Source: Limosilactobacillus oris
GTDB taxonomy: Bacteria > Bacillota > Bacilli > Lactobacillales > Lactobacillaceae
DNA length: 64,000 nucleotides
Reading direction: 5' to 3'
NCBI RefSeq assembly: GCF_025311495.1
Contig: NZ_CP104398.1
Coordinates: forward strand, 930,001-994,000
Shown here one piece after another: positions 1 to 64,000 of this stretch. The notes beneath the pieces are model-generated. The model made no database searches. It was given only the letters and a program-made list of their open reading frames with translations, and was not told the DNA's origin. The position numbers were made by a program, and so were the translations under genes. The first letter of the stretch is position 1. Each line of letters opens with the position of its first letter.

Positions 1-2272
1 CGACTGCCGCAGGCGTGACTTTCAGACTAATCTCCTGTTCAGCAACCCGGTCACGCAGTTCGTTAGTCATCAACTTCACGATCTGGTGGAGTTCCTGCTT
101 ATTTAATGAATGGAAGATGATGGTTTCATCAATCCGGTTCAGAAATTCCGGCCGAAAGTGCAATTTCAGCTGCTGACGAATAGCCCCCGCCATCGCGTTG
201 TAATCCTGGCTCATGTCCCGGGCCCCGAACCCGACTTCCTTTTCATCCTGGAGCTGGGTCGCACCGAGGTTGGACGTCATAATAATAATCGTGTTCCGGA
301 AGTCGACCCGGCGGCCCTTGGAATCGGTCAGGTAACCATCATCCAAGACCTGAAGCAGGAGGTTAAAGACGTCAGGGTGGGCCTTCTCGGCTTCATCCAG
401 CAAGACGACGGAATACGGGTGCTGACGAACCTTTTCCGTCAGCTGGCCTCCTTCATCGTAACCCACATAACCGGGCGCGGCCCCAATCAGCCGGCTGGTG
501 CTGAACTTTTCCATGTACTCGGACATGTCGATCCGAATCATGTTGTCCTCGGAGCCGAACATCGCCTCGGCCAATGCCTTGGCTAACTCTGTTTTACCAA
601 CCCCGGTTGGTCCTAAAAACATAAAGGAACCAATCGGCCGGTTCGGGTTCTTCAAGCCGCTCCGGGCCCGGCGAATTGCCTTAGCAACCGCGTCAACGGC
701 TTCGTCCTGGCCAATCACCCGCTTATGGAGGACCTTTTCTAAGTTGATCAGCCGGTCGCTTTCACTCCGCTTCAACTGGGTTAGCGGCACACCAGTCCAC
801 TCGGCAACGACCTTGGCAACGTCTTCGCCGGTCACTTTGAGACGGTAGTGCTGCTCTGCCTGCCGTTCACTGACCCGGTCAGCCTGCTGCTCCTGCTTAG
901 CCCGCAGCGATAATTCCTGTTCCCGCAGGTCTGCTGCCCGGTCAAAGTCCTGCTGCTCAATTGCTGCTTCCTTAGCAGATTGCAGTTCGGCGATTTGCTC
1001 GTCTAATGATGGCTTGCGGGTCTTCTTCTCCTCAGCATTGATTCGGACCATAGCTGCCGCTTCATCCATCAAGTCAATTGCCTTGTCCGGGAGGAAGCGG
1101 TCAGAGATGTAGCGGTCGGAGAGCTTAACAGCCTGTTCCAGCGCCTCATCAGTAATCTTGGCATGGTGGTGGGCCTCATAGCGTGGCCGTAATCCCTTCA
1201 GGATAGCCAGACTTTCTTCTGGGGTTGGCTCGTCGACCTGAACTGTTGCAAACCGCCGTTCCAGAGCTGCGTCAGATTCAATGTACTTTTGGTACTCGTC
1301 AAGGGTAGTCGCCCCGATTGTTTGCAGTTCTCCCCGGGCTAAAGCCGGCTTCAAGATGTTGGAGGCGTCAATGGCCCCCTCAGCACCCCCGGCTCCAATC
1401 AGCGTATGCAGCTCGTCAATAAAGAGGATGACGTGCCCGTCCGCCTGGATTTCGTCAATCACCTTTTTGAGACGGTTTTCGAATTCGCCCCGGTACTTAG
1501 TGCCCGCGACCAACGAACCCATATCGAGGACCATCAGCCGCTTATTAGCCAGCTCAGCTGGAACCGTTCCGGCCACCATCTCTTGGGCTAGGCCTTCAGC
1601 AATAGCGGTCTTCCCTACTCCCGGCTCACCAATCAGCACCGGGTTATTCTTGGTCCGGCGACTGAGGATCTGAATCGTCCGCCGAATTTCAGCATCACGC
1701 CCGACGACAGGATCCAGCTGCTGGTTCCGCGCCATCTGGGTCATGTCCCGAGCCAGCTTATCAAGGGTCGGTGTACCACTCTTGCGGTTGTTTCCCTGAC
1801 GGTTGGTTTGACGCCGGAGCTGGCTTTCCGCTACTCCTAACCGCCGCAGGGTCACCTTCCGAACCTGACGGGGCAAAACATCTAGGCTAAAGAGAATCCG
1901 CGAAGACAGGACACTCTCATCCGCAATCAGCGCCAGCAGCAGGTGTTCAGTCCCAATTTTGAGGGAGTGCATCTGCTGGGCCTCCTGACCAGCCAGGGCC
2001 AAGACCTGCTTAGCTTTCGGTGAATATGGCAGGTAGTCAGCTGGGCCGAGCTGGTCAAGCGTTCCGTAACCAATTAGCCGTTCAATCTCTTCACGAATAT
2101 CATCACTGGTAATTGAAAACTGCTCAAAAATCTTGTTGGCAATCCCATCCTTATCCATTGCCAACGCGAGCAAGAGGTGTTCAGTCCCCACTGCTTGGTG
2201 TTTAAAGTATTTAGCTTGTTCATGGGCAATCATTAAGACATGCTTAGCACTAGGAGTAAACATGTTATCCAT
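1..2272 (-). CDS. clpC: ATP-dependent Clp protease ATP-binding subunit ClpC (3' end missing)
   Basis: AAA+ unfoldase that feeds damaged or regulated proteins to ClpP in the cytoplasm. The reading frame has no stop before base 1, so about 757 residues are present and the C-terminus lies outside the window. Seen in order: two Clp_N repeats (residues 1-145), a first Walker A GEPGVGKT near residue 214, a UVR-type coiled segment (DFDRAADLR) near 440, and a second Walker A GPTGVGKT near 555. The UVR segment plus double Clp_N favours ClpC over ClpB or ClpE. The start lies 15 bp after the ctsR stop with AAGGG upstream, so it is co-transcribed with ctsR and likely under CtsR control. Confidence 0.95.
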
Positions 2273-2287
2273 TAGCAATCATCCCTT

Positions 2288-2755
2288 CTAACTTTCATAC
2301 CGTAATCGATTCAGTAGCGAAATCAACACGCGTGCTCTTAACCGGGCTTCAATATCGGTATCGCCAACGTCCAGTGTCTGCTTAGCAAGTGCCACAAGCA
2401 TCAAGTCACCCTCGCGCTGGGTGATGACCTTTTCATCGTAAAGGGTCTGAACGATGGCAAACGCATCACGTTCTCGAATTGAGTCGCCAATTGTTTGGAT
2501 TAATGAGTTTAACACGTCAATGTTATCAAGTAAATTAACACGCTCAATCCGGATATAACCACCGCCGCCACGCTTGCTCTTGACGAGGTAACCATTTTGA
2601 ATGGTAAACCGGGTCTTGATGACATAGTTGATCTGGGACGGAACCACGTCAAAGTGGTTTGCAATCTCGGAACGGCGAATCTCAATCTGAGCAGAGTCGC
2701 CCAGAATTTCTTTCAAGTAAGCTTCAATAATATCTGAGATACTCTTATTCTCCAT
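2288..2755 (-). CDS. ctsR: Transcriptional repressor CtsR
   Basis: Class III heat-shock repressor that binds tandem heptad operators in clp promoters. About 155 residues, normal for the family. The N-terminal winged helix includes the glycine-rich wing KRGGGGYIRI (near residue 63), the DNA-contacting feature of CtsR. Two adjacent ATGs exist at 2758 and 2755; I chose 2755 because GGAGG lies 7 bp upstream. It is the first gene of a ctsR-clpC operon. In this short form mcsA and mcsB are absent between the two genes, as is usual in lactobacilli. A CtsR-box-like site lies directly upstream, which implies autoregulation. Confidence 0.95.
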   Translation of the reverse strand: MENKSISDIIEAYLKEILGDSAQIEIRRSEIANHFDVVPSQINYVIKTRFTIQNGYLVKSKRGGGGYIRIERVNLLDNIDVLNSLIQTIGDSIRERDAFAIVQTLYDEKVITQREGDLMLVALAKQTLDVGDTDIEARLRARVLISLLNRLRYES

Positions 2756-2772
2756 CATTCACCCTCCGTTAT

Positions 2773-2825
2773 CTGACTAATACTGACCATTATTTTATCA
2801 TAATTTGTATTTTTTGCCCATCCAA
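2773..2825 (-). promoter_or_regulatory. ctsR promoter with CtsR operator
   Basis: On the minus strand TTGGAT (about 2820-2825) and TATGAT (2798-2803) are separated by 16-17 bp. Downstream, at 2773-2789, lies GGTCAGTATTAGTCAGA. This is close to the known CtsR tandem heptad RGTCAAANANRGTCAAA, with both GTCA cores kept at the correct 10-bp offset. Repression of its own operon follows from family knowledge; binding is inferred. Confidence 0.7.
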
Positions 2826-2837
2826 AGTGCTCGTATA

Positions 2838-2876
2838 AGAAAACAGGACTGCAGCCTCGCTACAATCCTGTTTTCT
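2838..2876 (-). terminator. Terminator after adhP
   Basis: Perfect 11-bp inverted repeat, AGAAAACAGGA (2838-2848) and TCCTGTTTTCT (2866-2876). The minus-strand arm runs into TTTTCTTAT. It separates adhP from the ctsR promoter. Confidence 0.7.
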
Positions 2877-2897
2877 GATTAACCTAATTAACTGTAA

Positions 2898-3920
2898 TTA
2901 CTTTTCGAGGGAGAAGTCAACAACGTTCCGACCAACAACCTTGTTGTCCTTTAATTCTTGGATCATGTCATTGATTTCGGAAAGTTTCCGGGTCTTAACG
3001 ATTGGGTGAACCTTGCCTTCAGCACCGAATTGGAAGCACTCAGCTAGGTCTTGACGAGTACCAACCAGAGAACCGGCAACGATGATGCCGTCCAGAACAG
3101 TCTTGGCAATGTTCAGCTTCATGTCACCTTGTGGAAGGGCAACGGCAACTAACTTGCCATCTGGGCGCAGGGAGTTAACTGCTTGGTCAAAGGCTGCGGT
3201 CGTAACGGCAGTAACAACTGCAGCGTGAACCCCGCCAACCTTTTCTTGAATCTGTTCGTCAACATTGTCATCGTGACGGTTGATGCAGATTTCAGCACCG
3301 TTTTCCTTAGCAGCCTTCAGCTTGTCTTCGTTACCATCAACGGCGATAACGTGGGCACCAAAGACGTTGTGGGCAAATTGAATCCCCAGGTTACCCAGAC
3401 CACCGGCACCAACGATTGATACCCATTGACCAGGCTTGATGTCAGCAACCTTCAAAGCCTTGTACATCGTAACCCCGGCACAAGTTAAGGAAGTAGCTTC
3501 AACTGGGTCCAAGCCTTCTGGAACCTTAACGGCGTAGTCAGCTGGAACGATACATTGTTCAGCCATAGCACCATCAGCAGTGTAACCAGCGTTCAGAACG
3601 TTCCGGCAAAGAGTTTCACGGCCAGTCAGACAGTATTCACAGTGACCACAGCCCTTGAAGAACCAAGCGATTGATACCCGGTCGCCAACCTTTAAGCTGG
3701 TAACACCAGGAGCAACCTTTGATACCCGGCCGACACCTTCGTGACCAATAATCCGGCCCGGCTTCTTACCAAAGTCACCAGCAGCACAGTGAAGGTCAGT
3801 GTGGCAAAGACCACAGTATTCCATGTCAACCAGTGCTTCACCCGGCTTCAAATCACGAAGCTGAACATCCTTAACAGTAACGTATCCATCGACTGGATCA
3901 TTGATAACAGCAGCTTTCAT
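2898..3920 (-). CDS. adhP: Zinc-dependent alcohol dehydrogenase, AdhP type
   Basis: Medium-chain dehydrogenase/reductase of 340 residues that interconverts primary alcohols and aldehydes with NAD(H). Visible are the catalytic zinc ligands CGLCHTD (Cys37) and GHEGVGRV (His/Glu near 60), a structural-zinc loop with four cysteines ([16 protein letters not shown], about 91-106), and the Rossmann motif GAGGLGNLG near 173. AAGGAGA lies upstream of the ATG. Monocistronic, with a Rex-like site in its leader and its own terminator. It plausibly regenerates NAD+ during heterofermentation; the physiological substrate is not shown by sequence. Confidence 0.93.
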
Positions 3921-3946
3921 ATGCTAAGATCTCCTTCTCAAAAGAC

Positions 3947-3978
3947 ATGTTATTTTTTTCACAATTATTATGATACCA
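3947..3978 (-). promoter_or_regulatory. adhP promoter and possible Rex operator
   Basis: Minus strand: TATCAT at 3970-3975 preceded by TGG (extended -10). Immediately downstream, 3947-3964 reads TTGTGAAAAAAATAACAT. The left half matches the redox repressor Rex consensus TTGTGAAnnnnTTCACAA fully, the right half at 4 of 7 positions. Family knowledge: adh genes are common Rex targets in Firmicutes. Confidence 0.45.
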
Positions 3979-3989
3979 GAGACCCCCGT

Positions 3990-4214
3990 TTTTTTAAAGC
4001 CTTCTTTCGGATATTTTTCAAATAAATGTCAAACCGCTGTCGCTAAGATAGCACGCTTTTCGCCACTAATACACGGCTAAGGATACTCAAACCAATTCCA
4101 GAATTTACTAAAGTTTTCTTTTGAAATTTACTAACTAAAAATAACAAGATTGCATATCATCTCACAATCAGTCTTTTTGACCATGAACCTCCGTCAGTAA
4201 TAGTCGTTCTTCCA
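3990..4214. other. Intergenic region, nothing recognised
   Basis: AT-rich spacer between the adhP promoter and the stop of the metalloprotease gene. I see no reading frame with a convincing start and no clear hairpin followed by a T tract. Confidence 0.5.
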
Positions 4215-4913
4215 TTAATTACTAGTGCCGTACAGCAACCGAATAGTCTGGCGGTCAGCCTTCGTAATCCCGGTCCGAACATTATTCGGGATCATTACGC
4301 TATAACTGCCCTGTGGCGCGTGGGCCAAGCCGAGGGCATGCCCTAGCTCATGCTGGGCCACTTCGCTACGGAAAATCCGACTGGTGTATTCCAAGTGCGG
4401 TGCGTCGAGGGTTGAATGTGCTCGGATCAAGGCGTGGGTATCGGGATTATACTCAGAACGGGTGGAGCCCAGCTGGGTGGTAACGTACCCGACCGCGGGC
4501 GACGGTTGCCCATTAGAAAGGTCGCCAGCCTCAGCGATAATGTCGGCCTGACCGCGGTGCCGGGTCCAGGTCAGATGAACGACGCTTGTGCTATTCCACG
4601 CTTTGACCGCATCTCGGAAGGCGGCTACGAGTGGGCGATTACGGGTCGCCAGGTAAATTTTCAAGCGGGTAGTGGGCCAGCGGTAACCCTCCAGCGGAAC
4701 CGGGGTCTTATTCGGTATGTACAGCTGGTGCTTAGCGGCGCGGATGGCTTGGGGAGAGTCGTCACTGGCAGACTGGTCGGTCGCGGAGTTTGCATTCACG
4801 CTGAACGCCGGGACCGGGCTGACTGTTGGCTGGTCTGCTGCCCATGCCATCGCTGGCAGAGCCAGAGCCAGCACCAGCGTTGCGTTGACAATCAGCGATT
4901 TAATCATTGCCAT
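4215..4913 (-). CDS. Secreted matrixin-like zinc metalloprotease
   Basis: About 232 residues. An N-terminal signal peptide (hydrophobic run, then Ala-X-Ala before AADQP) predicts export. The C-terminal part holds HELGHALGLAH, the HExxHxxGxxH zinc site of metzincins, followed by SYSVM, a plausible Met-turn. So the fold and catalytic site look complete, though the protein is small. The frame is open upstream to 5048, but AGGAAGGGG lies just before 4916, and the hydrophobic segment starts here. I chose ATG 4913; 4907 and 4916 are alternatives. It stands alone on the minus strand beside a block of exported proteins. The substrate is unknown. Confidence 0.8.
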   Translation of the reverse strand: MAMIKSLIVNATLVLALALPAMAWAADQPTVSPVPAFSVNANSATDQSASDDSPQAIRAAKHQLYIPNKTPVPLEGYRWPTTRLKIYLATRNRPLVAAFRDAVKAWNSTSVVHLTWTRHRGQADIIAEAGDLSNGQPSPAVGYVTTQLGSTRSEYNPDTHALIRAHSTLDAPHLEYTSRIFRSEVAQHELGHALGLAHAPQGSYSVMIPNNVRTGITKADRQTIRLLYGTSN

Positions 4914-5048
4914 CATCCCCTTCCTAGTTACGTGCTCTTTTCTGATAATGTTCTCATTTAATAGTAGAAAAGACAAGCCATGCCACCACTTGAGATTATC
5001 GGCAGAATTATTAAGGAGAAGAGTGCGGCACGATGAATAAAACGGCAC

Positions 5049-5423
5049 TTCATACTGCGCTCTTCTTCGGGGCTTGCCGCGTTAATCAGCTTATCATGCT
5101 CGCCAGCCTGCTGCTACGCCGTAACACTATCAGCTTTAAAACAGCAAAAAGGCTGGAACATAAGTACTTTTACCAAGTTCAAATACGAACAGCGCGGTAC
5201 ACAAAAATGGGTTCCAGTGTCCGGTATAATCGAACTCTGGAACCCTATTTGCGCTCCCTTTTGCTTTAAACGAGAATATGATCGATGAACCGGATTCCCA
5301 GAATGATTACCGCCCAGTGAATTTTACCGCCTGCTGAAACGCTTCTTGTAGGCCTAGCAGACTTGAAACCGAACGCTGAGCCCTTGCTTATCCGCCTGAG
5401 TACCGGTCGCTTTTCTCTAAATC
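5049..5423. other. Intergenic region with a 9-bp hairpin
   Basis: No credible gene. At 5209-5245 there is a perfect 9-bp inverted repeat, GGGTTCCAG and CTGGAACCC, with a loop of 19 bases that contains GGTATAAT. AAAAAGGCTGGAACATAAG near 5143 resembles gene-end sequence elsewhere in the window. Function unclear: possibly a terminator or an eroded intergenic repeat. Confidence 0.4.
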
Positions 5424-6179
5424 CTAATGAACATTTTGCATCATACCATCAATTTGTGCGGCGTCGGTCTGTGATTGCAACGTGCCAATGCTAATCGTCT
5501 TTTGGTCGGCAGAGCCGCCGACACTGTACCTGACTGTGTCGCCCTTGACCTTGAAGGTAATACCACTAGCAGAATCATTGCCTTCGCTAAAAGTATAGCT
5601 GTCACCGTTTTGGGTGCAGGTAAAGGTTTCACGCCCCGGCATCCCCTGGTAGGTGTACTGGAAAAGCATTGCCCCCACCCGACGCGGGTCAGCAGAGGAA
5701 TTGCTCTGGCTAGAACTGCTTTCGTTGCCGCTGTCGTGCTTCTTAGCCAGGAACTGGTCAAGGTTCAGCTGACGCGTGGTTTTGGTCAACGTGTCGGTCG
5801 CCCAGTTGCTATCACCGGTCAGGGTCAGTTGGTTGCCAGATAGCCGTGCCGTAATCGGGCTGGTGACGTCGCTATCAGCGAAGTTCAGCGTGTATTCGTT
5901 GTTGCCGGTCTTCTTCCATGTCAGCTGGTCATTAGTGTCGCTGTTGACTGGGTCGGCGTAAACGTAGCGGCCAGTGCCGTTGGAGTTCAGCTGGACCGCG
6001 GACCCTTTACTGCTGTTTTGGTAAGTACCGACAACTAAAGCGGCCGCTTGCTTTGTTGAGGTGGCAGAAGAGCTCTGCTTACCGCTAGCGTTGTTCTGAC
6101 TATTATTGTCGCCACAGCCAGCTAAGGACAGCAAGGCGAGCACTGTTAGTGTAGTTCCTATAATTTTCGTTGCTTTCAT
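5424..6179 (-). CDS. Predicted lipoprotein, function unknown
   Basis: 251 residues. The N-terminus has a lipobox LSLAGC with Cys22 as the lipidated residue, so it should be anchored to the outer face of the membrane. A Ser/Asn/Gln-rich linker follows, then a segment with GTYQNSSKGSAVQLNSNGTG that suggests a small beta-rich domain. A second low-complexity Ser-rich stretch around residues 150-163 separates a C-terminal domain. It starts 15 bp after the stop of the 985-residue repeat protein, with AAAGGGA upstream, so the two are likely co-transcribed. No enzyme motif recognised. Confidence 0.75.
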   Translation of the reverse strand: MKATKIIGTTLTVLALLSLAGCGDNNSQNNASGKQSSSATSTKQAAALVVGTYQNSSKGSAVQLNSNGTGRYVYADPVNSDTNDQLTWKKTGNNEYTLNFADSDVTSPITARLSGNQLTLTGDSNWATDTLTKTTRQLNLDQFLAKKHDSGNESSSSQSNSSADPRRVGAMLFQYTYQGMPGRETFTCTQNGDSYTFSEGNDSASGITFKVKGDTVRYSVGGSADQKTISIGTLQSQTDAAQIDGMMQNVH

Positions 6180-6194
6180 TAATATCCCTTTCTT

Positions 6195-9152
6195 TTAGCC
6201 TACAACGTAACTATTTCCGTTAGCATCAAATGAGTAAATCTTACTGTACATATCATCATAGTTAGTATTATCAGACTGTGGATCGTGGGAAAAGCGGAAA
6301 ATAATCTGGTAGCGAGCGTTGCGGTCAAATTCGGCATCCTGAATATTGAATTCAAAACCGCTGTACTTGCTATCCCAAATATTAGGATAGGCTGCTTCTA
6401 TATCTGGCCGTTCATTCAAATCGGCCCACATTTCTTGAGGTGGAATACAGTTCAGTGTTGTCCGCGAATACTCCTGGCCATTTTTCAAAATAATTAATTC
6501 TGCAGCCCGCAAGTTAGCCCAGTCAGGCTGAGCACTGCGTTGAGCATACCAGTCCTTGTACTGACGGTTAGCAAAAGCGTTGCTGACCATCCATCCCTTT
6601 AGATACAAGTGCGGGTCCTCATTTGGCCCAGCGATATACCTGAACACCTCAAGATTCGATGCCTTTTGCACGTTTTGGTTCACGTCACTCGGCCGACTAG
6701 CAACCACCCGTGGGGCAAACCAGTAGTCGGTCCCATTACCGGCGGGGTCATTTGTCCACCGGCTGACTACCTGCAGTTGATCGCCACGAATATCCACACT
6801 AGGGGTAATTGTAACATTAAAGCCAGAATTATCAGCGTTGCTTACTCCCCGAAAGGCGTTCGCAACGTCTGGCCGGTAGCTGCCACTTTCAACTAGCTGA
6901 CGGCCAACTTCATAGCCCCGGGTCTGGTCAAAGAGGATAATGTAATGATATTGCTTGCCAAAAGCCTGGTTGCTGGCGTGCCAACCACCCATCTGTACCT
7001 GGCGGCCAGTCCAGCTTATGCCATCCAAATTGGCGTAGTTGCCCTGGTCAGCCAGCAGCTGAACCGGCGCAAACCAGTAGTCCACGTAGTTGCTGTTAGC
7101 GTCACGACTAGCGCTCCACCGGCTGATTACTTGGACCGGATCAGTCGCCATCGCCGAATCAAAGGCAATTGTCGTGTTAAAACCAGACTGGTCCGCGTTC
7201 ATCACTCCAGGAAAGGCTTTGGCAACATCTGGCCGGCTGCCGGAGTAGATTGTCTGCCGACCGAGTTCATGACCGTTCCGCGCGTCCAACACGATAATCG
7301 TGTGATAGTTCCGCCCCAACGCGGCATTCGTAGCGTGCCAGCCTGCCACTTGCAATCCCTGCTCTGTCAGGTGGTAACCGTCTAAATTGGCACGGTTAGC
7401 ATTGTCACTTAACAGGCGCTGGGGAGCGAACCAGTAGTCGACACAATTTCCGTTTCCAGCCCAGTCATCGGTGTAGCGGCTGATGAACTGGATTTGGTCG
7501 TTGGCATAGCGGGGGTCGTTAAGGTCAAAACTAGCACTAAAGCCGGACTGGTCCGCGTTGATGACAGTTGGAAAGGCCCGGCCAACATCAGCCCGGCTAA
7601 CGTTGTCAACCTGCTGACGGGTAATTTCTTGACCGCGGGTCGCATCCCAAACGATGACGTAGTGGTACTTCCGCCCCAAGGCAGCATTTGTGGCGTGCCA
7701 GCCGTTAACGACCACCTTGCCACCTGTCAGCTTAATCCCATCAACGTGGGCATTATTATCCATATTAATGTTAATCCGTTGCCCTAGCCAGAGGTCGGTG
7801 TGGTGACCTTCACCGCCATTAGCGTCATCAGAATAACGAGCAATGATCGTCAGCTGGTGGCCCAGTACTCCATTCGGCAGGCTAATCCGCTCATTAAAGC
7901 CAGATTGACTGCTGTTAGCCACGTTACGATACTGGGCTGCCACGTCAGGACGGGCGACTGGGTTAATCCGCTGCCGCTTAATTTCGGTCCCAGTCGTGTT
8001 ATCAAACACAATCAGCCAACCGTTCTGCAAGTCGGCACTGGTCGAAGCAGCGTGCCAGCCGGCCACATGGAGAAGCGGGTTGCCATTGTCATCCTGCTCT
8101 AATTGGTAGCCATCGAGGTAGCCGGCATTCACGTTGGCTTGCGGATTATTATAGCCGTCGCCAACCCAGTAGTAAGATTCGGTGTAGGTAAACTCAGCAT
8201 TGAGCCCTGCCGGTGCCATCATGTAAAGGTTCCGTGCCGATCCTGGCGCAGTCGAGCTGTTGCCACTCATCTGGTAGCCGCCAAGCGGGCCTGTGGTGTA
8301 GTTAATGTCATACCCGGAAAAGAGCTTCATACCATTTTGCGGCCGGATTACTTCCAACCATTGCGGCCGCCCCTGGGCATCTCGAATAATGTAGTAGAAG
8401 GCGTTCCCGTTTTTATATGGCGCCGCCGTATCATAGACACTAACGTCGCCATTAACCGCCCAGTATGGCTTAATCGTCAGTCCCCACACGCCGGGCTGCA
8501 CCGCGCCACTATCGGTGTTAACCCGAATCGTATTGGTGACGGTATTCCCGTTGACGGTCGCTTCTTTAGTTAGATATGAAACATTGTGCGGATCAGATGT
8601 ATGGGTCATTTGCGCGTCATTTTCATGGCGCATCGTGATCTGGTGGTCATTAATCGAGCCACTGACCCCTAGGTAATTCGCTTCGACGCTGTTCCGGAAG
8701 GTGCCAGCATAGCCAATCGTGCTGCTGTTGGTCGAGTCAAACTCAGCCCCGTTCGTTCCATAATTAACGCCATCGCTGAAGTAATAATCGACATTAACGC
8801 TTTCATCGTTTCTCAGCGAATGACCATTAGTCGTCACGTTATAAGAAAAGCCAGGCGTTGTTTGGTTGAGCCCCGTGTCTTCTCCCGTTGTCTGCACATT
8901 AACGTTAGCATCCAGGACAGCCGAGTCGATGTTCGCGGGGTCATTAGACGTCACACCCGGATACTGGGACGTGTCAATACCGCTCCAGGTAACCGTGGGC
9001 CGTGAATTGTAGCCAAATTGGCTGAATTGGGCCGCGGATGAGTTCCAATTGGTATCAGCGCTGGCAGTGGTTGCCCCGCCCACTAATAACAGTGTACCGG
9101 CGGCTAAGCCGATAACCCAGTTTTTCTTTGCTTTGTATAACTTTTTCCGCAT
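6195..9152 (-). CDS. Secreted 985-residue repeat protein with KxYKxGKxW-like signal
   Basis: The N-terminus KKLYKAKKNWVIG matches the KxYKxGKxW signal class except that the Gly is Lys; a hydrophobic run and ADTNW cleavage region follow. Residues about 33-340 form a unique domain. Then come five copies of a 105-125 residue unit starting near 345, 467, 584, 705 and 829. The middle three are clear, with GWHA(S/T)N, YHYII, RPDV and NADQSGF and a DYWFAP end. The first diverges, and the fifth is degenerate with an insertion. No LPXTG, LysM or transmembrane anchor is visible, so it is either released or held non-covalently. Its own promoter carries the TGAAA repeats. Adhesion or polysaccharide binding is possible but not shown. 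Confidence 0.85.
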   Translation of the reverse strand: MRKKLYKAKKNWVIGLAAGTLLLVGGATTASADTNWNSSAAQFSQFGYNSRPTVTWSGIDTSQYPGVTSNDPANIDSAVLDANVNVQTTGEDTGLNQTTPGFSYNVTTNGHSLRNDESVNVDYYFSDGVNYGTNGAEFDSTNSSTIGYAGTFRNSVEANYLGVSGSINDHQITMRHENDAQMTHTSDPHNVSYLTKEATVNGNTVTNTIRVNTDSGAVQPGVWGLTIKPYWAVNGDVSVYDTAAPYKNGNAFYYIIRDAQGRPQWLEVIRPQNGMKLFSGYDINYTTGPLGGYQMSGNSSTAPGSARNLYMMAPAGLNAEFTYTESYYWVGDGYNNPQANVNAGYLDGYQLEQDDNGNPLLHVAGWHAASTSADLQNGWLIVFDNTTGTEIKRQRINPVARPDVAAQYRNVANSSQSGFNERISLPNGVLGHQLTIIARYSDDANGGEGHHTDLWLGQRININMDNNAHVDGIKLTGGKVVVNGWHATNAALGRKYHYVIVWDATRGQEITRQQVDNVSRADVGRAFPTVINADQSGFSASFDLNDPRYANDQIQFISRYTDDWAGNGNCVDYWFAPQRLLSDNANRANLDGYHLTEQGLQVAGWHATNAALGRNYHTIIVLDARNGHELGRQTIYSGSRPDVAKAFPGVMNADQSGFNTTIAFDSAMATDPVQVISRWSASRDANSNYVDYWFAPVQLLADQGNYANLDGISWTGRQVQMGGWHASNQAFGKQYHYIILFDQTRGYEVGRQLVESGSYRPDVANAFRGVSNADNSGFNVTITPSVDIRGDQLQVVSRWTNDPAGNGTDYWFAPRVVASRPSDVNQNVQKASNLEVFRYIAGPNEDPHLYLKGWMVSNAFANRQYKDWYAQRSAQPDWANLRAAELIILKNGQEYSRTTLNCIPPQEMWADLNERPDIEAAYPNIWDSKYSGFEFNIQDAEFDRNARYQIIFRFSHDPQSDNTNYDDMYSKIYSFDANGNSYVVG

Positions 9153-9191
9153 TGTATAATCTCCCCCAGAATTAAATTTTATACAACCGTG

Positions 9192-9249
9192 ATTATAAGT
9201 GCTTTCTAAACGGATGTGGGCACATTTCAGGAATCGGGATATTCTTTCA
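9192..9249 (-). promoter_or_regulatory. Promoter with TGAAA direct repeats upstream of the repeat-protein gene
   Basis: Minus strand: TGAAA at 9245-9249 and again at 9225-9229 (20-bp period; both in the longer match CCTGAAA), then exactly 27 bp to TATAAT at 9192-9197. There is no good -35 box, as expected for an activator-dependent promoter. The promoter of the gene starting at 12166 has the same geometry. LytTR regulators typically bind paired direct repeats about two helical turns apart, and one is encoded at 12417. Confidence 0.6.
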
Positions 9250-9258
9250 GGCTGCGCT

Positions 9259-9289
9259 AAAAAAGCCCGCCCCGAAATGGAGCGAGCTT
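9259..9289 (-). terminator. Terminator of the four-gene secretome operon
   Basis: Minus-strand hairpin AAGCTCGC / GCGGGCTT, 8 bp with one G-U pair (9263-9270 and 9282-9289), followed by a run of T residues. It ends the operon 12166 to 9295 before the repeat-protein promoter. Confidence 0.85.
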
Positions 9290-9294
9290 AGATA

Positions 9295-10047
9295 TTAACG
9301 CCAACTATCTGGATCATGAGTTGGTTGAATGTAGTCTGGGTCATCCGGCGGCAGGTTGATTCGCCGTTTGAATTCCGGATCAATGTTCGGGTCGGCATTC
9401 ATTGCCGCCCGGGCCTTATCCTGCGGTCCCATTGAGCTAGCTGTTGCCGCATTGTTATTAGAAGCAGTATTTTCCTGCTGATTGTTGACGTTAGTTCCGT
9501 CAGTTCGGAGGTCGTTGAGGCTGGCATTCTCCGCTAATTGGCAGAGTGCATCGCCCGCATTATTGTCGTTGGCTACCTTGACCATCTCAGCAGTCGTTGC
9601 ACTCTTTTTCCGAAAGCCGCCATGACCATCCGAGATGTAAGTTTGGTCTCCTACTAATGTGTAATACGTAGAGCCAGCACTAGCTAGTTTGGCCTCATAA
9701 ACCACCTCTGCGCCAGCTGGCAATTTACCACTGACCCCAGCCTTTTTCGCGTCACCAGGGCTATACAAGTCGATAGTCAGCTGTTGACCGCTCTTGTTCA
9801 TTTGCTGAACATAGCGCTGGTGGTTCTTTAATCCCGCATAAAACATCACCACGGCCGCATTTTGCTTGGGCGTTAGGTTGGCCGGATCGAGTTTAGCCGA
9901 AGAAGAAGCAAGCTGATAACTAGGCTGGCTGCTCGTTGAAGAACTAGCCGTACTCTTACTGCTATCATGTTGGTTGCCACACGCTGTTAGTCCAATCCCT
10001 AATGCCACTACTATGAATAATGCTGATACTACTTTCCATTTTTTCAT
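9295..10047 (-). CDS. Predicted lipoprotein, function unknown
   Basis: About 250 residues, with lipobox GLTAC and then GNQHDSSKS. The same lipobox-to-linker string, with one change, starts the mature part of the neighbouring 135-residue lipoprotein, so the two are probably related. After a Ser-rich linker there is a mixed domain (about 50-165) with YSPGDAKKAG, then an Asn/Gln-rich stretch and a Pro/Asp-rich end. I chose ATG 10047 because MKKWK begins a normal signal; GGAGG is 13 bp upstream, somewhat far. Last gene of the operon, with a terminator immediately after. Confidence 0.75.
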   Translation of the reverse strand: MKKWKVVSALFIVVALGIGLTACGNQHDSSKSTASSSTSSQPSYQLASSSAKLDPANLTPKQNAAVVMFYAGLKNHQRYVQQMNKSGQQLTIDLYSPGDAKKAGVSGKLPAGAEVVYEAKLASAGSTYYTLVGDQTYISDGHGGFRKKSATTAEMVKVANDNNAGDALCQLAENASLNDLRTDGTNVNNQQENTASNNNAATASSMGPQDKARAAMNADPNIDPEFKRRINLPPDDPDYIQPTHDPDSWR

Positions 10048-10085
10048 GATTTCAAACTTTCCTCCCAAAATCTCACAATTAGATA

Positions 10086-10493
10086 TTATTCGGCCTGCTT
10101 TTCAATCCGGCCATCCTGATAAACGTAGTAGACATCCCCGTTGTCGTTGCGAACTGAATTATACGGAACGTAACTGCCATCGGTTGGTGCACCATGGGCC
10201 CCGCCATAGGTTCCGCCATCAATCGTCCAGCCCTGGTCACCCATTTTCTGGGTAATGTAGTCGACTGAGCTCTGCCCGCCGGTGAGGTGAACCGCCGCCG
10301 ATGACGAAGAAGCAGCCGCCGAGCTGCTCGACTGGCTGACCGAGCTAGAACCGCTCTTTTGTGACGACGAGCGGACCGTCTTACTGGTGGCCGAAAAACT
10401 GTCTGCACCCTTACTGCTATGATGTTGGTTGCCACACGCGGCTAACGTCAGTCCGGCTAAACAAGTGGTGGCGATTAGTGCTAATTTTTTCAT
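10086..10493 (-). CDS. Small predicted lipoprotein, function unknown
   Basis: 135 residues. Signal peptide with lipobox LTLAAC, then GNQHHSSKG and a long Ser/Ala-rich linker (about 25-75), leaving a C-terminal domain of only about 60 residues (GWTIDGGTYGGAHGAP, then YYVYQDGRIEK). AAGGAG lies 6 bp before ATG. It starts 21 bp after the upstream lipoprotein gene and is followed after 38 bp by a related one. Predicted to sit on the outer membrane face. Confidence 0.75.
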   Translation of the reverse strand: MKKLALIATTCLAGLTLAACGNQHHSSKGADSFSATSKTVRSSSQKSGSSSVSQSSSSAAASSSSAAVHLTGGQSSVDYITQKMGDQGWTIDGGTYGGAHGAPTDGSYVPYNSVRNDNGDVYYVYQDGRIEKQAE

Positions 10494-10514
10494 AATGTAC
10501 TCCTTAAATAAAAT

Positions 10515-11372
10515 TTATTCAGTTACATCTGCTGAGGTTGGTCCATAACTGCTTTGGTCGTCAAAGGCAGTAAAATTACCACCATCTAGCGTTCCATATA
10601 CCGCTTCAATATGGTATTTATGGTCACCCTTCTTGGTGATTGTGAACTTATCCTGCCCCTTTGCTCCAGGATAGGTTACCATGACGTACCCGCCATCGCT
10701 GGTTGCGTGACTGCCTTCATGGAAATCCTTGGCACTATCATAATTAAAGTCGCTGAAGCCGCCCTTTTGAATCAGCGCGGCCGCCTGATCAAAAGTCATC
10801 TCTGAAGAATTGCTAGAATCAGCACCAGCACTATTGGAATTCGTAGAATCATTGTCCGGCTTTGTGTAGCCATTTTCTTGAATTTTCTTTTGATCAGACA
10901 TTGCTGCCCGTTCAAACATACTTTGGAAGTCCGAAGCTGTCATTGTGGTTTCCCGAGTCCATGAATCAGCGTCCCACTCATACTCACCGTGATGATTATC
11001 CAAAGTTCGGAAGTGGTTTTTATCCTCTTTTATAGCCGTGACGGTATAGTAATTCTTATCATAGACATCGTGAAGCTTTAGCTGAAACTTCTGACCACTT
11101 AGGTGGCGGCAAGTTCCACGCATCACGCTACCATATTCACCATGGTTAGCGTCCCCCGTTTCCGGTTCCACTTCTTGAACCTTGCCGTCCTTAGTTAGTC
11201 GCAAATAATCGGTCTGCACATTGCCATCATTATCCTTGTCCCGATATTTAGCGTCAATTTGGTAAATCCCAGTTAACTTTGGTACTGTTTTTTTCGTTGT
11301 CTGTTTTCCACAGCCCGTGATGATTAGCAATAATCCAAGTACGGCAAGTGCTAATGCTATTGTTCTTTTCAT
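10515..11372 (-). CDS. Predicted lipoprotein with lactobacillus-type C-terminal domain
   Basis: 285 residues. Lipobox IITGC gives lipidated Cys21. Residues about 35-140 contain GIYQIDAKYRDKDNDGN and look beta-rich. After a Ser/Asn linker, the last 95 residues (MTFDQAAALIQKGGF, GGYVMVTYPGAKGQ, KYHIEAVYGT) resemble small domains common in lactobacillus lipoproteins of unknown role. I cannot name the family with certainty. AAGGAG precedes ATG. Second gene of the operon that starts at 12166, with a 50-bp gap. Confidence 0.75.
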   Translation of the reverse strand: MKRTIALALAVLGLLLIITGCGKQTTKKTVPKLTGIYQIDAKYRDKDNDGNVQTDYLRLTKDGKVQEVEPETGDANHGEYGSVMRGTCRHLSGQKFQLKLHDVYDKNYYTVTAIKEDKNHFRTLDNHHGEYEWDADSWTRETTMTASDFQSMFERAAMSDQKKIQENGYTKPDNDSTNSNSAGADSSNSSEMTFDQAAALIQKGGFSDFNYDSAKDFHEGSHATSDGGYVMVTYPGAKGQDKFTITKKGDHKYHIEAVYGTLDGGNFTAFDDQSSYGPTSADVTE

Positions 11373-11422
11373 ACTATCTCCTTATTTTCTATCCCTAATC
11401 TCCGTTTACCAATAAATTTTGC

Positions 11423-12166
11423 TTAGTTTCGGCGAAGCAACCACCAAATTCCTATTCCCCCAAGGATTAGTAACAGAAAGTTATCTGATATCCAAGAAAT
11501 AGTCCCGTTTATTATGGCAAAGCCTACATTAGCATCAACCAGCTGCTTTTCCCGATCATACGCTTGCTGTTTTTGGTTAACAATTTGTTGCTTCTTAGCT
11601 ACTAACCGCTCATTTTCAGCAATAATTTGCGGTTGGGCATTTATCAGCTTTTGGGTTTCTTGTTTTTGCTTGTAGATGCTCTGCACCCGTTCTCGTAATT
11701 CAGATGACGTATCATTGCCAATATAGTTTTGCAGATTATTAAGCGCATCAGCATATAACTTTCCATGCTCATCAGTAGCCTGTTGGTCCACTGCTTCTGA
11801 CTTATCCAGACCAGCCGAAAGTGCATTAACCTCTTTATTATTTTCTACTGCTACCTCGTGCATCTGCTGCTTGATTGCATCAGCCTTAGGCTTATTTAGA
11901 TTACCACTAATAATTTTAATCGCTGGCTCAACTGATGGGGATTGTTCCTTACCACTTAGTGTATTAGCTGAATTGGTCCCTTGCGCGGCTTCAGCACTCT
12001 CACTGCCCTGTACGGCCACATTATTCTGCGCGCTCACAGTCTGTTGTTGACCCGCGGCTGTTTGATCAGCGTGCCCAACCTGACCGTTTAATAAAAAGCT
12101 GGCTCCCAAGGCAGCAGTGAATAAGGCTGTCTGCCGCCACGTTAGTTTGGTTTTACTGTTATCCAT
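11423..12166 (-). CDS. Exported coiled-coil protein with C-terminal membrane tail
   Basis: 247 residues. An N-terminal signal (RQTALFTAALGASFLLNG, then GHADQ) suggests export. The mature part is Gln/Ala/Ser-rich, then has long helical, charged stretches with heptad-like spacing (about 100-215). A hydrophobic helix at about 219-242 ends in WWLLRRN. So the protein should be tethered outside the cell by a C-terminal helix with a short positive tail, like a sortase substrate without LPXTG. First gene of a four-gene operon, with GGGGGAG 10 bp before ATG. Its promoter has the TGAAA repeat pair. Confidence 0.75.
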   Translation of the reverse strand: MDNSKTKLTWRQTALFTAALGASFLLNGQVGHADQTAAGQQQTVSAQNNVAVQGSESAEAAQGTNSANTLSGKEQSPSVEPAIKIISGNLNKPKADAIKQQMHEVAVENNKEVNALSAGLDKSEAVDQQATDEHGKLYADALNNLQNYIGNDTSSELRERVQSIYKQKQETQKLINAQPQIIAENERLVAKKQQIVNQKQQAYDREKQLVDANVGFAIINGTISWISDNFLLLILGGIGIWWLLRRN

Positions 12167-12206
12167 TTACTATTTTCTCCCCCAAAGTATCATTTACACA
12201 TCTCCG

Positions 12207-12264
12207 ATTATAAAAAAATCCCCTTAATAATTGAGGAAGTTTCACGAATATGCTCTTTTTTTCA
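12207..12264 (-). promoter_or_regulatory. Promoter with TGAAA direct repeats upstream of the secretome operon
   Basis: Minus strand: TGAAA at 12260-12264 and 12240-12244 (20-bp period), then exactly 27 bp to TATAAT at 12207-12212. The inner repeat reads ATTCGTGAAA; the matching repeat at 9225-9234 reads ATTCCTGAAA. It lies in the space shared with the divergent response-regulator gene. Confidence 0.6.
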
Positions 12265-12416
12265 TTCATCGTAATGGCGATTAGTAATAAAGTGCGGATT
12301 ATTTCAGTAAAACGCCATAAGTTTAATTTGGCCTTGCCAGATCTCTAGTTTTTACCTGCCACTTTTCTTATCATTAGTGTATAAATGTTACTTTATTTCT
12401 GGGAGAAAAATGATCC

Positions 12417-13157
12417 ATGAATATTTATATTCTCGAAGACCAGTGGGCTCAGCAAGCCCACCTCGAAAAGACACTGCACGAGATTGAAGAAGAACAACAG
12501 CTGGCCCCCTTACACATCAATCTCTTTTCCAACGTTACTGATTTCTTAAAGGGCCTCCCCTCACCGAGTGTGGAAAACCTCTTTTTACTGGATGTCGAAA
12601 TTAACGACGACTTGCAGGCCGGCCTTAAAATCAGCCAGCGCATCCGCCAAACTGACTTGTTCTCCTCAATTATCTTCATCACGGTACATAATGAGCTCTT
12701 GCCGACTACCTACCATTACGAATCAGAAGCCCTGGATTTTATTGCCAAAGATCAGGACAACGTTAAACAAAAACTCACTAAAGACCTGCTTCACGTTGCC
12801 AGTAAATCCAAGCATTTTCCCGCACCGACACTCTTGCTTAAGGTTACCAACGGTTTTCTTCGTGTCAGCTTGGACGATATCGTGTATTTTGAACCCAGTC
12901 CAACTAATACCCACCAGTCATTAATGCACACCGTTAATAACCAAATCACAACCATCAACGCTAATCTCAACCAGTTGTTAGACCGTTCACCGCTCTTCTT
13001 TCGGACGCACAAGCACTGCCTGGTTAACTTGAATAAGGTCAGCAAGATTGATACCCACAATCATCTGGTAACACTTAGTGGTGCGCAAGCTCCCCAGCCC
13101 TTGTCACGGCTAAAAAATAAAGCCCTGCTCAGTAAACTGGCAGAACTCAATAACTAA
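12417..13157 (+). CDS. LytTR-family response regulator
   Basis: 246 residues. The receiver domain (1-125) has the acidic pair Glu7-Asp8, phospho-acceptor Asp59 in LFLLDVE, and conserved Thr (FITVH) and Lys (IAKDQ). The C-terminal LytTR domain (about 140-243) has FFRTHKHCLVNLNKVSKI, the typical DNA-binding signature of AgrA/ComE-type regulators. GGGAG lies upstream of ATG. It faces away from the exported-protein operon, whose promoter is 150 bp upstream. The cognate kinase is probably the one at 13772, but a gene on the other strand lies in between. Likely activator of the TGAAA-repeat promoters (inference). Confidence 0.92.
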   Translation: MNIYILEDQWAQQAHLEKTLHEIEEEQQLAPLHINLFSNVTDFLKGLPSPSVENLFLLDVEINDDLQAGLKISQRIRQTDLFSSIIFITVHNELLPTTYHYESEALDFIAKDQDNVKQKLTKDLLHVASKSKHFPAPTLLLKVTNGFLRVSLDDIVYFEPSPTNTHQSLMHTVNNQITTINANLNQLLDRSPLFFRTHKHCLVNLNKVSKIDTHNHLVTLSGAQAPQPLSRLKNKALLSKLAELNN

Positions 13158-13170
13158 CGCTACTTTCTCA

Positions 13171-13737
13171 TCAATTCCCACTATCTAATTTAGTCATCCG
13201 AAAGGTTTTAATTTCAGGATGATCACTAACCCGACAATGACCATAATCATTGAACTTCCCCCGCCGGCTACTATAATAAAAAGTTAACCGGGGATGGCTA
13301 TCAACCACAAACATCATTTTATCACGGCTGTCGACATAGGCGGCCTTTTCTTTTTTACCTTTGAGGTGATTAGAAACGTAGAGTGTCCCGCGCGCGTAAC
13401 CATAGTGGCGCCGTGAAATCCCGCCACGCAAGTATTTAACCATCACAACCTGGTGGTGACGGTTATAAAAATCTACCCGAAACGGAGTTACCGTCATTGA
13501 AGAGGTCCGTAATACCGGTTGGTTTTGCTTAATAACTAATGCCAGCAAAATAATAGCGAAAAAGCAAATTACTCCGCCTAGTGCCCATCGCTGGTATCGT
13601 TTAAGCTGGCGTTTCATTACTAACCGGCCAGGCTGATTACTAATTGGCAAAGGCTGGCCACAATTGATACAATTACTAGCAGTTCGGGGATTCAGTTTCC
13701 CACAATGCGGACACGTAATACTCATTTTTTTATTCAT
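13171..13737 (-). CDS. Zinc-ribbon membrane protein
   Basis: About 188 residues. The N-terminus has CPHCGK and CINCGQ, two CxxC pairs of a zinc ribbon, followed by a basic stretch and one transmembrane helix (about 55-75). The remaining roughly 115 residues should lie outside and are rich in Tyr, Arg and His. AAGGA lies 9 bp before ATG 13737. Convergent with the response regulator (13-bp gap, no hairpin) and divergent from the kinase (34-bp gap). It might sense or modify the two-component system, but nothing in the sequence shows this. Confidence 0.75.
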   Translation of the reverse strand: MNKKMSITCPHCGKLNPRTASNCINCGQPLPISNQPGRLVMKRQLKRYQRWALGGVICFFAIILLALVIKQNQPVLRTSSMTVTPFRVDFYNRHHQVVMVKYLRGGISRRHYGYARGTLYVSNHLKGKKEKAAYVDSRDKMMFVVDSHPRLTFYYSSRRGKFNDYGHCRVSDHPEIKTFRMTKLDSGN

Positions 13738-13771
13738 AATCATCAATCCTTATGTTTGGAGTGTATTTTTC

Positions 13772-15145
13772 ATGACGTTTGTTAATGTTAACAACCCATT
13801 TGTCCAAGCAGCCTCACCGACCTACCTGTTCCTATTCTTGATTAAGGTATGCCTATTCTACCCGCTACTATTTTGGGGATGTTACCGCCATGTCGCCCGG
13901 CAAAGGATCCCCGTCAGCTTTTACGTTGTATTAGGAGCCATTTTTATTTTTTGGCAACCAAACTTATTTCTCAACGACCTGGTTACCATTTGCCTAGCCA
14001 TAATGGCAGTTTTCTACCTAGCCAACCCATTTGGCGACCGCCTGACGACCATTGTCAGCCAATTTGGCTATAGTATATTAGTTTACTACTTTGCCTCAAC
14101 AGTATGTATGCTACTGTCGCGAATTATCCTCGTCAAGTATCCCCAATTTGGTTCTTTACTGTACTTATTTTTAGTACCAATTATTTACGGATTAGCCTTA
14201 CTGGTAATTCGAATTGTCCGCCCCATCAGCAACCGCTACCTAGCCCGGGTTAACAACCGGCACCCCATCGCAGAATGGTGTCTTAGTCTTCTTTTTATTC
14301 CACTAAGTCTCTTTTTCTTTTTTGTCCAATATAATCAACCAGCATTTAACCAGCTCCTAGGCGTTAATAGCCTAACTGGGAACTCCGCAGCCCTGCTCAT
14401 CGCACTTAGCTACTTTGTCCTAGCTATTTTGATAATGAACCATATCGGCAAGGACCTTTACCAGCGTGACCTCGCCACTTTTGCTACCCAACAATTGAAT
14501 AGTTTTGCTAATTACACGAGTGAACTAGAAGTGATGTATGATGACTTACGTCGCTTCCGTCACGACTATAAGAACATTTTAATTAGCCTAAATAGCGCTC
14601 TCGATGATAACAATATTGAGGATGCAAAGCAGTCGCTTCACCAGCTGACTCAATCTTCTAATCGAATTATTGACCTACCGACCGGTGTCTTGGGCGCTCT
14701 CCAAAATATCACCAATTCAGGAATTAAATCAATCGTCTACCAAAAGATCAGCGTCGCTATTAAAGCTCACTTGCATCCTCGTTTAGAGGTTGTGCGACCG
14801 ATTGACCTGACAAAAACGCTTCAATCCCTGGATGCCATCCGGATCATCGCTATTCTACTAGACAATGCCATCGCTGCTGCTAAAAACTCCACACAAAAGG
14901 AAATCAGCTTGAGTTTGTTTGAAAACGACAATGCGCAATTCATCATCGTTGGCAATTCGACTAAGGAATCACGAGTGGACCTTGAATTACTAGCTAAGAT
15001 TGAACACTCAGTCAGTATTAATAGCAGCCACCACCTGGGCCTGCGTAACCTAAAGATTATCCTTGGCCACTATCCTAATGCTGTTAACGACCGGAGCAGC
15101 GACCACCACTGGTTAGAACAAAAGATCGTCTTACCCAAAAATTGA
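13772..15145 (+). CDS. GHKL-type sensor histidine kinase (AgrC/ComD-like)
   Basis: 457 residues from the chosen ATG, which has GGAG 10 bp upstream; the frame is open further upstream, but there it would overlap the gene on the other strand. About six hydrophobic segments fill residues 10-235. A coiled linker leads to the phospho-acceptor motif FRHDYKN (His264), then an ATPase domain with N-box LLDNAIAAAKN (near 365) and G-box LGLRNLKI (near 424). This is the HPK10-like class that pairs with LytTR regulators and often senses peptides. No AgrB/AgrD-like genes are nearby. A terminator follows. Confidence 0.9.
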   Translation: MTFVNVNNPFVQAASPTYLFLFLIKVCLFYPLLFWGCYRHVARQRIPVSFYVVLGAIFIFWQPNLFLNDLVTICLAIMAVFYLANPFGDRLTTIVSQFGYSILVYYFASTVCMLLSRIILVKYPQFGSLLYLFLVPIIYGLALLVIRIVRPISNRYLARVNNRHPIAEWCLSLLFIPLSLFFFFVQYNQPAFNQLLGVNSLTGNSAALLIALSYFVLAILIMNHIGKDLYQRDLATFATQQLNSFANYTSELEVMYDDLRRFRHDYKNILISLNSALDDNNIEDAKQSLHQLTQSSNRIIDLPTGVLGALQNITNSGIKSIVYQKISVAIKAHLHPRLEVVRPIDLTKTLQSLDAIRIIAILLDNAIAAAKNSTQKEISLSLFENDNAQFIIVGNSTKESRVDLELLAKIEHSVSINSSHHLGLRNLKIILGHYPNAVNDRSSDHHWLEQKIVLPKN

Positions 15146-15264
15146 TTAGTAAAAGGGCAACCCACCCTGCCAGCGTTCCGGTTAAATCCTCGGCACAGGG
15201 CTAAAAGGCACGCTCCTTTCCTGGCTTGCAGATAAGAAAAGCACTCCAATTGGTTCTACAATTT

Positions 15265-15295
15265 TAAGTACTGATGGACTTAACATCAGTGCTTA
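15265..15295 (+). terminator. Terminator after the histidine kinase
   Basis: 12-bp stem with one G-U pair (TAAGTACTGATG and CATCAGTGCTTA, loop of 7), followed by TTTTGATTT. Roughly symmetric, so it may also work on the other strand. Confidence 0.85.
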
Positions 15296-15510
15296 TTTTG
15301 ATTTAAATTTAATCTAATTAAATTATCTTTCATCTTAGCGTTCCAACTAATCAATGTCAATTTTGTGGCAATTATGGCCAGTGTTAAGGGTGATCCTCAC
15401 TTAATAATGTTAAGGAAAAACAACTAACAACATTATAAAAATTAGGAATCCGGCACTTCCACATTTCATCCAAAGTTAAAATAATTTAATCAGTGCTTTT
15501 AAACAGAAAC
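15296..15510. other. AT-rich intergenic region with a promoter-like site
   Basis: No convincing gene. On the minus strand TGAAA (15464-15468) lies 26 bp before TATAAT (15432-15437), close to the arrangement of the two secretome promoters, but the outer repeat is only TAAAT. Downstream of it a 15-codon frame (15286-15333) has a poor ribosome site. Confidence 0.35.
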
Positions 15511-15552
15511 CCCGGTCCTAAACAAAATCAACCAGTTTTGCTTAGGACCGGG
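15511..15552 (-). terminator. Terminator after birA
   Basis: Perfect 11-bp stem CCCGGTCCTAA / TTAGGACCGGG, extended by CAAAA/TTTTG with one mismatch. It lies 16 bp after the birA stop. The T tract is weak (GGGTTTCTGTTT on the minus strand). Confidence 0.7.
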
Positions 15553-15567
15553 ATTCAAAATACCGGC

Positions 15568-16323
15568 TCATTCCCGTACCCGGACAGTCCCCGCCGAGAA
15601 AACCCGGTGCCCACACGCTGTTCGAATGCAGAGAAAGCCTTCGTCCGTAATTTGTTCAAATTGACCGCTAATCCGCTCTGCTCCCGTATCAACAACCAGC
15701 CGTTTCCCACTTAGATATTGGTGGTTCCGGTAGACGGTTAAAACGGCTGGCCACGGTTGCGCTAAGAGGTCGAGGAAACGGGCCGCCACCTCATCAATCA
15801 CCGCCAGGCGCTCTCGTTGGCTTACTGGCTGATTGCTTAACGCGGTAACCTGTTTTGCAATCTCGGCTGGCCACTGGTCAGCGGGCTGGAAAAGGTTGAT
15901 CCCCCAACCGATTGCCACGCCAGCCGGCCGATTGTTATTATCGAACACCATTTCGGCTAGAATTCCCACCGCCTTACGGTTGCCAACATACAAGTCGTTG
16001 ACCCACTTGATAGTAATGGGCTGGTGAAAATGTTCATGCAGGACTGTTGCGGCGGCGACCGCGGCTGTAACAGTTAACCGGGCCGCCGGCTGCTTCCCGC
16101 TGGCAAACGGTAAGCCCAGGGTAAAATAGGCCCCGCTACCAGCCGGCGAGAAGAAGGTTCGGCCGGGCTTCCCCCGACCAGCTCGCTGCGAAGCGGCAGT
16201 AATCAGGAAAAGTTGTGAAGCGCCGGTTGCCAGCCGCTGCTTGGTAAGGTCGTTGGTTGAAGTGACCTGGTCAAAGCTTTGGACCGTGACCCCGGCAGCG
16301 GATAAACGCGGAAAGTCATTCAT
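15568..16323 (-). CDS. birA: Biotin--[biotin carboxyl carrier protein] ligase
   Basis: 251 residues. It attaches biotin to carrier lysines, here presumably the biotinyl domain of pyruvate carboxylase. Visible are TSTNDL near the N-terminus, the biotinyl-AMP loop QRAGRGKPGR (about 48-57), and IKWVNDLYVGNRKAVGIL (near 105-122). There is no N-terminal helix-turn-helix, so it is a monofunctional (non-repressor) ligase. The start is 12 bp from the pyc stop with AGGTGAGG before ATG, so pyc and birA are translationally close and co-transcribed. Confidence 0.93.
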   Translation of the reverse strand: MNDFPRLSAAGVTVQSFDQVTSTNDLTKQRLATGASQLFLITAASQRAGRGKPGRTFFSPAGSGAYFTLGLPFASGKQPAARLTVTAAVAAATVLHEHFHQPITIKWVNDLYVGNRKAVGILAEMVFDNNNRPAGVAIGWGINLFQPADQWPAEIAKQVTALSNQPVSQRERLAVIDEVAARFLDLLAQPWPAVLTVYRNHQYLSGKRLVVDTGAERISGQFEQITDEGFLCIRTACGHRVFSAGTVRVRE

Positions 16324-16332
16324 CACCCTCAC

Positions 16333-19300
16333 CTACTTTTCCAGCGTCAGCAACAGGTCCTGACTCTTCAGGGCATCGCCAACCTTGACGTTAACCTGCT
16401 TGACCGTTCCGCTAAACGGCGCCTTGACCGCTGATTCCATCTTCATGGCTTCGGTAGTGAGGAGCACTTCGCTAACCTTGACCTGGTCGCCGGCCTTGAC
16501 GTTGACCTTCACAACATTCCCGTTCAGCGGCATCCCGACCTGCCCAGGATCATCCGGATCGGCCTTCGGAACGCTCGCGGTCTGCGTTTTCACACTGCGG
16601 TCCTTGACCTTCATCTGAAAGGCCCGGCCATCCAGCTCGTAAAAAAGTGTCCGCTGGCCATCCTGATCCGTTGGTGAAACGAAGTCCAGCTTCAAGATCA
16701 TCTCCTTACCGGTGCCGATCTTGATCCGCAAAGTTTCACCCGGCCGCATTCCTTGGTAATAGGTTGTTGTATCGAGGTCCATCACTGCCCCGTATTTCTG
16801 GTGGTTGTTGAAGTAGTCAACGAAGACCTTTGGATACATGATGTAGCCGAGCAGGTCGTCCTCCGTTGGCTGGCGGTGAATTTTCTTGGTAAGCTCGGCC
16901 TTCACTGCTACAAAGTCAACCGGTTTAGCCAGGCTACCCGGCCGAACTGTGATCGCCGGGTGATCCTTCAAGACAATCTTTTGCAGCTTCTTCGGGAAAC
17001 CGCCATATGGCTGTCCCAGGTCACCCGCAAAAAAGTTTACGACCGAATCGGGGAAGTCGACGTGCTGGCCCTTGGTAAAGATGTTGTCCTTATCAAGGTG
17101 GTTCTGAATCATGAAGATTGCCATGTCGCCAACCACTTTCGAGCTGGGCGTCACCTTGATAATATCGCCAAGCAGCTGGTTAACTTCCCGGTACTTCTTT
17201 TCAACTAAGCTGAAATCATTGATTCCCAACGATTTAGCCTGTTGCTTCAGGTTAGAGTACTGACCACCAGGCATTTCAGTCTGGTAAAGGTCCGGCTGCG
17301 GGGCGTTGACCCCGTTGCTAAAGTCATGGTAGAGGGGCCGAACGTGGGCCCAGTAGTTGTTAAGCACGCTGACGTTATGCATGTTCAAGGCCGGCTGGCG
17401 GTCATCGCCTTCCAAAGCGTAGTAGAAGGTACCGAGGCTTGGCTGACTAGTAGTACCGGCCATTGTCGCCATAGCAACGTCGACGATATCGACACCGGCC
17501 TTAGCAGCGGCGACATAGGTTGCCACCCCGTTCCCCGTCGTATCGTGGGTATGCAGGTGAACCGGAACATCAAACTTGGCCTTCAGGCTGCTGACCAGCT
17601 CATAGGCCGCTTGGGGTTTAAGCAAGCCCGCCATGTCCTTAATGCCAATGATTTGTGCACCAGCGTCGACCAGGCCCTGGGCCATCTTCATGTAGTAATC
17701 AAGGGTGTATTTATGCTCATTGGCACTCAGAAAGTCACCAGTAAAGCACATTGCCCCTTCGGCAATCTTACCGGTTTCCCGAACATATTCAATGCTGCGC
17801 TGCATCTGTTCAAGCCAGTTAAGAGAGTCAAAGATTCGGAAGACATCGACCCCGGTCTTAGCACTATGGTCGATAAAGCGTTTCAAAACGTTGTCGGGAT
17901 AGTTCCGGTAGCCAACCGAGTTGGACGCCCGCAGCAGCATCTGCTGGAGGGTGTGGGGCATATACTTCTTCAACAGCCGCAGCCGGGTCCACGGGTCTTC
18001 TCCCAGGAACCGGTAGCAGACGTCGAAGGTCGCTCCACCCCAGCTCTCAACTGAGAAGAGGTTCGGCATAGCGCGGTCATAAACCTTCATCGCTGGTAGC
18101 ATATCATGCGTCCGCAGCCGAGTAGCAAACAGACTCTGGTGGGCATCCCGCATCGTCGTGTCCGTCAACATGACCCGCGGCTGTTTTTTGACAAAGGCCA
18201 TCGCCGCCGCAGCCCCCTGTTCATCGAGGATGTCCTTGACCGTCTTGCCAGTCGGCGACTTCACTTCAATCTGGTCAGGCCGGGGTGCTTGCATTGCCGG
18301 CGTGGTCAATTCAGCTTGCCTGCTGACTCCTGCAAAGCCGTTAACGGTAACGTTACTGATGTAGTCGACCAGCTGCTTGGGCGTGTCTGGGTGATTGGCA
18401 AAGTCAAACAGGGCCGGTGTCTCATCGATGAAGGTCGTTGAGCAGTCGCCCTTGATAAAGGTCGGGTGCTCCAGGACATTCTCCATAAAGGGAATGTTAG
18501 TCTTGACGCCCCGGATATGAAACTCATCCAGGGCCCGCAGCATCTTGATCCGTGCTTCGTTAAAGTCCTCCCCTTTCGTACAGCACTTGACAAGCAGGGA
18601 GTCAAAGTAAGGGGTGACCTGGTAACCAGGATAGACGTTGCCATCGAGCCGAACCCCGGTACCACCAGGCGCGTTATAGGTCATTACCCGCCCGGTATCC
18701 GGCATGAAGTGATTCTGAGGGTCTTCCGTCGTAATCCGGCACTGAATGGCGGCACCGTGAAACTTCAGGTCCGCCTGCTTCGGTAGGTGGATATCCGCAT
18801 GCAAATCCTCACCGGCCGCAACCCGAATCTGGGTCTTAACAATGTCAATTCCCGTAATCAACTCGGTGACCGTGTGTTCAACCTGAACCCGGGGATTGAC
18901 CTCAATGAAGTAGAACTGGTCCGGGGTTTCCAAAAATTCAATCGTGGCAGCGTTTTGGTAGTGGACGCTCTTCATCAATTTAACCGCCATGTTGCAGACT
19001 TCCGCCCGCCGTTCCGGGCTCAGGACCACACTGGGGGCAAATTCAATTACCTTTTGATGACGGCGTTGAACGGAGCAGTCCCGTTCAAAGAGGTGCATGA
19101 CGTGCCCGTGTTCATCGGCGATCACCTGCACCTCGATGTGTTTGGGCTCCTGGACATCCTTTTCGACGTACATCTCACTGGAGCCAAACGACTTGAGGGC
19201 TTCGTCACGGGCCTGGTCAAATTCATCAGTCAGCTCCTGGTCATCATTGATAATTCGCATTCCACGGCCGCCACCACCATTAGCAGCCTTAACCATAATC

Positions 19301-19764
19301 GGGTAGCCATACTGGTGGGCAAAGGTCCGCACCTGCTCGACATCCTTGATGTCACCGGAAAGGCCCGGAATGGGCTTAAGACCCGCTTCAACCGCAACCT
19401 TCTTTGCCTCCAGCTTGTTGCCAAACATCCGCAGGTGTTCCGGCTTCGGGCCGATAAATTTCAGACCGTTATCGGCACAGGCTTGGGCCAGGTCGGCGTT
19501 TTCTGCTAGGAAGCCATATCCGGGGTGAACAGCTTCCGCACCGGATTCCTTGGCCACTCGAATGATTTCATCAATGTCTAGGTAGGCATCAATTGGCTTT
19601 TCGCCTTGGCCAATCAAGTATGCCTCATCCGCAGCAAAGCGGTGGGCAGAGTACTCATCTTCCTTAGGGTAGACAGCCACGGTCTTGACGCCCAGCTCAT
19701 GACAGGCCCAGGTAATCCGGGTGGCAATCTCGCCACGATTAGCTACTAAAATTTTCTTAAACAT
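16333..19764 (-). CDS. pyc: Pyruvate carboxylase
   Basis: 1143 residues, normal full length. It makes oxaloacetate from pyruvate, bicarbonate and ATP. The biotin carboxylase part (1-450) includes GGGGRGMRI and EVNPRVQVEHTVTE. The carboxyltransferase part (about 530-800) includes TTMRDAHQSL and the metal-binding HLHTHDTTGNG. A biotinyl domain ends the protein with EAMKMES, where the Lys near residue 1108 is the biotin site. GGGAGG is 9 bp before ATG. It supplies C4 acids for aspartate synthesis, and may feed malate or fumarate via the 55527-57060 enzyme. A strong promoter and a 26-codon frame lie upstream. Confidence 0.97.
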   Translation of the reverse strand: MFKKILVANRGEIATRITWACHELGVKTVAVYPKEDEYSAHRFAADEAYLIGQGEKPIDAYLDIDEIIRVAKESGAEAVHPGYGFLAENADLAQACADNGLKFIGPKPEHLRMFGNKLEAKKVAVEAGLKPIPGLSGDIKDVEQVRTFAHQYGYPIMVKAANGGGGRGMRIINDDQELTDEFDQARDEALKSFGSSEMYVEKDVQEPKHIEVQVIADEHGHVMHLFERDCSVQRRHQKVIEFAPSVVLSPERRAEVCNMAVKLMKSVHYQNAATIEFLETPDQFYFIEVNPRVQVEHTVTELITGIDIVKTQIRVAAGEDLHADIHLPKQADLKFHGAAIQCRITTEDPQNHFMPDTGRVMTYNAPGGTGVRLDGNVYPGYQVTPYFDSLLVKCCTKGEDFNEARIKMLRALDEFHIRGVKTNIPFMENVLEHPTFIKGDCSTTFIDETPALFDFANHPDTPKQLVDYISNVTVNGFAGVSRQAELTTPAMQAPRPDQIEVKSPTGKTVKDILDEQGAAAAMAFVKKQPRVMLTDTTMRDAHQSLFATRLRTHDMLPAMKVYDRAMPNLFSVESWGGATFDVCYRFLGEDPWTRLRLLKKYMPHTLQQMLLRASNSVGYRNYPDNVLKRFIDHSAKTGVDVFRIFDSLNWLEQMQRSIEYVRETGKIAEGAMCFTGDFLSANEHKYTLDYYMKMAQGLVDAGAQIIGIKDMAGLLKPQAAYELVSSLKAKFDVPVHLHTHDTTGNGVATYVAAAKAGVDIVDVAMATMAGTTSQPSLGTFYYALEGDDRQPALNMHNVSVLNNYWAHVRPLYHDFSNGVNAPQPDLYQTEMPGGQYSNLKQQAKSLGINDFSLVEKKYREVNQLLGDIIKVTPSSKVVGDMAIFMIQNHLDKDNIFTKGQHVDFPDSVVNFFAGDLGQPYGGFPKKLQKIVLKDHPAITVRPGSLAKPVDFVAVKAELTKKIHRQPTEDDLLGYIMYPKVFVDYFNNHQKYGAVMDLDTTTYYQGMRPGETLRIKIGTGKEMILKLDFVSPTDQDGQRTLFYELDGRAFQMKVKDRSVKTQTASVPKADPDDPGQVGMPLNGNVVKVNVKAGDQVKVSEVLLTTEAMKMESAVKAPFSGTVKQVNVKVGDALKSQDLLLTLEK

Positions 19765-19813
19765 CTAAAGCAACCTCCCAACCAAAAATGCTGCCATCAA
19801 TTTTTCTCTGTAC

Positions 19814-19894
19814 TTAATACTCCCTCAAATTCGGAGTGAAGCCTGCAGAATTGATACTCAGAATCCAAATATTACCATTATCACTGTCTGTCAT
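19814..19894 (-). CDS. 26-residue reading frame upstream of pyc (candidate leader peptide)
   Basis: Begins MTDSDNGNIWILSINSAG and ends with LREY. It has an unusually strong ribosome site (AAGGAGG, 8 bp before ATG). An in-frame ATG two codons earlier is too close to that site. It lies between the pyc promoter and pyc, and its stop is 49 bp before the pyc ATG, so ribosomes would load here first. No signal peptide or double-glycine leader is present. It could be a translated leader that controls pyc, or a small protein. I recognise no family. Confidence 0.45.
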   Translation of the reverse strand: MTDSDNGNIWILSINSAGFTPNLREY

Positions 19895-19983
19895 GGCCAT
19901 CACCTCCTTAAATACGCTTTGCCTAATCCGTGGTTGGACTGGACAGGCGGCCTTTTATTAATTGTTCATTAAAATTTGATTAA

Positions 19984-20012
19984 ACTATACTCACAACATC
20001 GCAATTTGTCAA
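19984..20012 (-). promoter_or_regulatory. pyc promoter
   Basis: Minus strand TTGACA (20007-20012), 17-bp spacer, TATAGT (19984-19989): a near-consensus housekeeping promoter. It gives a leader of about 200 bases before pyc that includes the 26-codon frame. Confidence 0.8.
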
Positions 20013-20140
20013 CCATTGGCAGGATTAAAAGCGGGCTGGTACGGCAAGCTCACTGAATGGCGTCCGCATGGATCGGTCAACAGCTGCTGGAATAACCGGA
20101 GTAAATGACCAGGCCAGGCTCAAACTGACGGGACAAGGAG

Positions 20141-20184
20141 AAAAAAGCTCCCCAAACCTGCTATACAGCTGATTTGGGAAGCTT
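20141..20184 (-). terminator. Hairpin with T tract, no obvious gene before it
   Basis: 12-bp stem with one mismatch, AAGCTCCCCAAA and TTTGGGAAGCTT. On the minus strand it is followed by TTTTTTCTCC. It abuts dispersed repeat copy A, just as the rarA terminator abuts copy D. Confidence 0.5.
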
Positions 20185-20380
20185 GTCTTTTGCCGCGAAG
20201 CAAGCCTATTGGGGGTTGGTCAAACGCTGCTAAATCAGCGCTTGAACTGCCAGCCAGCTACTGCGCTATTGCATTTTTAAATAATAGTAAAGAAACTGAG
20301 TTAATTCCCAGCCTCTGCCAGCTACTGCGCTGAGACATCATTATTTTAAAATAGCAAAGAGAGTGAATTACTTCTCAGCC
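20184..20380 (+). repeat. Dispersed intergenic repeat, copy A
   Basis: Shares TGTCTTTTGCCGCG, then GGTCAAACGCTG...CAGCGCTTGAAC, then CCAGCCAGCTACTGCGC and GAGTTAATTCCCAGCC with the copies at 30818, 45073 and 49451. The last roughly 65 bp are duplicated in tandem here (CCAGCTACTGCGC at about 20258 and 20317). It is the only copy not between convergent protein genes: it lies between the pyc promoter and the tRNA terminator. Confidence 0.75.
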
Positions 20381-20424
20381 CTTTGTTAATTCTCATTTTA
20401 GCCAAGACACTGTTCAGCCGAAAT

Positions 20425-20461
20425 AAAAAAGCCCATTGCAGTAAAGACTACTACAATGAGC
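20425..20461 (-). terminator. Terminator of the tRNA cluster
   Basis: 13-bp stem with three G-U pairs (GCTCATTGTAGTA with TACTGCAATGGGC), followed by TTTTTT on the minus strand. Confidence 0.9.
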
Positions 20462-20471
20462 TGATAACTAG

Positions 20472-20545
20472 TCGGGAATACAAGATTTGAACTTGCGACC
20501 TCTGCGTCCCGAACGCAGCGCTCTACCAAACTGAGCTAATTCCCG
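20472..20545 (-). tRNA. tRNA-Pro (anticodon CGG)
   Basis: Cloverleaf complete: acceptor CGGGAAT/ATTCCCG, anticodon stem CTGCG/CGCAG with loop TTCGGGA, so anticodon CGG reads CCG. T-loop GTTCAAATC. CCA is not encoded. Confidence 0.93.
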
Positions 20546-20595
20546 AAAAAAGAAGCGCCACACCTACTGAATAGTAACTGTCACGCTTAAGGCGA

Positions 20596-20669
20596 TGCAC
20601 CCAGAAGGAGTCGAACCTTCAACCTTCTGATTCGTAGTCAGACACTCTATCCAATTGCGCTATGGGTGC
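20596..20669 (-). tRNA. tRNA-Arg (anticodon ACG)
   Basis: Acceptor GCACCCA/TGGGTGC. Anticodon loop CTACGAA gives ACG (inosine at position 34 expected), reading CGN codons. T-loop GGTTCGACTCC. CCA not encoded. Confidence 0.94.
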
Positions 20670-20675
20670 AAGAAA

Positions 20676-20747
20676 AGCGGAAGACGGGATTCGAACCCGC
20701 GACCCCCACCATGGCAAGGTGATGTTCTACCACTGAACTACTTCCGC
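20676..20747 (-). tRNA. tRNA-Gly (anticodon GCC)
   Basis: Acceptor GCGGAAG/CTTCCGC, anticodon loop TTGCCAT gives GCC. T-loop GGTTCGAATCC. CCA not encoded. An AT-rich gap of about 90 bp separates it from tRNA-Leu. Confidence 0.94.
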
Positions 20748-20836
20748 ATATCTTTAGCTATTTAATTGCTATCAACAATTATTAATATTACCTGATTCAG
20801 TATCAAATGTCAACACTTTTTTTCAAATAATATTAA

Positions 20837-20919
20837 TGCGGATGAAGGGACTTGAACCCTTACATCATAAAGATACAAGATCCTAAATCTTGCGCGTCTG
20901 CCAATTCCGCCACATCCGC
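20837..20919 (-). tRNA. tRNA-Leu (anticodon TAG)
   Basis: 83 nt with the long variable arm of class II tRNAs. Acceptor GCGGATG/CATCCGC, anticodon stem CAAGA/TCTTG with loop TTTAGGA gives TAG. Confidence 0.93.
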
Positions 20920-20922
20920 ATA

Positions 20923-20995
20923 TGGAGGATACAGGGCTCGAACCTGTGACCCTCTGCTTGTAAGGCAGATGCTCTCCCAACTGAGCTAATCCTCC
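20923..20995 (-). tRNA. tRNA-Val (anticodon TAC)
   Basis: Acceptor GGAGGAT/ATCCTCC, anticodon loop CTTACAA gives TAC. T-loop GGTTCGAGCCC. First tRNA of the five-gene minus-strand cluster. Confidence 0.94.
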
Positions 20996-21060
20996 GAATG
21001 AACTAACTTAAATAAGCCAGCTCAAATAATATATCATCTAACCATGAAAATGTCAAATCC

Positions 21061-21702
21061 CTATTTCAAATTTAACTCTGCCAACTTCCGGTCAACCATC
21101 TTCAGCACCTCTTGGGCGGCCGTCGGGTCTTCCACAAAGTCGTACTTATCCCCGTCAATCAGCATCTTCGGGCTTTCATCATACTGCGCATACCAGTCCC
21201 GGTAACGGTTATTAAGGTTCTGGTAGTAGCTGTACAGTGACGAGTCGTTGGCAATCTGCTCGTAGGACCGGCCCCGCTTTTCAATCCGCTTGAGCATCGT
21301 TTCGAAGGACACCCGGATGGTGATCAAGAGATCTGGTGCCTTTTGGTGGGGCTGCTCCGGCAACTCTTCCATCATGTTTGCCAACAGTGAGCTGTAAATA
21401 TCCGACTCTGTTTGCGTGGCCCGTCCCATATCCGCGTTGAGTTTGAACAAAAGGGCGTCTTCAAAGATGGACCGGTCGAGAACATTCAAGTCGTTATCAT
21501 AGGAGTCCTTGATTTCATCAATCCGCTTATTCAAAAAGTAGATTTGCAGCAAGAAACCATACTTCTTTGGATTTTTGTAAAACAATGGGAGGATTTTATT
21601 GTCGTCAACTGACTCGTAAAAGGCCTTACTGTTAAGGTGGTCAGCTAGTAACTGTGTCAGGCTGGTCTTCCCAGCACCAATTGTTCCCGCTATAGCAATC
21701 AT
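21061..21702 (-). CDS. Deoxynucleoside kinase (dAK/dGK family)
   Basis: 213 residues. It phosphorylates deoxynucleosides to monophosphates for nucleotide salvage. The P-loop GTIGAGKTS is at residues 6-14, with the DRSIFED motif (near 78) and an Arg-rich lid, KRIEKRGRSYEQ (near 136). This pattern fits the deoxyadenosine/deoxyguanosine/deoxycytidine kinase family of lactobacilli; the exact base preference cannot be read off. GGAAAGGG is 9 bp before ATG. Monocistronic, transcribed towards the tRNA cluster. Confidence 0.9.
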   Translation of the reverse strand: MIAIAGTIGAGKTSLTQLLADHLNSKAFYESVDDNKILPLFYKNPKKYGFLLQIYFLNKRIDEIKDSYDNDLNVLDRSIFEDALLFKLNADMGRATQTESDIYSSLLANMMEELPEQPHQKAPDLLITIRVSFETMLKRIEKRGRSYEQIANDSSLYSYYQNLNNRYRDWYAQYDESPKMLIDGDKYDFVEDPTAAQEVLKMVDRKLAELNLK

Positions 21703-21804
21703 AATTTATACCCTTTCCTTTTCGAACTAAAAAGTCACGGTTACTATTCTAACATTTAAACGATAAATGGCCACTCACAAAAGTGACCATTCTAATAAAT
21801 TCAT

Positions 21805-23277
21805 TTAGCCGTCGTACTTTTCACCCTTGGTACTCTTGCTCAAATCCACCTGTTTGAGCGGAATCATGTGTGTCCGGTACCGAATCTTGTAATAGAAGAA
21901 CAATACTAAGAAGAGCGGCACACTCATGTAAGTGATCAGAATATTCGACCAGTCCATCTTGGCAAACGCCTCCACGTTCTGTCCACAGATAACTATAATA
22001 CAAAGGACAAAGGCAAAGATAGGCCCAAACGGGAACAGGGTCGCGTGGTACTTCAGTTCGTTCACGGAGTGGCCCTGAGCAACGAACGCCTTCCGGAAGC
22101 GGAAGTGGGAAACGGCAATTCCCAGCCAGGCAATGAAGCCGCATAGCCCGGAAGCGTCAGTCAGGTACATGTAAGCCTGAGGAACCACAAACTGGGTTGC
22201 GAACGCCAAAGTTGAGATAATCATCGTAAAAATCAATGCGTAAATTGGGATCCCCCGCCGGTTAACATAGCAGAGAAAGCGCCATGCATAACCCTCCCGC
22301 GCCTGGGAGTACAGCATCCGGGTAGAAGCGTATAGACCGGAGTTGGCCGCGGAAATCACCGCCGTCAAAATAACGGCATTCATGATACTGGCGGCCACCG
22401 CCAAGCCAGCCCGCTTAAAGATAATCGTAAACGGACTCATCGTAATGTTTTGCACATCCGCGTTCATCAAGTTTTTGTTGGTGTACGGCAGGATGCAGGC
22501 AATTACAAAGATTGCAAAAATATAGAACAGCAAAATCCGCCAGAAAGTAGAATGAATTGCCTTTGAAATTGACTTTTCCGGGGTAGCGGCTTCCCCAGCG
22601 GTGATTCCAACCAGTTCTGTTCCCTGGAAGGAGAAACCGGCAACCAGGAAGACACTAATGACGGCGGGCGCACCACCGACAAACGGCGCTTGCTTGTAGT
22701 GGAAGTTACTAAAGCCCACCGGCTTGCCGCCCATGATTCCGAGGATGATTGCCACCCCGACGACCAGGAAGACGATGACGGTAACTACCTTTACGAGGGC
22801 CAGCCAGTACTCCGTTTCACCATAGGAGCGAACAGAGAGGTAGTTGATTAGGAAAATCAGGACTAGGACCACCGTGCTGAAAACCCAGCTCGGTACATGG
22901 GGCAGCCAAAAGTTCATCACGATGCCGGCACTGGTGACGTCGACCGGGATCGTAATCGCCCAGTTGAACCAATAGTTCCAACCCATCGCAAATCCTAGGG
23001 CCGGGTCAACGAACTTCGTCGAGTAGGCCGAAAACGAACCGGTCAGTGGCATGTAGGTCGCCATTTCCCCCAAACTAGTCATCAGGAAGAAGACCATGAT
23101 CCCCATGATAACGTAAGCGGTCAGGGCTCCTCCAGGTCCGGCGGTGGAAATCGCGGACCCTGACGTGATAAAGAGCCCGGTCCCGATGGTTCCCCCGAGG
23201 GCAATCATCGTCAGGTGCCGGGTTTCAAGAGTCCGTTTGATATGCCCTTCCTGTTGCCCTTGTGTACTTTCTGCCAT
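21805..23277 (-). CDS. lysP: Lysine-specific amino acid permease
   Basis: 490 residues, about 12 membrane helices, of the amino acid-polyamine-cation family. The N-terminus RTLETRHLTMIALGGTIGTG with the consensus GxIGTGLF loop is typical of the AAT subfamily, to which LysP belongs. An open frame extends to 23328, but GGAGG sits 8 bp before the ATG at 23277. The lysine riboswitch in the leader is the strongest evidence for lysine as substrate: expression should fall when lysine is abundant. Confidence 0.9.
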   Translation of the reverse strand: MAESTQGQQEGHIKRTLETRHLTMIALGGTIGTGLFITSGSAISTAGPGGALTAYVIMGIMVFFLMTSLGEMATYMPLTGSFSAYSTKFVDPALGFAMGWNYWFNWAITIPVDVTSAGIVMNFWLPHVPSWVFSTVVLVLIFLINYLSVRSYGETEYWLALVKVVTVIVFLVVGVAIILGIMGGKPVGFSNFHYKQAPFVGGAPAVISVFLVAGFSFQGTELVGITAGEAATPEKSISKAIHSTFWRILLFYIFAIFVIACILPYTNKNLMNADVQNITMSPFTIIFKRAGLAVAASIMNAVILTAVISAANSGLYASTRMLYSQAREGYAWRFLCYVNRRGIPIYALIFTMIISTLAFATQFVVPQAYMYLTDASGLCGFIAWLGIAVSHFRFRKAFVAQGHSVNELKYHATLFPFGPIFAFVLCIIVICGQNVEAFAKMDWSNILITYMSVPLFLVLFFYYKIRYRTHMIPLKQVDLSKSTKGEKYDG

Positions 23278-23310
23278 ATAACAATCCTCCAAATATTTTT
23301 TTGAAGAGGA

Positions 23311-23349
23311 AAATAAAAAGTCTCCCAACGGTGACCCCGTCAGAAGACT
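23311..23349 (-). terminator. Riboswitch expression-platform terminator
   Basis: A 13-pair stem with several G-U pairs (minus-strand AGTCTTCTGACGG with CCGTTGGGAGACT), then TTTTTATTTT. It lies between the lysine aptamer and the lysP start, so it is the likely lysine-dependent terminator. Confidence 0.85.
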
Positions 23350-23389
23350 CCATTAACTTCTTAAATTAACGAATCAATCTTTAGGAAGC

Positions 23390-23547
23390 GCTCCGCAGTT
23401 GTGCGACAGTCCATGACCTCTTAGATCATGGCCCAACGGCTGGCAGGAATAAGACTACCGCCGTTTCGGCACCTTCCCCTTTCACAACTGGTCCAGCGCT
23501 TATTCGCCTCACAGCCGTTACTGATGAAAAGTGCAACCTCTTCATTT
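23390..23547 (-). ncRNA. Lysine riboswitch (L box) aptamer
   Basis: On the minus strand the leader contains, in order, AGAGGTTGCAC, CAGTAACGGCTGTGAGGCG, TGTGAAAGGGGAAGG followed by TGCCGAAACGG, CCAGCCGTTGGGCC and GGACTGTCGCAC. These are the conserved pieces of the lysine aptamer (compare the Bacillus subtilis lysC leader: AGAGGTGCGA, AAAGGGGAGCG, GCCGAAG, GGCTGTC). It ends in a terminator just before lysP. OFF-switch action is inferred from that layout. Confidence 0.9.
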
Positions 23548-23554
23548 CATCAAT

Positions 23555-23582
23555 ATTATACACTCTTCACTCGTGACTGCAA
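23555..23582 (-). promoter_or_regulatory. lysP leader promoter
   Basis: Minus strand TTGCAG (23577-23582), 16 bp, TATAAT (23555-23560). The -35 box lies inside the last codons of the upstream acetyltransferase gene. Transcription would begin around 23548, right at the aptamer. Confidence 0.7.
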
Positions 23583-24037
23583 GGAACTTTTTTCCACAGG
23601 ACCTGGTCAGCCTCCTGCTTTACTAGCTGAAAGCCAGCCCGGCGCAGGACCCGCTGCGAAGCTAAATTATCCTTATCTGTCAAGGCAACGGTCAATTGCG
23701 TTGACTGAGCAGTTAGCCCCCTGACGGCCTCTGTCATAATCCCCCGACCACGGCAGGCTGGCGCGAGGAAGTAGCCAAGTTCAACCGCCCCCTCCCCGGC
23801 CAACTCACTCAGCTGGGTAAAGAGCAGGCCGGCTATTTTCCCTGGACAGCGTTGCTCGTAGATGGCGTAAAAATGCCCAGTCTGCAGGAGGAAGTCAACT
23901 TCAAAGCTGCTCGGCTGGGGGCCAGAAAAAAGAAGGTGCGCCCCCTGTTGAATCGTTGGATTGGCTAATAACTTTGCTAGTTGGCCGTCACCATCGTGGT
24001 TAATCCTTTTAATCATTAAACGTTCTGTTGTAATCAT
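23567..24037 (-). CDS. GNAT-family N-acetyltransferase
   Basis: 156 residues. Starts ITTERLMIKRI, as in RimJ/RimL-like acetyltransferases. The acetyl-CoA-binding motif appears as CRGRGIMTEAV (about 95-105), followed by DKDNLASQRVLRRAGF, the usual N-x-x-S-x-x-V-x-x-x-x-G-F ending. Ribosome site is weak (GGGAAAT). The substrate is unknown. Its 3' end overlaps the -35 box of the lysP leader promoter. Confidence 0.85.
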   Translation of the reverse strand: MITTERLMIKRINHDGDGQLAKLLANPTIQQGAHLLFSGPQPSSFEVDFLLQTGHFYAIYEQRCPGKIAGLLFTQLSELAGEGAVELGYFLAPACRGRGIMTEAVRGLTAQSTQLTVALTDKDNLASQRVLRRAGFQLVKQEADQVLWKKVPCSHE

Positions 24038-24053
24038 AATTATTTCCCGGGAA

Positions 24054-24082
24054 ATTAAAAAGGCCAGGTAATTTCCCAGCCT
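24054..24082 (-). terminator. Terminator after the PAP2 gene
   Basis: 8-bp stem with G-U pairs (minus-strand AGGCTGGG with CCTGGCCT), then TTTTTAATTT. It starts 8 bp after the PAP2 stop. Confidence 0.75.
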
Positions 24083-24089
24083 CTCATTA

Positions 24090-24764
24090 CTAGATATTCG
24101 AACTTGATAAAAACGATACCCGTTTCAATCGTGGTGCCCAGGCCACGTACAGCCATTCGGCTACTTGGAGCCAGGCATAGGCCAACAGCATCGCGCTGAT
24201 GGTATCAAATGGCCAGTGAGCGTACAGGTAAACCCGAGAAATTGCCACGAAGAAAATGATAAATACAATCAGGATTTGGCAAATTGTCCGCACTGACCGC
24301 CGTTGAACCAGCGGCAGGACTACCAGTAAAATAATTGCCGCTACCAGGAAGATTCCCAGAGTGTGTCCACTTGGAAAACTGTAACCATCGTCAGCCGCAA
24401 GGTGTTGCGCTGGCCGGGCCCGTTTCACAATGTGCTTAACGATCGTTCCCAGGACGTCACCACCGATGATGGTCCCAATCACCCACAGGGCCGGAATCTG
24501 GCAACGATGAAGCCACAAGAAGACGGCGATAATCAGAACCCACAGCAGGTCGAGCTTCGGGCTAGCCAAGAATGACAGCACGGTCATCAACGCGTGGAAC
24601 CATCCCATCGTCTCTAAACGTTGGCTGGTAAACAGCGACTGTAAGACGGCATCCATCATTGTGACGACCGACGAATTATACTTGATCAGCAGCAACAGTG
24701 CCAAGAAAAAGCCACCGCTAAGCAAGAAGCGCCGCCACCGATGACTATCACGTTCAATAAACAT
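24090..24764 (-). CDS. PAP2-family membrane phosphatase
   Basis: About 224 residues, with five or six hydrophobic helices. The three catalytic blocks are visible: KRARP (near 114), PSGHT (near 131) and SRVYLYAHWPFD (near 176-187). Such enzymes remove phosphate from lipids such as undecaprenyl diphosphate or phosphatidic acid at the outer membrane face. AGGAG is 7 bp before the chosen ATG. The exact substrate cannot be assigned. Confidence 0.88.
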   Translation of the reverse strand: MFIERDSHRWRRFLLSGGFFLALLLLIKYNSSVVTMMDAVLQSLFTSQRLETMGWFHALMTVLSFLASPKLDLLWVLIIAVFLWLHRCQIPALWVIGTIIGGDVLGTIVKHIVKRARPAQHLAADDGYSFPSGHTLGIFLVAAIILLVVLPLVQRRSVRTICQILIVFIIFFVAISRVYLYAHWPFDTISAMLLAYAWLQVAEWLYVAWAPRLKRVSFLSSSNI

Positions 24765-24845
24765 ATTCATACTCCTATTTTAAAATAATCTAACAACGGT
24801 TTGAGTATACCACAAGGCCCCGTCTGTTTGCAGGCCCCCAAATAG

Positions 24846-24887
24846 AATAAGGCCCGGGGCAGCAACTAGCAATCCCCAGGCCTTATT
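24846..24887 (-). terminator. Terminator after the cold-shock gene
   Basis: 14-bp arms with one mismatch (AATAAGGCCCGGGG and CCCCAGGCCTTATT), strong enough to work in both directions. Confidence 0.85.
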
Positions 24888-24892
24888 ATTTA

Positions 24893-25093
24893 CTAATCTT
24901 TAACAACGTTGACCGCTTGCAAGCCCCGGTCGCCTTCTTCAACGTCGAAGCTAACCTTTTGACCCTCGTCCAGACTCTTGAAGCCTTCCCCTTGAATCGC
25001 GGAGAAGTGAACGAAAACATCGTCGCCACTTTCCCTGGAAATAAAGCCGTAGCCCTTATCGTTGTTAAACCATTTAACAGTTCCTTGTTCCAT
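24893..25093 (-). CDS. csp: Cold-shock protein
   Basis: 66 residues, the standard single cold-shock domain that binds single-stranded RNA and DNA. RNP1 KGYGFISR and RNP2 VFVHFSAI are intact. AGGAGAG precedes ATG. A minus-strand extended -10 (TGGTATACT, -10 at 25207-25212) lies about 115 bp upstream, so the leader is long, as is common for csp genes whose mRNA is controlled by temperature. Confidence 0.96.
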
Positions 25094-25236
25094 TATTAGA
25101 ACTCTCCTCTGCGTTTACACGCCTAAATTTGTAATTAATTTAGTGAAAATTGGATCCGGTTCTCATAATGAAACAAACCAACCGCACTTCAAAAACTACA
25201 ATGGTCAGTATACCATAAAAGCTGTGATTAACCTAA

Positions 25237-25884
25237 CTACTGGATAAAGATGTTATGAGCAGCCTTGTAGGAAACGTTAATCTCGCGTTCATCCCCGTCT
25301 TTCGTAATTACAATCGGGCCCTCAAACGGTTCGTGGCGGATTACCTGCACCTTCTCCTGGGGACGCAGTTGCAGTTCTTCCAGGTAGGTCAACAGTTCGT
25401 GATTATCCAAAAAACGTTCTAAAACGACCGTTTCGCCATCTGCTGCTTCGGCGAGCAAGCGGTGGCTTACGTCCGGAAACTTACCGTTAGCAGATGGGAT
25501 TACACCACCGTGGGGGCAGTGATCCGGGTGCTGGAGAAAGTCATCCAGCGCTTCAGCAAGCCTGTCGCTGGTTTGGTGCTCCAGCACTTCTGCCTCCGAG
25601 TGAACGTCTGCGAAGTTGTAATGCAGCTTATCCACCAGGAAGGTTTCCCAGAGGCGGTGCTTACGAACTAACTCGGCCGCGTACTTTTGCCCTTTAGCGG
25701 TGAGAGAAATCCCCGCGTAGGGTTCGTGCACCACCAGCCCCTCGTCAGCAAGTTTAGAAATCATTTCCGTCACCGAGCCGGCTGCGATCCCTAGCCCTAA
25801 TGAAATTTCCTTATTAGAAACTTTTTTATGACTGCCGCCAAGCTCAAAAATAATCTTCAAGTAGTCTTCTTTCATCGGAGTCAA
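25237..25884 (-). CDS. mntR: DtxR/MntR-family metal-dependent regulator
   Basis: 215 residues. The N-terminal winged helix starts MTPMKEDYLKIIFEL. The metal-binding and dimerisation domain follows with HRLWETFL (about 75), EAEVLEHQTSDRL (about 97-109) and CPHGG, which supply the usual Glu/His ligands. The C-terminal 70 residues form an SH3/FeoA-like domain. Start is TTG, chosen because GAGGTG is 8 bp upstream; the next ATG is too far from it. Divergent from a cation-efflux gene, which suggests manganese or related metal control. Confidence 0.85.
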   Translation of the reverse strand: MTPMKEDYLKIIFELGGSHKKVSNKEISLGLGIAAGSVTEMISKLADEGLVVHEPYAGISLTAKGQKYAAELVRKHRLWETFLVDKLHYNFADVHSEAEVLEHQTSDRLAEALDDFLQHPDHCPHGGVIPSANGKFPDVSHRLLAEAADGETVVLERFLDNHELLTYLEELQLRPQEKVQVIRHEPFEGPIVITKDGDEREINVSYKAAHNIFIQ

Positions 25885-25993
25885 TTTAATTCACCTCATG
25901 TTAAATTTGGCCTACGTGCGGTCATCAATGTAATTCTCTGTATTGAACATATTACGATTATAGCATAATATTAAACTGTCTAGTTCGGAGCGC

Positions 25994-26009
25994 CTAACTT
26001 TTTCGTTAG
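25994..26009. promoter_or_regulatory. Inverted repeat in the mntR/CDF intergenic region
   Basis: CTAAC-6-GTTAG. It lies just upstream of, and partly over, the -35 position of a plus-strand promoter (TTAGCT, 17 bp, TATACT) for the cation exporter. A candidate operator for the DtxR-family protein or another metal sensor. Confidence 0.4.
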
Positions 26010-26070
26010 CTTTAAACACTAATTTTAATATACTAGTAGCAAGCAATTTTATTTTGAGGAGTAAACTACA

Positions 26071-26991
26071 ATGAAAAGTAAAATTACTGGGCAGCGGTTC
26101 CTCGCCGTCACCCTGCTAAATGTTTTGATTACCGTTGTTGAAATCATCGGGGGCCTGCTGTCAGGCAGTTTGGCCCTCCTCTCAGATGCTTTTCACAACA
26201 TGGGCGATTCATTTTCTATCATCCTCGGCTATGTCGCCCAGCAGCTCAGCGGCAAGTCCGAAAACCGGAGGCAGACGTATGGCTACCGGCGGGCAGAAAT
26301 CCTCTCAGCCCTCACCAACAGTCTCCTGCTATTGGTAATTGCCATCTTCCTGATTGGGGAAGCCATCCAGCGGCTCGGCCATCCCGAGCATATCAATGGC
26401 CGGCTGATGTTAATCGTCGCCGTCATCGGGCTGCTCGCCAATTTTGCTTCCGCCTTCCTCCTGCATTCTGGCAGTTATGATAGTCTGAACGTTAAGGCCA
26501 CCTACCTGCATGTCCTCAGCGACGCTCTGTCGTCCGTGGCAGTGATTATCGGGGGAATTATCCTCAGTTTTGTTAACGTTTCCTGGCTGGATCCGTTGCT
26601 GACAATTGGGGTTGCCATCTACATCGGCTTTGAAGCCCTGCCAATCATTAGCCAAACAATTAAGATCCTGATGCAGTCCTCACCCGACTTGGATTATGAC
26701 AAGATTACCACGGACCTCAAGGCTGTCGCGGGGGTCAATGACGTTCACCACGTCCATGCCTGGATGATTGATGAAAATCATATCATCTTTTCCGCACACC
26801 TCAACTGCGACGACCTTCGTTTGAGTGAAGTGGAAGAAATTTATTCGCAGGTTGAAAAGATTCTTCGGGAAAAGTACCATATTTGCCACATTACCATCCA
26901 GGCCGAGTGCAGCCGCGGGCGAGATGAAAACCTCTTCAACACCCCCGTCGATGAGCAGCACATGATCAATGACAAGAACACTACTAAGTAA
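26071..26991 (+). CDS. Cation diffusion facilitator (zinc/divalent cation exporter)
   Basis: 306 residues, with six membrane helices then a cytoplasmic C-terminal domain. Metal-site residues are visible in helix 2 (LLSDAFHNMGD) and helix 5 (HVLSDALSSV). The C-terminal domain has VHHVHAWMIDENH, a second metal site. It exports divalent cations in exchange for protons. GAGGAG precedes ATG. Divergent from a DtxR-family gene, so either manganese or zinc is possible; sequence alone does not decide. Confidence 0.88.
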   Translation: MKSKITGQRFLAVTLLNVLITVVEIIGGLLSGSLALLSDAFHNMGDSFSIILGYVAQQLSGKSENRRQTYGYRRAEILSALTNSLLLLVIAIFLIGEAIQRLGHPEHINGRLMLIVAVIGLLANFASAFLLHSGSYDSLNVKATYLHVLSDALSSVAVIIGGIILSFVNVSWLDPLLTIGVAIYIGFEALPIISQTIKILMQSSPDLDYDKITTDLKAVAGVNDVHHVHAWMIDENHIIFSAHLNCDDLRLSEVEEIYSQVEKILREKYHICHITIQAECSRGRDENLFNTPVDEQHMINDKNTTK

Positions 26992-26996
26992 ATTGG

Positions 26997-27033
26997 AAAC
27001 GCCGCCGACCGTTTAAAATGGTCAGCGGCGTTT
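26997..27033. terminator. Bidirectional terminator
   Basis: 14-bp stem (AAACGCCGCCGACC with GGTCAGCGGCGTTT, one mismatch) between convergent genes. Confidence 0.85.
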
Positions 27034-27058
27034 GTATATCGTAAATAAGTGCTTAATC

Positions 27059-27745
27059 TTAGAAGAGTTTCCCGACTCCGTAGTGGATTGTGATGGTAAT
27101 CAGACCAATGATAATGTTCCGAATAACTGCCACCTTAACCAGACCGTTACCGAGCTTAGAACTGATGTACCCGGTCAGGGCCGAGGTGAAGGCCACGGCG
27201 AGAATGACGGCGTACCACTTGAATGCTTCAGGTGCTAGTGTCATTGCCATTAGCGGGAAGAGCCCTCCCGCAGCCGCGGAAAAGAGGGAGGAAAATGCCG
27301 CGTCCCACGGGTTCAGGTAGTGGCCAAGTTCGATGTCGTATTTGACCCGCACGACCGTTGCTAGGGGTTTCTTCTTTAATAGGTCGGCCGCGATGGCAGC
27401 AGAGGTTTCCTTGGAAACTCCCTTATTGACGTAGTAGTCAGTAACGGCCTGCAATTCACCTGCAAAGTCAGTCTTGAGCAGTCGTTCTTCCCGGACAACT
27501 GCCGATTTTTCGGTATCCTTTTGGGTAGAAACTGAGGCGTATTCACCCGACGCCATGGAAAAGGCACAGGCCAACAAATCTGACAGACCAGCAATAAAAA
27601 TTGTAAACCGGTCAGTAGTCGCCGCAGCCACTGATACCAAGACACCAACGACTGTTAAAATACCATCGTTAGAACCCAGTACCCCGGCCCGAAGAGTGTT
27701 CAGCTTTTCTTCCATCGTCTTCTTTTGCTGTTTAATCTTTACCAC
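27059..27745 (-). CDS. VIT1/CCC1-family transporter, second of a pair
   Basis: About 228 residues, with several membrane helices. Family signature: LRAGVLGSNDGI at the start of helix 1 and SMASGEYASVSTQKD after helix 2. A cytoplasmic loop (about 90-140) carries charged residues. The family moves Fe2+/Mn2+ out of the cytoplasm. Start GTG 27745 has AAGGGG 8 bp upstream. It begins 12 bp after the stop of its paralogue, so the two are co-transcribed and may act as a heteromer (inference). Confidence 0.87.
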   Translation of the reverse strand: MVKIKQQKKTMEEKLNTLRAGVLGSNDGILTVVGVLVSVAAATTDRFTIFIAGLSDLLACAFSMASGEYASVSTQKDTEKSAVVREERLLKTDFAGELQAVTDYYVNKGVSKETSAAIAADLLKKKPLATVVRVKYDIELGHYLNPWDAAFSSLFSAAAGGLFPLMAMTLAPEAFKWYAVILAVAFTSALTGYISSKLGNGLVKVAVIRNIIIGLITITIHYGVGKLF

Positions 27746-27757
27746 TAATCTCACCCC

Positions 27758-28441
27758 TTACCGTGCAAATAGCTGACCAATCAAGAACGTAACCCCCATC
27801 GTCAGCAAGCCTGCCGCGGCGTTCCGCAGCATTGACTTGATCCGGTTTGACTTGCCAAGAACTGCTGCCAAGTACCCGGTCACCAGGAGGGCAATCAGGA
27901 CAGCGACCATGGTTGCCCAGATCCGGTCAGCTGCAGGCGCCATCGTCACCGCAACCATCGGTAGGATTGAGCCGGTCGGAAAGGAGATAAACGAGGCAAT
28001 TGCAGCAGCGTACGGGCTGGTAAAGTCTTGGGGATTAAAGCCGTATCGTTCTTGCACAACTGCACCGAGCGGATCCTTTTTCATCAGCTCGGCGGTCGCC
28101 TGGTGCGCTAGCTGGGGATCGATATCCTGTTCCTCATACTTACGTTGAACATAATCGAACTCGTGTTGGTACTGTTCACTCAGTCGTTGCTGTTCATTAA
28201 TAATCGCCATCTTTTGGGAATCCTTTTGAGTAGATACCGAAACGTATTCTCCCATACACATTGAAATCATCCCCGCTAGACTACCAGAAAGCCCAGAAAT
28301 CAAAATTGAGTACGCATTACTGGTGGCAGCAGCAACCCCAATGACAATTCCGGCAACCGAAATTATCCCATCATTTGCGCCCATGACACTAGCACGGAGG
28401 ACATTGACCTTTTGAGCTAGTGACATTTTCTTTTTCGCCAT
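27758..28441 (-). CDS. VIT1/CCC1-family transporter, first of a pair
   Basis: 227 residues. Shares LRASVMGANDGI and SMCMGEYVSVSTQKD with its downstream neighbour, which points to a local duplication. GGAGG is 7 bp before ATG 28441; the frame runs on upstream over its own promoter. Both keep the central charged loop with Glu/Met residues that binds metal in this family. With the nearby MntR-type regulator and cation exporter, it suggests a metal-handling neighbourhood. Confidence 0.88.
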   Translation of the reverse strand: MAKKKMSLAQKVNVLRASVMGANDGIISVAGIVIGVAAATSNAYSILISGLSGSLAGMISMCMGEYVSVSTQKDSQKMAIINEQQRLSEQYQHEFDYVQRKYEEQDIDPQLAHQATAELMKKDPLGAVVQERYGFNPQDFTSPYAAAIASFISFPTGSILPMVAVTMAPAADRIWATMVAVLIALLVTGYLAAVLGKSNRIKSMLRNAAAGLLTMGVTFLIGQLFAR

Positions 28442-28472
28442 GATGGTTCCTCCCTTCGCTTTATTTAGAATC

Positions 28473-28501
28473 ATTTTAACATTCCAAATAATTACATTCA
28501 A
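28473..28501 (-). promoter_or_regulatory. Promoter of the VIT pair
   Basis: Minus strand TTGAAT (28496-28501), 17 bp, TAAAAT (28473-28478). Confidence 0.6.
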
Positions 28502-28558
28502 GTGTTTTTAGCTTAGTTATGGGTTTAATTAGAATGATTAAAATTAATTGATTCAGTT

Positions 28559-28593
28559 AAAAAGCGATAACCGTTACTCGGCTATCGCTTTTT
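28559..28593 (-). terminator. Terminator after the universal stress gene
   Basis: Long stem AAAAAGCGATA...TATCGCTTTTT with an inner CCG/CGG; T residues on both strands. Confidence 0.85.
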
Positions 28594-28621
28594 AATGGCT
28601 GTTAAACACTATTCCTAATTT

Positions 28622-29098
28622 TTATTCATATGTTTGAACCGCAGTCGTTCGGATTACGAAAACGGATGTCCCGGAATGACGGGTCATGTAGGAAGCCTGG
28701 GAACCAACGGCCTTCCGGTTACCCCACTTTCCGATAGAACCAATGATCAACAGGTCTGGTTGGAAAGCTGGAATAACATGATTGCAAATCCGTTCAGCAG
28801 GACGTTCACCGCGATCGACAATTCCGGTGATTTTCTTTGGGTCGACACCGTAATCGATAGCGGCTTGAACGTATTCATTAACACGTTTCCTTAATTCGTC
28901 CTCAGTACTGTGAACGTAATCCTTATCAAGGATTTGGTAAACATTAATATTACCAGTTTCTAAGATAGAAACAATTCCTAATTCGGAGCCGTCACGCTTT
29001 GCCTTATCTACGGCATAGGAAAAAGCAGCCCGGGCGTCCGGTGCATCGTCAACACCAACGAGGATCTTTTTGAACTTCTTTGGCTTAATTTCAAACAT
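28622..29098 (-). CDS. Universal stress protein UspA family
   Basis: 158 residues. KKILVGVDDAPDARAAFSYA at the N-terminus and the ATP-binding pattern G-2x-G-9x-G-S (GSIGKWGNRKAVGSQ, about 121-135) mark the nucleotide-binding USP class. Cytoplasmic, usually induced by stress or starvation. Monocistronic, with GAGGGGAA before ATG. The exact role is unknown. Confidence 0.92.
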   Translation of the reverse strand: MFEIKPKKFKKILVGVDDAPDARAAFSYAVDKAKRDGSELGIVSILETGNINVYQILDKDYVHSTEDELRKRVNEYVQAAIDYGVDPKKITGIVDRGERPAERICNHVIPAFQPDLLIIGSIGKWGNRKAVGSQASYMTRHSGTSVFVIRTTAVQTYE

Positions 29099-29346
29099 TA
29101 ATATTCCCCTCTCTAGGTTAGACTAACGGTAGCTTCACCGTTAACGTTCCACTAACTATGTTACTACTAATCTGTAATTTGTAAATAAAATTTTTGGTTA
29201 TCCTAAAAGAAAAGTCAGTTAAAATACATTCTACTTTTTGTGTTTACTTATATCAATCCATTATTAAAGATCGTATATGACTACTGATGAGTGGTATTAT
29301 TATAATAATATAGTTATTGTTTGATCTTGAGAGGAAGGCTTATTAC

Positions 29347-30798
29347 ATGGAAAAGAAAGCGACCAGCTGTACAGCTATTTTAGTCGGTAAAAATGCCTCT
29401 ATCGATGGTTCCACCATCATTGCCCGTGACGAAGATGGGTATGACGGTATTAATCCCATTACTTTTAGGGTATTTCCGGCTAAAGATTATACCGGTGAAC
29501 ACTACGTTTCTTCATATAACGGTTTAGCAGTCGACCTTTCTGGAAAGGGTTGCCGCTTCACTGCTACACCAGCAGGCGTTGATAAAAAGGATGGTACTTT
29601 AGAAAGCGGCCGGTGGGATGAACAAGGTATCAACGAGTACAATGTTGCAATGAGCTCAACCGAAACGGAAACAACCAATCCACGGGTTTTAGGACATGAT
29701 CCATTAGTAAAAAATGGCGTTAATGAAGATTCTATGCTCTACCTTGTCCTTCCATTTATCAAGTCCGCCCGGGAAGGTGTGCAACGTCTCGGCAGCCTGA
29801 TTGAAAAATATGGAACTGGTGAAACCAACGGGATTGCCTTTAGCGACAAAGACGAGGTTTGGTACTTGGAAACAGCCGGTGGTCACCAGTGGGTAGCACA
29901 ACGGATTCCTGACGACGCCTATGCGATTGCTCCTAATAATATGTGTATTCAGGAAATCGACTTTGACGATTCAGATAACTTTATGTACGCTCCGGGAATT
30001 CAGGAATTTGTTGAAAAGTATCACCTCAATCCTTACCCGGGCAAGTTCAACTTCCGGAAGATTTTTGCCACTGAAGATGAAGCTGACGCTTACTACAACA
30101 CGCCACGGACCTGGTACGGTCAAAAACTATTCAACCCATCAATTGAGCAGGAACCAACCAGTCAAGACATGCCATTTATTCGCCGGCCGGAAAAGAAAAT
30201 TGCGGTTGAAGATGTGGAATTCTTCCTGTCTTCCCACTATAACCAAACTCCTTATGACCCTATGGGAACTTATTCTTCCGGTACCCCAGATGAAATGAAG
30301 CGATTCCGTTCAATTGCCCTTGACCGGAATCAAAGTTCATGCATCCTTCAAATTCGCAATGACGTCCCTGCTGAATACGCAGCAATCCAGTGGATTAATT
30401 TTGGCTTCCATAGTTATAGTCCGTACGTCCCATTCTTTACTAACGTCAATGACACTCCTGCTAATTATGCTTATGCACCAGAAGAGGCGGAACCAGAAAA
30501 AAGTGCCTACTGGATGTACAAACTTCTCGAGGTAATAGTGGAACCCCGCTATCATGAGTTTATCAACGAAGTTAACACCTTCCGTGACCAATGCCAAAGC
30601 TACGCAGTTAGTCGAGTCGATGCAATTACTGCTGGTGCAGCACATAAATCAGGTCAGGAATTAATCAACTTCCTGACAGCAGAAAACGAAATCTCCGCTA
30701 ACCATACGACTACCTCAGCCAGGAAACTCTTGAATAGCTTGATCCATCAAGCGCTACTAAACTCAAAGTTCCAATTTGAACGTGGCGATAACCTGTAA
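29347..30798 (+). CDS. pepD: C69-family dipeptidase (PepD type)
   Basis: 483 residues. An N-terminal nucleophile hydrolase with broad dipeptidase action. The catalytic Cys follows a short propeptide (MEKKATS, then CTAILVGK), next to the conserved DGSTIIARDEDG. AGGAAGG lies 8 bp before the ATG 29347; the upstream in-frame start at 29317 lacks a site. Part of the peptide-utilisation set of lactobacilli, together with pepI at 31876. Its 3' end runs into dispersed repeat copy B, which supplies a terminator. Confidence 0.92.
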   Translation: MEKKATSCTAILVGKNASIDGSTIIARDEDGYDGINPITFRVFPAKDYTGEHYVSSYNGLAVDLSGKGCRFTATPAGVDKKDGTLESGRWDEQGINEYNVAMSSTETETTNPRVLGHDPLVKNGVNEDSMLYLVLPFIKSAREGVQRLGSLIEKYGTGETNGIAFSDKDEVWYLETAGGHQWVAQRIPDDAYAIAPNNMCIQEIDFDDSDNFMYAPGIQEFVEKYHLNPYPGKFNFRKIFATEDEADAYYNTPRTWYGQKLFNPSIEQEPTSQDMPFIRRPEKKIAVEDVEFFLSSHYNQTPYDPMGTYSSGTPDEMKRFRSIALDRNQSSCILQIRNDVPAEYAAIQWINFGFHSYSPYVPFFTNVNDTPANYAYAPEEAEPEKSAYWMYKLLEVIVEPRYHEFINEVNTFRDQCQSYAVSRVDAITAGAAHKSGQELINFLTAENEISANHTTTSARKLLNSLIHQALLNSKFQFERGDNL

Positions 30799-30817
30799 TA
30801 CTGTAATAATCAAAGCG

Positions 30818-30985
30818 GGAGAGCGGGACAGAACGTGACCCCATCTCCGTCAACGCACAGCAAGCCTACTCGGGGGGGCGGTCAAATGCTGCTTTATCAG
30901 CGTCTGACCTGCCAGCTACTGCGTTGAGGCATTACTAACTTTAAAATATTAAAGAGGTTGAGTTAATTCCCAACCTCTTTTTTTA
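30818..30985 (+). repeat. Dispersed intergenic repeat, copy B, ending in a terminator
   Basis: Matches copies A, C and D from GGTCAAATGCTG through TTGAGGCATTACTAAC to GAGTTAATTCCCA. Here the 3' end forms a perfect 10-bp hairpin (AAAGAGGTTG with CAACCTCTTT, about 30950-30979) followed by TTTTT, so the repeat serves as terminator for pepD. It lies between convergent genes. Confidence 0.8.
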
Positions 30986-31864
30986 CATTCTAAACTTCTT
31001 ACTTCCCTCAATCAGCATCAGCACGGAAGTATATATCATTACTGCAATGACAAGCCACATCAATACCGTCAGATTAAGCGACTTAACAAACGTTACGGCA
31101 ATTACAACACCAACACAACCAAAAAGGGTAATGGCAATTGAAGGCATCCGAGCATATTCATTCTTCTTAATAAATTCAGCTGCAGCGATTGGCATAGTCG
31201 AAGCACATGAAGACATCATGATTGGGAACGCAACAATTGGATTCATTCCTAGAAGATAAACTAAGGCCATACATGGCGCATATAGTCCAATTCCTGCCGA
31301 CATTAATGCACCCAAAATACAGTTAACAACACAAGCTACTACCAATTTCCAGCCATGAAAGCCAGTAGCAACGTTATTAGCACCTAGTTTAGTGATTACC
31401 CCCGTGGCAGACAAAATCATCAGTACCGCAGTTACTGCTAAGGCAATTCCAACAATAATTTCAATCTTTTTTTCATCCAAACGTGAAACAATCTTAGCAC
31501 CTGCGAACGAGCCAATCATAGCAGCAATCACCATTGACAATAGCGTCGTACCATCAACCTTAAAGTTGCCAATATATAAAAATGCTTCGGTCATTACCGG
31601 TAGTGCACACGCAACATTTAGTGTCCCCGGAAGGAGCTTATCGTTTTTTAACGACTTGGTTAATTTTAATAGCATTGTCGTCGGTGCATAAGAACCAATT
31701 CCTAAAGAATCACAAAAATTAGTGAAAAAACCGATGACCCCAGTTACCAAGAAATTGCCGTCCTTGATTTGATTCCTATTAACAATCAAATCATGACCAA
31801 AAATAACGATCTGATAAACCGTTAGTATCCCTAATATGAGGATAGTTATTAATTCCGCATTCAT
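30983..31864 (-). CDS. TauE/SafE-family membrane transporter
   Basis: 293 residues, about eight hydrophobic helices in two halves. Each half begins with a Gly-rich motif (GVIGFFTNFCDSLGIG and VVNCILGALMSAGIG), the usual pattern of this anion-transporter family. Substrate unknown (sulfite, sulfonates or organic anions in known members). It starts 11 bp after pepI, so the two are co-transcribed. The gene is visibly more AT-rich than its surroundings. Confidence 0.8.
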   Translation of the reverse strand: MNAELITILILGILTVYQIVIFGHDLIVNRNQIKDGNFLVTGVIGFFTNFCDSLGIGSYAPTTMLLKLTKSLKNDKLLPGTLNVACALPVMTEAFLYIGNFKVDGTTLLSMVIAAMIGSFAGAKIVSRLDEKKIEIIVGIALAVTAVLMILSATGVITKLGANNVATGFHGWKLVVACVVNCILGALMSAGIGLYAPCMALVYLLGMNPIVAFPIMMSSCASTMPIAAAEFIKKNEYARMPSIAITLFGCVGVVIAVTFVKSLNLTVLMWLVIAVMIYTSVLMLIEGSKKFRM

Positions 31865-31875
31865 CTTCCTCTCTC

Positions 31876-32781
31876 CTAACTAACATTTTTCTTATCATGC
31901 ATATCCAGCCAAGAAGCCAAAACATGTAAATACTGCTCACGTTTTTCAACAAACGACATATGCCGACAGCCTTCAAAAAGCTCCCACTTTGCATTGGGTA
32001 AACAATCATACATCGTTTTAGCTACATAGGGTGTACAAAGATCATCTGTCCCACTGGTAATCAACATCGGAATTTTAATTTCATGCAGCTGTTCAAGATA
32101 ATCAAAGGATTGTAAATTACCAATTGGCGTATACTCATTTGGCCCCCAAGCTGTCAAATACGCTTGCTTTCCCCCACGCTTGGGACGCAGAAGCGGTTCG
32201 GGATCCGTTGATGATAGTGGTGCATTACAATGCATTGCCATGAAATGGTGATTGGCACTTTGATAATCACCATTTGTGAAGTCTTTTGTCTTTTCAGCCC
32301 GCTTAATTGCAGCCTGTTCATTATCAGGCATAAACTTGATCAACCGGTGAAGTTCCTTGCTCCACAACCAAGAAGCAGGAAGCGTACTTGCCAAGATTCC
32401 CGACAGCACTCCTCGTGGGTGGAGATCACATAAATACATAATTTCTAACATTCCACCCCAGGACTGACCAAGAAGGTGAATCCTGTCTAATTGCAGGAAA
32501 CGCCGTAACGCAACTAACTCCTCCAACCATATTTGGGCCCGATAAATTTCCGCCGCATGATTATCAGGACAGGATGATTGACCACAGCCAATCTGGTCAT
32601 ACATAATTAACTGACGCTGATTAGTTTCCGCCAATTCATCTAATACTTCAAAATAATTATGCGTTGAGCCTGGCCCGCCATGGATTAACACTAACGGTGC
32701 TTTCGTGGTGGCCTCGCCAACGATTCGATAGTATGTTTGATACTTTCCAAAGGGCATATAACCCGTTTGCACTTTTACCAT
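31876..32781 (-). CDS. pepI: Proline iminopeptidase
   Basis: 301 residues, an alpha/beta hydrolase that removes N-terminal proline. Oxyanion motif HGGPGSTHNYF (about 34), the DQIGCGQS motif (about 61), and nucleophile elbow GQSWGG (Ser near 107) are typical of the S33 prolyl aminopeptidases. Acid and His fall in SGTDDLCTPY and CRHMSF near the C-terminus. AAGGA precedes ATG. Middle gene of an operon with a CPBP-family protein upstream (12-bp gap) and a TauE-like transporter downstream. Confidence 0.93.
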   Translation of the reverse strand: MVKVQTGYMPFGKYQTYYRIVGEATTKAPLVLIHGGPGSTHNYFEVLDELAETNQRQLIMYDQIGCGQSSCPDNHAAEIYRAQIWLEELVALRRFLQLDRIHLLGQSWGGMLEIMYLCDLHPRGVLSGILASTLPASWLWSKELHRLIKFMPDNEQAAIKRAEKTKDFTNGDYQSANHHFMAMHCNAPLSSTDPEPLLRPKRGGKQAYLTAWGPNEYTPIGNLQSFDYLEQLHEIKIPMLITSGTDDLCTPYVAKTMYDCLPNAKWELFEGCRHMSFVEKREQYLHVLASWLDMHDKKNVS

Positions 32782-32793
32782 ACTTTTTCCTTC

Positions 32794-33984
32794 TTAATAT
32801 CGAATCTGAAAGCCAAACCGCTGCTTATCCCCGGTTAACCGGGCAACGTGGCGTTCCATTACGCGACGACGCTGCCCAAACATCATCAAGGCGGTCACCA
32901 GGATAAAGATGACCAGTTCGCCGGCAACAAACGACCAGTCAGCTAGGGTAACTTGACTCCCCTTCATAGTTGTGACCCCCGTTGCCATAAAACTCAGCAG
33001 GTCAAAAAGGCCATGCATTACCATCGTTAACCACAACTGTCCAGTGTAGACATAAACAACTGCGAAAAAGAGTCCTAATCCTCCGGCAGCAACCGCTTGA
33101 AAGACGGTCACACTCCAGGCTTGTTCAGCCACATTTGCCAAGTGTGCCAAGCCAAACAAAACACTACTGGTAGCCAACGCAAGCGGAAGGCGGTGTTGGT
33201 AATGACGCCAGGCGTAAAATAGAATCCCCAGAATTGCAAAGCGAAAAAGAGTTTCCTCGGCAACAGCAGCCCTAAAGGCCATAAGAAGAACCGACCAGTT
33301 GAGGCGGCGCAAGGACGGCATTCCGCCAGCATTTACCATCGTTATGAATAAGTCAAGCACTACTAGGCCAAGGAACAGCCACCAATTAAAGTCACCGCTC
33401 CAATGAGGCTTTAAACCCGGCCAGGATAGGTGCCAGGCCCGCATTGCCGTCATTATCAAAATAAAGTAGGCTCCCGCGCCCACCGCCCCCGTCGACAGTG
33501 TTTGCAATAAGAAATGATTATTGATTAAGTCAGTCGGCAAAGCAATCAGCGGAATTAAGACAACCTGAAAGGTCAGTAACGCGAAAACAAAACGTTCTAT
33601 GCTCAATTTCAGCTGCCCACCAATAACACTGGCAAAGGGCGCAAACATTAGCAGGTAGTAGATAATCATTAAGGAGACAACACCGCGCGACGGCAACCGC
33701 AGCAGGGTAATTATTTCCCGGGTAATAACATCCCAGGCAATCACTAAAATGAAGGGCTGCAGGATCCCTTGCAACCAGGCGTTCCCCCGTTGAACCACTG
33801 CCGGCAGCTGCGGGATCAATTCTACTAACAGGCCAATCAAAAGGATGATGACCAACAGGAACAATCCACTCGCAACTCGCTGTCGGCCCATTTCAAAATT
33901 ACGGACCATCATCATGGCCAACACCAATAGGGTTGTGCCAATCTGCACCCGATACCAGATCCTCAAATAATCTCTTCCGGTCAT
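32794..33984 (-). CDS. CPBP-family intramembrane metalloprotease
   Basis: 396 residues, with around ten hydrophobic helices. The Abi/CPBP motifs sit in the second half: EETLFRFAILG (the paired Glu motif), FGLAHLANV and VMHGLFDLLSF, which supply the metal ligands. Family members process prenylated or signal proteins, and in lactobacilli they are often linked to bacteriocin immunity; the role here is unknown. AGGAAG is 8 bp before ATG. First gene of the pepI operon. Confidence 0.87.
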   Translation of the reverse strand: MTGRDYLRIWYRVQIGTTLLVLAMMMVRNFEMGRQRVASGLFLLVIILLIGLLVELIPQLPAVVQRGNAWLQGILQPFILVIAWDVITREIITLLRLPSRGVVSLMIIYYLLMFAPFASVIGGQLKLSIERFVFALLTFQVVLIPLIALPTDLINNHFLLQTLSTGAVGAGAYFILIMTAMRAWHLSWPGLKPHWSGDFNWWLFLGLVVLDLFITMVNAGGMPSLRRLNWSVLLMAFRAAVAEETLFRFAILGILFYAWRHYQHRLPLALATSSVLFGLAHLANVAEQAWSVTVFQAVAAGGLGLFFAVVYVYTGQLWLTMVMHGLFDLLSFMATGVTTMKGSQVTLADWSFVAGELVIFILVTALMMFGQRRRVMERHVARLTGDKQRFGFQIRY

Positions 33985-34095
33985 ATAGGTTTCTTCCTTT
34001 CAGCTTAGATCTCGAAAATAATTGCTAGTATTGATGATAACAGAGTTTTTAACCGGTTTTAAGCAGAAATTAATAAAAGCACCATCCCTAACCAT

Positions 34096-34136
34096 AAAAA
34101 AACTTCCAGCGCCATATTGACCCTGGAAGTTTTTTA
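34096..34136. terminator. Bidirectional-looking terminator after RNase J
   Basis: AAAAAACTTCCAG with CTGGAAGTTTTTT, 13-bp arms, directly after the RNase J stop on the minus strand. Confidence 0.9.
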
Positions 34137-34140
34137 TAAT

Positions 34141-35976
34141 TTAAGCCTTAATAGCTTCTTCTTTTCGTTGCTGACCGTTCCCCTTGCCTTCATGCTTGGA
34201 ATTGTTTGCTGGCTGCTTTTCATTTTCCTTCCCATGACGATTGTGGTTGGGATGGCGGTAATGATGGTTCTCAGAACGATTATTACCGTTCAGGATCGTT
34301 ACCATTGGGATAATCACGGGCCGACGACCAGTCCGCTCAAAGAGTAGCTTCTGCAAGCGGCTGACAATCGTCCGGTTTAATGCCCGCTGATCCACGTGCT
34401 TGTGGTTCTTAAAGGTATTCAGAATTGCCCAGAAGACTTCGTGGTTAGCAGCCTTAATCAGCTCTTGCGACTCGTGCATGTAGACAAAGCCTCGCGAAAC
34501 AATATCAGGACCGGCAACGATTTGGTAGTCCTTGAGGTCAACCACCGCAATGGCTGTCACAACCCCTTCTTCGGACAGCAGACGCCGTTCACGAATTTCT
34601 GGGTTACCAACCGTATCGCCAGCATCCCGACCATCAATGTACACATCACTGACGCTGTCAATGTGGTCGGCAATCCGGCAACTATCCTTGGTCAGGGCCA
34701 AAACATCCCCGTTAGCTAGGATAAAGCTGTTCTCCCGCGGCACCCCGGTTAATTCAGCCAGTTTGGTGTGAATCTTTTGCATCCGGTATTCCCCGTGGAC
34801 TGGCGCAAAGAACTTTGGCTTCATCAAACGAAGCATGAACTCTTCATCAATCTGGCCACCGTGTCCAGAGGTGTGGATATTGTTAACATAACCGTGGATG
34901 ACATTAGCGCTACTTTCTTCCAGTTTGTTAATCAAAGCGTTGACGCTGGTGGTATTCCCTGGAATTGGGTTACTGGAGAAGACCACCGTATCGTCCGGCT
35001 GGATGGTAATCTGCCGGTGGGTCCCGTTGGCAATCCGGCTCAGTGCGGCCATCGGTTCACCCTGGGAGCCGGTACACATAATCAGGACTTTCTCCGGTGG
35101 GTAGTTGTTAATTTCATTCTGGTCGATCAGGGCATCCTCCGGAATATTAAGGTAGCCCAGTTCCTGCCCCGCGGCAATCGCGTTTTCCATGCTCCGGCCA
35201 AAGACCGCGATCTTCCGACCCTGAGCAATTGCGGCATCTGAGGCTTCCCGAAGCCGGTAAACATTGGAAGCGAAGGAAGCGAAAATAATCCGGCCCTTAA
35301 TTCGTTCAAAAATTCGCCGAATGTGAATATCAACCCAGCGCTCGGACTTGGTAAACTGCGGTCGTTCCGCGTTCGTACTATCAGACGTCAAAAGCAGGAC
35401 GCCTTCATCACCAAGCTTAGCCATCTGTTGCAGGTTAGGACCCGGTAGGCCACCAACCGGCGTCAGGTCAAACTTGAAGTCCCCGGTCTGGATGATGGTA
35501 CCCTGTGGGGTGTGAACAGCAACCCCCAAGGTGTCGGGAATTGAGTGGGTCGTCCGGAAGAAGCTGACCCAGAGCTTCTTGAAGTGCACTTCGTCAAATT
35601 CGTTAATTTCGTGCAACTCCGCATTCCGCAAGAGGTGCTTTTCTTCCAACTTCCCCTTGATCAAGGACATTGCAAACGGCCCCGCGTAGATTGGTGCATT
35701 GACCTTCTGCAAGAAGAACGGCAGGCCCCCGATATGGTCTTCGTGACCGTGGGTGATAAAAATTCCCTTGATCTTGTCCTTGTTTTCAATCAGGTAGTCG
35801 TAATTCTGGATAACGTAGTCGACCCCGAGCAGTTCGTCCTCTGGGAAGAGGACCCCGCAGTCAATGATGATGATTTCATCCTGAAACTGCACACAGTACA
35901 TGTTCTTACCAATTTCACCTAGGCCCCCCATTGCATAAAAGGCCACTTCATTATTCTTAATCTTTAATTTTGCCAT
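34141..35976 (-). CDS. rnjA: Ribonuclease J
   Basis: 611 residues. Metallo-beta-lactamase/beta-CASP nuclease with 5'-exonuclease and endonuclease activity in RNA decay. GGLGEIGKN (about 17-25), THGHEDHIGG (zinc site, about 75), THSIPD and PVHGEYRMQ are intact. The HGHEDHIGG form matches J1 rather than the altered J2, so I used rnjA. The protein is longer than B. subtilis J1 (555) because of a tail of about 55 residues rich in Asn, His, Lys, Gly and Gln, which is probably disordered and may contact RNA. Confidence 0.88.
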   Translation of the reverse strand: MAKLKIKNNEVAFYAMGGLGEIGKNMYCVQFQDEIIIIDCGVLFPEDELLGVDYVIQNYDYLIENKDKIKGIFITHGHEDHIGGLPFFLQKVNAPIYAGPFAMSLIKGKLEEKHLLRNAELHEINEFDEVHFKKLWVSFFRTTHSIPDTLGVAVHTPQGTIIQTGDFKFDLTPVGGLPGPNLQQMAKLGDEGVLLLTSDSTNAERPQFTKSERWVDIHIRRIFERIKGRIIFASFASNVYRLREASDAAIAQGRKIAVFGRSMENAIAAGQELGYLNIPEDALIDQNEINNYPPEKVLIMCTGSQGEPMAALSRIANGTHRQITIQPDDTVVFSSNPIPGNTTSVNALINKLEESSANVIHGYVNNIHTSGHGGQIDEEFMLRLMKPKFFAPVHGEYRMQKIHTKLAELTGVPRENSFILANGDVLALTKDSCRIADHIDSVSDVYIDGRDAGDTVGNPEIRERRLLSEEGVVTAIAVVDLKDYQIVAGPDIVSRGFVYMHESQELIKAANHEVFWAILNTFKNHKHVDQRALNRTIVSRLQKLLFERTGRRPVIIPMVTILNGNNRSENHHYRHPNHNRHGKENEKQPANNSKHEGKGNGQQRKEEAIKA

Positions 35977-36258
35977 AGTACCTTTCTTTCCTTTATCGAT
36001 TTTATTAACGTTACTGTCATAACGGAAAAATCAGTAAGCTAAAAGAGCCGCTTTGTCTGCACAAGGTCGGCAACGAGTATTCATTTAGCTAATTACTATC
36101 ATTTAAAATCCGTACGTAAAACTAAGATTATTTTAACACATCTCTGGGGTTAGGGGTAGTAAAAGAGCAAGTGCCGAAAATCCCCTTAGCTAGATAACCG
36201 TGAGCAATGCAAAATGCAAACGGGCTCCAGTGCCCGGCAAATGGACTGCACCCTGTCA
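35977..36258. other. Spacer between RNase J and the IS element
   Basis: Carries the RNase J promoter region, which I could not place exactly. No gene seen. GGGCTCCAGTGCCCGGCAAA (36212-36231) recalls the GGTTCCAGTGTCCGG string at 5210, perhaps an old shared intergenic repeat. Confidence 0.35.
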
Positions 36259-36285
36259 AGTAGACAGGTAATTATACAATGAATG

Positions 36286-37149
36286 TTAGGCAGCTTGATG
36301 CCGGTATTCTACCGGGGTCAGGCTGTTTAATTTTACTTGATAACGGTGATGATTGTAGAAGTAGATATATTGATCAATTGAAGTGACTAGTTCCTCATAG
36401 CTTCGGAAGATTTGTCCATAGTAGGCCTCGTCCTTATAGTGGCTCCAGAAACTTTCCATCGGGGCATTATCAATGCACTTCCCGACGCGGGACATACTGC
36501 GACTGATACCATGCTCGGCCGTCAAACGAGCAAACTCCTTGGAAGTGTATTGGAAACCACGATCACTATGAAGTAATGGTTTGGCAGTCGGATAGAGTTT
36601 TAAAGCCTGTTCAAGCGTCTTCATTACCAATGGGTTGTCATTGCGCTGGCTAACGACATAACTAATAATCTCGCCGTTGTATAAGTCCTTAACAGCACTG
36701 AGATAGGCTTTTTGACCATTACCATAAGTCAGATATGTTACATCAGTTACCCACTTTTCATTTAACCGTTTAGCTGTGAAATCGCGGTTAAGGAGGTTCG
36801 GCTCATAGCTTTGTCCACGAGCGATTGTGCAGCTGTGACGAGGACGACGAATCACCGCCCGCAGGTTCATTTCAACGAGAAGTCGCCGAATGCGCTTGTG
36901 GTTGTAGTGGCAGTTATAGCGGCGATTAATGAGCATCGTTAGTCTGCGGTAGCCCCAGGTACCCTTCATTTCCCAATAGGCCTGTCTGAGCCGCGCTTTT
37001 AGTTGCTTATTGACTGCTTCTTTAGTAGGAAGTGGTCGGGAAAGCCAGCGATAGTAAGCTGATCGTGAGACCTGGGCAAGAGCACAAAGTCGCTTGACTA
37101 ATTGCCCTGGAAAAGCCTGACAAGTAGCCTGAATGGCCTGATATCGCAT
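36286..37149 (-). CDS. IS3-family transposase OrfB (DDE catalytic part)
   Basis: 287 residues. An HTH_21-like start is followed by the rve integrase core: WVTDVTYL (first Asp), LLHSDRGFQYTS (second Asp), and MESFWSHYKDE with the catalytic Glu. The end NSLTPVEYRHQAA is typical of the IS150 group. The catalytic triad is intact. The frame is +1 relative to OrfA, not the -1 used by A6-type programmed shifts; the frame is open upstream to near the A6 run. Confidence 0.88.
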   Translation of the reverse strand: MRYQAIQATCQAFPGQLVKRLCALAQVSRSAYYRWLSRPLPTKEAVNKQLKARLRQAYWEMKGTWGYRRLTMLINRRYNCHYNHKRIRRLLVEMNLRAVIRRPRHSCTIARGQSYEPNLLNRDFTAKRLNEKWVTDVTYLTYGNGQKAYLSAVKDLYNGEIISYVVSQRNDNPLVMKTLEQALKLYPTAKPLLHSDRGFQYTSKEFARLTAEHGISRSMSRVGKCIDNAPMESFWSHYKDEAYYGQIFRSYEELVTSIDQYIYFYNHHRYQVKLNSLTPVEYRHQAA

Positions 37150-37195
37150 CAGATGACTACGATTATTTACTTCTTGTCTTCGTCCTCCAGGGCAC

Positions 37196-37861
37196 TTAAT
37201 TTTTTAGGAAGAAGTTTTCCGCGGCGAGGTCTTGATTGCGGGCTTCTAGTTCCTTGATCCGCCGTTCCAGTTGTTCTTCTTTACTTAACTTAGCCAAAGC
37301 CGGTTTTTGCATTTGATGTCCGCGATGATCAACGAGTGCTTCTCGACCGTCACGTTCATATTTCCGAACCCAGCTATAAACCTGGCTGTAGGAAACACCA
37401 TACTTCCTCACCGCTGTTTGGTAGTCCTTATCATTGGCAAGCGTGAAGTGGACAATTTCCAGCCGTTGATCGTAAGTAGTTTTCCGCGGTGTTTTCATCT
37501 TGGTAGAACCTCCCGTAATCTTCTTCAAGGTTTTACCGTTAGTATACTGGTTCACCCAACGCATGAGAAGACTACGACTGGAGATATTATACTTACGACA
37601 GCACTCTAGTTGCGAGTAATGATTGTCCAGATAATCCAGGACCGCCGCTCGCTTGAGGTCAGTAGGATAACGGCGACAAGTGTGTGGCTCCTTTAAGCCC
37701 GCCACCCCATTATTCTGGTAGTTAACGATCCACCTTCTTAAAGTTGTCCTGGCAATTCCCAGTTCTCGGGCCACCCCGCTTAAAGAGTGCTTTCTCTCCA
37801 GAACCTTTACCACGGCTACTAGCCGCTGATTTAGAGTATGATTACTAGTTCGATTGGACAT
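37196..37861 (-). CDS. IS3-family transposase OrfA (DNA-binding part)
   Basis: 221 residues. Two helix-turn-helix units (residues about 15-60 and 125-175) are followed by a leucine zipper-like end (LERRIKELEARNQDLAAEN). GGGGGAG precedes ATG. It ends in AAC-TTC-TTC-CTA-AAA-AAT-TAA, so a slippery A6 tract is at the stop. In the -1 frame the zipper would continue KLSALEDEDKK and then stop at 37167-37169. Confidence 0.87.
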   Translation of the reverse strand: MSNRTSNHTLNQRLVAVVKVLERKHSLSGVARELGIARTTLRRWIVNYQNNGVAGLKEPHTCRRYPTDLKRAAVLDYLDNHYSQLECCRKYNISSRSLLMRWVNQYTNGKTLKKITGGSTKMKTPRKTTYDQRLEIVHFTLANDKDYQTAVRKYGVSYSQVYSWVRKYERDGREALVDHRGHQMQKPALAKLSKEEQLERRIKELEARNQDLAAENFFLKN

Positions 37862-37913
37862 AAAAACTCCCCCTAGAGTTAGATGCAGAATTTTGTATAA
37901 TTCCGCGTCTACT

Positions 37914-38053
37914 CTAAGGGGAGCATATCAAAAGGCCGAACCCTGAAGCCCTACTTATATTTCCTATTCGTACCGTCGCGAGTATCGCCAAATCGCTGGC
38001 TTTCGGGTGGAGTGAGATGGTACCGTCCCCCCATTCCGTCTTCAGCCTTAAAA
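37914..38053. other. Spacer next to the IS element
   Basis: No gene or clear hairpin. Contains only sequence between the IS right end and the small hypothetical gene. Confidence 0.4.
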
Positions 38054-38401
38054 TCAGTCTTCCGTCGGCAATTCTTCTTCCTGACTTTCCCAAGCTGTTT
38101 GCCAGTCCTCGACCGGCTCACCGTCATCAGTAAACTTAATTGCCGACAGCTTGGCTAGTATTTCTTCATAGTACGGCTTAGAAAGGCGCAGGCTCTCCGC
38201 TGCCAACTTTCCCCGGCCCATAAAACTGTTCTGGTCAAGAATCTCGTTAATGGAACTGATGAGGCCGTTATCGACTTCGGACCCGAGGATTTCCAAGCTC
38301 TCCCGCTTGTACTGGTCCACGTAAAAGGCAACAAATGACTTTAAGGCCGTTGCTTGGGCGTCCGCGCTTAAATCCTGATAACTCTTTCCTTCTGTACTCA
38401 C
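38054..38401 (-). CDS. Small acidic cytoplasmic protein, function unknown
   Basis: 115 residues, no signal or membrane segment, mostly helical by eye, strongly acidic end (EEELPTED). Starts with GTG; AGGGAAG lies 8 bp upstream. I recognise no domain. It is the last gene in the direction of the MerR gene (58-bp gap), so the two could share a transcript. Confidence 0.6.
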   Translation of the reverse strand: MSTEGKSYQDLSADAQATALKSFVAFYVDQYKRESLEILGSEVDNGLISSINEILDQNSFMGRGKLAAESLRLSKPYYEEILAKLSAIKFTDDGEPVEDWQTAWESQEEELPTED

Positions 38402-38459
38402 AAATACCGCTTCCCTTTCTTGATTTTACCTCTACCATACCACAAACAACGGATCTTGG

Positions 38460-38906
38460 TTAGCCGCGGTCCTTACTTACTGGCCGACTGTAAAGTCTGG
38501 TTCCGTCTTGATCGACAATTGCGTAAACTTCCTTCTCAGGGTCGTTTGCCAAGGTCCCCAGGGCAACTTCTCCCGTCTTCGGCCCCAGCTGCGTAATCGC
38601 CTTGACCTGGTCGGCAATAAAAGTTCGAAAAATCTTCCCCAGCTCCTGACGCTCCCGTTCCTTTTTCACAGCGGTTGCCAGGGTAAAGCCCTGATCAAGA
38701 AAATATTTGATCGTTGCCACCCGAAAAAGAGTCAGAAAACTAAAATAGTGGTTCTTATTCTTATCACTCTGCTTTGATGAAATATAGCCCTTTCGTTCCC
38801 AGTAACGAATCTGGCTCGTCGAGACCCCCGTCACGTGGGCTAGTTCGGTCATGCTAATCCGCAAATGATCATTAGTAATCAACTGTCGAAACTGTTTCCC
38901 CAGCAC
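38460..38906 (-). CDS. MerR-family transcriptional regulator
   Basis: 148 residues from GTG 38906, which has GGAGG 7 bp upstream. The N-terminal domain reads RISMTELAHVTGVSTSQIRYWERKGYI, the MerR helix-turn-helix and wing. The C-terminal part (about 80-148) has no cysteine pattern of metal sensors, and could bind a drug-like molecule. Divergent from an MFS efflux pump with a shared palindromic operator, so it likely controls that pump and itself. Confidence 0.88.
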   Translation of the reverse strand: MLGKQFRQLITNDHLRISMTELAHVTGVSTSQIRYWERKGYISSKQSDKNKNHYFSFLTLFRVATIKYFLDQGFTLATAVKKERERQELGKIFRTFIADQVKAITQLGPKTGEVALGTLANDPEKEVYAIVDQDGTRLYSRPVSKDRG

Positions 38907-38942
38907 TTTGTCTCCTCCAATACAGTAATAATTCATTTTCTT

Positions 38943-39006
38943 ATTTTAATGATTATCGGCCATTCTTGTCAAATTATTTGACAAAGATACTAAATAGTCT
39001 TATTAT
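38943..39006. promoter_or_regulatory. Back-to-back merR and MFS promoters sharing a palindrome
   Basis: The 19-bp palindrome TTGTCAAATTATTTGACAA (38966-38984, perfect apart from the centre) provides a TTGACA -35 box on each strand. Plus: TTGACA 38978-38983, 17 bp, TATTAT 39001-39006 towards the MFS gene. Minus: TTGACA 38967-38972, 18 bp, TAAAAT 38943-38948 towards merR. A protein bound here would block or remodel both. Confidence 0.75.
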
Positions 39007-39044
39007 TCATACTCGTTAACTTTCCTGGAAAAGAGGTTTTATCC

Positions 39045-40547
39045 GTGAATGACGCTGAACAAGCTACCCTTGACATCAACGGCCGTCCCTATAACCGGCA
39101 GCTGATGGTCATCGTCCTCCTCATCGGTGCTTTCTGTACAATTCTTAACCAGACCATTCTCTCAACTGCCTTTCCGGCACTGATGGATGCTTTTGACATC
39201 AGTACGTCGACCGTTCAATGGCTGACGACTGGCTTTTTGATGGTCAACGGAATCATGATTCCCATCTCCGCCTTTCTAAGCAGCCGTTTCAACACCAAGG
39301 GACTCTTTGTGATTGCAATGGTTATCTTTGAAGTCGGAACGGTGATGGCCTGGTTGGCACCATCCTTCCCCGTCTTGCTGGCAGCCCGCTTGGTCCAGGC
39401 CGTCGGGGTCGGGATCAACATGCCGCTGATGCAAAACATCATGCTGACCATTTACCCACCGGAGAAGCGGGGGGCCGCAATGGGAATCAACGGGCTGGTC
39501 ATCGGTCTGGCCCCCGCGATCGGGCCTACTCTCTCTGGATGGGTCATTGATAACTTCAGCTGGCGCTGGCTCTTCGGGATGATTGTTCCAATTGCCGGAG
39601 TCGTTATCGTTGCCAGCTTCTTTTTGGTAAAGAACGTCATTCCGAACAATAAGCCGCACCTGGACTGGCTGTCAGTGATTCTATCCACCGCCAGCTTCGG
39701 CAGTATGCTCTACGGCTTTTCTAGTGTCGGTGATAAGGGCTGGACAGACCCGGTCGTCCTCGCTTCCATTATCATCGGGGCTATCTTAGTCATCTTCCTG
39801 GTATTGCGGCAGAATAAGCTCGACGAACCCTTCCTGGAATTCAAGGTTTTCGCCAGTGGTGAATTTACCCTCGCCACCATTTTAAGTTCCATCGTCATGA
39901 TGGCCATGGTGGGGGTCGAACTTGTTATCCCACTCTACCTGCAGATTATTCACGGTATGTCAGCCTTCCATTCTGGGTTAACCCTCCTGTTTGGGGCCCT
40001 GCTGATGGGGATTATGAGCCCGATTACCGGGAACCTCTTTGACCGCCACGGGGCCAAGCGGTTGGCAGTTACCGGGATGTTCATCCTAACCGTTGGGACC
40101 CTGCCGTTCGCATTTATTACCCGGGAAACACCGACTATCTATATCATCTTCCTATACGCCGTCCGGATGTTTGGGATTTCAATGGTCATGATGCCGGTTA
40201 CTACCGCCGGGATGAACTCCCTGCCGTTTAACCTGATTTCCCACGGGACCGCCGTCAACAACACGATCCGCCAAGTTGCCACTTCAGTCGGCACAGCGAT
40301 TATGATTTCCGTTTTGACCAACGTTACCAACAACAGTAAGCCGGCGCACACCCTGCTCGAACAATCACCACTGCAATACAAGTCACAGATGTTTGACGCG
40401 ACCCTGCAGGGCTACCACGCCGCTTTCTGGTTTGCAATCGGGTTTGCACTAGTCGGTCTTGCCCTGACCTTCCTGGTAACGAGCGGTAACGGAATTCACC
40501 TTGAGCTGGACTCTAAAGACATTAAGGAAGGGGCTGATAAGCAATGA
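39045..40547 (+). CDS. MFS multidrug efflux transporter, DHA2 family (EmrB/QacA type)
   Basis: 500 residues, about 14 membrane helices. DHA2 motifs are visible: LNQTILSTAFPAL in helix 1 (motif D1 region), VQAVGVGINMPLMQN (helix 4) and GLAPAIGPTLSGW (motif C of antiporters, near 155). It exports drugs or toxic molecules using the proton gradient. Start GTG with GAGG 8 bp upstream. The ATGA overlap with the next gene shows translational coupling; the divergent MerR gene is the probable regulator. Confidence 0.9.
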   Translation: MNDAEQATLDINGRPYNRQLMVIVLLIGAFCTILNQTILSTAFPALMDAFDISTSTVQWLTTGFLMVNGIMIPISAFLSSRFNTKGLFVIAMVIFEVGTVMAWLAPSFPVLLAARLVQAVGVGINMPLMQNIMLTIYPPEKRGAAMGINGLVIGLAPAIGPTLSGWVIDNFSWRWLFGMIVPIAGVVIVASFFLVKNVIPNNKPHLDWLSVILSTASFGSMLYGFSSVGDKGWTDPVVLASIIIGAILVIFLVLRQNKLDEPFLEFKVFASGEFTLATILSSIVMMAMVGVELVIPLYLQIIHGMSAFHSGLTLLFGALLMGIMSPITGNLFDRHGAKRLAVTGMFILTVGTLPFAFITRETPTIYIIFLYAVRMFGISMVMMPVTTAGMNSLPFNLISHGTAVNNTIRQVATSVGTAIMISVLTNVTNNSKPAHTLLEQSPLQYKSQMFDATLQGYHAAFWFAIGFALVGLALTFLVTSGNGIHLELDSKDIKEGADKQ

Positions 40548-41272
40548 TCATTATCATCATGTTTAGCGCAGCAATCGCAATGTTTGCCAGCATCATGTTC
40601 ATCGAACGCCGGGTCCCCCAGCTAATCTTAGCCACGCTCTGTGGACTGCTCTTTGTCGGCTCAACCCTCGTAATGACCCTCAATTACAGCCACCACTTTG
40701 GAATGCATCAGGTGACGACCACGACCCGCAAGCCGATTTACTCGGCTTCTAACTCTACTATGCCGTTAGCCCTCTACCAGCCAGTTGGTAGCAGTGGTCG
40801 CGACGACGTGTATATTTACAACGTTCAGGAACGGCAAAAGACAGCTAACCACACCCAGGCCAACGAGTTCACGACAAGTAAAATCAAGCGGACAGACCGG
40901 GCAACCCCCGAGCTGGTAACCACGGAAACCCGCTGGCGCTATAACAATAAATTCTTCGCCGCTCTCTACATGTGGTCCGGGATGGACGGGACCCTGGTCA
41001 AACGGACGAATACCTTGGAATACCCCCGCCCCTACGTTAAGCTGACAGTTAAACAGGCGAACCGACTGAAGAAGCTCGCCCAGTCACCAGCCGCCAAGCA
41101 GGCTCAGGCAAGGGCGCAACAGCAGGGCAAGGCCGCGGTTGCCGGTGCCGTCCAAGCGGCGTTAGCAAAGAACCCACACATGACTGCCCAGCAGATTCAA
41201 CAGGTTTCACAACAAGCCGAACAGCGGCTGCAGGGCCAGATGGTCAAAGAGATGCTGAAAAGCACTAAGTAA
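40544..41272 (+). CDS. DUF4811-like membrane protein coupled to the MFS pump
   Basis: 242 residues. Two N-terminal helices (about 1-18 and 25-46), then a mostly extracytoplasmic part (YIYNVQERQKT, RWRYNNKFFAALYMWSGM) and an Ala/Gln-rich helical tail (about 185-240). It resembles the DUF4811 proteins found beside lactobacillus DHA2 pumps; function unknown, perhaps a partner of the pump. Start overlaps the pump stop by 4 bp (ATGA). Terminator follows. Confidence 0.75.
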   Translation: MIIIIMFSAAIAMFASIMFIERRVPQLILATLCGLLFVGSTLVMTLNYSHHFGMHQVTTTTRKPIYSASNSTMPLALYQPVGSSGRDDVYIYNVQERQKTANHTQANEFTTSKIKRTDRATPELVTTETRWRYNNKFFAALYMWSGMDGTLVKRTNTLEYPRPYVKLTVKQANRLKKLAQSPAAKQAQARAQQQGKAAVAGAVQAALAKNPHMTAQQIQQVSQQAEQRLQGQMVKEMLKSTK

Positions 41273-41287
41273 ACCTAGCAACAGTAA

Positions 41288-41336
41288 AACCACCCTATGA
41301 TTGCTCAAATTTATTCTGAGTAATCATAGGGTGGTT
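41288..41336. terminator. Bidirectional terminator
   Basis: Stem AACCACCCTATGATT with AATCATAGGGTGGTT, 15 perfect pairs, between convergent genes. Confidence 0.88.
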
Positions 41337-41340
41337 GCTT

Positions 41341-42210
41341 TTAAAATCCATTGAATTCTTCTGGCAGCGATGACGTAAAGGTTAGCTGCTTTTGACTAAA
41401 GGGATCCAGGAAGGAAATCTTGCTGGCGTGTAGGAGTTGGTGATCAGCCCTGGTCATGTCGCCACCGTATAAGTGGTCACCAATCAATGGGTGGCCTGCC
41501 GAAGCCAGGTGGACGCGAATCTGGTGGGTCCGGCCGGTGTGCAGTTGCAGGCGGAGGCGGGCCCAGTCAACGCCTTGGTCCTCAACCCAGTATTCGGTGA
41601 CGGCCCGCTGTCCATCCGGCGCAATCACCCGGGCGACTTGGCCCCCCCGCCGGGCAATCGGCTGATCGATAACTCCATGGTTATCCGCGAACCGCCCACT
41701 GACCACCGCTGTGTATTCCTTGAGCATCTGGTGCTGTTGGACCTGCTGGCTGATCATACTCGACGCCACGTGGTGCTTGGCGACCAGGAGCAGGCCGCTG
41801 GTGAACCGGTCCAAACGGGTAATCAGGTGGGGCCGCAAATCCTCGCTCCCCTGCTCCTCCAAATAACCCTTGACCCGGTTTAAAATCGTCCCGTTGCTGG
41901 TGGTTGGCCCTGGAATTGAGGACACCCCCGCCGGCTTATCGACCACCAGCCAGTTATCATCCTCATAAGCTAGCTTCAGCGGCTCATGACTCACCGCTAC
42001 CGTGGGATCAGCCGGTTCGGGGGCCACCTGGATGGTTAGGGGCTGGTTCGGCAAGATCTGGGTTGTCGGCCGCACCACCCGGTGGTCAACCAGGAATTGC
42101 CCCTGCCCCTTCTTAATTTCATTGAAAAGCCGGTGTCCCATTCCCAACGACTGCAAAAACTTCTTGATCTTGACTGGTTCCTGACCGGTATACTGCCACG
42201 TTGCTTCCAT
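41341..42210 (-). CDS. RluA-family RNA pseudouridine synthase
   Basis: About 289 residues. Converts uridine to pseudouridine in rRNA or tRNA. An S4-like N-terminal region (KIKKFLQSLGMGHRL) precedes the catalytic domain with HLITRLDRFTSGL (catalytic Asp near 149) and the late motif HTGRTHQIRVHLASAGHPLIGD. Starts at 42210, where GGAGG is 7 bp upstream; the extra N-terminal residues of the long frame would overlap a terminator. RluD or RluB cannot be separated by sight. Confidence 0.9.
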   Translation of the reverse strand: MEATWQYTGQEPVKIKKFLQSLGMGHRLFNEIKKGQGQFLVDHRVVRPTTQILPNQPLTIQVAPEPADPTVAVSHEPLKLAYEDDNWLVVDKPAGVSSIPGPTTSNGTILNRVKGYLEEQGSEDLRPHLITRLDRFTSGLLLVAKHHVASSMISQQVQQHQMLKEYTAVVSGRFADNHGVIDQPIARRGGQVARVIAPDGQRAVTEYWVEDQGVDWARLRLQLHTGRTHQIRVHLASAGHPLIGDHLYGGDMTRADHQLLHASKISFLDPFSQKQLTFTSSLPEEFNGF

Positions 42211-42229
42211 TATTTCCCTCCTGATAATT

Positions 42230-42261
42230 AAAAAAAGAGGCAGGGCAATCACCCAACCTCT
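42230..42261 (-). terminator. Terminator after tRNA-Asp
   Basis: 10-bp stem with one mismatch (AGAGGTTGGG with CCCTGCCTCT), then a T7 run on the minus strand. Confidence 0.8.
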
Positions 42262-42274
42262 CACATATCATATA

Positions 42275-42349
42275 CGGTCCGTACGAGACTCGAACTCGTG
42301 ATCTCATCCGTGACAGGGATGCGTCCTAAACCAACTAGACCAACGGACC
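42275..42349 (-). tRNA. tRNA-Asp (anticodon GTC)
   Basis: Acceptor GGTCCGT/ACGGACC, anticodon stem CATCC/GGATG with loop CTGTCAC gives GTC. T-loop GTTCGAGTC. CCA not encoded. Isolated gene with its own terminator. Confidence 0.92.
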
Positions 42350-42483
42350 ATTTGACAACAAATAAAAGTATACGAAATTTTCTTGCACCCGTCAACTAAA
42401 AATCAGTAAATTCCCCATAATTAATTTCAGAATAGCTTATAATGATAATACTGTACTAAAACATTAAGGGGGAGTAATTAACT

Positions 42484-45066
42484 ATGCAAACACTTGGTAA
42501 GCACCTGGTTACCTGGTGGGAAAAATATTCTCGAATAATCAAACTCCTATTCATCACTTCAGTCCTCATCTTTGTCATCCACGCCCTTGGCAACTTCTTT
42601 AAGACCGTTAAGTGGCAGCAAGTCGGCACGGGCCTGGCGAACCTCTCCTGGGCGAACATTGTCCTCCTCTTCGTCGCCGGCTGTGTCGCCGTGGTTCCAA
42701 TGCTCGGGTATGACTTTGCAATCCTTCACTTTCTGCCAGGCAAGTTTAACAAGTCCTACGTTATCCGCTGCGGCTGGATTACCAACACCCTAACTAACAT
42801 CGCCGGTTTCGGGGGAATCCTCGGGGCCACGCTGCGGGCCTACTTTTACCGCAAAAACGCTAGTAAAAAGGAAATCCTGCTGGCAATCTCTAAAATTGCG
42901 GTCTTCCTCCTCTCCGGCCTGTCAATTCTCTGCTGGATTGCCTTAATCATCATGTTTGGCTTTCATGACGGCGGGCACTTCAACCAGTACTCAATCTGGC
43001 TCATCGGTGGCGGCCTCTACTTCCCAGTCGTCTTCTATTTTACGGTCGTCAATAACAATAAACTCTTCAAGGAAGTTACCCCCAAGCTAGAAGCATTCAT
43101 CGTCGGCAGCTCGACCCTGGAATGGCTCTTTGTGGCCCTCTTCTTCCTCCTGGTCGGCTGGTGCCTCGGGGTCCGGGAAAACCTCATTAACGTCCTGCCC
43201 CTTTACGCGGTCGCCCAGGTGCTGGGGGTCTTGTCAATGATTCCTGGTGCCCTGGGATCCTTTGATGTCATGATGATTTTTGAGCTCTCCTTATTAGGGG
43301 TACCGCGGACCACCATTGTCATCTGGCTCCTGCTTTTCCGGATTTTCTACTACATCGTTCCGTTGTTACTGGCCGGCCTGATGTTCGTCCATAACCTAGC
43401 CCGCCAGGTCAACGATTTCTTTGACGGGCTGCCGCTAATGCTGCTGCGCAAGGCGGCCTATTACCTAATTACCGCCTTCATGTACCTGTCCGGAATCCTG
43501 ATGCTTTTGACCGCTTCCATTCCCGACCTCACCGCGGAAAATAAAATTGTCCAAAAGCTGTACCCCTACACTTTCTTCTTTATCCACCAGCTGACTACGG
43601 TTCTTTTTGCCATCGCCATGCTGGCCTGCGCACGGGGATTACAATCCAAGGTGCGGCGGGCCTACCTGCCGACTTTGCTGCTCCTCCTGATTGGGATTGC
43701 TAATACCATTTGGAACCTCGGAACCCTCCGGCTGACCATCTACCTGGCAATCGTCTTCCTGCTAGTCCTGATGTCCCGTCACGTTTTGTACCGGAAGAAA
43801 TTACAGTACTCCATCGGTAAGTTTGCCATTGACGGCCTGATTTTCGCCGGCAGTTTCATCCTGTACGTCCTCGTCGGCGTGATCAACGCTCCCCAGTACA
43901 TGAGCAAGCACCACATTCCGAGCTTCCTCTTCTTCCCCGGTGAAAAGGTCTGGTTATCCGGACTATTGGGGCTCGGTTTAGGACTGCTCCTGATGTTCAT
44001 CATTATCCGCTACTTTATTGCTGGCTTTGACCCCTTCAACCACGTGCGGAGTTTCAACGCCGACCGGGTCCGGACCGTCATCGACCAGTTTGGCGGGAGT
44101 GAAACCAGTCACCTGGCCTTCTTACGTGATAAAAACATCTACTTCTACCAGCAGGACGGCCAAGACCAGCTGTTCATCATGTACCGGCGAAAATACGACC
44201 GGCTAGTGGTCATGGGCGACCCGGTTGGTAACCAGGCTGTCCTCCGCGACGCCATCCGGAAATTTGTCCGCACTGCCGATGAGTATGATTATGAGATTGT
44301 CTTTTACGAAGTTTCAAGTGACCTTACCCTGCTGCTGCACGAATTTGGCTTTGACTTTATCAAGATTGGGGAAAGCGGTCTGGTTACCTTGGCTGACTTC
44401 ACCCTGGCTGGTAAGAAGCAGCGCTCGCAGCGGGCTCTGATGCACAAGTTTGACCGGGAAGGCTACCAGTTTAGCGTCGTCCAGCCGCCGTTTGATGACC
44501 AGCTAATGCAAGAGCTCAAACGGGTTTCCGACAGCTGGCTGGGCGAGCAGGTCGAAAAGGGCTTCTCGCTGGGCTTCTTTGACCCTTACTACATCAGCCA
44601 GGCCCCCGTCGGCTTGGTCCGGGATAAGGACGGTAAGCTGGTTGCCTTTGCCACCTTCATGCCAACGGGTGGCAAGGAGGTCCTGACCATCGACCTGATG
44701 CGGCACAGCAAGGACGCCCCGTCAGGAATCATGGACAAGATCTTCATCAGTATGTACCAGTACGGTCAAGAAAATGGCTATACCTACTTTGACCTCGGGA
44801 TGGCGCCCCTTTCCAACGTTGGTGAATACCAATTCAGCTTCATTGAAGAAAAGGTCGCCCACTTCATCTACGAGTATGGCTACCACCTCTACGGCTTCCA
44901 AGGTTTGCGCCGCTACAAGGATAAGTACGCATCCATCTGGTCGCCCCGCTACATTGCCTACCGCAAGAAGAATTCACTGGTAGCAAATATGCTGATTGTC
45001 GTTAGCGTCGTCAACCAACGGATCGACCAGCAGAAGCGCCACCTCTGGATGTGGTGGTTGAAGTAG
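42484..45066 (+). CDS. mprF: Phosphatidylglycerol lysyltransferase MprF
   Basis: 860 residues, full length. It transfers lysine from Lys-tRNA to phosphatidylglycerol and flips the product, reducing sensitivity to cationic peptides. About 14 hydrophobic helices in the first 520 residues form the flippase and the synthase membrane part. The cytosolic C-terminal DUF2156 domain (about 535-850) shows VVMGDPVGN, SDSWLGEQVEKGFSLGFFD and YFDLGMAPLSN. GGGGGAG precedes ATG. Monocistronic, ending at repeat copy C. Confidence 0.95.
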   Translation: MQTLGKHLVTWWEKYSRIIKLLFITSVLIFVIHALGNFFKTVKWQQVGTGLANLSWANIVLLFVAGCVAVVPMLGYDFAILHFLPGKFNKSYVIRCGWITNTLTNIAGFGGILGATLRAYFYRKNASKKEILLAISKIAVFLLSGLSILCWIALIIMFGFHDGGHFNQYSIWLIGGGLYFPVVFYFTVVNNNKLFKEVTPKLEAFIVGSSTLEWLFVALFFLLVGWCLGVRENLINVLPLYAVAQVLGVLSMIPGALGSFDVMMIFELSLLGVPRTTIVIWLLLFRIFYYIVPLLLAGLMFVHNLARQVNDFFDGLPLMLLRKAAYYLITAFMYLSGILMLLTASIPDLTAENKIVQKLYPYTFFFIHQLTTVLFAIAMLACARGLQSKVRRAYLPTLLLLLIGIANTIWNLGTLRLTIYLAIVFLLVLMSRHVLYRKKLQYSIGKFAIDGLIFAGSFILYVLVGVINAPQYMSKHHIPSFLFFPGEKVWLSGLLGLGLGLLLMFIIIRYFIAGFDPFNHVRSFNADRVRTVIDQFGGSETSHLAFLRDKNIYFYQQDGQDQLFIMYRRKYDRLVVMGDPVGNQAVLRDAIRKFVRTADEYDYEIVFYEVSSDLTLLLHEFGFDFIKIGESGLVTLADFTLAGKKQRSQRALMHKFDREGYQFSVVQPPFDDQLMQELKRVSDSWLGEQVEKGFSLGFFDPYYISQAPVGLVRDKDGKLVAFATFMPTGGKEVLTIDLMRHSKDAPSGIMDKIFISMYQYGQENGYTYFDLGMAPLSNVGEYQFSFIEEKVAHFIYEYGYHLYGFQGLRRYKDKYASIWSPRYIAYRKKNSLVANMLIVVSVVNQRIDQQKRHLWMWWLK

Positions 45067-45072
45067 ACACTG

Positions 45073-45260
45073 GAGAGTGGGACAGAACTAGCTTGTCTAG
45101 TTCGTCATCCCACCTCCGCAAGGATGGCTACGACGCGCAGCTAGCCTATTTGGGGTTGGTCAAATGCTGATTTATCAGCGTTTGAACTGCCAGCCAGCTA
45201 CTGCGCTGAGGCATTACTAACTTTAAAATATTGAAGAGGCTGAGTTAATTCCCAGCCCCT
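45073..45260 (+). repeat. Dispersed intergenic repeat, copy C
   Basis: Begins with a hairpin (GTGGGACAGAACTAG with CTAGTTC...TCCCAC, about 45077-45113), then CGCGCAGCTAGCC, the inverted repeat GGTCAAATGCTGA...TCAGCGTTTGAAC, CCAGCCAGCTACTGCGC and GAGTTAATTCCCAGCC. Lies between the convergent mprF and choloylglycine-hydrolase-family genes. The terminal hairpin is imperfect here (GAGGCTG with CAGCCCC). Confidence 0.8.
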
Positions 45261-45273
45261 ATTTACATCCTCG

Positions 45274-46251
45274 TTATTTAATTTCCCGCACCGTCAAGCG
45301 GTCGGGCAGGTGGTAGACCTTGGGCCGGGTCCACGCCAGCATCTCGTCCGTTAACTGCAACTTGGTAGTATCACCCCGGTGGTAGGACTGGAAGTAATAC
45401 TCCCGGCTTTCCGCCACCGTCACGGACCGGTACACCGAATAAGTCGGCTGGTGACGGCGGTTTTGGGGAACGGTGACGCTGTCTAACAGGTGAAACTCAC
45501 TGGTCACTCCCGCCAGCTTGTCAGTCGGCACGTCTGCCCGTTCACGGAGGTAAGCAGCCCGGATAAAACGGGCACTTGGTGAATAATAGCCAGGCGGATT
45601 GGCCTTGCCGGAGAGCCGGCCGGTTGTCACCCGGGTCGTATTCAACGGCACTTTCCCTGCCCGGAAGGCTGGCGTAAAATCAACGTACTTCTCCATCTGA
45701 CGGAGCTGGCGCTCATAGTCAGGACTATTAGTCACCACGCCGAGGGGATTTTCAATCACCCGCATCGGTTGCCGGGTTGGTTCCACCACCACTACTCGGC
45801 CAGTCGGGTCAGCGAGGGCGAAGTGCATCTCAGACTTGCCAAACTTTATATCGTTGTGCACGTCACTCATTAACTCAATCTCCGCCAGGTGGTCGACCAA
45901 GTCCGCCACCGACTTGAAATTGCCCAGCAGGTAGAGGACAAATTCATAGGCCGCCAGCTGGACCTTAGCGGGATTCGGCTCGTCAACCAGGCGGGCCCCG
46001 TTATCGAAAGTCAGTTTCTGAGCCATCAAACCATACTCATTGACGCCATCAGAAAGGTCAGCCCGACTTGCGGACAGACTCCCGCCACCGACCAGGGCAT
46101 ACTTATTTTCATAAACCCGATGGTGGTAAACCGACGCCCATTTAAAGTGCTGGGGTAAGAATAGCGGTGAGACGGCTAGCACCGGCCAGTCCATCGTCCG
46201 AGCCAGTAAGTGGGTTCGGTCCAAAGTAACCTGGTAAATACTCGTACACAT
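45274..46251 (-). CDS. Choloylglycine hydrolase-family amidase (bile salt hydrolase / penicillin acylase type)
   Basis: 325 residues. The N-terminal nucleophile is Cys2, exposed after Met removal (MCTSIYQ). RTMDW (about 18-22), VTNSPDYE (near 175) and the Arg in NTTRVTTGRLSG (near 215) match the family active site. AGGAGG is 7 bp before this ATG, so the longer N-terminus is rejected. It hydrolyses linear amides; bile salts, penicillin V or acyl-homoserine lactones are all possible substrates in the family. Adjacent mprF also fits surface and host stress, but this is only suggestive. Confidence 0.88.
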   Translation of the reverse strand: MCTSIYQVTLDRTHLLARTMDWPVLAVSPLFLPQHFKWASVYHHRVYENKYALVGGGSLSASRADLSDGVNEYGLMAQKLTFDNGARLVDEPNPAKVQLAAYEFVLYLLGNFKSVADLVDHLAEIELMSDVHNDIKFGKSEMHFALADPTGRVVVVEPTRQPMRVIENPLGVVTNSPDYERQLRQMEKYVDFTPAFRAGKVPLNTTRVTTGRLSGKANPPGYYSPSARFIRAAYLRERADVPTDKLAGVTSEFHLLDSVTVPQNRRHQPTYSVYRSVTVAESREYYFQSYHRGDTTKLQLTDEMLAWTRPKVYHLPDRLTVREIK

Positions 46252-46326
46252 TGCGTTCCCTCCTTTCACTTAATTATTATAAGGAGTTTTGGGGAGGTGC
46301 CAATTAATATGTCCCGGGAAATAATT

Positions 46327-46379
46327 AAGGGTCCCGTGGGAAATTGGAGGCAAACCACCTCAGTTCTCGCAGGACCCTT
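46327..46379 (-). other. Structured intergenic element, probable terminator
   Basis: 8-bp outer stem AAGGGTCC/GGACCCTT with an inner GAGG/CCTC hairpin; weak T content follows on the minus strand. Lies between the PfpI stop and the amidase gene. Confidence 0.45.
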
Positions 46380-46390
46380 TAGTCTCACTT

Positions 46391-46963
46391 TTATTTTTGC
46401 TCCATCAAATAATCATACAGCATCTCGTGCTTGATCTGCTTAGTATCCAGGCCGAGCACTTCGGCAATCCGGAAGGCGAACGCCATGGCCGTTGCTGGCC
46501 CCCGGCTGGTAACAACCTTGCCGCCTTCGTCAACGACCGTAATGTCTTCCTTGAAGTGGGCATCGGTTGCCAGCTGAGCAATTTTCTTCTCAAAGCCTGG
46601 GAAGCAGGTGTAGTCGCAGTGATCCAGCAGGCCATACGTAGCCAGGGCGGTCGGGGCCGCGCACATTGCCGCGTTCCACTTGCCCGCTACGTTCCGCTGC
46701 CGCATCAAGTCTGCCAGCTGCTTATTGGCGCTCAACTTTTGGGCACCACCGCGGCCACCCGGAAAGGCGACCAGGTCGTAGTCCAGCAAGTGGTCATCCA
46801 GGACCGTATCACAGGTCAATTCAATCTGGTGGGCACCCGGGACTACTTGGCCCTCTAAGCCAACCATTGTGACTTCGACCCCCATTCGCCGCAGAACATC
46901 CACAATCGTTAGTCCCTCGACTTCTTCACAACCAGGTGCAAACACAACTGCTACTTTTGTCAA
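46391..46963 (-). CDS. DJ-1/PfpI-family protein
   Basis: 190 residues. Starts TKVAVVFAPGCEEVEGL, as in YajL/DJ-1 proteins. The nucleophile elbow is NAAMCAAPTAL (Cys near 101), with a Glu in the N-terminal motif. The family covers deglycases, chaperones and oxidative stress proteins, so the biochemical role is open. Start TTG 46963 has GAGGT 7 bp upstream; the GTG at 46972 overlaps that site. It follows an alpha/beta hydrolase after 18 bp, so both are one operon. Confidence 0.87.
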   Translation of the reverse strand: MTKVAVVFAPGCEEVEGLTIVDVLRRMGVEVTMVGLEGQVVPGAHQIELTCDTVLDDHLLDYDLVAFPGGRGGAQKLSANKQLADLMRQRNVAGKWNAAMCAAPTALATYGLLDHCDYTCFPGFEKKIAQLATDAHFKEDITVVDEGGKVVTSRGPATAMAFAFRIAEVLGLDTKQIKHEMLYDYLMEQK

Positions 46964-46981
46964 GATAATCACCTCATCAAG

Positions 46982-47968
46982 CTACTTGTTCACTACTTTA
47001 ACAACCATTTCCATTACCGCGTCCGCTTCTGGAATCTGATAGAGCGGGTAAATGTGAAACAGGCGCCGGCCGACATGGTAGTCCACCGGTATCTGAGCAT
47101 CCCGTAGCTTTTGAACGAGCGCGTTAACATCAGGGTACATTATTTCCCGGGTTCCTGCAACTAAATGGATGTCACGGACCTGGTCCAGGTTGCCATAAAG
47201 CGGGCTTAGGCGGTAGTCACGGTGATTGACATCCCCAGCCCATAACTGGCCGATTTGCCGAAGACCCCAGCTGGCCAGGGTGACATCGGCTTCTTCATAC
47301 TTTGCTACCAACGGGTTTTGCAGGTCCAGGTCCAGCCACGGGGAAAAGAGAATTAAGTGCCCCGGCTGCGGCAGCCCCCGTTGGCCAAGGTATTCACTAA
47401 AGCCCAGTGCCAGCCCCCCGCCAGCCGAATCGCCCATCAGGGTAATATCACTTGCAGGCAGGTTCTCATACAGGCTGATATACAGCTCAGCCAGCTGCTG
47501 GTAGGCCGCCCGAAAGTTGTTATTAGGCGCCAGGGGGTAGAGTGGCACAATCACGCGGGCCCGAGTGCGCTGGGCCAGCCGGTTCAAGTACTCCCAATGG
47601 GTCTTGTCGGGCTGTTGGAGGTAGGCCCCACCTGCTAAATAAACGATTGTCCGCTGTCCGGCCCCCTGCTCATTCAAGGTATAGATTGGCATCCCATCCT
47701 GTAAGGCCTGATGGAGCCGTACCGTAAACTGCACGTCCGGCATCACGTAAGCCTGGCTGTTAGCCTGCCGGGACGCAGCAACCAGCTGAGCAAAAGCCTG
47801 GGGGTCCGCTAAGGCGTGTTTGAAGCCGCTCAGTTGGATTCCCATTTCCACAAAGGTCGACTTGTTAGAACGGTTGTGACCACAGCGACGCAGCTCCTTC
47901 ATGCTTGATTCAAAGTTGTCGGCAACCCGGCCGGCAATTCCCGACCGCCATAATTTCAATCGTTCCAT
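46982..47968 (-). CDS. Alpha/beta hydrolase, hormone-sensitive lipase family
   Basis: 328 residues. The oxyanion motif is LAGGAYLQ (near 110), where the family usually has HGGG, so the first His is replaced. The nucleophile motif is GDSAGGGLAL (Ser near 183), with an acid in DVNALVQ and a His in RRLFHIYPLY. Likely an esterase of short acyl chains. GGAG is 10 bp before ATG. First gene of the operon with the DJ-1/PfpI protein. Confidence 0.87.
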   Translation of the reverse strand: MERLKLWRSGIAGRVADNFESSMKELRRCGHNRSNKSTFVEMGIQLSGFKHALADPQAFAQLVAASRQANSQAYVMPDVQFTVRLHQALQDGMPIYTLNEQGAGQRTIVYLAGGAYLQQPDKTHWEYLNRLAQRTRARVIVPLYPLAPNNNFRAAYQQLAELYISLYENLPASDITLMGDSAGGGLALGFSEYLGQRGLPQPGHLILFSPWLDLDLQNPLVAKYEEADVTLASWGLRQIGQLWAGDVNHRDYRLSPLYGNLDQVRDIHLVAGTREIMYPDVNALVQKLRDAQIPVDYHVGRRLFHIYPLYQIPEADAVMEMVVKVVNK

Positions 47969-48073
47969 CACCCTGTCGCTCCTTTTTCCTGTTCTTTACT
48001 TACAATCGTAACACGCTTACTTATTCAATTTTGTTAAGATTTAATTTAGAATAGGGGCAAAGGAAGTGCTAGT

Positions 48074-49402
48074 ATGCATCAAGAATCATTATTTGCCCAG
48101 AGTAATTCAGGAGCGACGCCACTCGCTAACCGGGTCCGCCCCAGCACCCTCGCTGAATTTGTCGGCCAGCAGCACCTGATTGGTCCCCACCGGGTTCTCC
48201 GGGAGCTAATCGAAAACGACCAGCTCTCCTCGTTAATCTTCTGGGGACCACCCGGTGTCGGCAAAACCACCCTGGCAGAAATCATCGCCCAGCAGACCAA
48301 GGCCCACTTCGTCACCTTCTCCGCGGTTACGAGCAGCATTAAAGATATTCGTAAGCTCATGCAGGAAGCCGAGCAGAACCGGGAATATGGTGAGCGCACC
48401 ATCTGCTTCATTGACGAAATCCACCGTTTCAACAAGGCCCAGCAGGATGCTTTTTTACCCTTCGTCGAGCGGGGCAGTATCATCCTGATCGGCGCCACGA
48501 CCGAAAACCCGTCCTTTGAGATCAACTCCGCCCTGCTCAGCCGGTGTAAGGTCTTCGTCCTCAAATCCCTGACTACCGCCGACCTAGAGGAGGTCATCAA
48601 ACGGGCCTTGGCTCACCCCGCGGCCTTTCCCAAGCTGGAAGTGGACTGTCAGCCCGACGCCATCCACCTGATTGCCCAGTTCGCCAACGGGGACGCCCGG
48701 GTTGCCCTGAACACCCTCGAGATGGCAGTCCTCAATGGCAAACGCGAGGGCAAAAAGGTCACCATCACCGAACAAGACCTCAGTCAGCTCATCAACACCA
48801 AGTCCCTGCGCTACGACAAGCACGACGAGGAACACTATAACATCATCTCTGCCCTCCACAAGTCGATGCGCAACAGTGACGTCGATGCGGCGGTCTACTG
48901 GTGTTCCCGAATGCTGGACGGCGGCGAAGACCCGCTCTACATTGCCCGGCGGCTAGTTCGCTTTGCCAGTGAGGACATCGGTCTGGCCGATACCAACGCC
49001 CTGAACGTCGCTATCAACGCTTTTCAGGCCTGCCAATTTCTGGGGATGCCCGAATGTGACGTCCACCTGACGGAGTGCGTGATTTACCTTGCCTGTGCGC
49101 CCAAGTCAAACGCCGTTTACGTCGCCCGTCAGCGGGCCAAACGGATCATCAAGAAAACGGGCAACCTTCCCGTTCCCCTGCAAATCCGTAATGCTCCCAC
49201 CAAGCTGATGGCTGACCTGGGTTACGGCAAGGGCTACCAATATGCCCATGACAGCAAGGATAAGCTGACCACCATGACAACGATTCCCCCGGAAATTAAA
49301 AATGAGCGTTTCTACCAGCCAACCGCTTCTGGGCGGGAAGCCCGCTTCCAGGCCCGCCTGGCCCAGATCAAGCAGTGGCACGACCAGCATCCAGATAAAT
49401 AA
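48074..49402 (+). CDS. rarA: Replication-associated recombination protein RarA (MgsA)
   Basis: 442 residues, an AAA+ clamp-loader-like ATPase that acts at stalled forks. Walker A GPPGVGKTT (near 58), Walker B CFIDEIHRF (near 115), sensor 1 GATTENPSF and the arginine-finger SALLSRC are seen, then the tetramerisation domain (ALHKSMRNSDVDAA, RRLVRFASEDIG). AAAGGAA precedes ATG. Single gene with its own terminator. Confidence 0.95.
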   Translation: MHQESLFAQSNSGATPLANRVRPSTLAEFVGQQHLIGPHRVLRELIENDQLSSLIFWGPPGVGKTTLAEIIAQQTKAHFVTFSAVTSSIKDIRKLMQEAEQNREYGERTICFIDEIHRFNKAQQDAFLPFVERGSIILIGATTENPSFEINSALLSRCKVFVLKSLTTADLEEVIKRALAHPAAFPKLEVDCQPDAIHLIAQFANGDARVALNTLEMAVLNGKREGKKVTITEQDLSQLINTKSLRYDKHDEEHYNIISALHKSMRNSDVDAAVYWCSRMLDGGEDPLYIARRLVRFASEDIGLADTNALNVAINAFQACQFLGMPECDVHLTECVIYLACAPKSNAVYVARQRAKRIIKKTGNLPVPLQIRNAPTKLMADLGYGKGYQYAHDSKDKLTTMTTIPPEIKNERFYQPTASGREARFQARLAQIKQWHDQHPDK

Positions 49403-49415
49403 AGAAAGTGAGAAA

Positions 49416-49453
49416 AAACGCCTAAAATCGGCTATCGCTGATTTTAGGCGTTT
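49416..49453 (+). terminator. Terminator after rarA
   Basis: Stem AAACGCCTAAAATC with GATTTTAGGCGTTT (14 bp) plus an inner GCT/GCT loop region, followed by GTCTTT on the plus strand. Confidence 0.88.
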
Positions 49454-49605
49454 GTCTTTCGCCGCGCAGCTAGCCTCTGGGAACCTCCGCAAGGATGGCT
49501 AAGTAGGTCAAATGCTGATTTATCAGCGTTTGACCTACCAGCCAGCTACTGCGCTGAGGCATTACTAACTTTAAAACATTAAAGAGGTTGAGTTAATTCC
49601 CAGCC
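49451..49605 (+). repeat. Dispersed intergenic repeat, copy D
   Basis: Begins TTTGTCTTTCGCCGCGCAGC directly at the rarA terminator. It contains the longest inverted repeat of the family, TAGGTCAAATGCTGAT with ATCAGCGTTTGACCTA (about 49503-49536), then CCAGCCAGCTACTGCGCTG and GAGTTAATTCCCAGCC. Between convergent genes (rarA and the MFS pump). Confidence 0.82.
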
Positions 49606-49617
49606 CCGTCTTATTTA

Positions 49618-51093
49618 CTATTTAGCTTTTTTCGGATGACTCCGCAACGCTAATGGTACAACGATAAGTAACGATAGCACTATCAGGACCACCGCCGCGA
49701 TGACGATGTTCCGGTAACCGCTGTACAGGATCTGCCGCATCGTTGGCACCAGAGCGTGGGGCAGCTGGTTAGCCGTCTCCGCGTTGGAGAGCTTGTTTAG
49801 CATCCGCATCGTAATGTCACCGTGGTACTGCTGGACGCCCCGGAAGAGCTCCTGGTTTAAAATCACCCCGTAGACCGCTGCCATTAGGGTCTGGCTTAGG
49901 ATTCGCAAGAGGTAGCCCAGCGAGGTTGCAATCGGGACATCGCGGAGTTCCGCGTCGGTCTGGACGCTGATTTGCAAAATGTTGAAGACCAGTCCGACGC
50001 CGAAGCCTTCAAAGGCCCCCATCAGCAAAAGGAGCCAGAACGGCGCCCGCTGGCCACCCAACAGGATGCCGACAAAGGCGATGAAGATTGTTGACGCCCC
50101 GCAGGTGACCAGCCAGTACTTGCCCCAGCGGTCCTGGAGCAAAGGAACCAGCTCAGAGCCAATGAAGTTGGTCACGGCCCCGGGAATCTGGGTCATCCCC
50201 CCGAGGAGAGCGCTCAGGCCTAGTAGTCCCTGCGCCCACATCGGAATGTAGGTCACGAAGGCGATAAAGGACCCCCAGATAATCACGAAGAGCAGGAAGT
50301 CGATTACCAGTTCACGATTTTTAAACAGGCGGCTCGGCACGATCGGGTCGGCAGCCTGACTATCGACCCGCACCATCCAAACCAGGAGGAGCAGGCCAAT
50401 GACAAGGAGCAGGGTGACCAGCCAGCCGCTTGCACTGCCAATCAGCTGGACGGCCACTAGAATTGTCACCAGGCTCACCACCAGCAGACAGGCACCGAGG
50501 TAGTCAACCGGCTTCCCCGCCGCCTGCCGCTTGGGACTCTGGTAGAAAATCGCCACTAGGGTAATCGCTAGCAAAGCAATCGGGACGTTGACGTAGAAAA
50601 CCCAGTGCCAGCTCAGGGTATCCACAATCCAGCCACCAAGCAGGGGACCAATAATCGAGGCCGTTCCGAAACAGGCGCTGGAAATTCCGAGTACCGCGGC
50701 CCGTTTCCGCAGGTTCTGGTAAATCTCCGCATAGACAATAAAGGGGATGGTGTTCATCCCCCCGGCCCCAATCCCCATCACGGTCCGGGCGATGATGAAC
50801 CAGGTAATGTTCGGTGCCAGCCCCTGAAAGATGGCCCCGATGACAAACAGGACGGTAGCGGTGATGTAAGCCCGCTTATTACCCTGGTGCTCCCCCATCT
50901 TACTCCACAGCGGGGTTGCTACCGCCATTCCTAGCAGGAAGGTGGCAACGATCCAGCCCATGTACTGTAAACCGTGCAGGTCACTGGTGATGGCCGGCAG
51001 AGCCGTATTGACAATCGTCGCGTCCATCCCCGCCATGATGTTTGAAAGGAGGAGCGCCCCCGTAACTAATAATCTTCGTCGGTGATTTTCCAA
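49618..51093 (-). CDS. MFS multidrug efflux transporter, DHA2 family
   Basis: 491 residues, about 14 helices. MAGMDATIVNTALPAI in helix 1 (the Asp-containing motif D1), MGIGAGGMNTIPF (helix 4) and SIIGPLLGGWIVDTL (motif C) mark an EmrB/QacA-type drug/H+ antiporter. Start is TTG with AAGGAGG 7 bp upstream, a very strong site. A single gene, not paired with a DUF4811-like partner, unlike the pump at 39045. Confidence 0.9.
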   Translation of the reverse strand: MENHRRRLLVTGALLLSNIMAGMDATIVNTALPAITSDLHGLQYMGWIVATFLLGMAVATPLWSKMGEHQGNKRAYITATVLFVIGAIFQGLAPNITWFIIARTVMGIGAGGMNTIPFIVYAEIYQNLRKRAAVLGISSACFGTASIIGPLLGGWIVDTLSWHWVFYVNVPIALLAITLVAIFYQSPKRQAAGKPVDYLGACLLVVSLVTILVAVQLIGSASGWLVTLLLVIGLLLLVWMVRVDSQAADPIVPSRLFKNRELVIDFLLFVIIWGSFIAFVTYIPMWAQGLLGLSALLGGMTQIPGAVTNFIGSELVPLLQDRWGKYWLVTCGASTIFIAFVGILLGGQRAPFWLLLLMGAFEGFGVGLVFNILQISVQTDAELRDVPIATSLGYLLRILSQTLMAAVYGVILNQELFRGVQQYHGDITMRMLNKLSNAETANQLPHALVPTMRQILYSGYRNIVIAAVVLIVLSLLIVVPLALRSHPKKAK

Positions 51094-51124
51094 ACTGTTA
51101 CCTCCTTAAATTCTTACTCTCTAC

Positions 51125-51158
51125 AAAAAAGAAGGGTTCCTAACACAAGGCCCCTTCT
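51125..51158 (-). terminator. Terminator after the UDG gene
   Basis: 7-bp stem AGAAGGG/CCCTTCT, followed by TTTTTT on the minus strand. Confidence 0.75.
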
Positions 51159-51164
51159 GCTTAA

Positions 51165-51824
51165 TTATTCTTTCTTCACCTCGGCAGTCACCACTTGGCC
51201 CAGTTTCTGCCAGTCTGCCTGCACGGTTGGCAGGAGCCGTCGGGCATACAGAATTGCGGCCGGGTGGTACATCGGCACTAGGGTGTAATCGTCAGTCGAC
51301 CACTGGTAGCCCTTGCCGTCCGAAGCCGCCTGCTGAATCGGCCGCATCAGCTTTTGCCCGTGCAATCCACCGATGTTGGCGGTCGGTCCCAGCAAGCGTT
51401 GCAGGGCCGTATTACCAAGCGGCACGATAATCCGCGGCGCAACCGTTGCCAGCTCCCAGTCAAACAGCGGTGCAAATGCCAGCACCTCTTTTTTCGTCGG
51501 TGTCCGGTTCGGCCGCTTCTCAACCAGCTCGCCGGTTTTCTTGTCCCGCACCTGTTTAATGGAGTACGGTCGCTGGCGGACAACACTGGTGATGTAGGTA
51601 TTCTCCCGCGAATAGCCGATCGAGTTGAGGAGCTTCATCAGTTTCTGCCCCGAGGCACCAGAGAACGGAATATTAACCTGTTCCTCATGCCGGCCCGGCG
51701 CTTCACCGACCAGCATTATGTCTGGGTGCAGCGGTCCCTGCCCAGGGGTAAAACCCGCCAGATGACGGCCAGCAGTCCGTTCCCGAACCTGTTTCAGTAG
51801 CTCTTGGGGGTATTTAATTATCAC
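51165..51824 (-). CDS. Uracil-DNA glycosylase, family-4-like, without cysteines
   Basis: 219 residues. GEAPGRHEEQVNIPFSGASG (about 40-59) is the uracil-binding and catalytic region of family 4 enzymes, and MYHPAA (near 189) is the second motif. Family 4 enzymes normally hold a 4Fe-4S cluster on four cysteines, but this protein has none: the position usually VRCRP reads VVRQRP. So it is a cluster-less variant. Starts with GTG and GGTGAG 5 bp upstream. Twenty-four bp after the ThrE gene, so likely co-transcribed. Confidence 0.85.
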   Translation of the reverse strand: MIIKYPQELLKQVRERTAGRHLAGFTPGQGPLHPDIMLVGEAPGRHEEQVNIPFSGASGQKLMKLLNSIGYSRENTYITSVVRQRPYSIKQVRDKKTGELVEKRPNRTPTKKEVLAFAPLFDWELATVAPRIIVPLGNTALQRLLGPTANIGGLHGQKLMRPIQQAASDGKGYQWSTDDYTLVPMYHPAAILYARRLLPTVQADWQKLGQVVTAEVKKE

Positions 51825-51848
51825 TCTAGCTCACCTTGTTTCACCATT

Positions 51849-53216
51849 CTAGCCATTATGCCGCCATTTCGTATCCGTGATAATTCGGGCGGTGATTAGC
51901 CCCAGCGGAAGGAAAATCACGATCAGCAGTGCCTTAGTCAGCCAGAGGGCCCCCACGCTAATGGAGGTTAGGCCGATATTATACATCGCCCGGTACATGT
52001 ACAGCCCCGGCACCATGATGACAATCGACGGTACGGTAATCGAAATCTGCGGGTAGCGGACCTTACGTTTAACAATCCAGGCTAACAGCCCCGCAATCAT
52101 CGCCCCGACAAAGGCCGCTGGTCCCGCCGGAATCTGGGCTAGGTCGACCAGCTCTAGGCGGGTCGTGTTGGCCACCGCGCCAATCAAACCGGCTAGGGCC
52201 GCCATCTTGGGGGTACTGTTAAACATAATTGAGAAACCGAAGACCCCGCAAAAGCTGGCCGGCAAGCGCAACAGCATGTAGACCAGCGGGGTCAGCGCCA
52301 GGTGGGGAAAGTTCTCTGGCCGGAGGTTTACCGCCATCGCCACTACCCAGCCGACCAGGGTTGCCACGACAACAATCAACGCGGCGTATGCCAACCGTTC
52401 AAGGCCCGACCGCATATCGAGCTTAGACAGGTCCAGGCCGCTGGTAATGAAGGGAAAGCCGGGGATGACGAAGAGCATCGCCCCAATATAGCCGGCCTCA
52501 TGGCGGGAACTAACGTGGAAACCGAATTGCAAGACTGTCAGCGCCAGCAAGTAGCTCAGGCAGGCCACCGCGACCGCGACCCCGATTCCAGCAAACATGG
52601 TGATGTGCCGGTCGCTCATCTTCCGCCGGACGTAATTTCCCAGGCCGGCCCCGATAAAGCTGCAAATCATCTCGACCGGGCCGCCACCGAGGAGAAAAAC
52701 GAAGGCGCTGCAAGCCAGTGCCGCCGCTAATCCCACCTGGTAGGGAGCATATTTCCCCCGCGAATGGGTAATATTTTCCAGCCGGGCATGAATATCACCA
52801 ATGGTCATCGTGTCGCCGTGTTCATCGAAGTCCTGAACAAACTGTTCCATATATGACAGCTTCGTCGTGTTAACCCCGGTCGTCGGCAACGACAGAGCCT
52901 GCGTGTAACTATGATGGGCGTCCATGCAGGTATACTCCAGGGACACCAGACCAATATCGACCGAACAGGTCATCTTTAATTTGCGGGCAATAATGTTCAT
53001 TGAATCACGAACTCGCCAGGCTCCGGTCCCGTACGACAGCATCATCAAGCCAATCCGACCCACAATGGCAGCCCGTTCGACCAGGTTGGCCTCGCTTGCC
53101 GGGGTAAAATTATCGTTGGTAAAGAAATCGTGCCAAGGAATGGCCATATGGTGCTTGTTGGATAAGTGGGGTGTTGGTTGAAATTCGTCTGACAGCAACT
53201 CGTCTTCCTTGCTCAT
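51849..53216 (-). CDS. Threonine/serine exporter ThrE-family protein
   Basis: 455 residues. An N-terminal soluble domain (about 45-165: ERAAIVGRIGLMMLSYGTGAW) followed by about ten helices in two halves joins the ThrE N-domain (DUF1212) with the DUF3815 C-part in one chain. Exports small amino acids in known members. GGAGGG lies 11 bp before ATG. First gene of a likely pair with the UDG gene. Confidence 0.88.
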   Translation of the reverse strand: MSKEDELLSDEFQPTPHLSNKHHMAIPWHDFFTNDNFTPASEANLVERAAIVGRIGLMMLSYGTGAWRVRDSMNIIARKLKMTCSVDIGLVSLEYTCMDAHHSYTQALSLPTTGVNTTKLSYMEQFVQDFDEHGDTMTIGDIHARLENITHSRGKYAPYQVGLAAALACSAFVFLLGGGPVEMICSFIGAGLGNYVRRKMSDRHITMFAGIGVAVAVACLSYLLALTVLQFGFHVSSRHEAGYIGAMLFVIPGFPFITSGLDLSKLDMRSGLERLAYAALIVVVATLVGWVVAMAVNLRPENFPHLALTPLVYMLLRLPASFCGVFGFSIMFNSTPKMAALAGLIGAVANTTRLELVDLAQIPAGPAAFVGAMIAGLLAWIVKRKVRYPQISITVPSIVIMVPGLYMYRAMYNIGLTSISVGALWLTKALLIVIFLPLGLITARIITDTKWRHNG

Positions 53217-53300
53217 AAAAAGCGTTCCCTCCGCTAATGTAATTGTCCTCTATCATTCACAATTATCATTATACGTCCCTTGTCAACTTTGCTTAGAAAA

Positions 53301-54179
53301 TCACTTGAGTTCTTTGAGACGGTCAACGAGGGTTTCCTCTTCTGGACTGAGGACGTACCCCTCCCGAACCGCCACGGAAATCGTAAAGCTGACTGGGATC
53401 GGGTCCTGGATGTCAAGGGCAACGATCCCTGGTTCGTTTTGAATGGCGTTTTTAACCATCAGGCTGATGCCAAAGTCTTGGCGGACCAGCTCCTTGATCC
53501 AGGAAATGTCCGGCATCCGGTAGGCAACCATCTGGGGCTTGATCCCGGCATAGGTACAGTAGGCCTGCAAGGCGGCGTAGTGGACGTACTGGTGGTCAAA
53601 GTTGACAAAGCGTTCGTCCGCCAGCTCCTTAAAGGAAACCGCCCCGCGTTTAGCCAGGGGATGGTGGTCACTAACAATAATGTTAAACGGCAGGCTCGTC
53701 ACCAGGTGGGCATAAATCCCCGGTTCATCAATTAGGTTGTTAGAACCGAGTACCGCAATGTCGATTTTACCGTCTTGAAGTTGTTTAAGGAGGTCGTGGG
53801 AGCCAACCGAAACGATTTTTAACCGCTGCAGCAGGTCATCGGGCAGACTCTCCACCAGTTGGGAAATTGCCATTTTCCCGATGATTGGCGGCAGGCCAAA
53901 GCGAATCTGCCGCTTATTGGCCCGGCTAATTTCCTGGTGGGCCAGGTCAATTTTCTTGTTAATCAGCTTGGCATTTTCGAAAAGCATCATCCCGCTGCGG
54001 GTGACCATCTCGTCCCGGTGAACCCGGTCCTTTCGAATCAGCTGGGTATTGAATTCACGTTCCAGCCGTTGGATCGACTGGGTGATCGTCGGTTGGGAAA
54101 CTTTAAACAGCTTGGCCACCTGGGTATAGTTTTTATATTTAACCAGTGCCACAAAGTACTGGAGATCACGGGTATTCAT
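53301..54179 (-). CDS. LysR-family transcriptional regulator
   Basis: 292 residues. The N-terminal helix-turn-helix reads RDLQYFVALVKYKNYTQVAKLFKVSQPTITQSIQRLE, then the usual two-part effector domain. GGGG lies 9 bp before ATG 54179; the longer frame starts inside the divergent spacing. It resembles MleR/CitR-type regulators of organic acid genes in general build, and lies next to the fumarase and citrate-lyase genes. That link is inferred from position. Divergent from an AraC-family gene. Confidence 0.87.
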   Translation of the reverse strand: MNTRDLQYFVALVKYKNYTQVAKLFKVSQPTITQSIQRLEREFNTQLIRKDRVHRDEMVTRSGMMLFENAKLINKKIDLAHQEISRANKRQIRFGLPPIIGKMAISQLVESLPDDLLQRLKIVSVGSHDLLKQLQDGKIDIAVLGSNNLIDEPGIYAHLVTSLPFNIIVSDHHPLAKRGAVSFKELADERFVNFDHQYVHYAALQAYCTYAGIKPQMVAYRMPDISWIKELVRQDFGISLMVKNAIQNEPGIVALDIQDPIPVSFTISVAVREGYVLSPEEETLVDRLKELK

Positions 54180-54302
54180 TGTTCTCATCCCCTTTACGCT
54201 AACAATCTTACGCCAAAAGCGCTGGAAAAGAAAAGGAAAAATCATAATTCGCCGTTAGGGGGTGGAGTGGCTTATAATTAAGGTGAAAGGAGGTCCGCGG
54301 GT

Positions 54303-55301
54303 ATGGCCCTATCCCAACCAATTTCTGACTACTTCGACCAGCTGATCTATGCGATCGGTAACTATCACTACAACTGGCATCCCAGCTGCGAACTGTTGAT
54401 GGTAATCCAGGGGCGGTTAACTATCAACGTCGAGGGTTACCAGTTCCAACTGGCGCCCCATGATTTGATCCTGGTAAACGCCAACCAGGGGCACGCTACT
54501 CTGGCGGCAGTTCCCGACACGGTGGCAATCCGCACCCACATTGACCCCCGCTTTTACCAGGAGCAGGGAGTCCAGCTAAATCAGGGCGAATTCCGCCTGA
54601 ACTCCGCGCTAGTGCCCCACCATCCCCTTTATTCGCGGCTACGGCAGGCGATCGCCCGGATGGATCTGGCAGCCAACCCTTTTGAGAAAAACAGTGCCGC
54701 GTTCGCGCTCACCAGCTTATTGTATGACAACTTTTTTGTTCCAGCTGCCCACGATCGCCTACCCCACCAGCAGCGCAGCGCCCAGTTTACCCAGTTAGCG
54801 AAGGAAATCCAGCTCCACTACCAAGAACCCCTTAGCCTTGGCCAGCTCGCTGACCAAGTTGGCTACTCCAAGCCTTACTTTTCCAAGAGTTTCAAGCAAC
54901 ACTTCGGGATCGGCTTCTATGAATATCTGACCCGCGAACGGCTCCAGCACGCCCTCAGTGAACTAAACACTTCTTCGGCTAAGATCAGCACGATTGCCCT
55001 CGCCAACGGCTTTACCGAGATCAAGTCCTTCAACCTCGCCTTCAAAAAGCACTTTGGAATTACCCCCTCTGCCTACCAGGCCAAGTTTTCGCCCCAGCTT
55101 AAAACGGTCGACGTCCGCTTCCAGCAGGCCCTTTCCGCGGAGCAAACCGCGGCTGCTAAGCAGGAACTCCGCCAGCTTTTGGCTCCCAGCCCCAGAGAAG
55201 CAGCTGTTCCGGCCTGTGACGATTGCACCTTCAAGCAGGATGGTCTGCGCTATCACCAGCTCAAGGCCGAATTGCAAAAGCTGCTCGATGATAAAAAATG
55301 A
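54303..55301 (+). CDS. AraC-family transcriptional regulator
   Basis: 332 residues. An N-terminal cupin-like sensor domain (about 20-95: HPSCELLMVIQGRLTINVEGY, HDLILVNANQGH) and the double helix-turn-helix (about 160-260) with YSKPYFSKSFKQHFGIGFYEYL and KHFGITPSAYQAKF are clear. About 70 extra residues follow, with a CDDC pair. GGAGG lies 9 bp before ATG. Upstream of a fumarase-type operon but separated by a terminator, so control of that operon is inferred. Confidence 0.88.
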   Translation: MALSQPISDYFDQLIYAIGNYHYNWHPSCELLMVIQGRLTINVEGYQFQLAPHDLILVNANQGHATLAAVPDTVAIRTHIDPRFYQEQGVQLNQGEFRLNSALVPHHPLYSRLRQAIARMDLAANPFEKNSAAFALTSLLYDNFFVPAAHDRLPHQQRSAQFTQLAKEIQLHYQEPLSLGQLADQVGYSKPYFSKSFKQHFGIGFYEYLTRERLQHALSELNTSSAKISTIALANGFTEIKSFNLAFKKHFGITPSAYQAKFSPQLKTVDVRFQQALSAEQTAAAKQELRQLLAPSPREAAVPACDDCTFKQDGLRYHQLKAELQKLLDDKK

Positions 55302-55345
55302 CTTACCAAGTTATTGACCCGTTCAATTAACAATTAAATCTCCCC

Positions 55346-55391
55346 GGCCTAGCGGTTGACCGATTCACGGTCAGGCTGCTAGGCCTTTTTT
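55346..55391 (+). terminator. Terminator after the AraC gene
   Basis: GGCCTAGC...GCTAGGCC stem with an inner GACCG/CGGTC hairpin, followed by TTTTTT. Confidence 0.88.
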
Positions 55392-55526
55392 ATCCTCCGG
55401 GTTCGCCAAGACGGCCCTAGTTTCCCGCCTGTCCGCATTTGTACCGCCCCAAATTCATTAACGACCGCATAGCTAGTTTGTGGCGGCTGGCACATAATGG
55501 GAGCTGAAATTAAGGAGGGAATTCTT

Positions 55527-56447
55527 ATGCAGTATACCTATACCGAACCAATGCTAAGCAAGAAGGGCGCCCAGCTGCGCAATCTGCTGGTTAAATACCT
55601 TGACATCTTTAGCCACCGGCTCCCCGATGACGTTACCAAAAAATTAGTCGAGTATTCTAAGATTGAGGTCGATCCACTGCAAAAGATCGTTTACGACACG
55701 ATGATGGAGAACCAGCGGCTAGCGGCCGAAGCGGACGTGCCGAGTTGCCAGGATACCGGGACCCTGCAATTCTTCGTCAAGGTCGGCACCAAGTTTCCAC
55801 TGATTGACGAACTGAACGAAATCCTAGTTGACGCGACCTACCAGGCAACCAAAATTGCCCCACTGCGGACCAACGCCGTTCAGACCTTTGACGAATACAA
55901 CACCAACATCAACATTGGGGATGGAATCCCAGGGATTTTCACCCAATTGGTTCCCCACAGTTCCGACATTGAGATTTACCCTTACATGGCCGGTGGGGGC
56001 TGTACCCTGCCCGGGGTCGCTAAGGTCTTAATGCCCGGCGAAGGCTACGAAGGGGTCACCCGCTTTGTCATGGACCGGATGACAACCTACGGGGTTAATG
56101 CCTGCCCGCCACTGCTCGTTGGGGTCGGAATCGGGACCTCCGTTGAAACCGCCGCGATGAACTCCAAGCTGGCCCTGCTCCGACGGGTTGACTCATACAG
56201 CACCAATAAGCGGGCTGCCAAGATGGAACACCTGCTGGAAGACGGGATTAATGCGATTGGCCTGGGTCCCCAGGGCTTCGGCGGCAAGAAATCCGTTATG
56301 GGCGTCAACATCATTAATACTGCCCGCCACCCATCGGTAATTGGGGTTGGGGTCAGCACCGGTTGCTGGTCTCACCGGCGGGGCTTGATCAAGCTCGACC
56401 AAGATTTAAACTACGAACTACCAATGAACAAGGGAGTTGAACTATAA
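55527..56447 (+). CDS. ttdA: Class I fumarase / L(+)-tartrate dehydratase, alpha subunit
   Basis: 306 residues. Iron-sulfur hydro-lyase subunit. The three cluster cysteines are in SCQDTGT (near 73), AGGGCTLPG (near 158) and STGCWSHRRG (near 282). AAGGAGG precedes ATG 55527. It hydrates fumarate to malate or dehydrates tartrate; the two activities cannot be told apart here. With the citrate-lyase genes alongside, conversion of malate to fumarate is the more likely role. Starts the ttdAB pair, stop just 1 bp before the beta subunit. Confidence 0.88.
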   Translation: MQYTYTEPMLSKKGAQLRNLLVKYLDIFSHRLPDDVTKKLVEYSKIEVDPLQKIVYDTMMENQRLAAEADVPSCQDTGTLQFFVKVGTKFPLIDELNEILVDATYQATKIAPLRTNAVQTFDEYNTNINIGDGIPGIFTQLVPHSSDIEIYPYMAGGGCTLPGVAKVLMPGEGYEGVTRFVMDRMTTYGVNACPPLLVGVGIGTSVETAAMNSKLALLRRVDSYSTNKRAAKMEHLLEDGINAIGLGPQGFGGKKSVMGVNIINTARHPSVIGVGVSTGCWSHRRGLIKLDQDLNYELPMNKGVEL

Positions 56448-56448
56448 A

Positions 56449-57060
56449 ATGAAGACCTATCATTTAACCACACCAATTTCCGCTGACGATATTAAGGACA
56501 TTCGGATTGGCGACATTGTCTACCTTACCGGGACAATGGTTACCTGCCGGGATGACGGTCACCGGCGGGTCGTCAAGGAGGGCCTGGAGATGCCCGTGGA
56601 CGTCAAAGACAAGGCAATCCTCCACGCCGGACCGATCATCAAATACCTGCCTAACAACCATTACAAGATGGTTGCCGTTGGACCCACGACCTCTATGCGG
56701 ATGGAAATGTTTGAAGAAGAGTTCGTTCACAAGACCGGCGTCCGCCTAATCATTGGTAAGGGTAGCATGGGTCCGGGAACCGCACGGGCCTGCAAGAATG
56801 ACAAGGCCCTCCAGCTAGTTTACCCAGCCGGAAACGCCGTCTACGCTGCCAAGCACGTGGAAAAAATTGTTGACGCCAAGTGGACTGACCTGGGGATGCC
56901 AGAAACGCTCTGGGTATGCAAGGTCAAAGACTTCGGTCCCCTGATCGTCACGATTGACACGAATGGCGACAACTTCTTTGACGCCAAGAAGGCCGAGTTT
57001 AACCGGCGCAAGGAAGAACAGATCAAGAAAATTAGTGAACAGGTCCAATTTATTAAGTAG
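56449..57060 (+). CDS. ttdB: Class I fumarase / L(+)-tartrate dehydratase, beta subunit
   Basis: 203 residues, the C-terminal swivel domain of class I fumarases in a separate chain. Visible: TGTMVTCRDDGHRR, HAGPIIKYLPN, GPTTSMRMEM and IGKGSMGPGTA, the substrate-binding segments. Partner of the preceding subunit in an alpha2beta2 complex. Starts 2 bp after ttdA, with GGGAG 12 bp upstream. A shared terminator follows at 57093. Confidence 0.88.
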   Translation: MKTYHLTTPISADDIKDIRIGDIVYLTGTMVTCRDDGHRRVVKEGLEMPVDVKDKAILHAGPIIKYLPNNHYKMVAVGPTTSMRMEMFEEEFVHKTGVRLIIGKGSMGPGTARACKNDKALQLVYPAGNAVYAAKHVEKIVDAKWTDLGMPETLWVCKVKDFGPLIVTIDTNGDNFFDAKKAEFNRRKEEQIKKISEQVQFIK

Positions 57061-57092
57061 GAAGTGTGAACCAGCTCCTGGGTAAAAAGTAT

Positions 57093-57128
57093 AAAAGGCA
57101 CAAACTCGCAACCGAATCTGTGCCTTTT
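57093..57128. terminator. Bidirectional terminator
   Basis: AAAAGGCACA with TGTGCCTTTT, 10-bp arms, T runs on both strands, between the convergent ttdB and hydrolase genes. Confidence 0.85.
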
Positions 57129-57129
57129 A

Positions 57130-57918
57130 TTAGTGTTCCTTCAAAAATTCCATCATCAGCTTATTAAAGGTCCCCGACTGCTCCGCCATCACCACGTGAC
57201 CAGACTGGTCAACCGCCTGGTGGCTGACGTACTTCGGATTAGCCGCCGCCATCACCTCGGCAAAGCGACCGTCAAAGTAAGGACTCTGATTAGCCGTCAC
57301 CAGGAGAAGCGGAGTCGAGGCAGCTTCAACCGCCGTCCGCCAATCCTTCTTCGCGTGGTCGTATAGCAAGGGCAAGTTGTCAGCCCGCACAAAGGGAAAC
57401 ATTTCCTTTTCTGGAGCCAGTTGGTTCAAGACCTGCTTAGGTACCCCGTTCAACGTTTCCCGGACATTACCATGCTCCTTGAGCTTGAGCCGGTAGGATG
57501 CCCGGGTGATGTCCATGTAGCCATAGGGCCATTTGGCTGTATTTAGCATCTTGGGCGACTGGTCAATCGCGATTGCCCCCCGGACCGGAAAATCCGGATA
57601 ATGCTGAAGAAAGCCGTATATTTCTGCCGCCCCCATCGAGTGCCCAATCAAAAACGGCCGTTCGATGTTCAAGCCAACTAGCAATTCATGGAGGTCATCA
57701 ATCAACCTGTCCACCGAAGCCAGGCCAGCGGTGTGTCCTGACGCGCCGTGGTTGCGTTGGTCATAACTCACCACCTGGTAACCGTTCGCCAGCAACTCGG
57801 GTACCTGGAGACACCAAATTTGCTGGTAGCCACCGAAACCATGGATGAGGACGACTGGCTGCCCCTGGCCCTGAATCCGATAATTTAACCGAACACCATC
57901 ACTCGTTTGAAAGTCCAT
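57130..57918 (-). CDS. Alpha/beta hydrolase
   Basis: 262 residues. HGFGGYQQIW (oxyanion, about 26), GHSMGAAEIYG (nucleophile Ser near 96), and DQSGHVVMAEQ (His near 244) form a complete triad. Esterase or C-C hydrolase; substrate unknown. Its start overlaps the 3' end of citXG by 20 bp, so it is the last gene of the citrate cluster transcript, but no role in citrate use is evident. Confidence 0.85.
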   Translation of the reverse strand: MDFQTSDGVRLNYRIQGQGQPVVLIHGFGGYQQIWCLQVPELLANGYQVVSYDQRNHGASGHTAGLASVDRLIDDLHELLVGLNIERPFLIGHSMGAAEIYGFLQHYPDFPVRGAIAIDQSPKMLNTAKWPYGYMDITRASYRLKLKEHGNVRETLNGVPKQVLNQLAPEKEMFPFVRADNLPLLYDHAKKDWRTAVEAASTPLLLVTANQSPYFDGRFAEVMAAANPKYVSHQAVDQSGHVVMAEQSGTFNKLMMEFLKEH

Positions 57919-59326
57919 CGGCCAGTTCCTCCTTTACTAAGGTCAAAAAGATCGTCACAATCAACAGGTCGGCGGTTCCGCCAAGGCTCAGGTGCTTAGC
58001 AGTAAACTCCTGCTCCAGCTGGGCCAACTTTCCCCGGCCCGCCGCGGTCGTGATCCCGCCCGCCGCCAGACATGCGTCCACCTGGGTGTTTTTCCATTCC
58101 AAAATGGCTGGGTCACCGGCCCGTTTCACCAGGGTGGAGTCCTCGGTGTAGCGGGCAAGGGCGAGCATCGTCTGGATAATCCGCCGGTTCCACTCGCCAG
58201 CGGTAGCAAGCATCGTCGGTAAGCCATGGTCAAATACCGTTGGGTAGCCGGCCTGGGCCTCGCCCCGAATTCCGGTCAAACCATACTGATGGTACTGGAG
58301 TTCCCCGGCCGTCTGCTGGTTCGTTGCCGCTTGTTTTTGCAAGTCATCCTGAACCAAGCCAACGAGGAGCTGTTTGACCGTTGCTTGGATATCTGCCAGG
58401 TCGACGCGACCATTCCGCCGCCAGCTATCTGCCACCGCCAAGGTTATAATGCCAAGGGAGAAGACGGCGCCCTTATGGGTATTCACGCCGTTTGTCGCCG
58501 CAAACATTGCCCGTTCGGCCCGCTTGCCAAGTTCACGGAGTTCCTTAAACATCAGCGGATAGTCGGCTGGGTGTTCGCTCAGGCCCAGTTCCGCAGCCTG
58601 TTCCAGGTAGCGGCGAAAACTCAGGGAGCTGTTGATGAATATAAAGACGCTCATGTCAGGATGAGCGCCGTGTTCCACCGGATCCACCAAGCCCGGCTTG
58701 GGCCATGCCACTACTTCGTACAAAAGTGATTGCTGGGCAAAGGCCACTAGGCGGTCACGCACCCGGCGCCGCTGCTCGGCCACCAGCGCCGCGCTAATCA
58801 AGCTGCTTACCGCCGCCTGCAATTCCGCCACCGTATGCCGCCGGGACCGCCCGCATTCTTTTGCCGGCCGACCGCAGACAAAGCACCGCCGCGCCGGCTG
58901 GCCACTGTCCGCCCGTGAAAGTGGGACAACCTGCCCAGCCCGCTGCACCAGAACATCCAAGTCAAAGAGGCGGTGGCTTGCTTGCCCCTCCTCAAAGCGG
59001 GTCGTCTGTGCCTTCACGTCCTGGGGAACTGCTTTGACCAGGTAGAAGCGTTCGGGACCGGTCCCGGCGTCCAGCCACTCCGTATCCTGGTAAAAGAGCT
59101 GACCAGCGGTGAGCCAATCCCGTTCCAAGGCCAGCAGTTCCGTTGTGAAGAAGCGCTGAATGGCCCGGTTATTTTTGATGGGTCCCGGAATATTGAGTTT
59201 GGCCGCCACCACCGTCATACCGGGGTGGGCCGCTACCAGCCGTTGTTGAAGGGCTGCTCGCCGATCCTTATTTGCCAACACCGCTGGAATATCCTGGGGC
59301 TGGCCCGTTGCAAAAATGTTTGTCAT
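57899..59326 (-). CDS. citXG: Fused CitX-CitG, citrate lyase prosthetic group synthesis
   Basis: 475 residues. The first half is CitX, which attaches the prosthetic group to CitD (ASHRLFDLDVLV near 117, close to the G-x-R-L-x-D-x-D-V pattern). From about 185 the rest is CitG, which makes triphosphoribosyl-dephospho-CoA: KPGLVDPVEHGAHPDMSVF and TNGVNTHKGAVFSLG are its conserved blocks. Fusion is known in some lactic acid bacteria. AAAGGAG precedes ATG. A hairpin separates it from citF, so its amount may be lower than that of citCDEF. Confidence 0.92.
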   Translation of the reverse strand: MTNIFATGQPQDIPAVLANKDRRAALQQRLVAAHPGMTVVAAKLNIPGPIKNNRAIQRFFTTELLALERDWLTAGQLFYQDTEWLDAGTGPERFYLVKAVPQDVKAQTTRFEEGQASHRLFDLDVLVQRAGQVVPLSRADSGQPARRCFVCGRPAKECGRSRRHTVAELQAAVSSLISAALVAEQRRRVRDRLVAFAQQSLLYEVVAWPKPGLVDPVEHGAHPDMSVFIFINSSLSFRRYLEQAAELGLSEHPADYPLMFKELRELGKRAERAMFAATNGVNTHKGAVFSLGIITLAVADSWRRNGRVDLADIQATVKQLLVGLVQDDLQKQAATNQQTAGELQYHQYGLTGIRGEAQAGYPTVFDHGLPTMLATAGEWNRRIIQTMLALARYTEDSTLVKRAGDPAILEWKNTQVDACLAAGGITTAAGRGKLAQLEQEFTAKHLSLGGTADLLIVTIFLTLVKEELADGLSNE

Positions 59327-59367
59327 TGTAGGCTCCTTTCACGTTTGTGTATTCTACTATATGTATT

Positions 59368-59407
59368 ATAAAACGGGTGGGATTCCGTGTAACCTCACCC
59401 GTTTTAT
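59368..59407 (-). terminator. Hairpin between citF and citXG
   Basis: ATAAAACGGGTG with CACCCGTTTTAT, 12 bp, the minus-strand arm reading on into TTTTATAATAC. An intrinsic terminator within the cluster; the same stretch contains TATAAT, which might give citXG its own start. Confidence 0.75.
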
Positions 59408-59419
59408 CAATTCTTAAAA

Positions 59420-60958
59420 TTAGTCTTTAATCTGCTTTACTTCGTCAATCAAAGTTCCGTCACGGTATTCAACCAGGGCCACGGTTCGGTCAGTGTATTC
59501 GATTGGCTTTGGCTTGCCAACGATTCCTTCGGCCCTCTTTTGCAGTTCTTCGATTGAAACCAGCGGAATGCTTGGGGCCTTCTTGAAGGCTTCAATGAGG
59601 TCCTTCCGTGCTGGGTTAACGGCTACCCCAACTTCAGTAACCAGGACGTCAATGGATGAGCCTGGCGTAGTGATGGAGTTAACAGCGGGAACAACGGTGG
59701 CAATCCGGCCCCGGGTCAGTGGAGCAGAGATGATCGTCATCTTAGCGGTACCAGCGTCCTGGTGACCACCAACGGCACCCCGGATAACCCCGTTGGAACC
59801 AGTCAGCACGTTAACGTTGAACTTGGTGTCAATTTCCAGTGCAGACAGGATGGCAACATCCAGTTGGTCAACCATCGCACCCTTGTTGTCAGGGTCGGCG
59901 TACCAGGAACCGTCAATTTCGATTTGGCCAGGGTTGGACTTCATGCTGGAAGCGGCACCCTTGTCAAAGTCCTGGACGTCCATAACCTTCTTAACCAGGC
60001 CTTCTTCAAGCAGCTTGACGATTGGTGAAGTCGTTCCCCCACAAGTGAAGGCAGCCGTAACGTCGTTGTCCAGCATGGATTGACGCAGGTAACGGGTAAC
60101 GGCCAGTGAAGCACCACCAGTACCAGTCTGGAAGGAGAAACCGTTCTTGAAGTAAGGTGAGTTAACGATGACGTCGTTAACCATCTTGGCAATCTTCAAT
60201 TCCTTCGGGTCCTTAGTGAACCGGGTAGCCCCACTACCGATCCGGTCAGGGTCCCCAACCTTGTCAACCTTAACTACGTAGTCGACCTGGGTCTGCTTGA
60301 TGGAAGCAGGCGTGTTCGGGTAGTCGGCAATGGTGTCAGTCAGGAGAACCACCTTGTTAGCGTATTGGGCATCCACCAGGGCGTAACCAAGGGACCCAAG
60401 GGCGGAGTCACCTTCCATCCCGTTAGCGTTCCCCATCCGGTCAGAGTTTGGAACACCCAGGAAGGCCACGTCAATCTTGATGTTGCCGTTTTCGATGGAA
60501 CGCGCACGGTTACCGTGGGAACGGAAGATAACTGGGTTCTTCAACAAACCGTGGGAAACGGCTTCACCCAGGCTACCCCGCATTCCGGAGCTGGTAATGT
60601 TAGTGATGGTGCCGGCCTTGATGGCTTCAACCACCTTATCGTTCATTACACCGGTCAAAGAAGATGGTGCCAGGGTCAGGTCCTTGTAGCCCATCTGGAT
60701 GATCTTGTCCATGACCATGTTGAAGACATAGTCACCGTTCCGGAAGTGATGGTGGAATGAAATCGTCATTCCGTCCTTCAGGTTGTCCTTGATGACTTGG
60801 TCTAAGGAGTCGACCAGCTTGTCATCACCCTTGGTTACGCGAACATCATGGCCCGTGTAGTGAACCGTTGGGTGGCCAATTTCGGTAGTTTCAAATGGCT
60901 TGTAGTTAGTTGAGTTTAAGATTTCGTCTGAGATTTCACGACCGACACTATTTTTCAA
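59420..60958 (-). CDS. citF: Citrate lyase alpha subunit (citrate:acyl carrier protein transferase)
   Basis: 512 residues. It transfers the acetyl-ACP to citrate, making citryl-ACP. Visible: NSVGREI at the start, [13 protein letters not shown] (near 76), and a large CoA-transferase-like fold with [13 protein letters not shown] and [12 protein letters not shown] chose TTG 60958, 9 bp after GAGGAGG. This start lies inside the last codons of citE, an 11-bp overlap. GTG at 60967 is directly next to the site and so less likely. Confidence 0.93.
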
Positions 60959-61853
60959 TGTATTCACCCTCCTCATTGATCAGGTTGGAAGCCTTAGCTA
61001 AGCGAATTACCCGTTGTGCACGCAGGACAACTGGGCGGTCAACCATTTGACCGTTCATGGAAATAACACCGGAACCCTTCTGGTGGGCTTCTTCAATGGC
61101 TGCTTCCACGTCCAACGCGTTTTCGATTTCCTTCTTGGTTGGCTCGTAAACCTTGTTGACCCAGTCAATTTGCCGTGGGTTAACAAGGGACTTGCCGTCA
61201 AAGCCAAGTTCGTGGATGTGTTCAGTTTCCCGCTGGAAGCCTTCCACGTCGTTCATGTTGGTGAAGACGGTATCGAAGGCGGCAATTCCAGCAGCCCGGG
61301 CGGCGTGGAGAATCATGTTCCGCGCAAATTCTAGTTCGGCGCCGTCTGGGTAACGGTGGGTCTTCATGTCAGTCGTATAGTCTTCGGCAGACAGGGCCAG
61401 ACCAATCATCCGGTCGGTACTTGCGGCGATTTCTGGGGCGTTTAGAACCCCCTTCGCGCTTTCAATGGCAGCCATGACGTGGGTCGAGCCAGGTTCGCGG
61501 CCAAACTTCTTTTCGGCTTCTTCCACTACCTTGACCAGGTCGAGCATCATTTGGGCGGATTCTACCTTTGGCAACCGCACAACTTCGATGCCGGCCTTAA
61601 CCATGGCGTAAACATCATTCTTGAAGTATGGCGTGTCAATCCCGTTGACCCGGACAACCAACTCAGAGTCGCCGTAGTCTTGGGTTTGTAATGCTTCGTA
61701 AACCAGCATCCGGGCAGCATCCTTTTCCGACATGGAAACAGAGTCTTCCAGGTCGAACATAATGGAGTCCGCACCGTAAATACCAGCATCCTTAACCATT
61801 CCGGCATTGTTCCCCGGAACAAACATCATGGTCCGACGTAAACGTTCTTCCAT
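60948..61853 (-). CDS. citE: Citrate lyase beta subunit (citryl-ACP lyase)
   Basis: 301 residues, HpcH/HpaI-like TIM barrel. It splits citryl-ACP to oxaloacetate and acetyl-ACP. [15 protein letters not shown] at the N-terminus, [10 protein letters not shown] (near 33) and AAIESAKGV with GLALSAEDY (metal ligands near 134 and 156) are all intact. Starts 3 bp after citD; the C-terminus overlaps the citF start. Confidence 0.95.
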
Positions 61854-61855
61854 TA

Positions 61856-62149
61856 TTAAAATACCTCCCAGTCTGGTTGATCCGTAGTTTCCAGAGCCCG
61901 TTGTGCGGCTGCCATGGCCCGTGCCTTCACAACACAGTCCAGGGCTCCTTTGTCAACGGCCTTGACATTCGCGTTGTCAATTCCGTAGGCGTTCAAAGTC
62001 TCAGTGATGACCTTGCGAATTTGGTCGCCGTACAGCTCCTCCACTGAGGAATCCAGGTCGATATTGATTCCGTTGTCGCCCTTGCTCAGGGTGATTTGGA
62101 TATCGGATGATTCCAAAGTTCCTGCAAGTGCAGTCTTCTTAATATCCAT
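61856..62149 (-). CDS. citD: Citrate lyase acyl carrier protein (gamma subunit)
   Basis: 97 residues. Carries the 2'-(5''-phosphoribosyl)-3'-dephospho-CoA arm on Ser14, in AGTLESSDI, the place used in characterised CitD proteins. Its A base is shared with the citC stop (TAATG), so the two genes are translationally coupled. Confidence 0.95.
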   Translation of the reverse strand: MDIKKTALAGTLESSDIQITLSKGDNGINIDLDSSVEELYGDQIRKVITETLNAYGIDNANVKAVDKGALDCVVKARAMAAAQRALETTDQPDWEVF

Positions 62150-63192
62150 TATTCTAAACTTCCTTCCTTAATGCGTGCTCTGAGATCAGACCAGTGATTT
62201 TGAATAAATGAGAGCGTCGTTTGTGGAACGTAATCTTGCACCACCGCTAATTCATCGTTAGCAATCGCTGCTCGTACCTTCGTGGCTGAAATCACGTCCT
62301 GACTAGCATTAGCAGCCCGATCCAGGATTTTGACCTCAACCTCAGGTGGTAGAACCCTAGTTAATTCTTGGTTATAAATATCAGTTGTCGGCGAGAACGG
62401 CTCGCTGCCAACGTAACGCCGCGTAATGTTTAATGGCGCGGCAATTTGCTCCTTAAAAAGGGTGGCGTCCAAAGCGGCCTGAAAGTGGGCCACGTTTTGG
62501 TCGTCTTTAAGGAAATAGGCCGGGAACGTGGCGTAGGAAACCATGTAGTCCCCGCCAGGAACCACCGTCACGTTGTCCAGGTCGGCGCATCCCGCTTGGA
62601 CTAGCTGGTAGCGCTCCGCAGCGGTAAAGAGCGAGGCCTCCTGGCTGACCACGAAGACGTAGACGTGGTCATTTGCTTTGCTAGCCTGCTCCACCAGGTA
62701 GCGGTGGCCGTTGGTAAAGGGGTTGGCGTTCATCACAATGCCCGCGATTTGGCTATCGTCCTGGTCGGCAAAGTGCGGCAAATCATGGATGTAGTCGTGG
62801 ACGTCCGGGGTTCCATTCTCCATGATGGCCCCGTCGTCAACCACCGCTAGGGCGTGAAAACCAACGTAGCCGAAGCTCTGGACGTATTGAGGCTTGGTAA
62901 AGACGAAGAGGTGGAAGCGGCCCATTGTTGCCGCCTCGTTGACAAGCTTGCTGACCAGCTCATTAAAGGTTTCCCCATGGCCCTTGACCTTGGAACAGAC
63001 GGCGATGTATTTCAGGACGTTGCCGGCAATCGAGCCGGTCGCCATGATCTCACCGTCCTCCTCCCAGACGAAGGTTCGCTCAACCTGCTGGGTTTCCTTT
63101 GGTGAAAACTCCGTGATTCCCGTCTTTTTTAAGAACGCCTGCCACTTGGCAAAGTTCCGCTTGATGTGAATGTTGATTTCACGAACCTGCAT
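62149..63192 (-). CDS. citC: [Citrate (pro-3S)-lyase] ligase
   Basis: 347 residues. It acetylates the thiol of the CitD prosthetic arm, using acetate and ATP. An N-terminal GNAT-like part (about 1-110) precedes a nucleotidyltransferase fold with NANPFTNGHRYLVEQA (near 155-170, an HxGH-like motif). GGAGGAG precedes ATG. It starts 18 bp after the CitM gene. Confidence 0.93.
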   Translation of the reverse strand: MQVREINIHIKRNFAKWQAFLKKTGITEFSPKETQQVERTFVWEEDGEIMATGSIAGNVLKYIAVCSKVKGHGETFNELVSKLVNEAATMGRFHLFVFTKPQYVQSFGYVGFHALAVVDDGAIMENGTPDVHDYIHDLPHFADQDDSQIAGIVMNANPFTNGHRYLVEQASKANDHVYVFVVSQEASLFTAAERYQLVQAGCADLDNVTVVPGGDYMVSYATFPAYFLKDDQNVAHFQAALDATLFKEQIAAPLNITRRYVGSEPFSPTTDIYNQELTRVLPPEVEVKILDRAANASQDVISATKVRAAIANDELAVVQDYVPQTTLSFIQNHWSDLRARIKEGSLE

Positions 63193-63209
63193 GGTCGCTC
63201 CTCCTCTAG

Positions 63210-64000
63210 TTACTTCTTGCTCGTCGCGTAATCCTTGACCGCTTGGGCCACCGTATCCACAACCCCGTCATCAAAGACGCCAGGGACGAAACGGTCGGCC
63301 GTCGGTTCGGGTACTAGGCTGGCAATTCCGTGGGCAATCGCCTTCTCCAGGCCAAAGTCCACCTTGTTCAGGTCGGTTGCCAACAGGCCCTTGTAGAGCC
63401 CTGGGAAGACCAGGATATTGTTAACCTGGTTCGGGTACTGGCTCGAACCGGTTGCCATCACCTGAACCCCCGCCTCGTGGGCCACGGCCGGGTCAATTTC
63501 CGGCTTCGGGTTAGCCAAGGCAAAGATAATCGGGTTATCTGCCATCTTCTTAACCTGGTCGGCACTCAAGCCGTCGGCGTCGGACAGGCCAATAAAGACG
63601 TCCCGGTCACGAACGGCTTCGTCCAGGTCAGCATAAGCAGTTTGGTCACTGCTCTGCTTAACCAGGTCCGTCTGGTAGTGGTTGTAGTTCTTGCTATCAG
63701 CGTGAACTGGGCCATCAATGTCGACGAAGGTGATGTTCTTGATACCAGCTGCGAAGAGAAGACGGGCAGTCGCAACGCCTGAGGCCCCCACCCCGTTGAT
63801 GACGACCTTCAAGTCGGTCAGCTGCTTGCCAACTACCTTGGCAGCGTTGATTAAGCCGGCCAGAACTACGATGGCCGTCCCCTCTTGATCATCGTGGTAG
63901 ACGGGAATATTAACTTCCTTCGTCAATTTTTCCTCAATTTCAAAGCAGCGGGGGGCCGCAATGTCTTCGAGGTGGAAGCCAGCAAAGGATTCCTGCATAT
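63210..64000 (-). CDS. citM: Malic enzyme / oxaloacetate decarboxylase CitM (5' part missing)
   Basis: Only the C-terminal 262 or so residues are in the window; the frame runs on past base 64000, so no start is shown. Visible: FHLEDIAAPRCFEIEEKL, PVYHDDQEGTAIV (the Asp metal ligands), NGVGASGVATARLL (the NAD-binding motif) and ANPKPEID. In citrate clusters of lactic acid bacteria a malic-enzyme homologue placed first acts as oxaloacetate decarboxylase (CitM). The position before citC supports that reading; true malic activity is the alternative. Confidence 0.88.
   Translation of the reverse strand, partial: MQESFAGFHLEDIAAPRCFEIEEKLTKEVNIPVYHDDQEGTAIVVLAGLINAAKVVGKQLTDLKVVINGVGASGVATARLLFAAGIKNITFVDIDGPVHADSKNYNHYQTDLVKQSSDQTAYADLDEAVRDRDVFIGLSDADGLSADQVKKMADNPIIFALANPKPEIDPAVAHEAGVQVMATGSSQYPNQVNNILVFPGLYKGLLATDLNKVDFGLEKAIAHGIASLVPEPTADRFVPGVFDDGVVDTVAQAVKDYATSKK

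Follow-up and report, generated by a model that had tools for sequence, protein, structure and literature searches.

Paired direct repeats upstream of surface-protein genes in Limosilactobacillus: a candidate binding motif and regulon of a LytTR response regulator

A pair of direct repeats with a period of 20 bp was identified upstream of genes for secreted and surface proteins in a 64-kb stretch of DNA (the window). The window belongs to the 2.0-Mb chromosome of a Limosilactobacillus closely related to L. oris, a kinship taken from near-identical loci. The motif, its period and its placement are conserved beside one family of LytTR response regulator genes and upstream of surface genes. As judged from the sequences, these paired repeats are very probably the DNA switch by which one two-component system controls surface display in Limosilactobacillus. 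The first-pass annotation had put forward a new LytTR binding motif and regulon, and this proposal is supported by the period, the surface targets and the adjacency of the regulator, from which we infer that the regulator binds the pairs. The features of the window are listed in Table 1.

Table 1. Features of the motif-bearing locus, in window coordinates.
Feature	Position	Strand	Remark
DUF3642 lipoprotein gene	5424..6179	-	15 bp behind the 985-aa gene
985-aa secreted repeat protein gene	6195..9152	-	KxYKxGKxW signal peptide; proposed target
-10 box TATAAT (985-aa gene)	9192..9197	-	27 bp from inner repeat; no good -35
Direct-repeat pair TGAAA-N15-TGAAA	9225..9249	-	Half-sites GCCTGAAA and TTCCTGAAA; promoter of 985-aa gene
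250-aa lipoprotein gene	9295..10047	-	Gene 4 of four-gene operon
135-aa lipoprotein gene	10086..10493	-	Gene 3 of four-gene operon
285-aa lipoprotein gene	10515..11372	-	Gene 2 of four-gene operon
247-aa secreted or membrane-anchored protein gene	11423..12166	-	Gene 1 of four-gene operon
-10 box TATAAT (four-gene operon)	12207..12212	-	27 bp from inner repeat; no good -35
Direct-repeat pair TGAAA-N15-TGAAA	12240..12264	-	Four-gene operon; intergenic region common to regulator gene
Additional weaker pair TTAAA-N15-TGAAA	12302..12326	-	62 bp from the 12240-12264 pair
LytTR response regulator gene	12417..13157	+	Receiver domain and LytTR; proposed binder of the pairs
Zinc-ribbon membrane protein gene	13171..13746	-	Antisense, between regulator and kinase
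AgrC-like GHKL sensor kinase gene	13772..15145	+	Cognate partner

Window promoters and further copies in the genome

The motif TGAAA-N15-TGAAA-N27-TATAAT is present without a single mismatch at 9192-9249(-) and 12207-12264(-), exactly where it had been annotated, and no further copy was found in the window, even when two mismatches were allowed. Shuffled windows contained on average 0.07 matches to the full motif, with two mismatches allowed, and never two. The inner repeats, annotated as ATTC(C/G)TGAAA, read ATTCCTGAAA and ATTCGTGAAA. The absence of a good -35 box was confirmed as well, as neither promoter has more than three of six matches to TTGACA at spacers of 15-19. The intergenic region 12167-12416 comprises two tandem pairs, since a weaker one accompanies that of the four-gene operon. 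All window positions were ranked with a matrix of 27 sites from other species only, which is partly circular for the TGAA letters because most of these sites were found with that pattern; position 12264 came first, 9249 second and 12326 third. As a control, a score of 19 was reached in 2 of 100 random windows.

The DUF3642 lipoprotein gene is probably located on the same transcript as the 985-aa gene. L. viscerum and Ca. L. intestinipullorum likewise have a DUF3642-like lipoprotein gene next to the regulator locus, where it lies behind a degenerate pair. The family to which the repeat protein belongs matches 38 places in the window genome and tens in several relatives. For the 247-aa protein no clear orthologue was identified, and no relative in the genus exceeds 28% identity. 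Because the former family is multicopy and the latter gene lacks a clear orthologue, conservation was judged by adjacency to the regulator and by target class. Apart from this locus, a lysine riboswitch (105 bits) was identified at 23378-23550(-) of the window.

The whole-genome scan that the first-pass annotation had suggested revealed a third exact copy at 1056715-1056772(-), upstream of a gene encoding an LPXTG protein with a Rib domain, as well as a copy with one mismatch at 292983-293040(-). In addition, a degenerate copy is located at 1.875 Mb upstream of a broken repeat-protein gene. The pair at 292958-293040(-) (L008 1385-1558; in L. oris, L078) is among the best of the genome and is followed by no ORF; the roughly 100 nt behind it terminate in a strong hairpin (z -3.7) and are a candidate small RNA under the control of the window-type regulator. 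Another pair, scoring 20.7, was found at 1849632(+) (L061), with a TATAAT about 26 bp downstream, upstream of a prfC-like gene. This one may be a chance match.

Recurrence in the genus and geometry of the box

When a looser -10 box was combined with a ribosome-binding site, 23 distinct matches were obtained in 50 genomes of the genus, compared to 7 for the reversed pattern. The genes behind 16 of the 23 encode secreted or surface proteins, namely KxYKxGKxW proteins with choline-binding-type repeats, LPXTG proteins, C39-peptidase proteins and lipoproteins; two encode zinc-ribbon membrane proteins and five neither. With TATAAT and one mismatch allowed, the exact motif is only weakly enriched outside its own genome, and the signal became clear once other forms of the -10 box were allowed and a ribosome-binding site was required. 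Furthermore, periods from 11 to 41 were scanned in 17 genomes, which were chosen solely for having the regulator, and 20 matches were counted at period 20 against about three at each other period. The recurrence in related species, for which a scan had likewise been proposed, is thus genus-wide and bound to a period of exactly 20 bp. In its strict CTGAAA form, the motif has 18 matches in the 50 genomes of the genus, while 239 genomes from the family's other genera together contain 8, and per genome it is about ten times rarer in those genera than in Limosilactobacillus.

These counts bear on the explanation that two AT-rich promoters merely look alike by chance. TGAAA and TATAAT are presumably common words in such genomes, but the expectation in shuffled windows is far below the two copies observed, even with two mismatches allowed, and the third genomic copy, the excess of matches over the reversed pattern and the peak at period 20 refute a chance likeness, which we regard as extremely improbable.

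The alignment of 33 sites gives two TTNACTGAA(A) half-sites with 11 bp between the 9-bp boxes, and hence a period of 20. The outer half-site carries a C at -1 and a T at -4, each in 25 of the 27 foreign sites, and both letters were absent from every search pattern. On the coding strand, TTNACTGAA has the usual LytTR orientation. Reading the reverse complement as ACATTTCAG, which we take to be a ComE-type box, was dropped, as the base counts of the 33 sites give TTNACTGAA on the coding strand.

In the target promoters the -10 box mostly starts 27-30 bp downstream of the inner repeat. The brnQ-type species depart from this, which is a weak point of the proposed switch: their nearest good -10 box is 43-44 bp away from the pair. 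Published LytTR sites consist of 9-bp repeats separated by 11-13 bp and located 4-11 bp upstream of the -35 region (PMC6193735), and the 9-11-9 pairs with their usual distance to the -10 box fit this geometry. LytTR activators are also known to act at a position that matches the spacing between inner repeat and -10 box (PMC6193735; PMC2714321). In sequence, TTNACTGAA has the core ACT-A alone in common with the published LytTR box ACCACTTAN (PMC6193735), and its matches to the PlnC-type box TACGTTAAT are scattered.

The regulator family and the placement of the pairs

The regulator of the window contains a LytTR domain (PF04397, 52.7 bits with a cut-off of 22.6) and a receiver domain (PF00072), whose 29.5 bits are just below the cut-off of 30.2. 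The phosphorylatable aspartate D59 as well as T89 and K111 are invariant among its relatives. Its best full-length relative of solved structure is ComE of S. pneumoniae (4cbv, E 6e-32), and that of the DNA-binding domain alone is AgrA. The neighboring kinase matches PF14501 and the NCBIfam model AgrC; the NCBIfam values are 1.4e-23 for AgrA (regulator) and 1.7e-24 for AgrC (kinase), both under the equivalog cut-off. The arrangement of regulator, zinc-ribbon gene and AgrC-like kinase is conserved in relatives, with the zinc-ribbon gene antisense between the two others in nearly all of them (13171-13746 in the window; L088-L096, L139). Other zinc-ribbon genes of L. caccae and of genome G015 carry the motif as targets in their own right. 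No agrB/agrD-like genes were seen beside the regulator among the listed ORFs of the window.

That the gene at 12417 is the only LytTR regulator holds true for the window, but the genome carries three other LytTR genes. One of them, the paralogue RR2 at 1555 kb, is 39% identical to the window regulator. Upstream of RR2-type regulators (300 bp; L026, L030), the different repeats GCATTGAGCGTCA, GCATTCAACTGACG and TTCATTGAGCTG were seen about 21 bp apart by eye, which are perhaps the box of the RR2 paralogue. The fourth LytTR regulator (L064 4632-5372, genome position about 1754.7 kb) is 46% identical to the window regulator and decaying, with an in-frame TAG and a glycine replacing the phosphorylatable aspartate (YLLGLEV); its copy in L. 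oris is broken, too.

A gene of the window-type regulator family is located within 10 kb of 10 of the 20 matches at period 20, compared to none of the 85 matches at other periods (Fisher P 6e-9). Strong pairs, meaning those scoring over 23 where shuffled stretches of 330 bp reach at most 11.9, were mapped onto a tree of 30 regulators. Of the 12 members of the window clade, 8 have such a pair no more than 320 bp ahead of their regulator gene, although these represent fewer than eight independent events, as several brnQ-type species are close relatives. Strong pairs were also found upstream of the regulators of L. caccae (C11), G015 (C2) and faecipullorum. In the sister clade of the window clade the upstream motif takes the form of two tandem pairs, which in L. 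caccae C11 and G015 C2 are 47 bp apart. The two pairs of the window thus have counterparts of this 47-bp spacing, located correspondingly, in L. caccae and two other genomes. Since genome G011 has four motif-bearing targets, its C34 regulator was expected to be of the C11 type and to carry the motif, and two tandem pairs were indeed found upstream of this gene. Over the genus, regulator and motif co-occur (11/21 vs. 2/29, P 6e-4, uncorrected for relatedness). Two findings weaken this link: near the regulator of its closest relatives, L. viscerum and Ca. L. intestinipullorum, only degenerate pairs of 13-14 bits are present, and genome G021 retains one site although no window-type regulator was found in it.

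The proximity of the pairs to the regulator family argues against binding by a regulator of an unrelated family, with the nearness to LytTR genes being incidental. Such a regulator would account for a box that resembles the published LytTR boxes (cf. ACCACTTAN, PMC6193735) in its core alone, but it would leave the LytTR-like geometry, the pairs that several lineages carry ahead of the regulator gene itself and the fulfilled expectation for G011 as coincidences. We consider it very unlikely.

Less remote, though still unlikely, is the explanation that the pairs are real sites bound chiefly by a LytTR paralogue such as RR2, or by both regulators with crosstalk, so that the window regulator would share them with others. 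In its favor, and against the main reading, L. oris (G020) retains two good sites although its single window-type regulator (contig C6) is broken, which leaves the RR2 paralogue alone intact; RR2 likewise adjoins a surface gene, encoding a KxYKxGKxW protein. However, the regions upstream of RR2-type and other paralogues are free of strong pairs, with scores of -4 to 2 for the RR2 type, where the different repeats GCATTGAGC/GCATTCAACTG are found, and the strong pairs occur at the regulators of the window type and the caccae-C11 type. This points to the window-type regulator as the main binder, and the paralogue at 1555 kb could share some of its sites.

Proposed switch and comparison with known systems

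We consider it likely, on the basis of these comparisons, that the pairs are the half-sites for a dimer of the regulator encoded at 12417-13157, which is phosphorylated by the kinase and activates surface-protein promoters lacking a -35 box. In response to a signal, the adjacent GHKL kinase would phosphorylate the LytTR regulator, whose dimer would bind the TTNACTGAA-N11-TTNACTGAA half-sites. Placed directly ahead of the site where a -35 box is missing, it would replace the -35 contact and recruit RNA polymerase to promoters with a -10 box alone, which means activation rather than repression. The predicted targets are, in the window, the genes for the repeat protein and the lipoprotein behind it as well as the four-gene operon and, at 1.057 Mb, the LPXTG gene. 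The dimer would also bind ahead of the regulator gene, which suggests autoregulation, and the regulator probably activates its own gene. A wider version, to which we give somewhat less than even chances, is a genus-wide surface-display regulon, in which a ComE/AgrA-like two-component system with the zinc-ribbon protein as a third component would act through a diverged LytTR box to control sortase-anchored, KxYKxGKxW and lipoprotein genes jointly and, in the L. oris group, also the candidate small RNA at 293 kb.

If this holds true, a defined DNA switch for the display of surface proteins would be at hand in a genus whose members live as commensals in the gut and vagina, one sensor kinase would be linked to adhesin-like families (KxYKxGKxW, LPXTG, lipoproteins), and a simple sequence rule would allow finding the targets in any Limosilactobacillus genome. 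LytTR regulators with repeat-pair sites are already well known; the box sequence, the 11-bp gap as a rule and the surface-protein regulon with a zinc-ribbon partner appear to be new. An earlier description of the motif or regulon was not found in the searchable literature, which covered few subscription papers.

The LytTR regulators PlnC/PlnD of Lactiplantibacillus plantarum (PMC2714321) also bind two tandem repeats immediately ahead of the promoter, of which the right one, nearer to the promoter, is better conserved, as here. Their box is TACGTTAAT and they control bacteriocin operons with an induction peptide, whereas the box described here is TTNACTGAA, the targets encode surface proteins and no peptide gene was identified. 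In the comC promoter of S. pneumoniae, the two ComE repeats are 12 bp apart (PMC6010298) instead of 11, and ComE controls the competence regulon through a box different from TTNACTGAA.

The LytTR Regulatory Systems HdrRM and BrsRM (PMC6193735) share with the present system direct repeats upstream of promoters, the core ACT-A and autoregulation, which is here proposed; the 11-bp gap is found in a minority of their sites. They consist of a LytTR regulator and an inhibitor membrane protein without a kinase, and the receiver domain and the kinase therefore rule out that the window system is of this type. Two-component systems described for L. reuteri 100-23 (PMC3873254) have LytR/AlgR regulators that adjoin bacteriocin-type transporters or peptidases, an architecture unlike that of the window cluster.

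Finally, AgrCA of staphylococci and LamCA of L. plantarum combine, as here, a LytTR regulator with an AgrC-type GHKL kinase, and the lam system of L. plantarum is reported to influence adherence (PMC12405376). In contrast to both, a zinc-ribbon membrane protein gene is found beside the window regulator, and no agrB/agrD-like genes were seen there among the listed ORFs.
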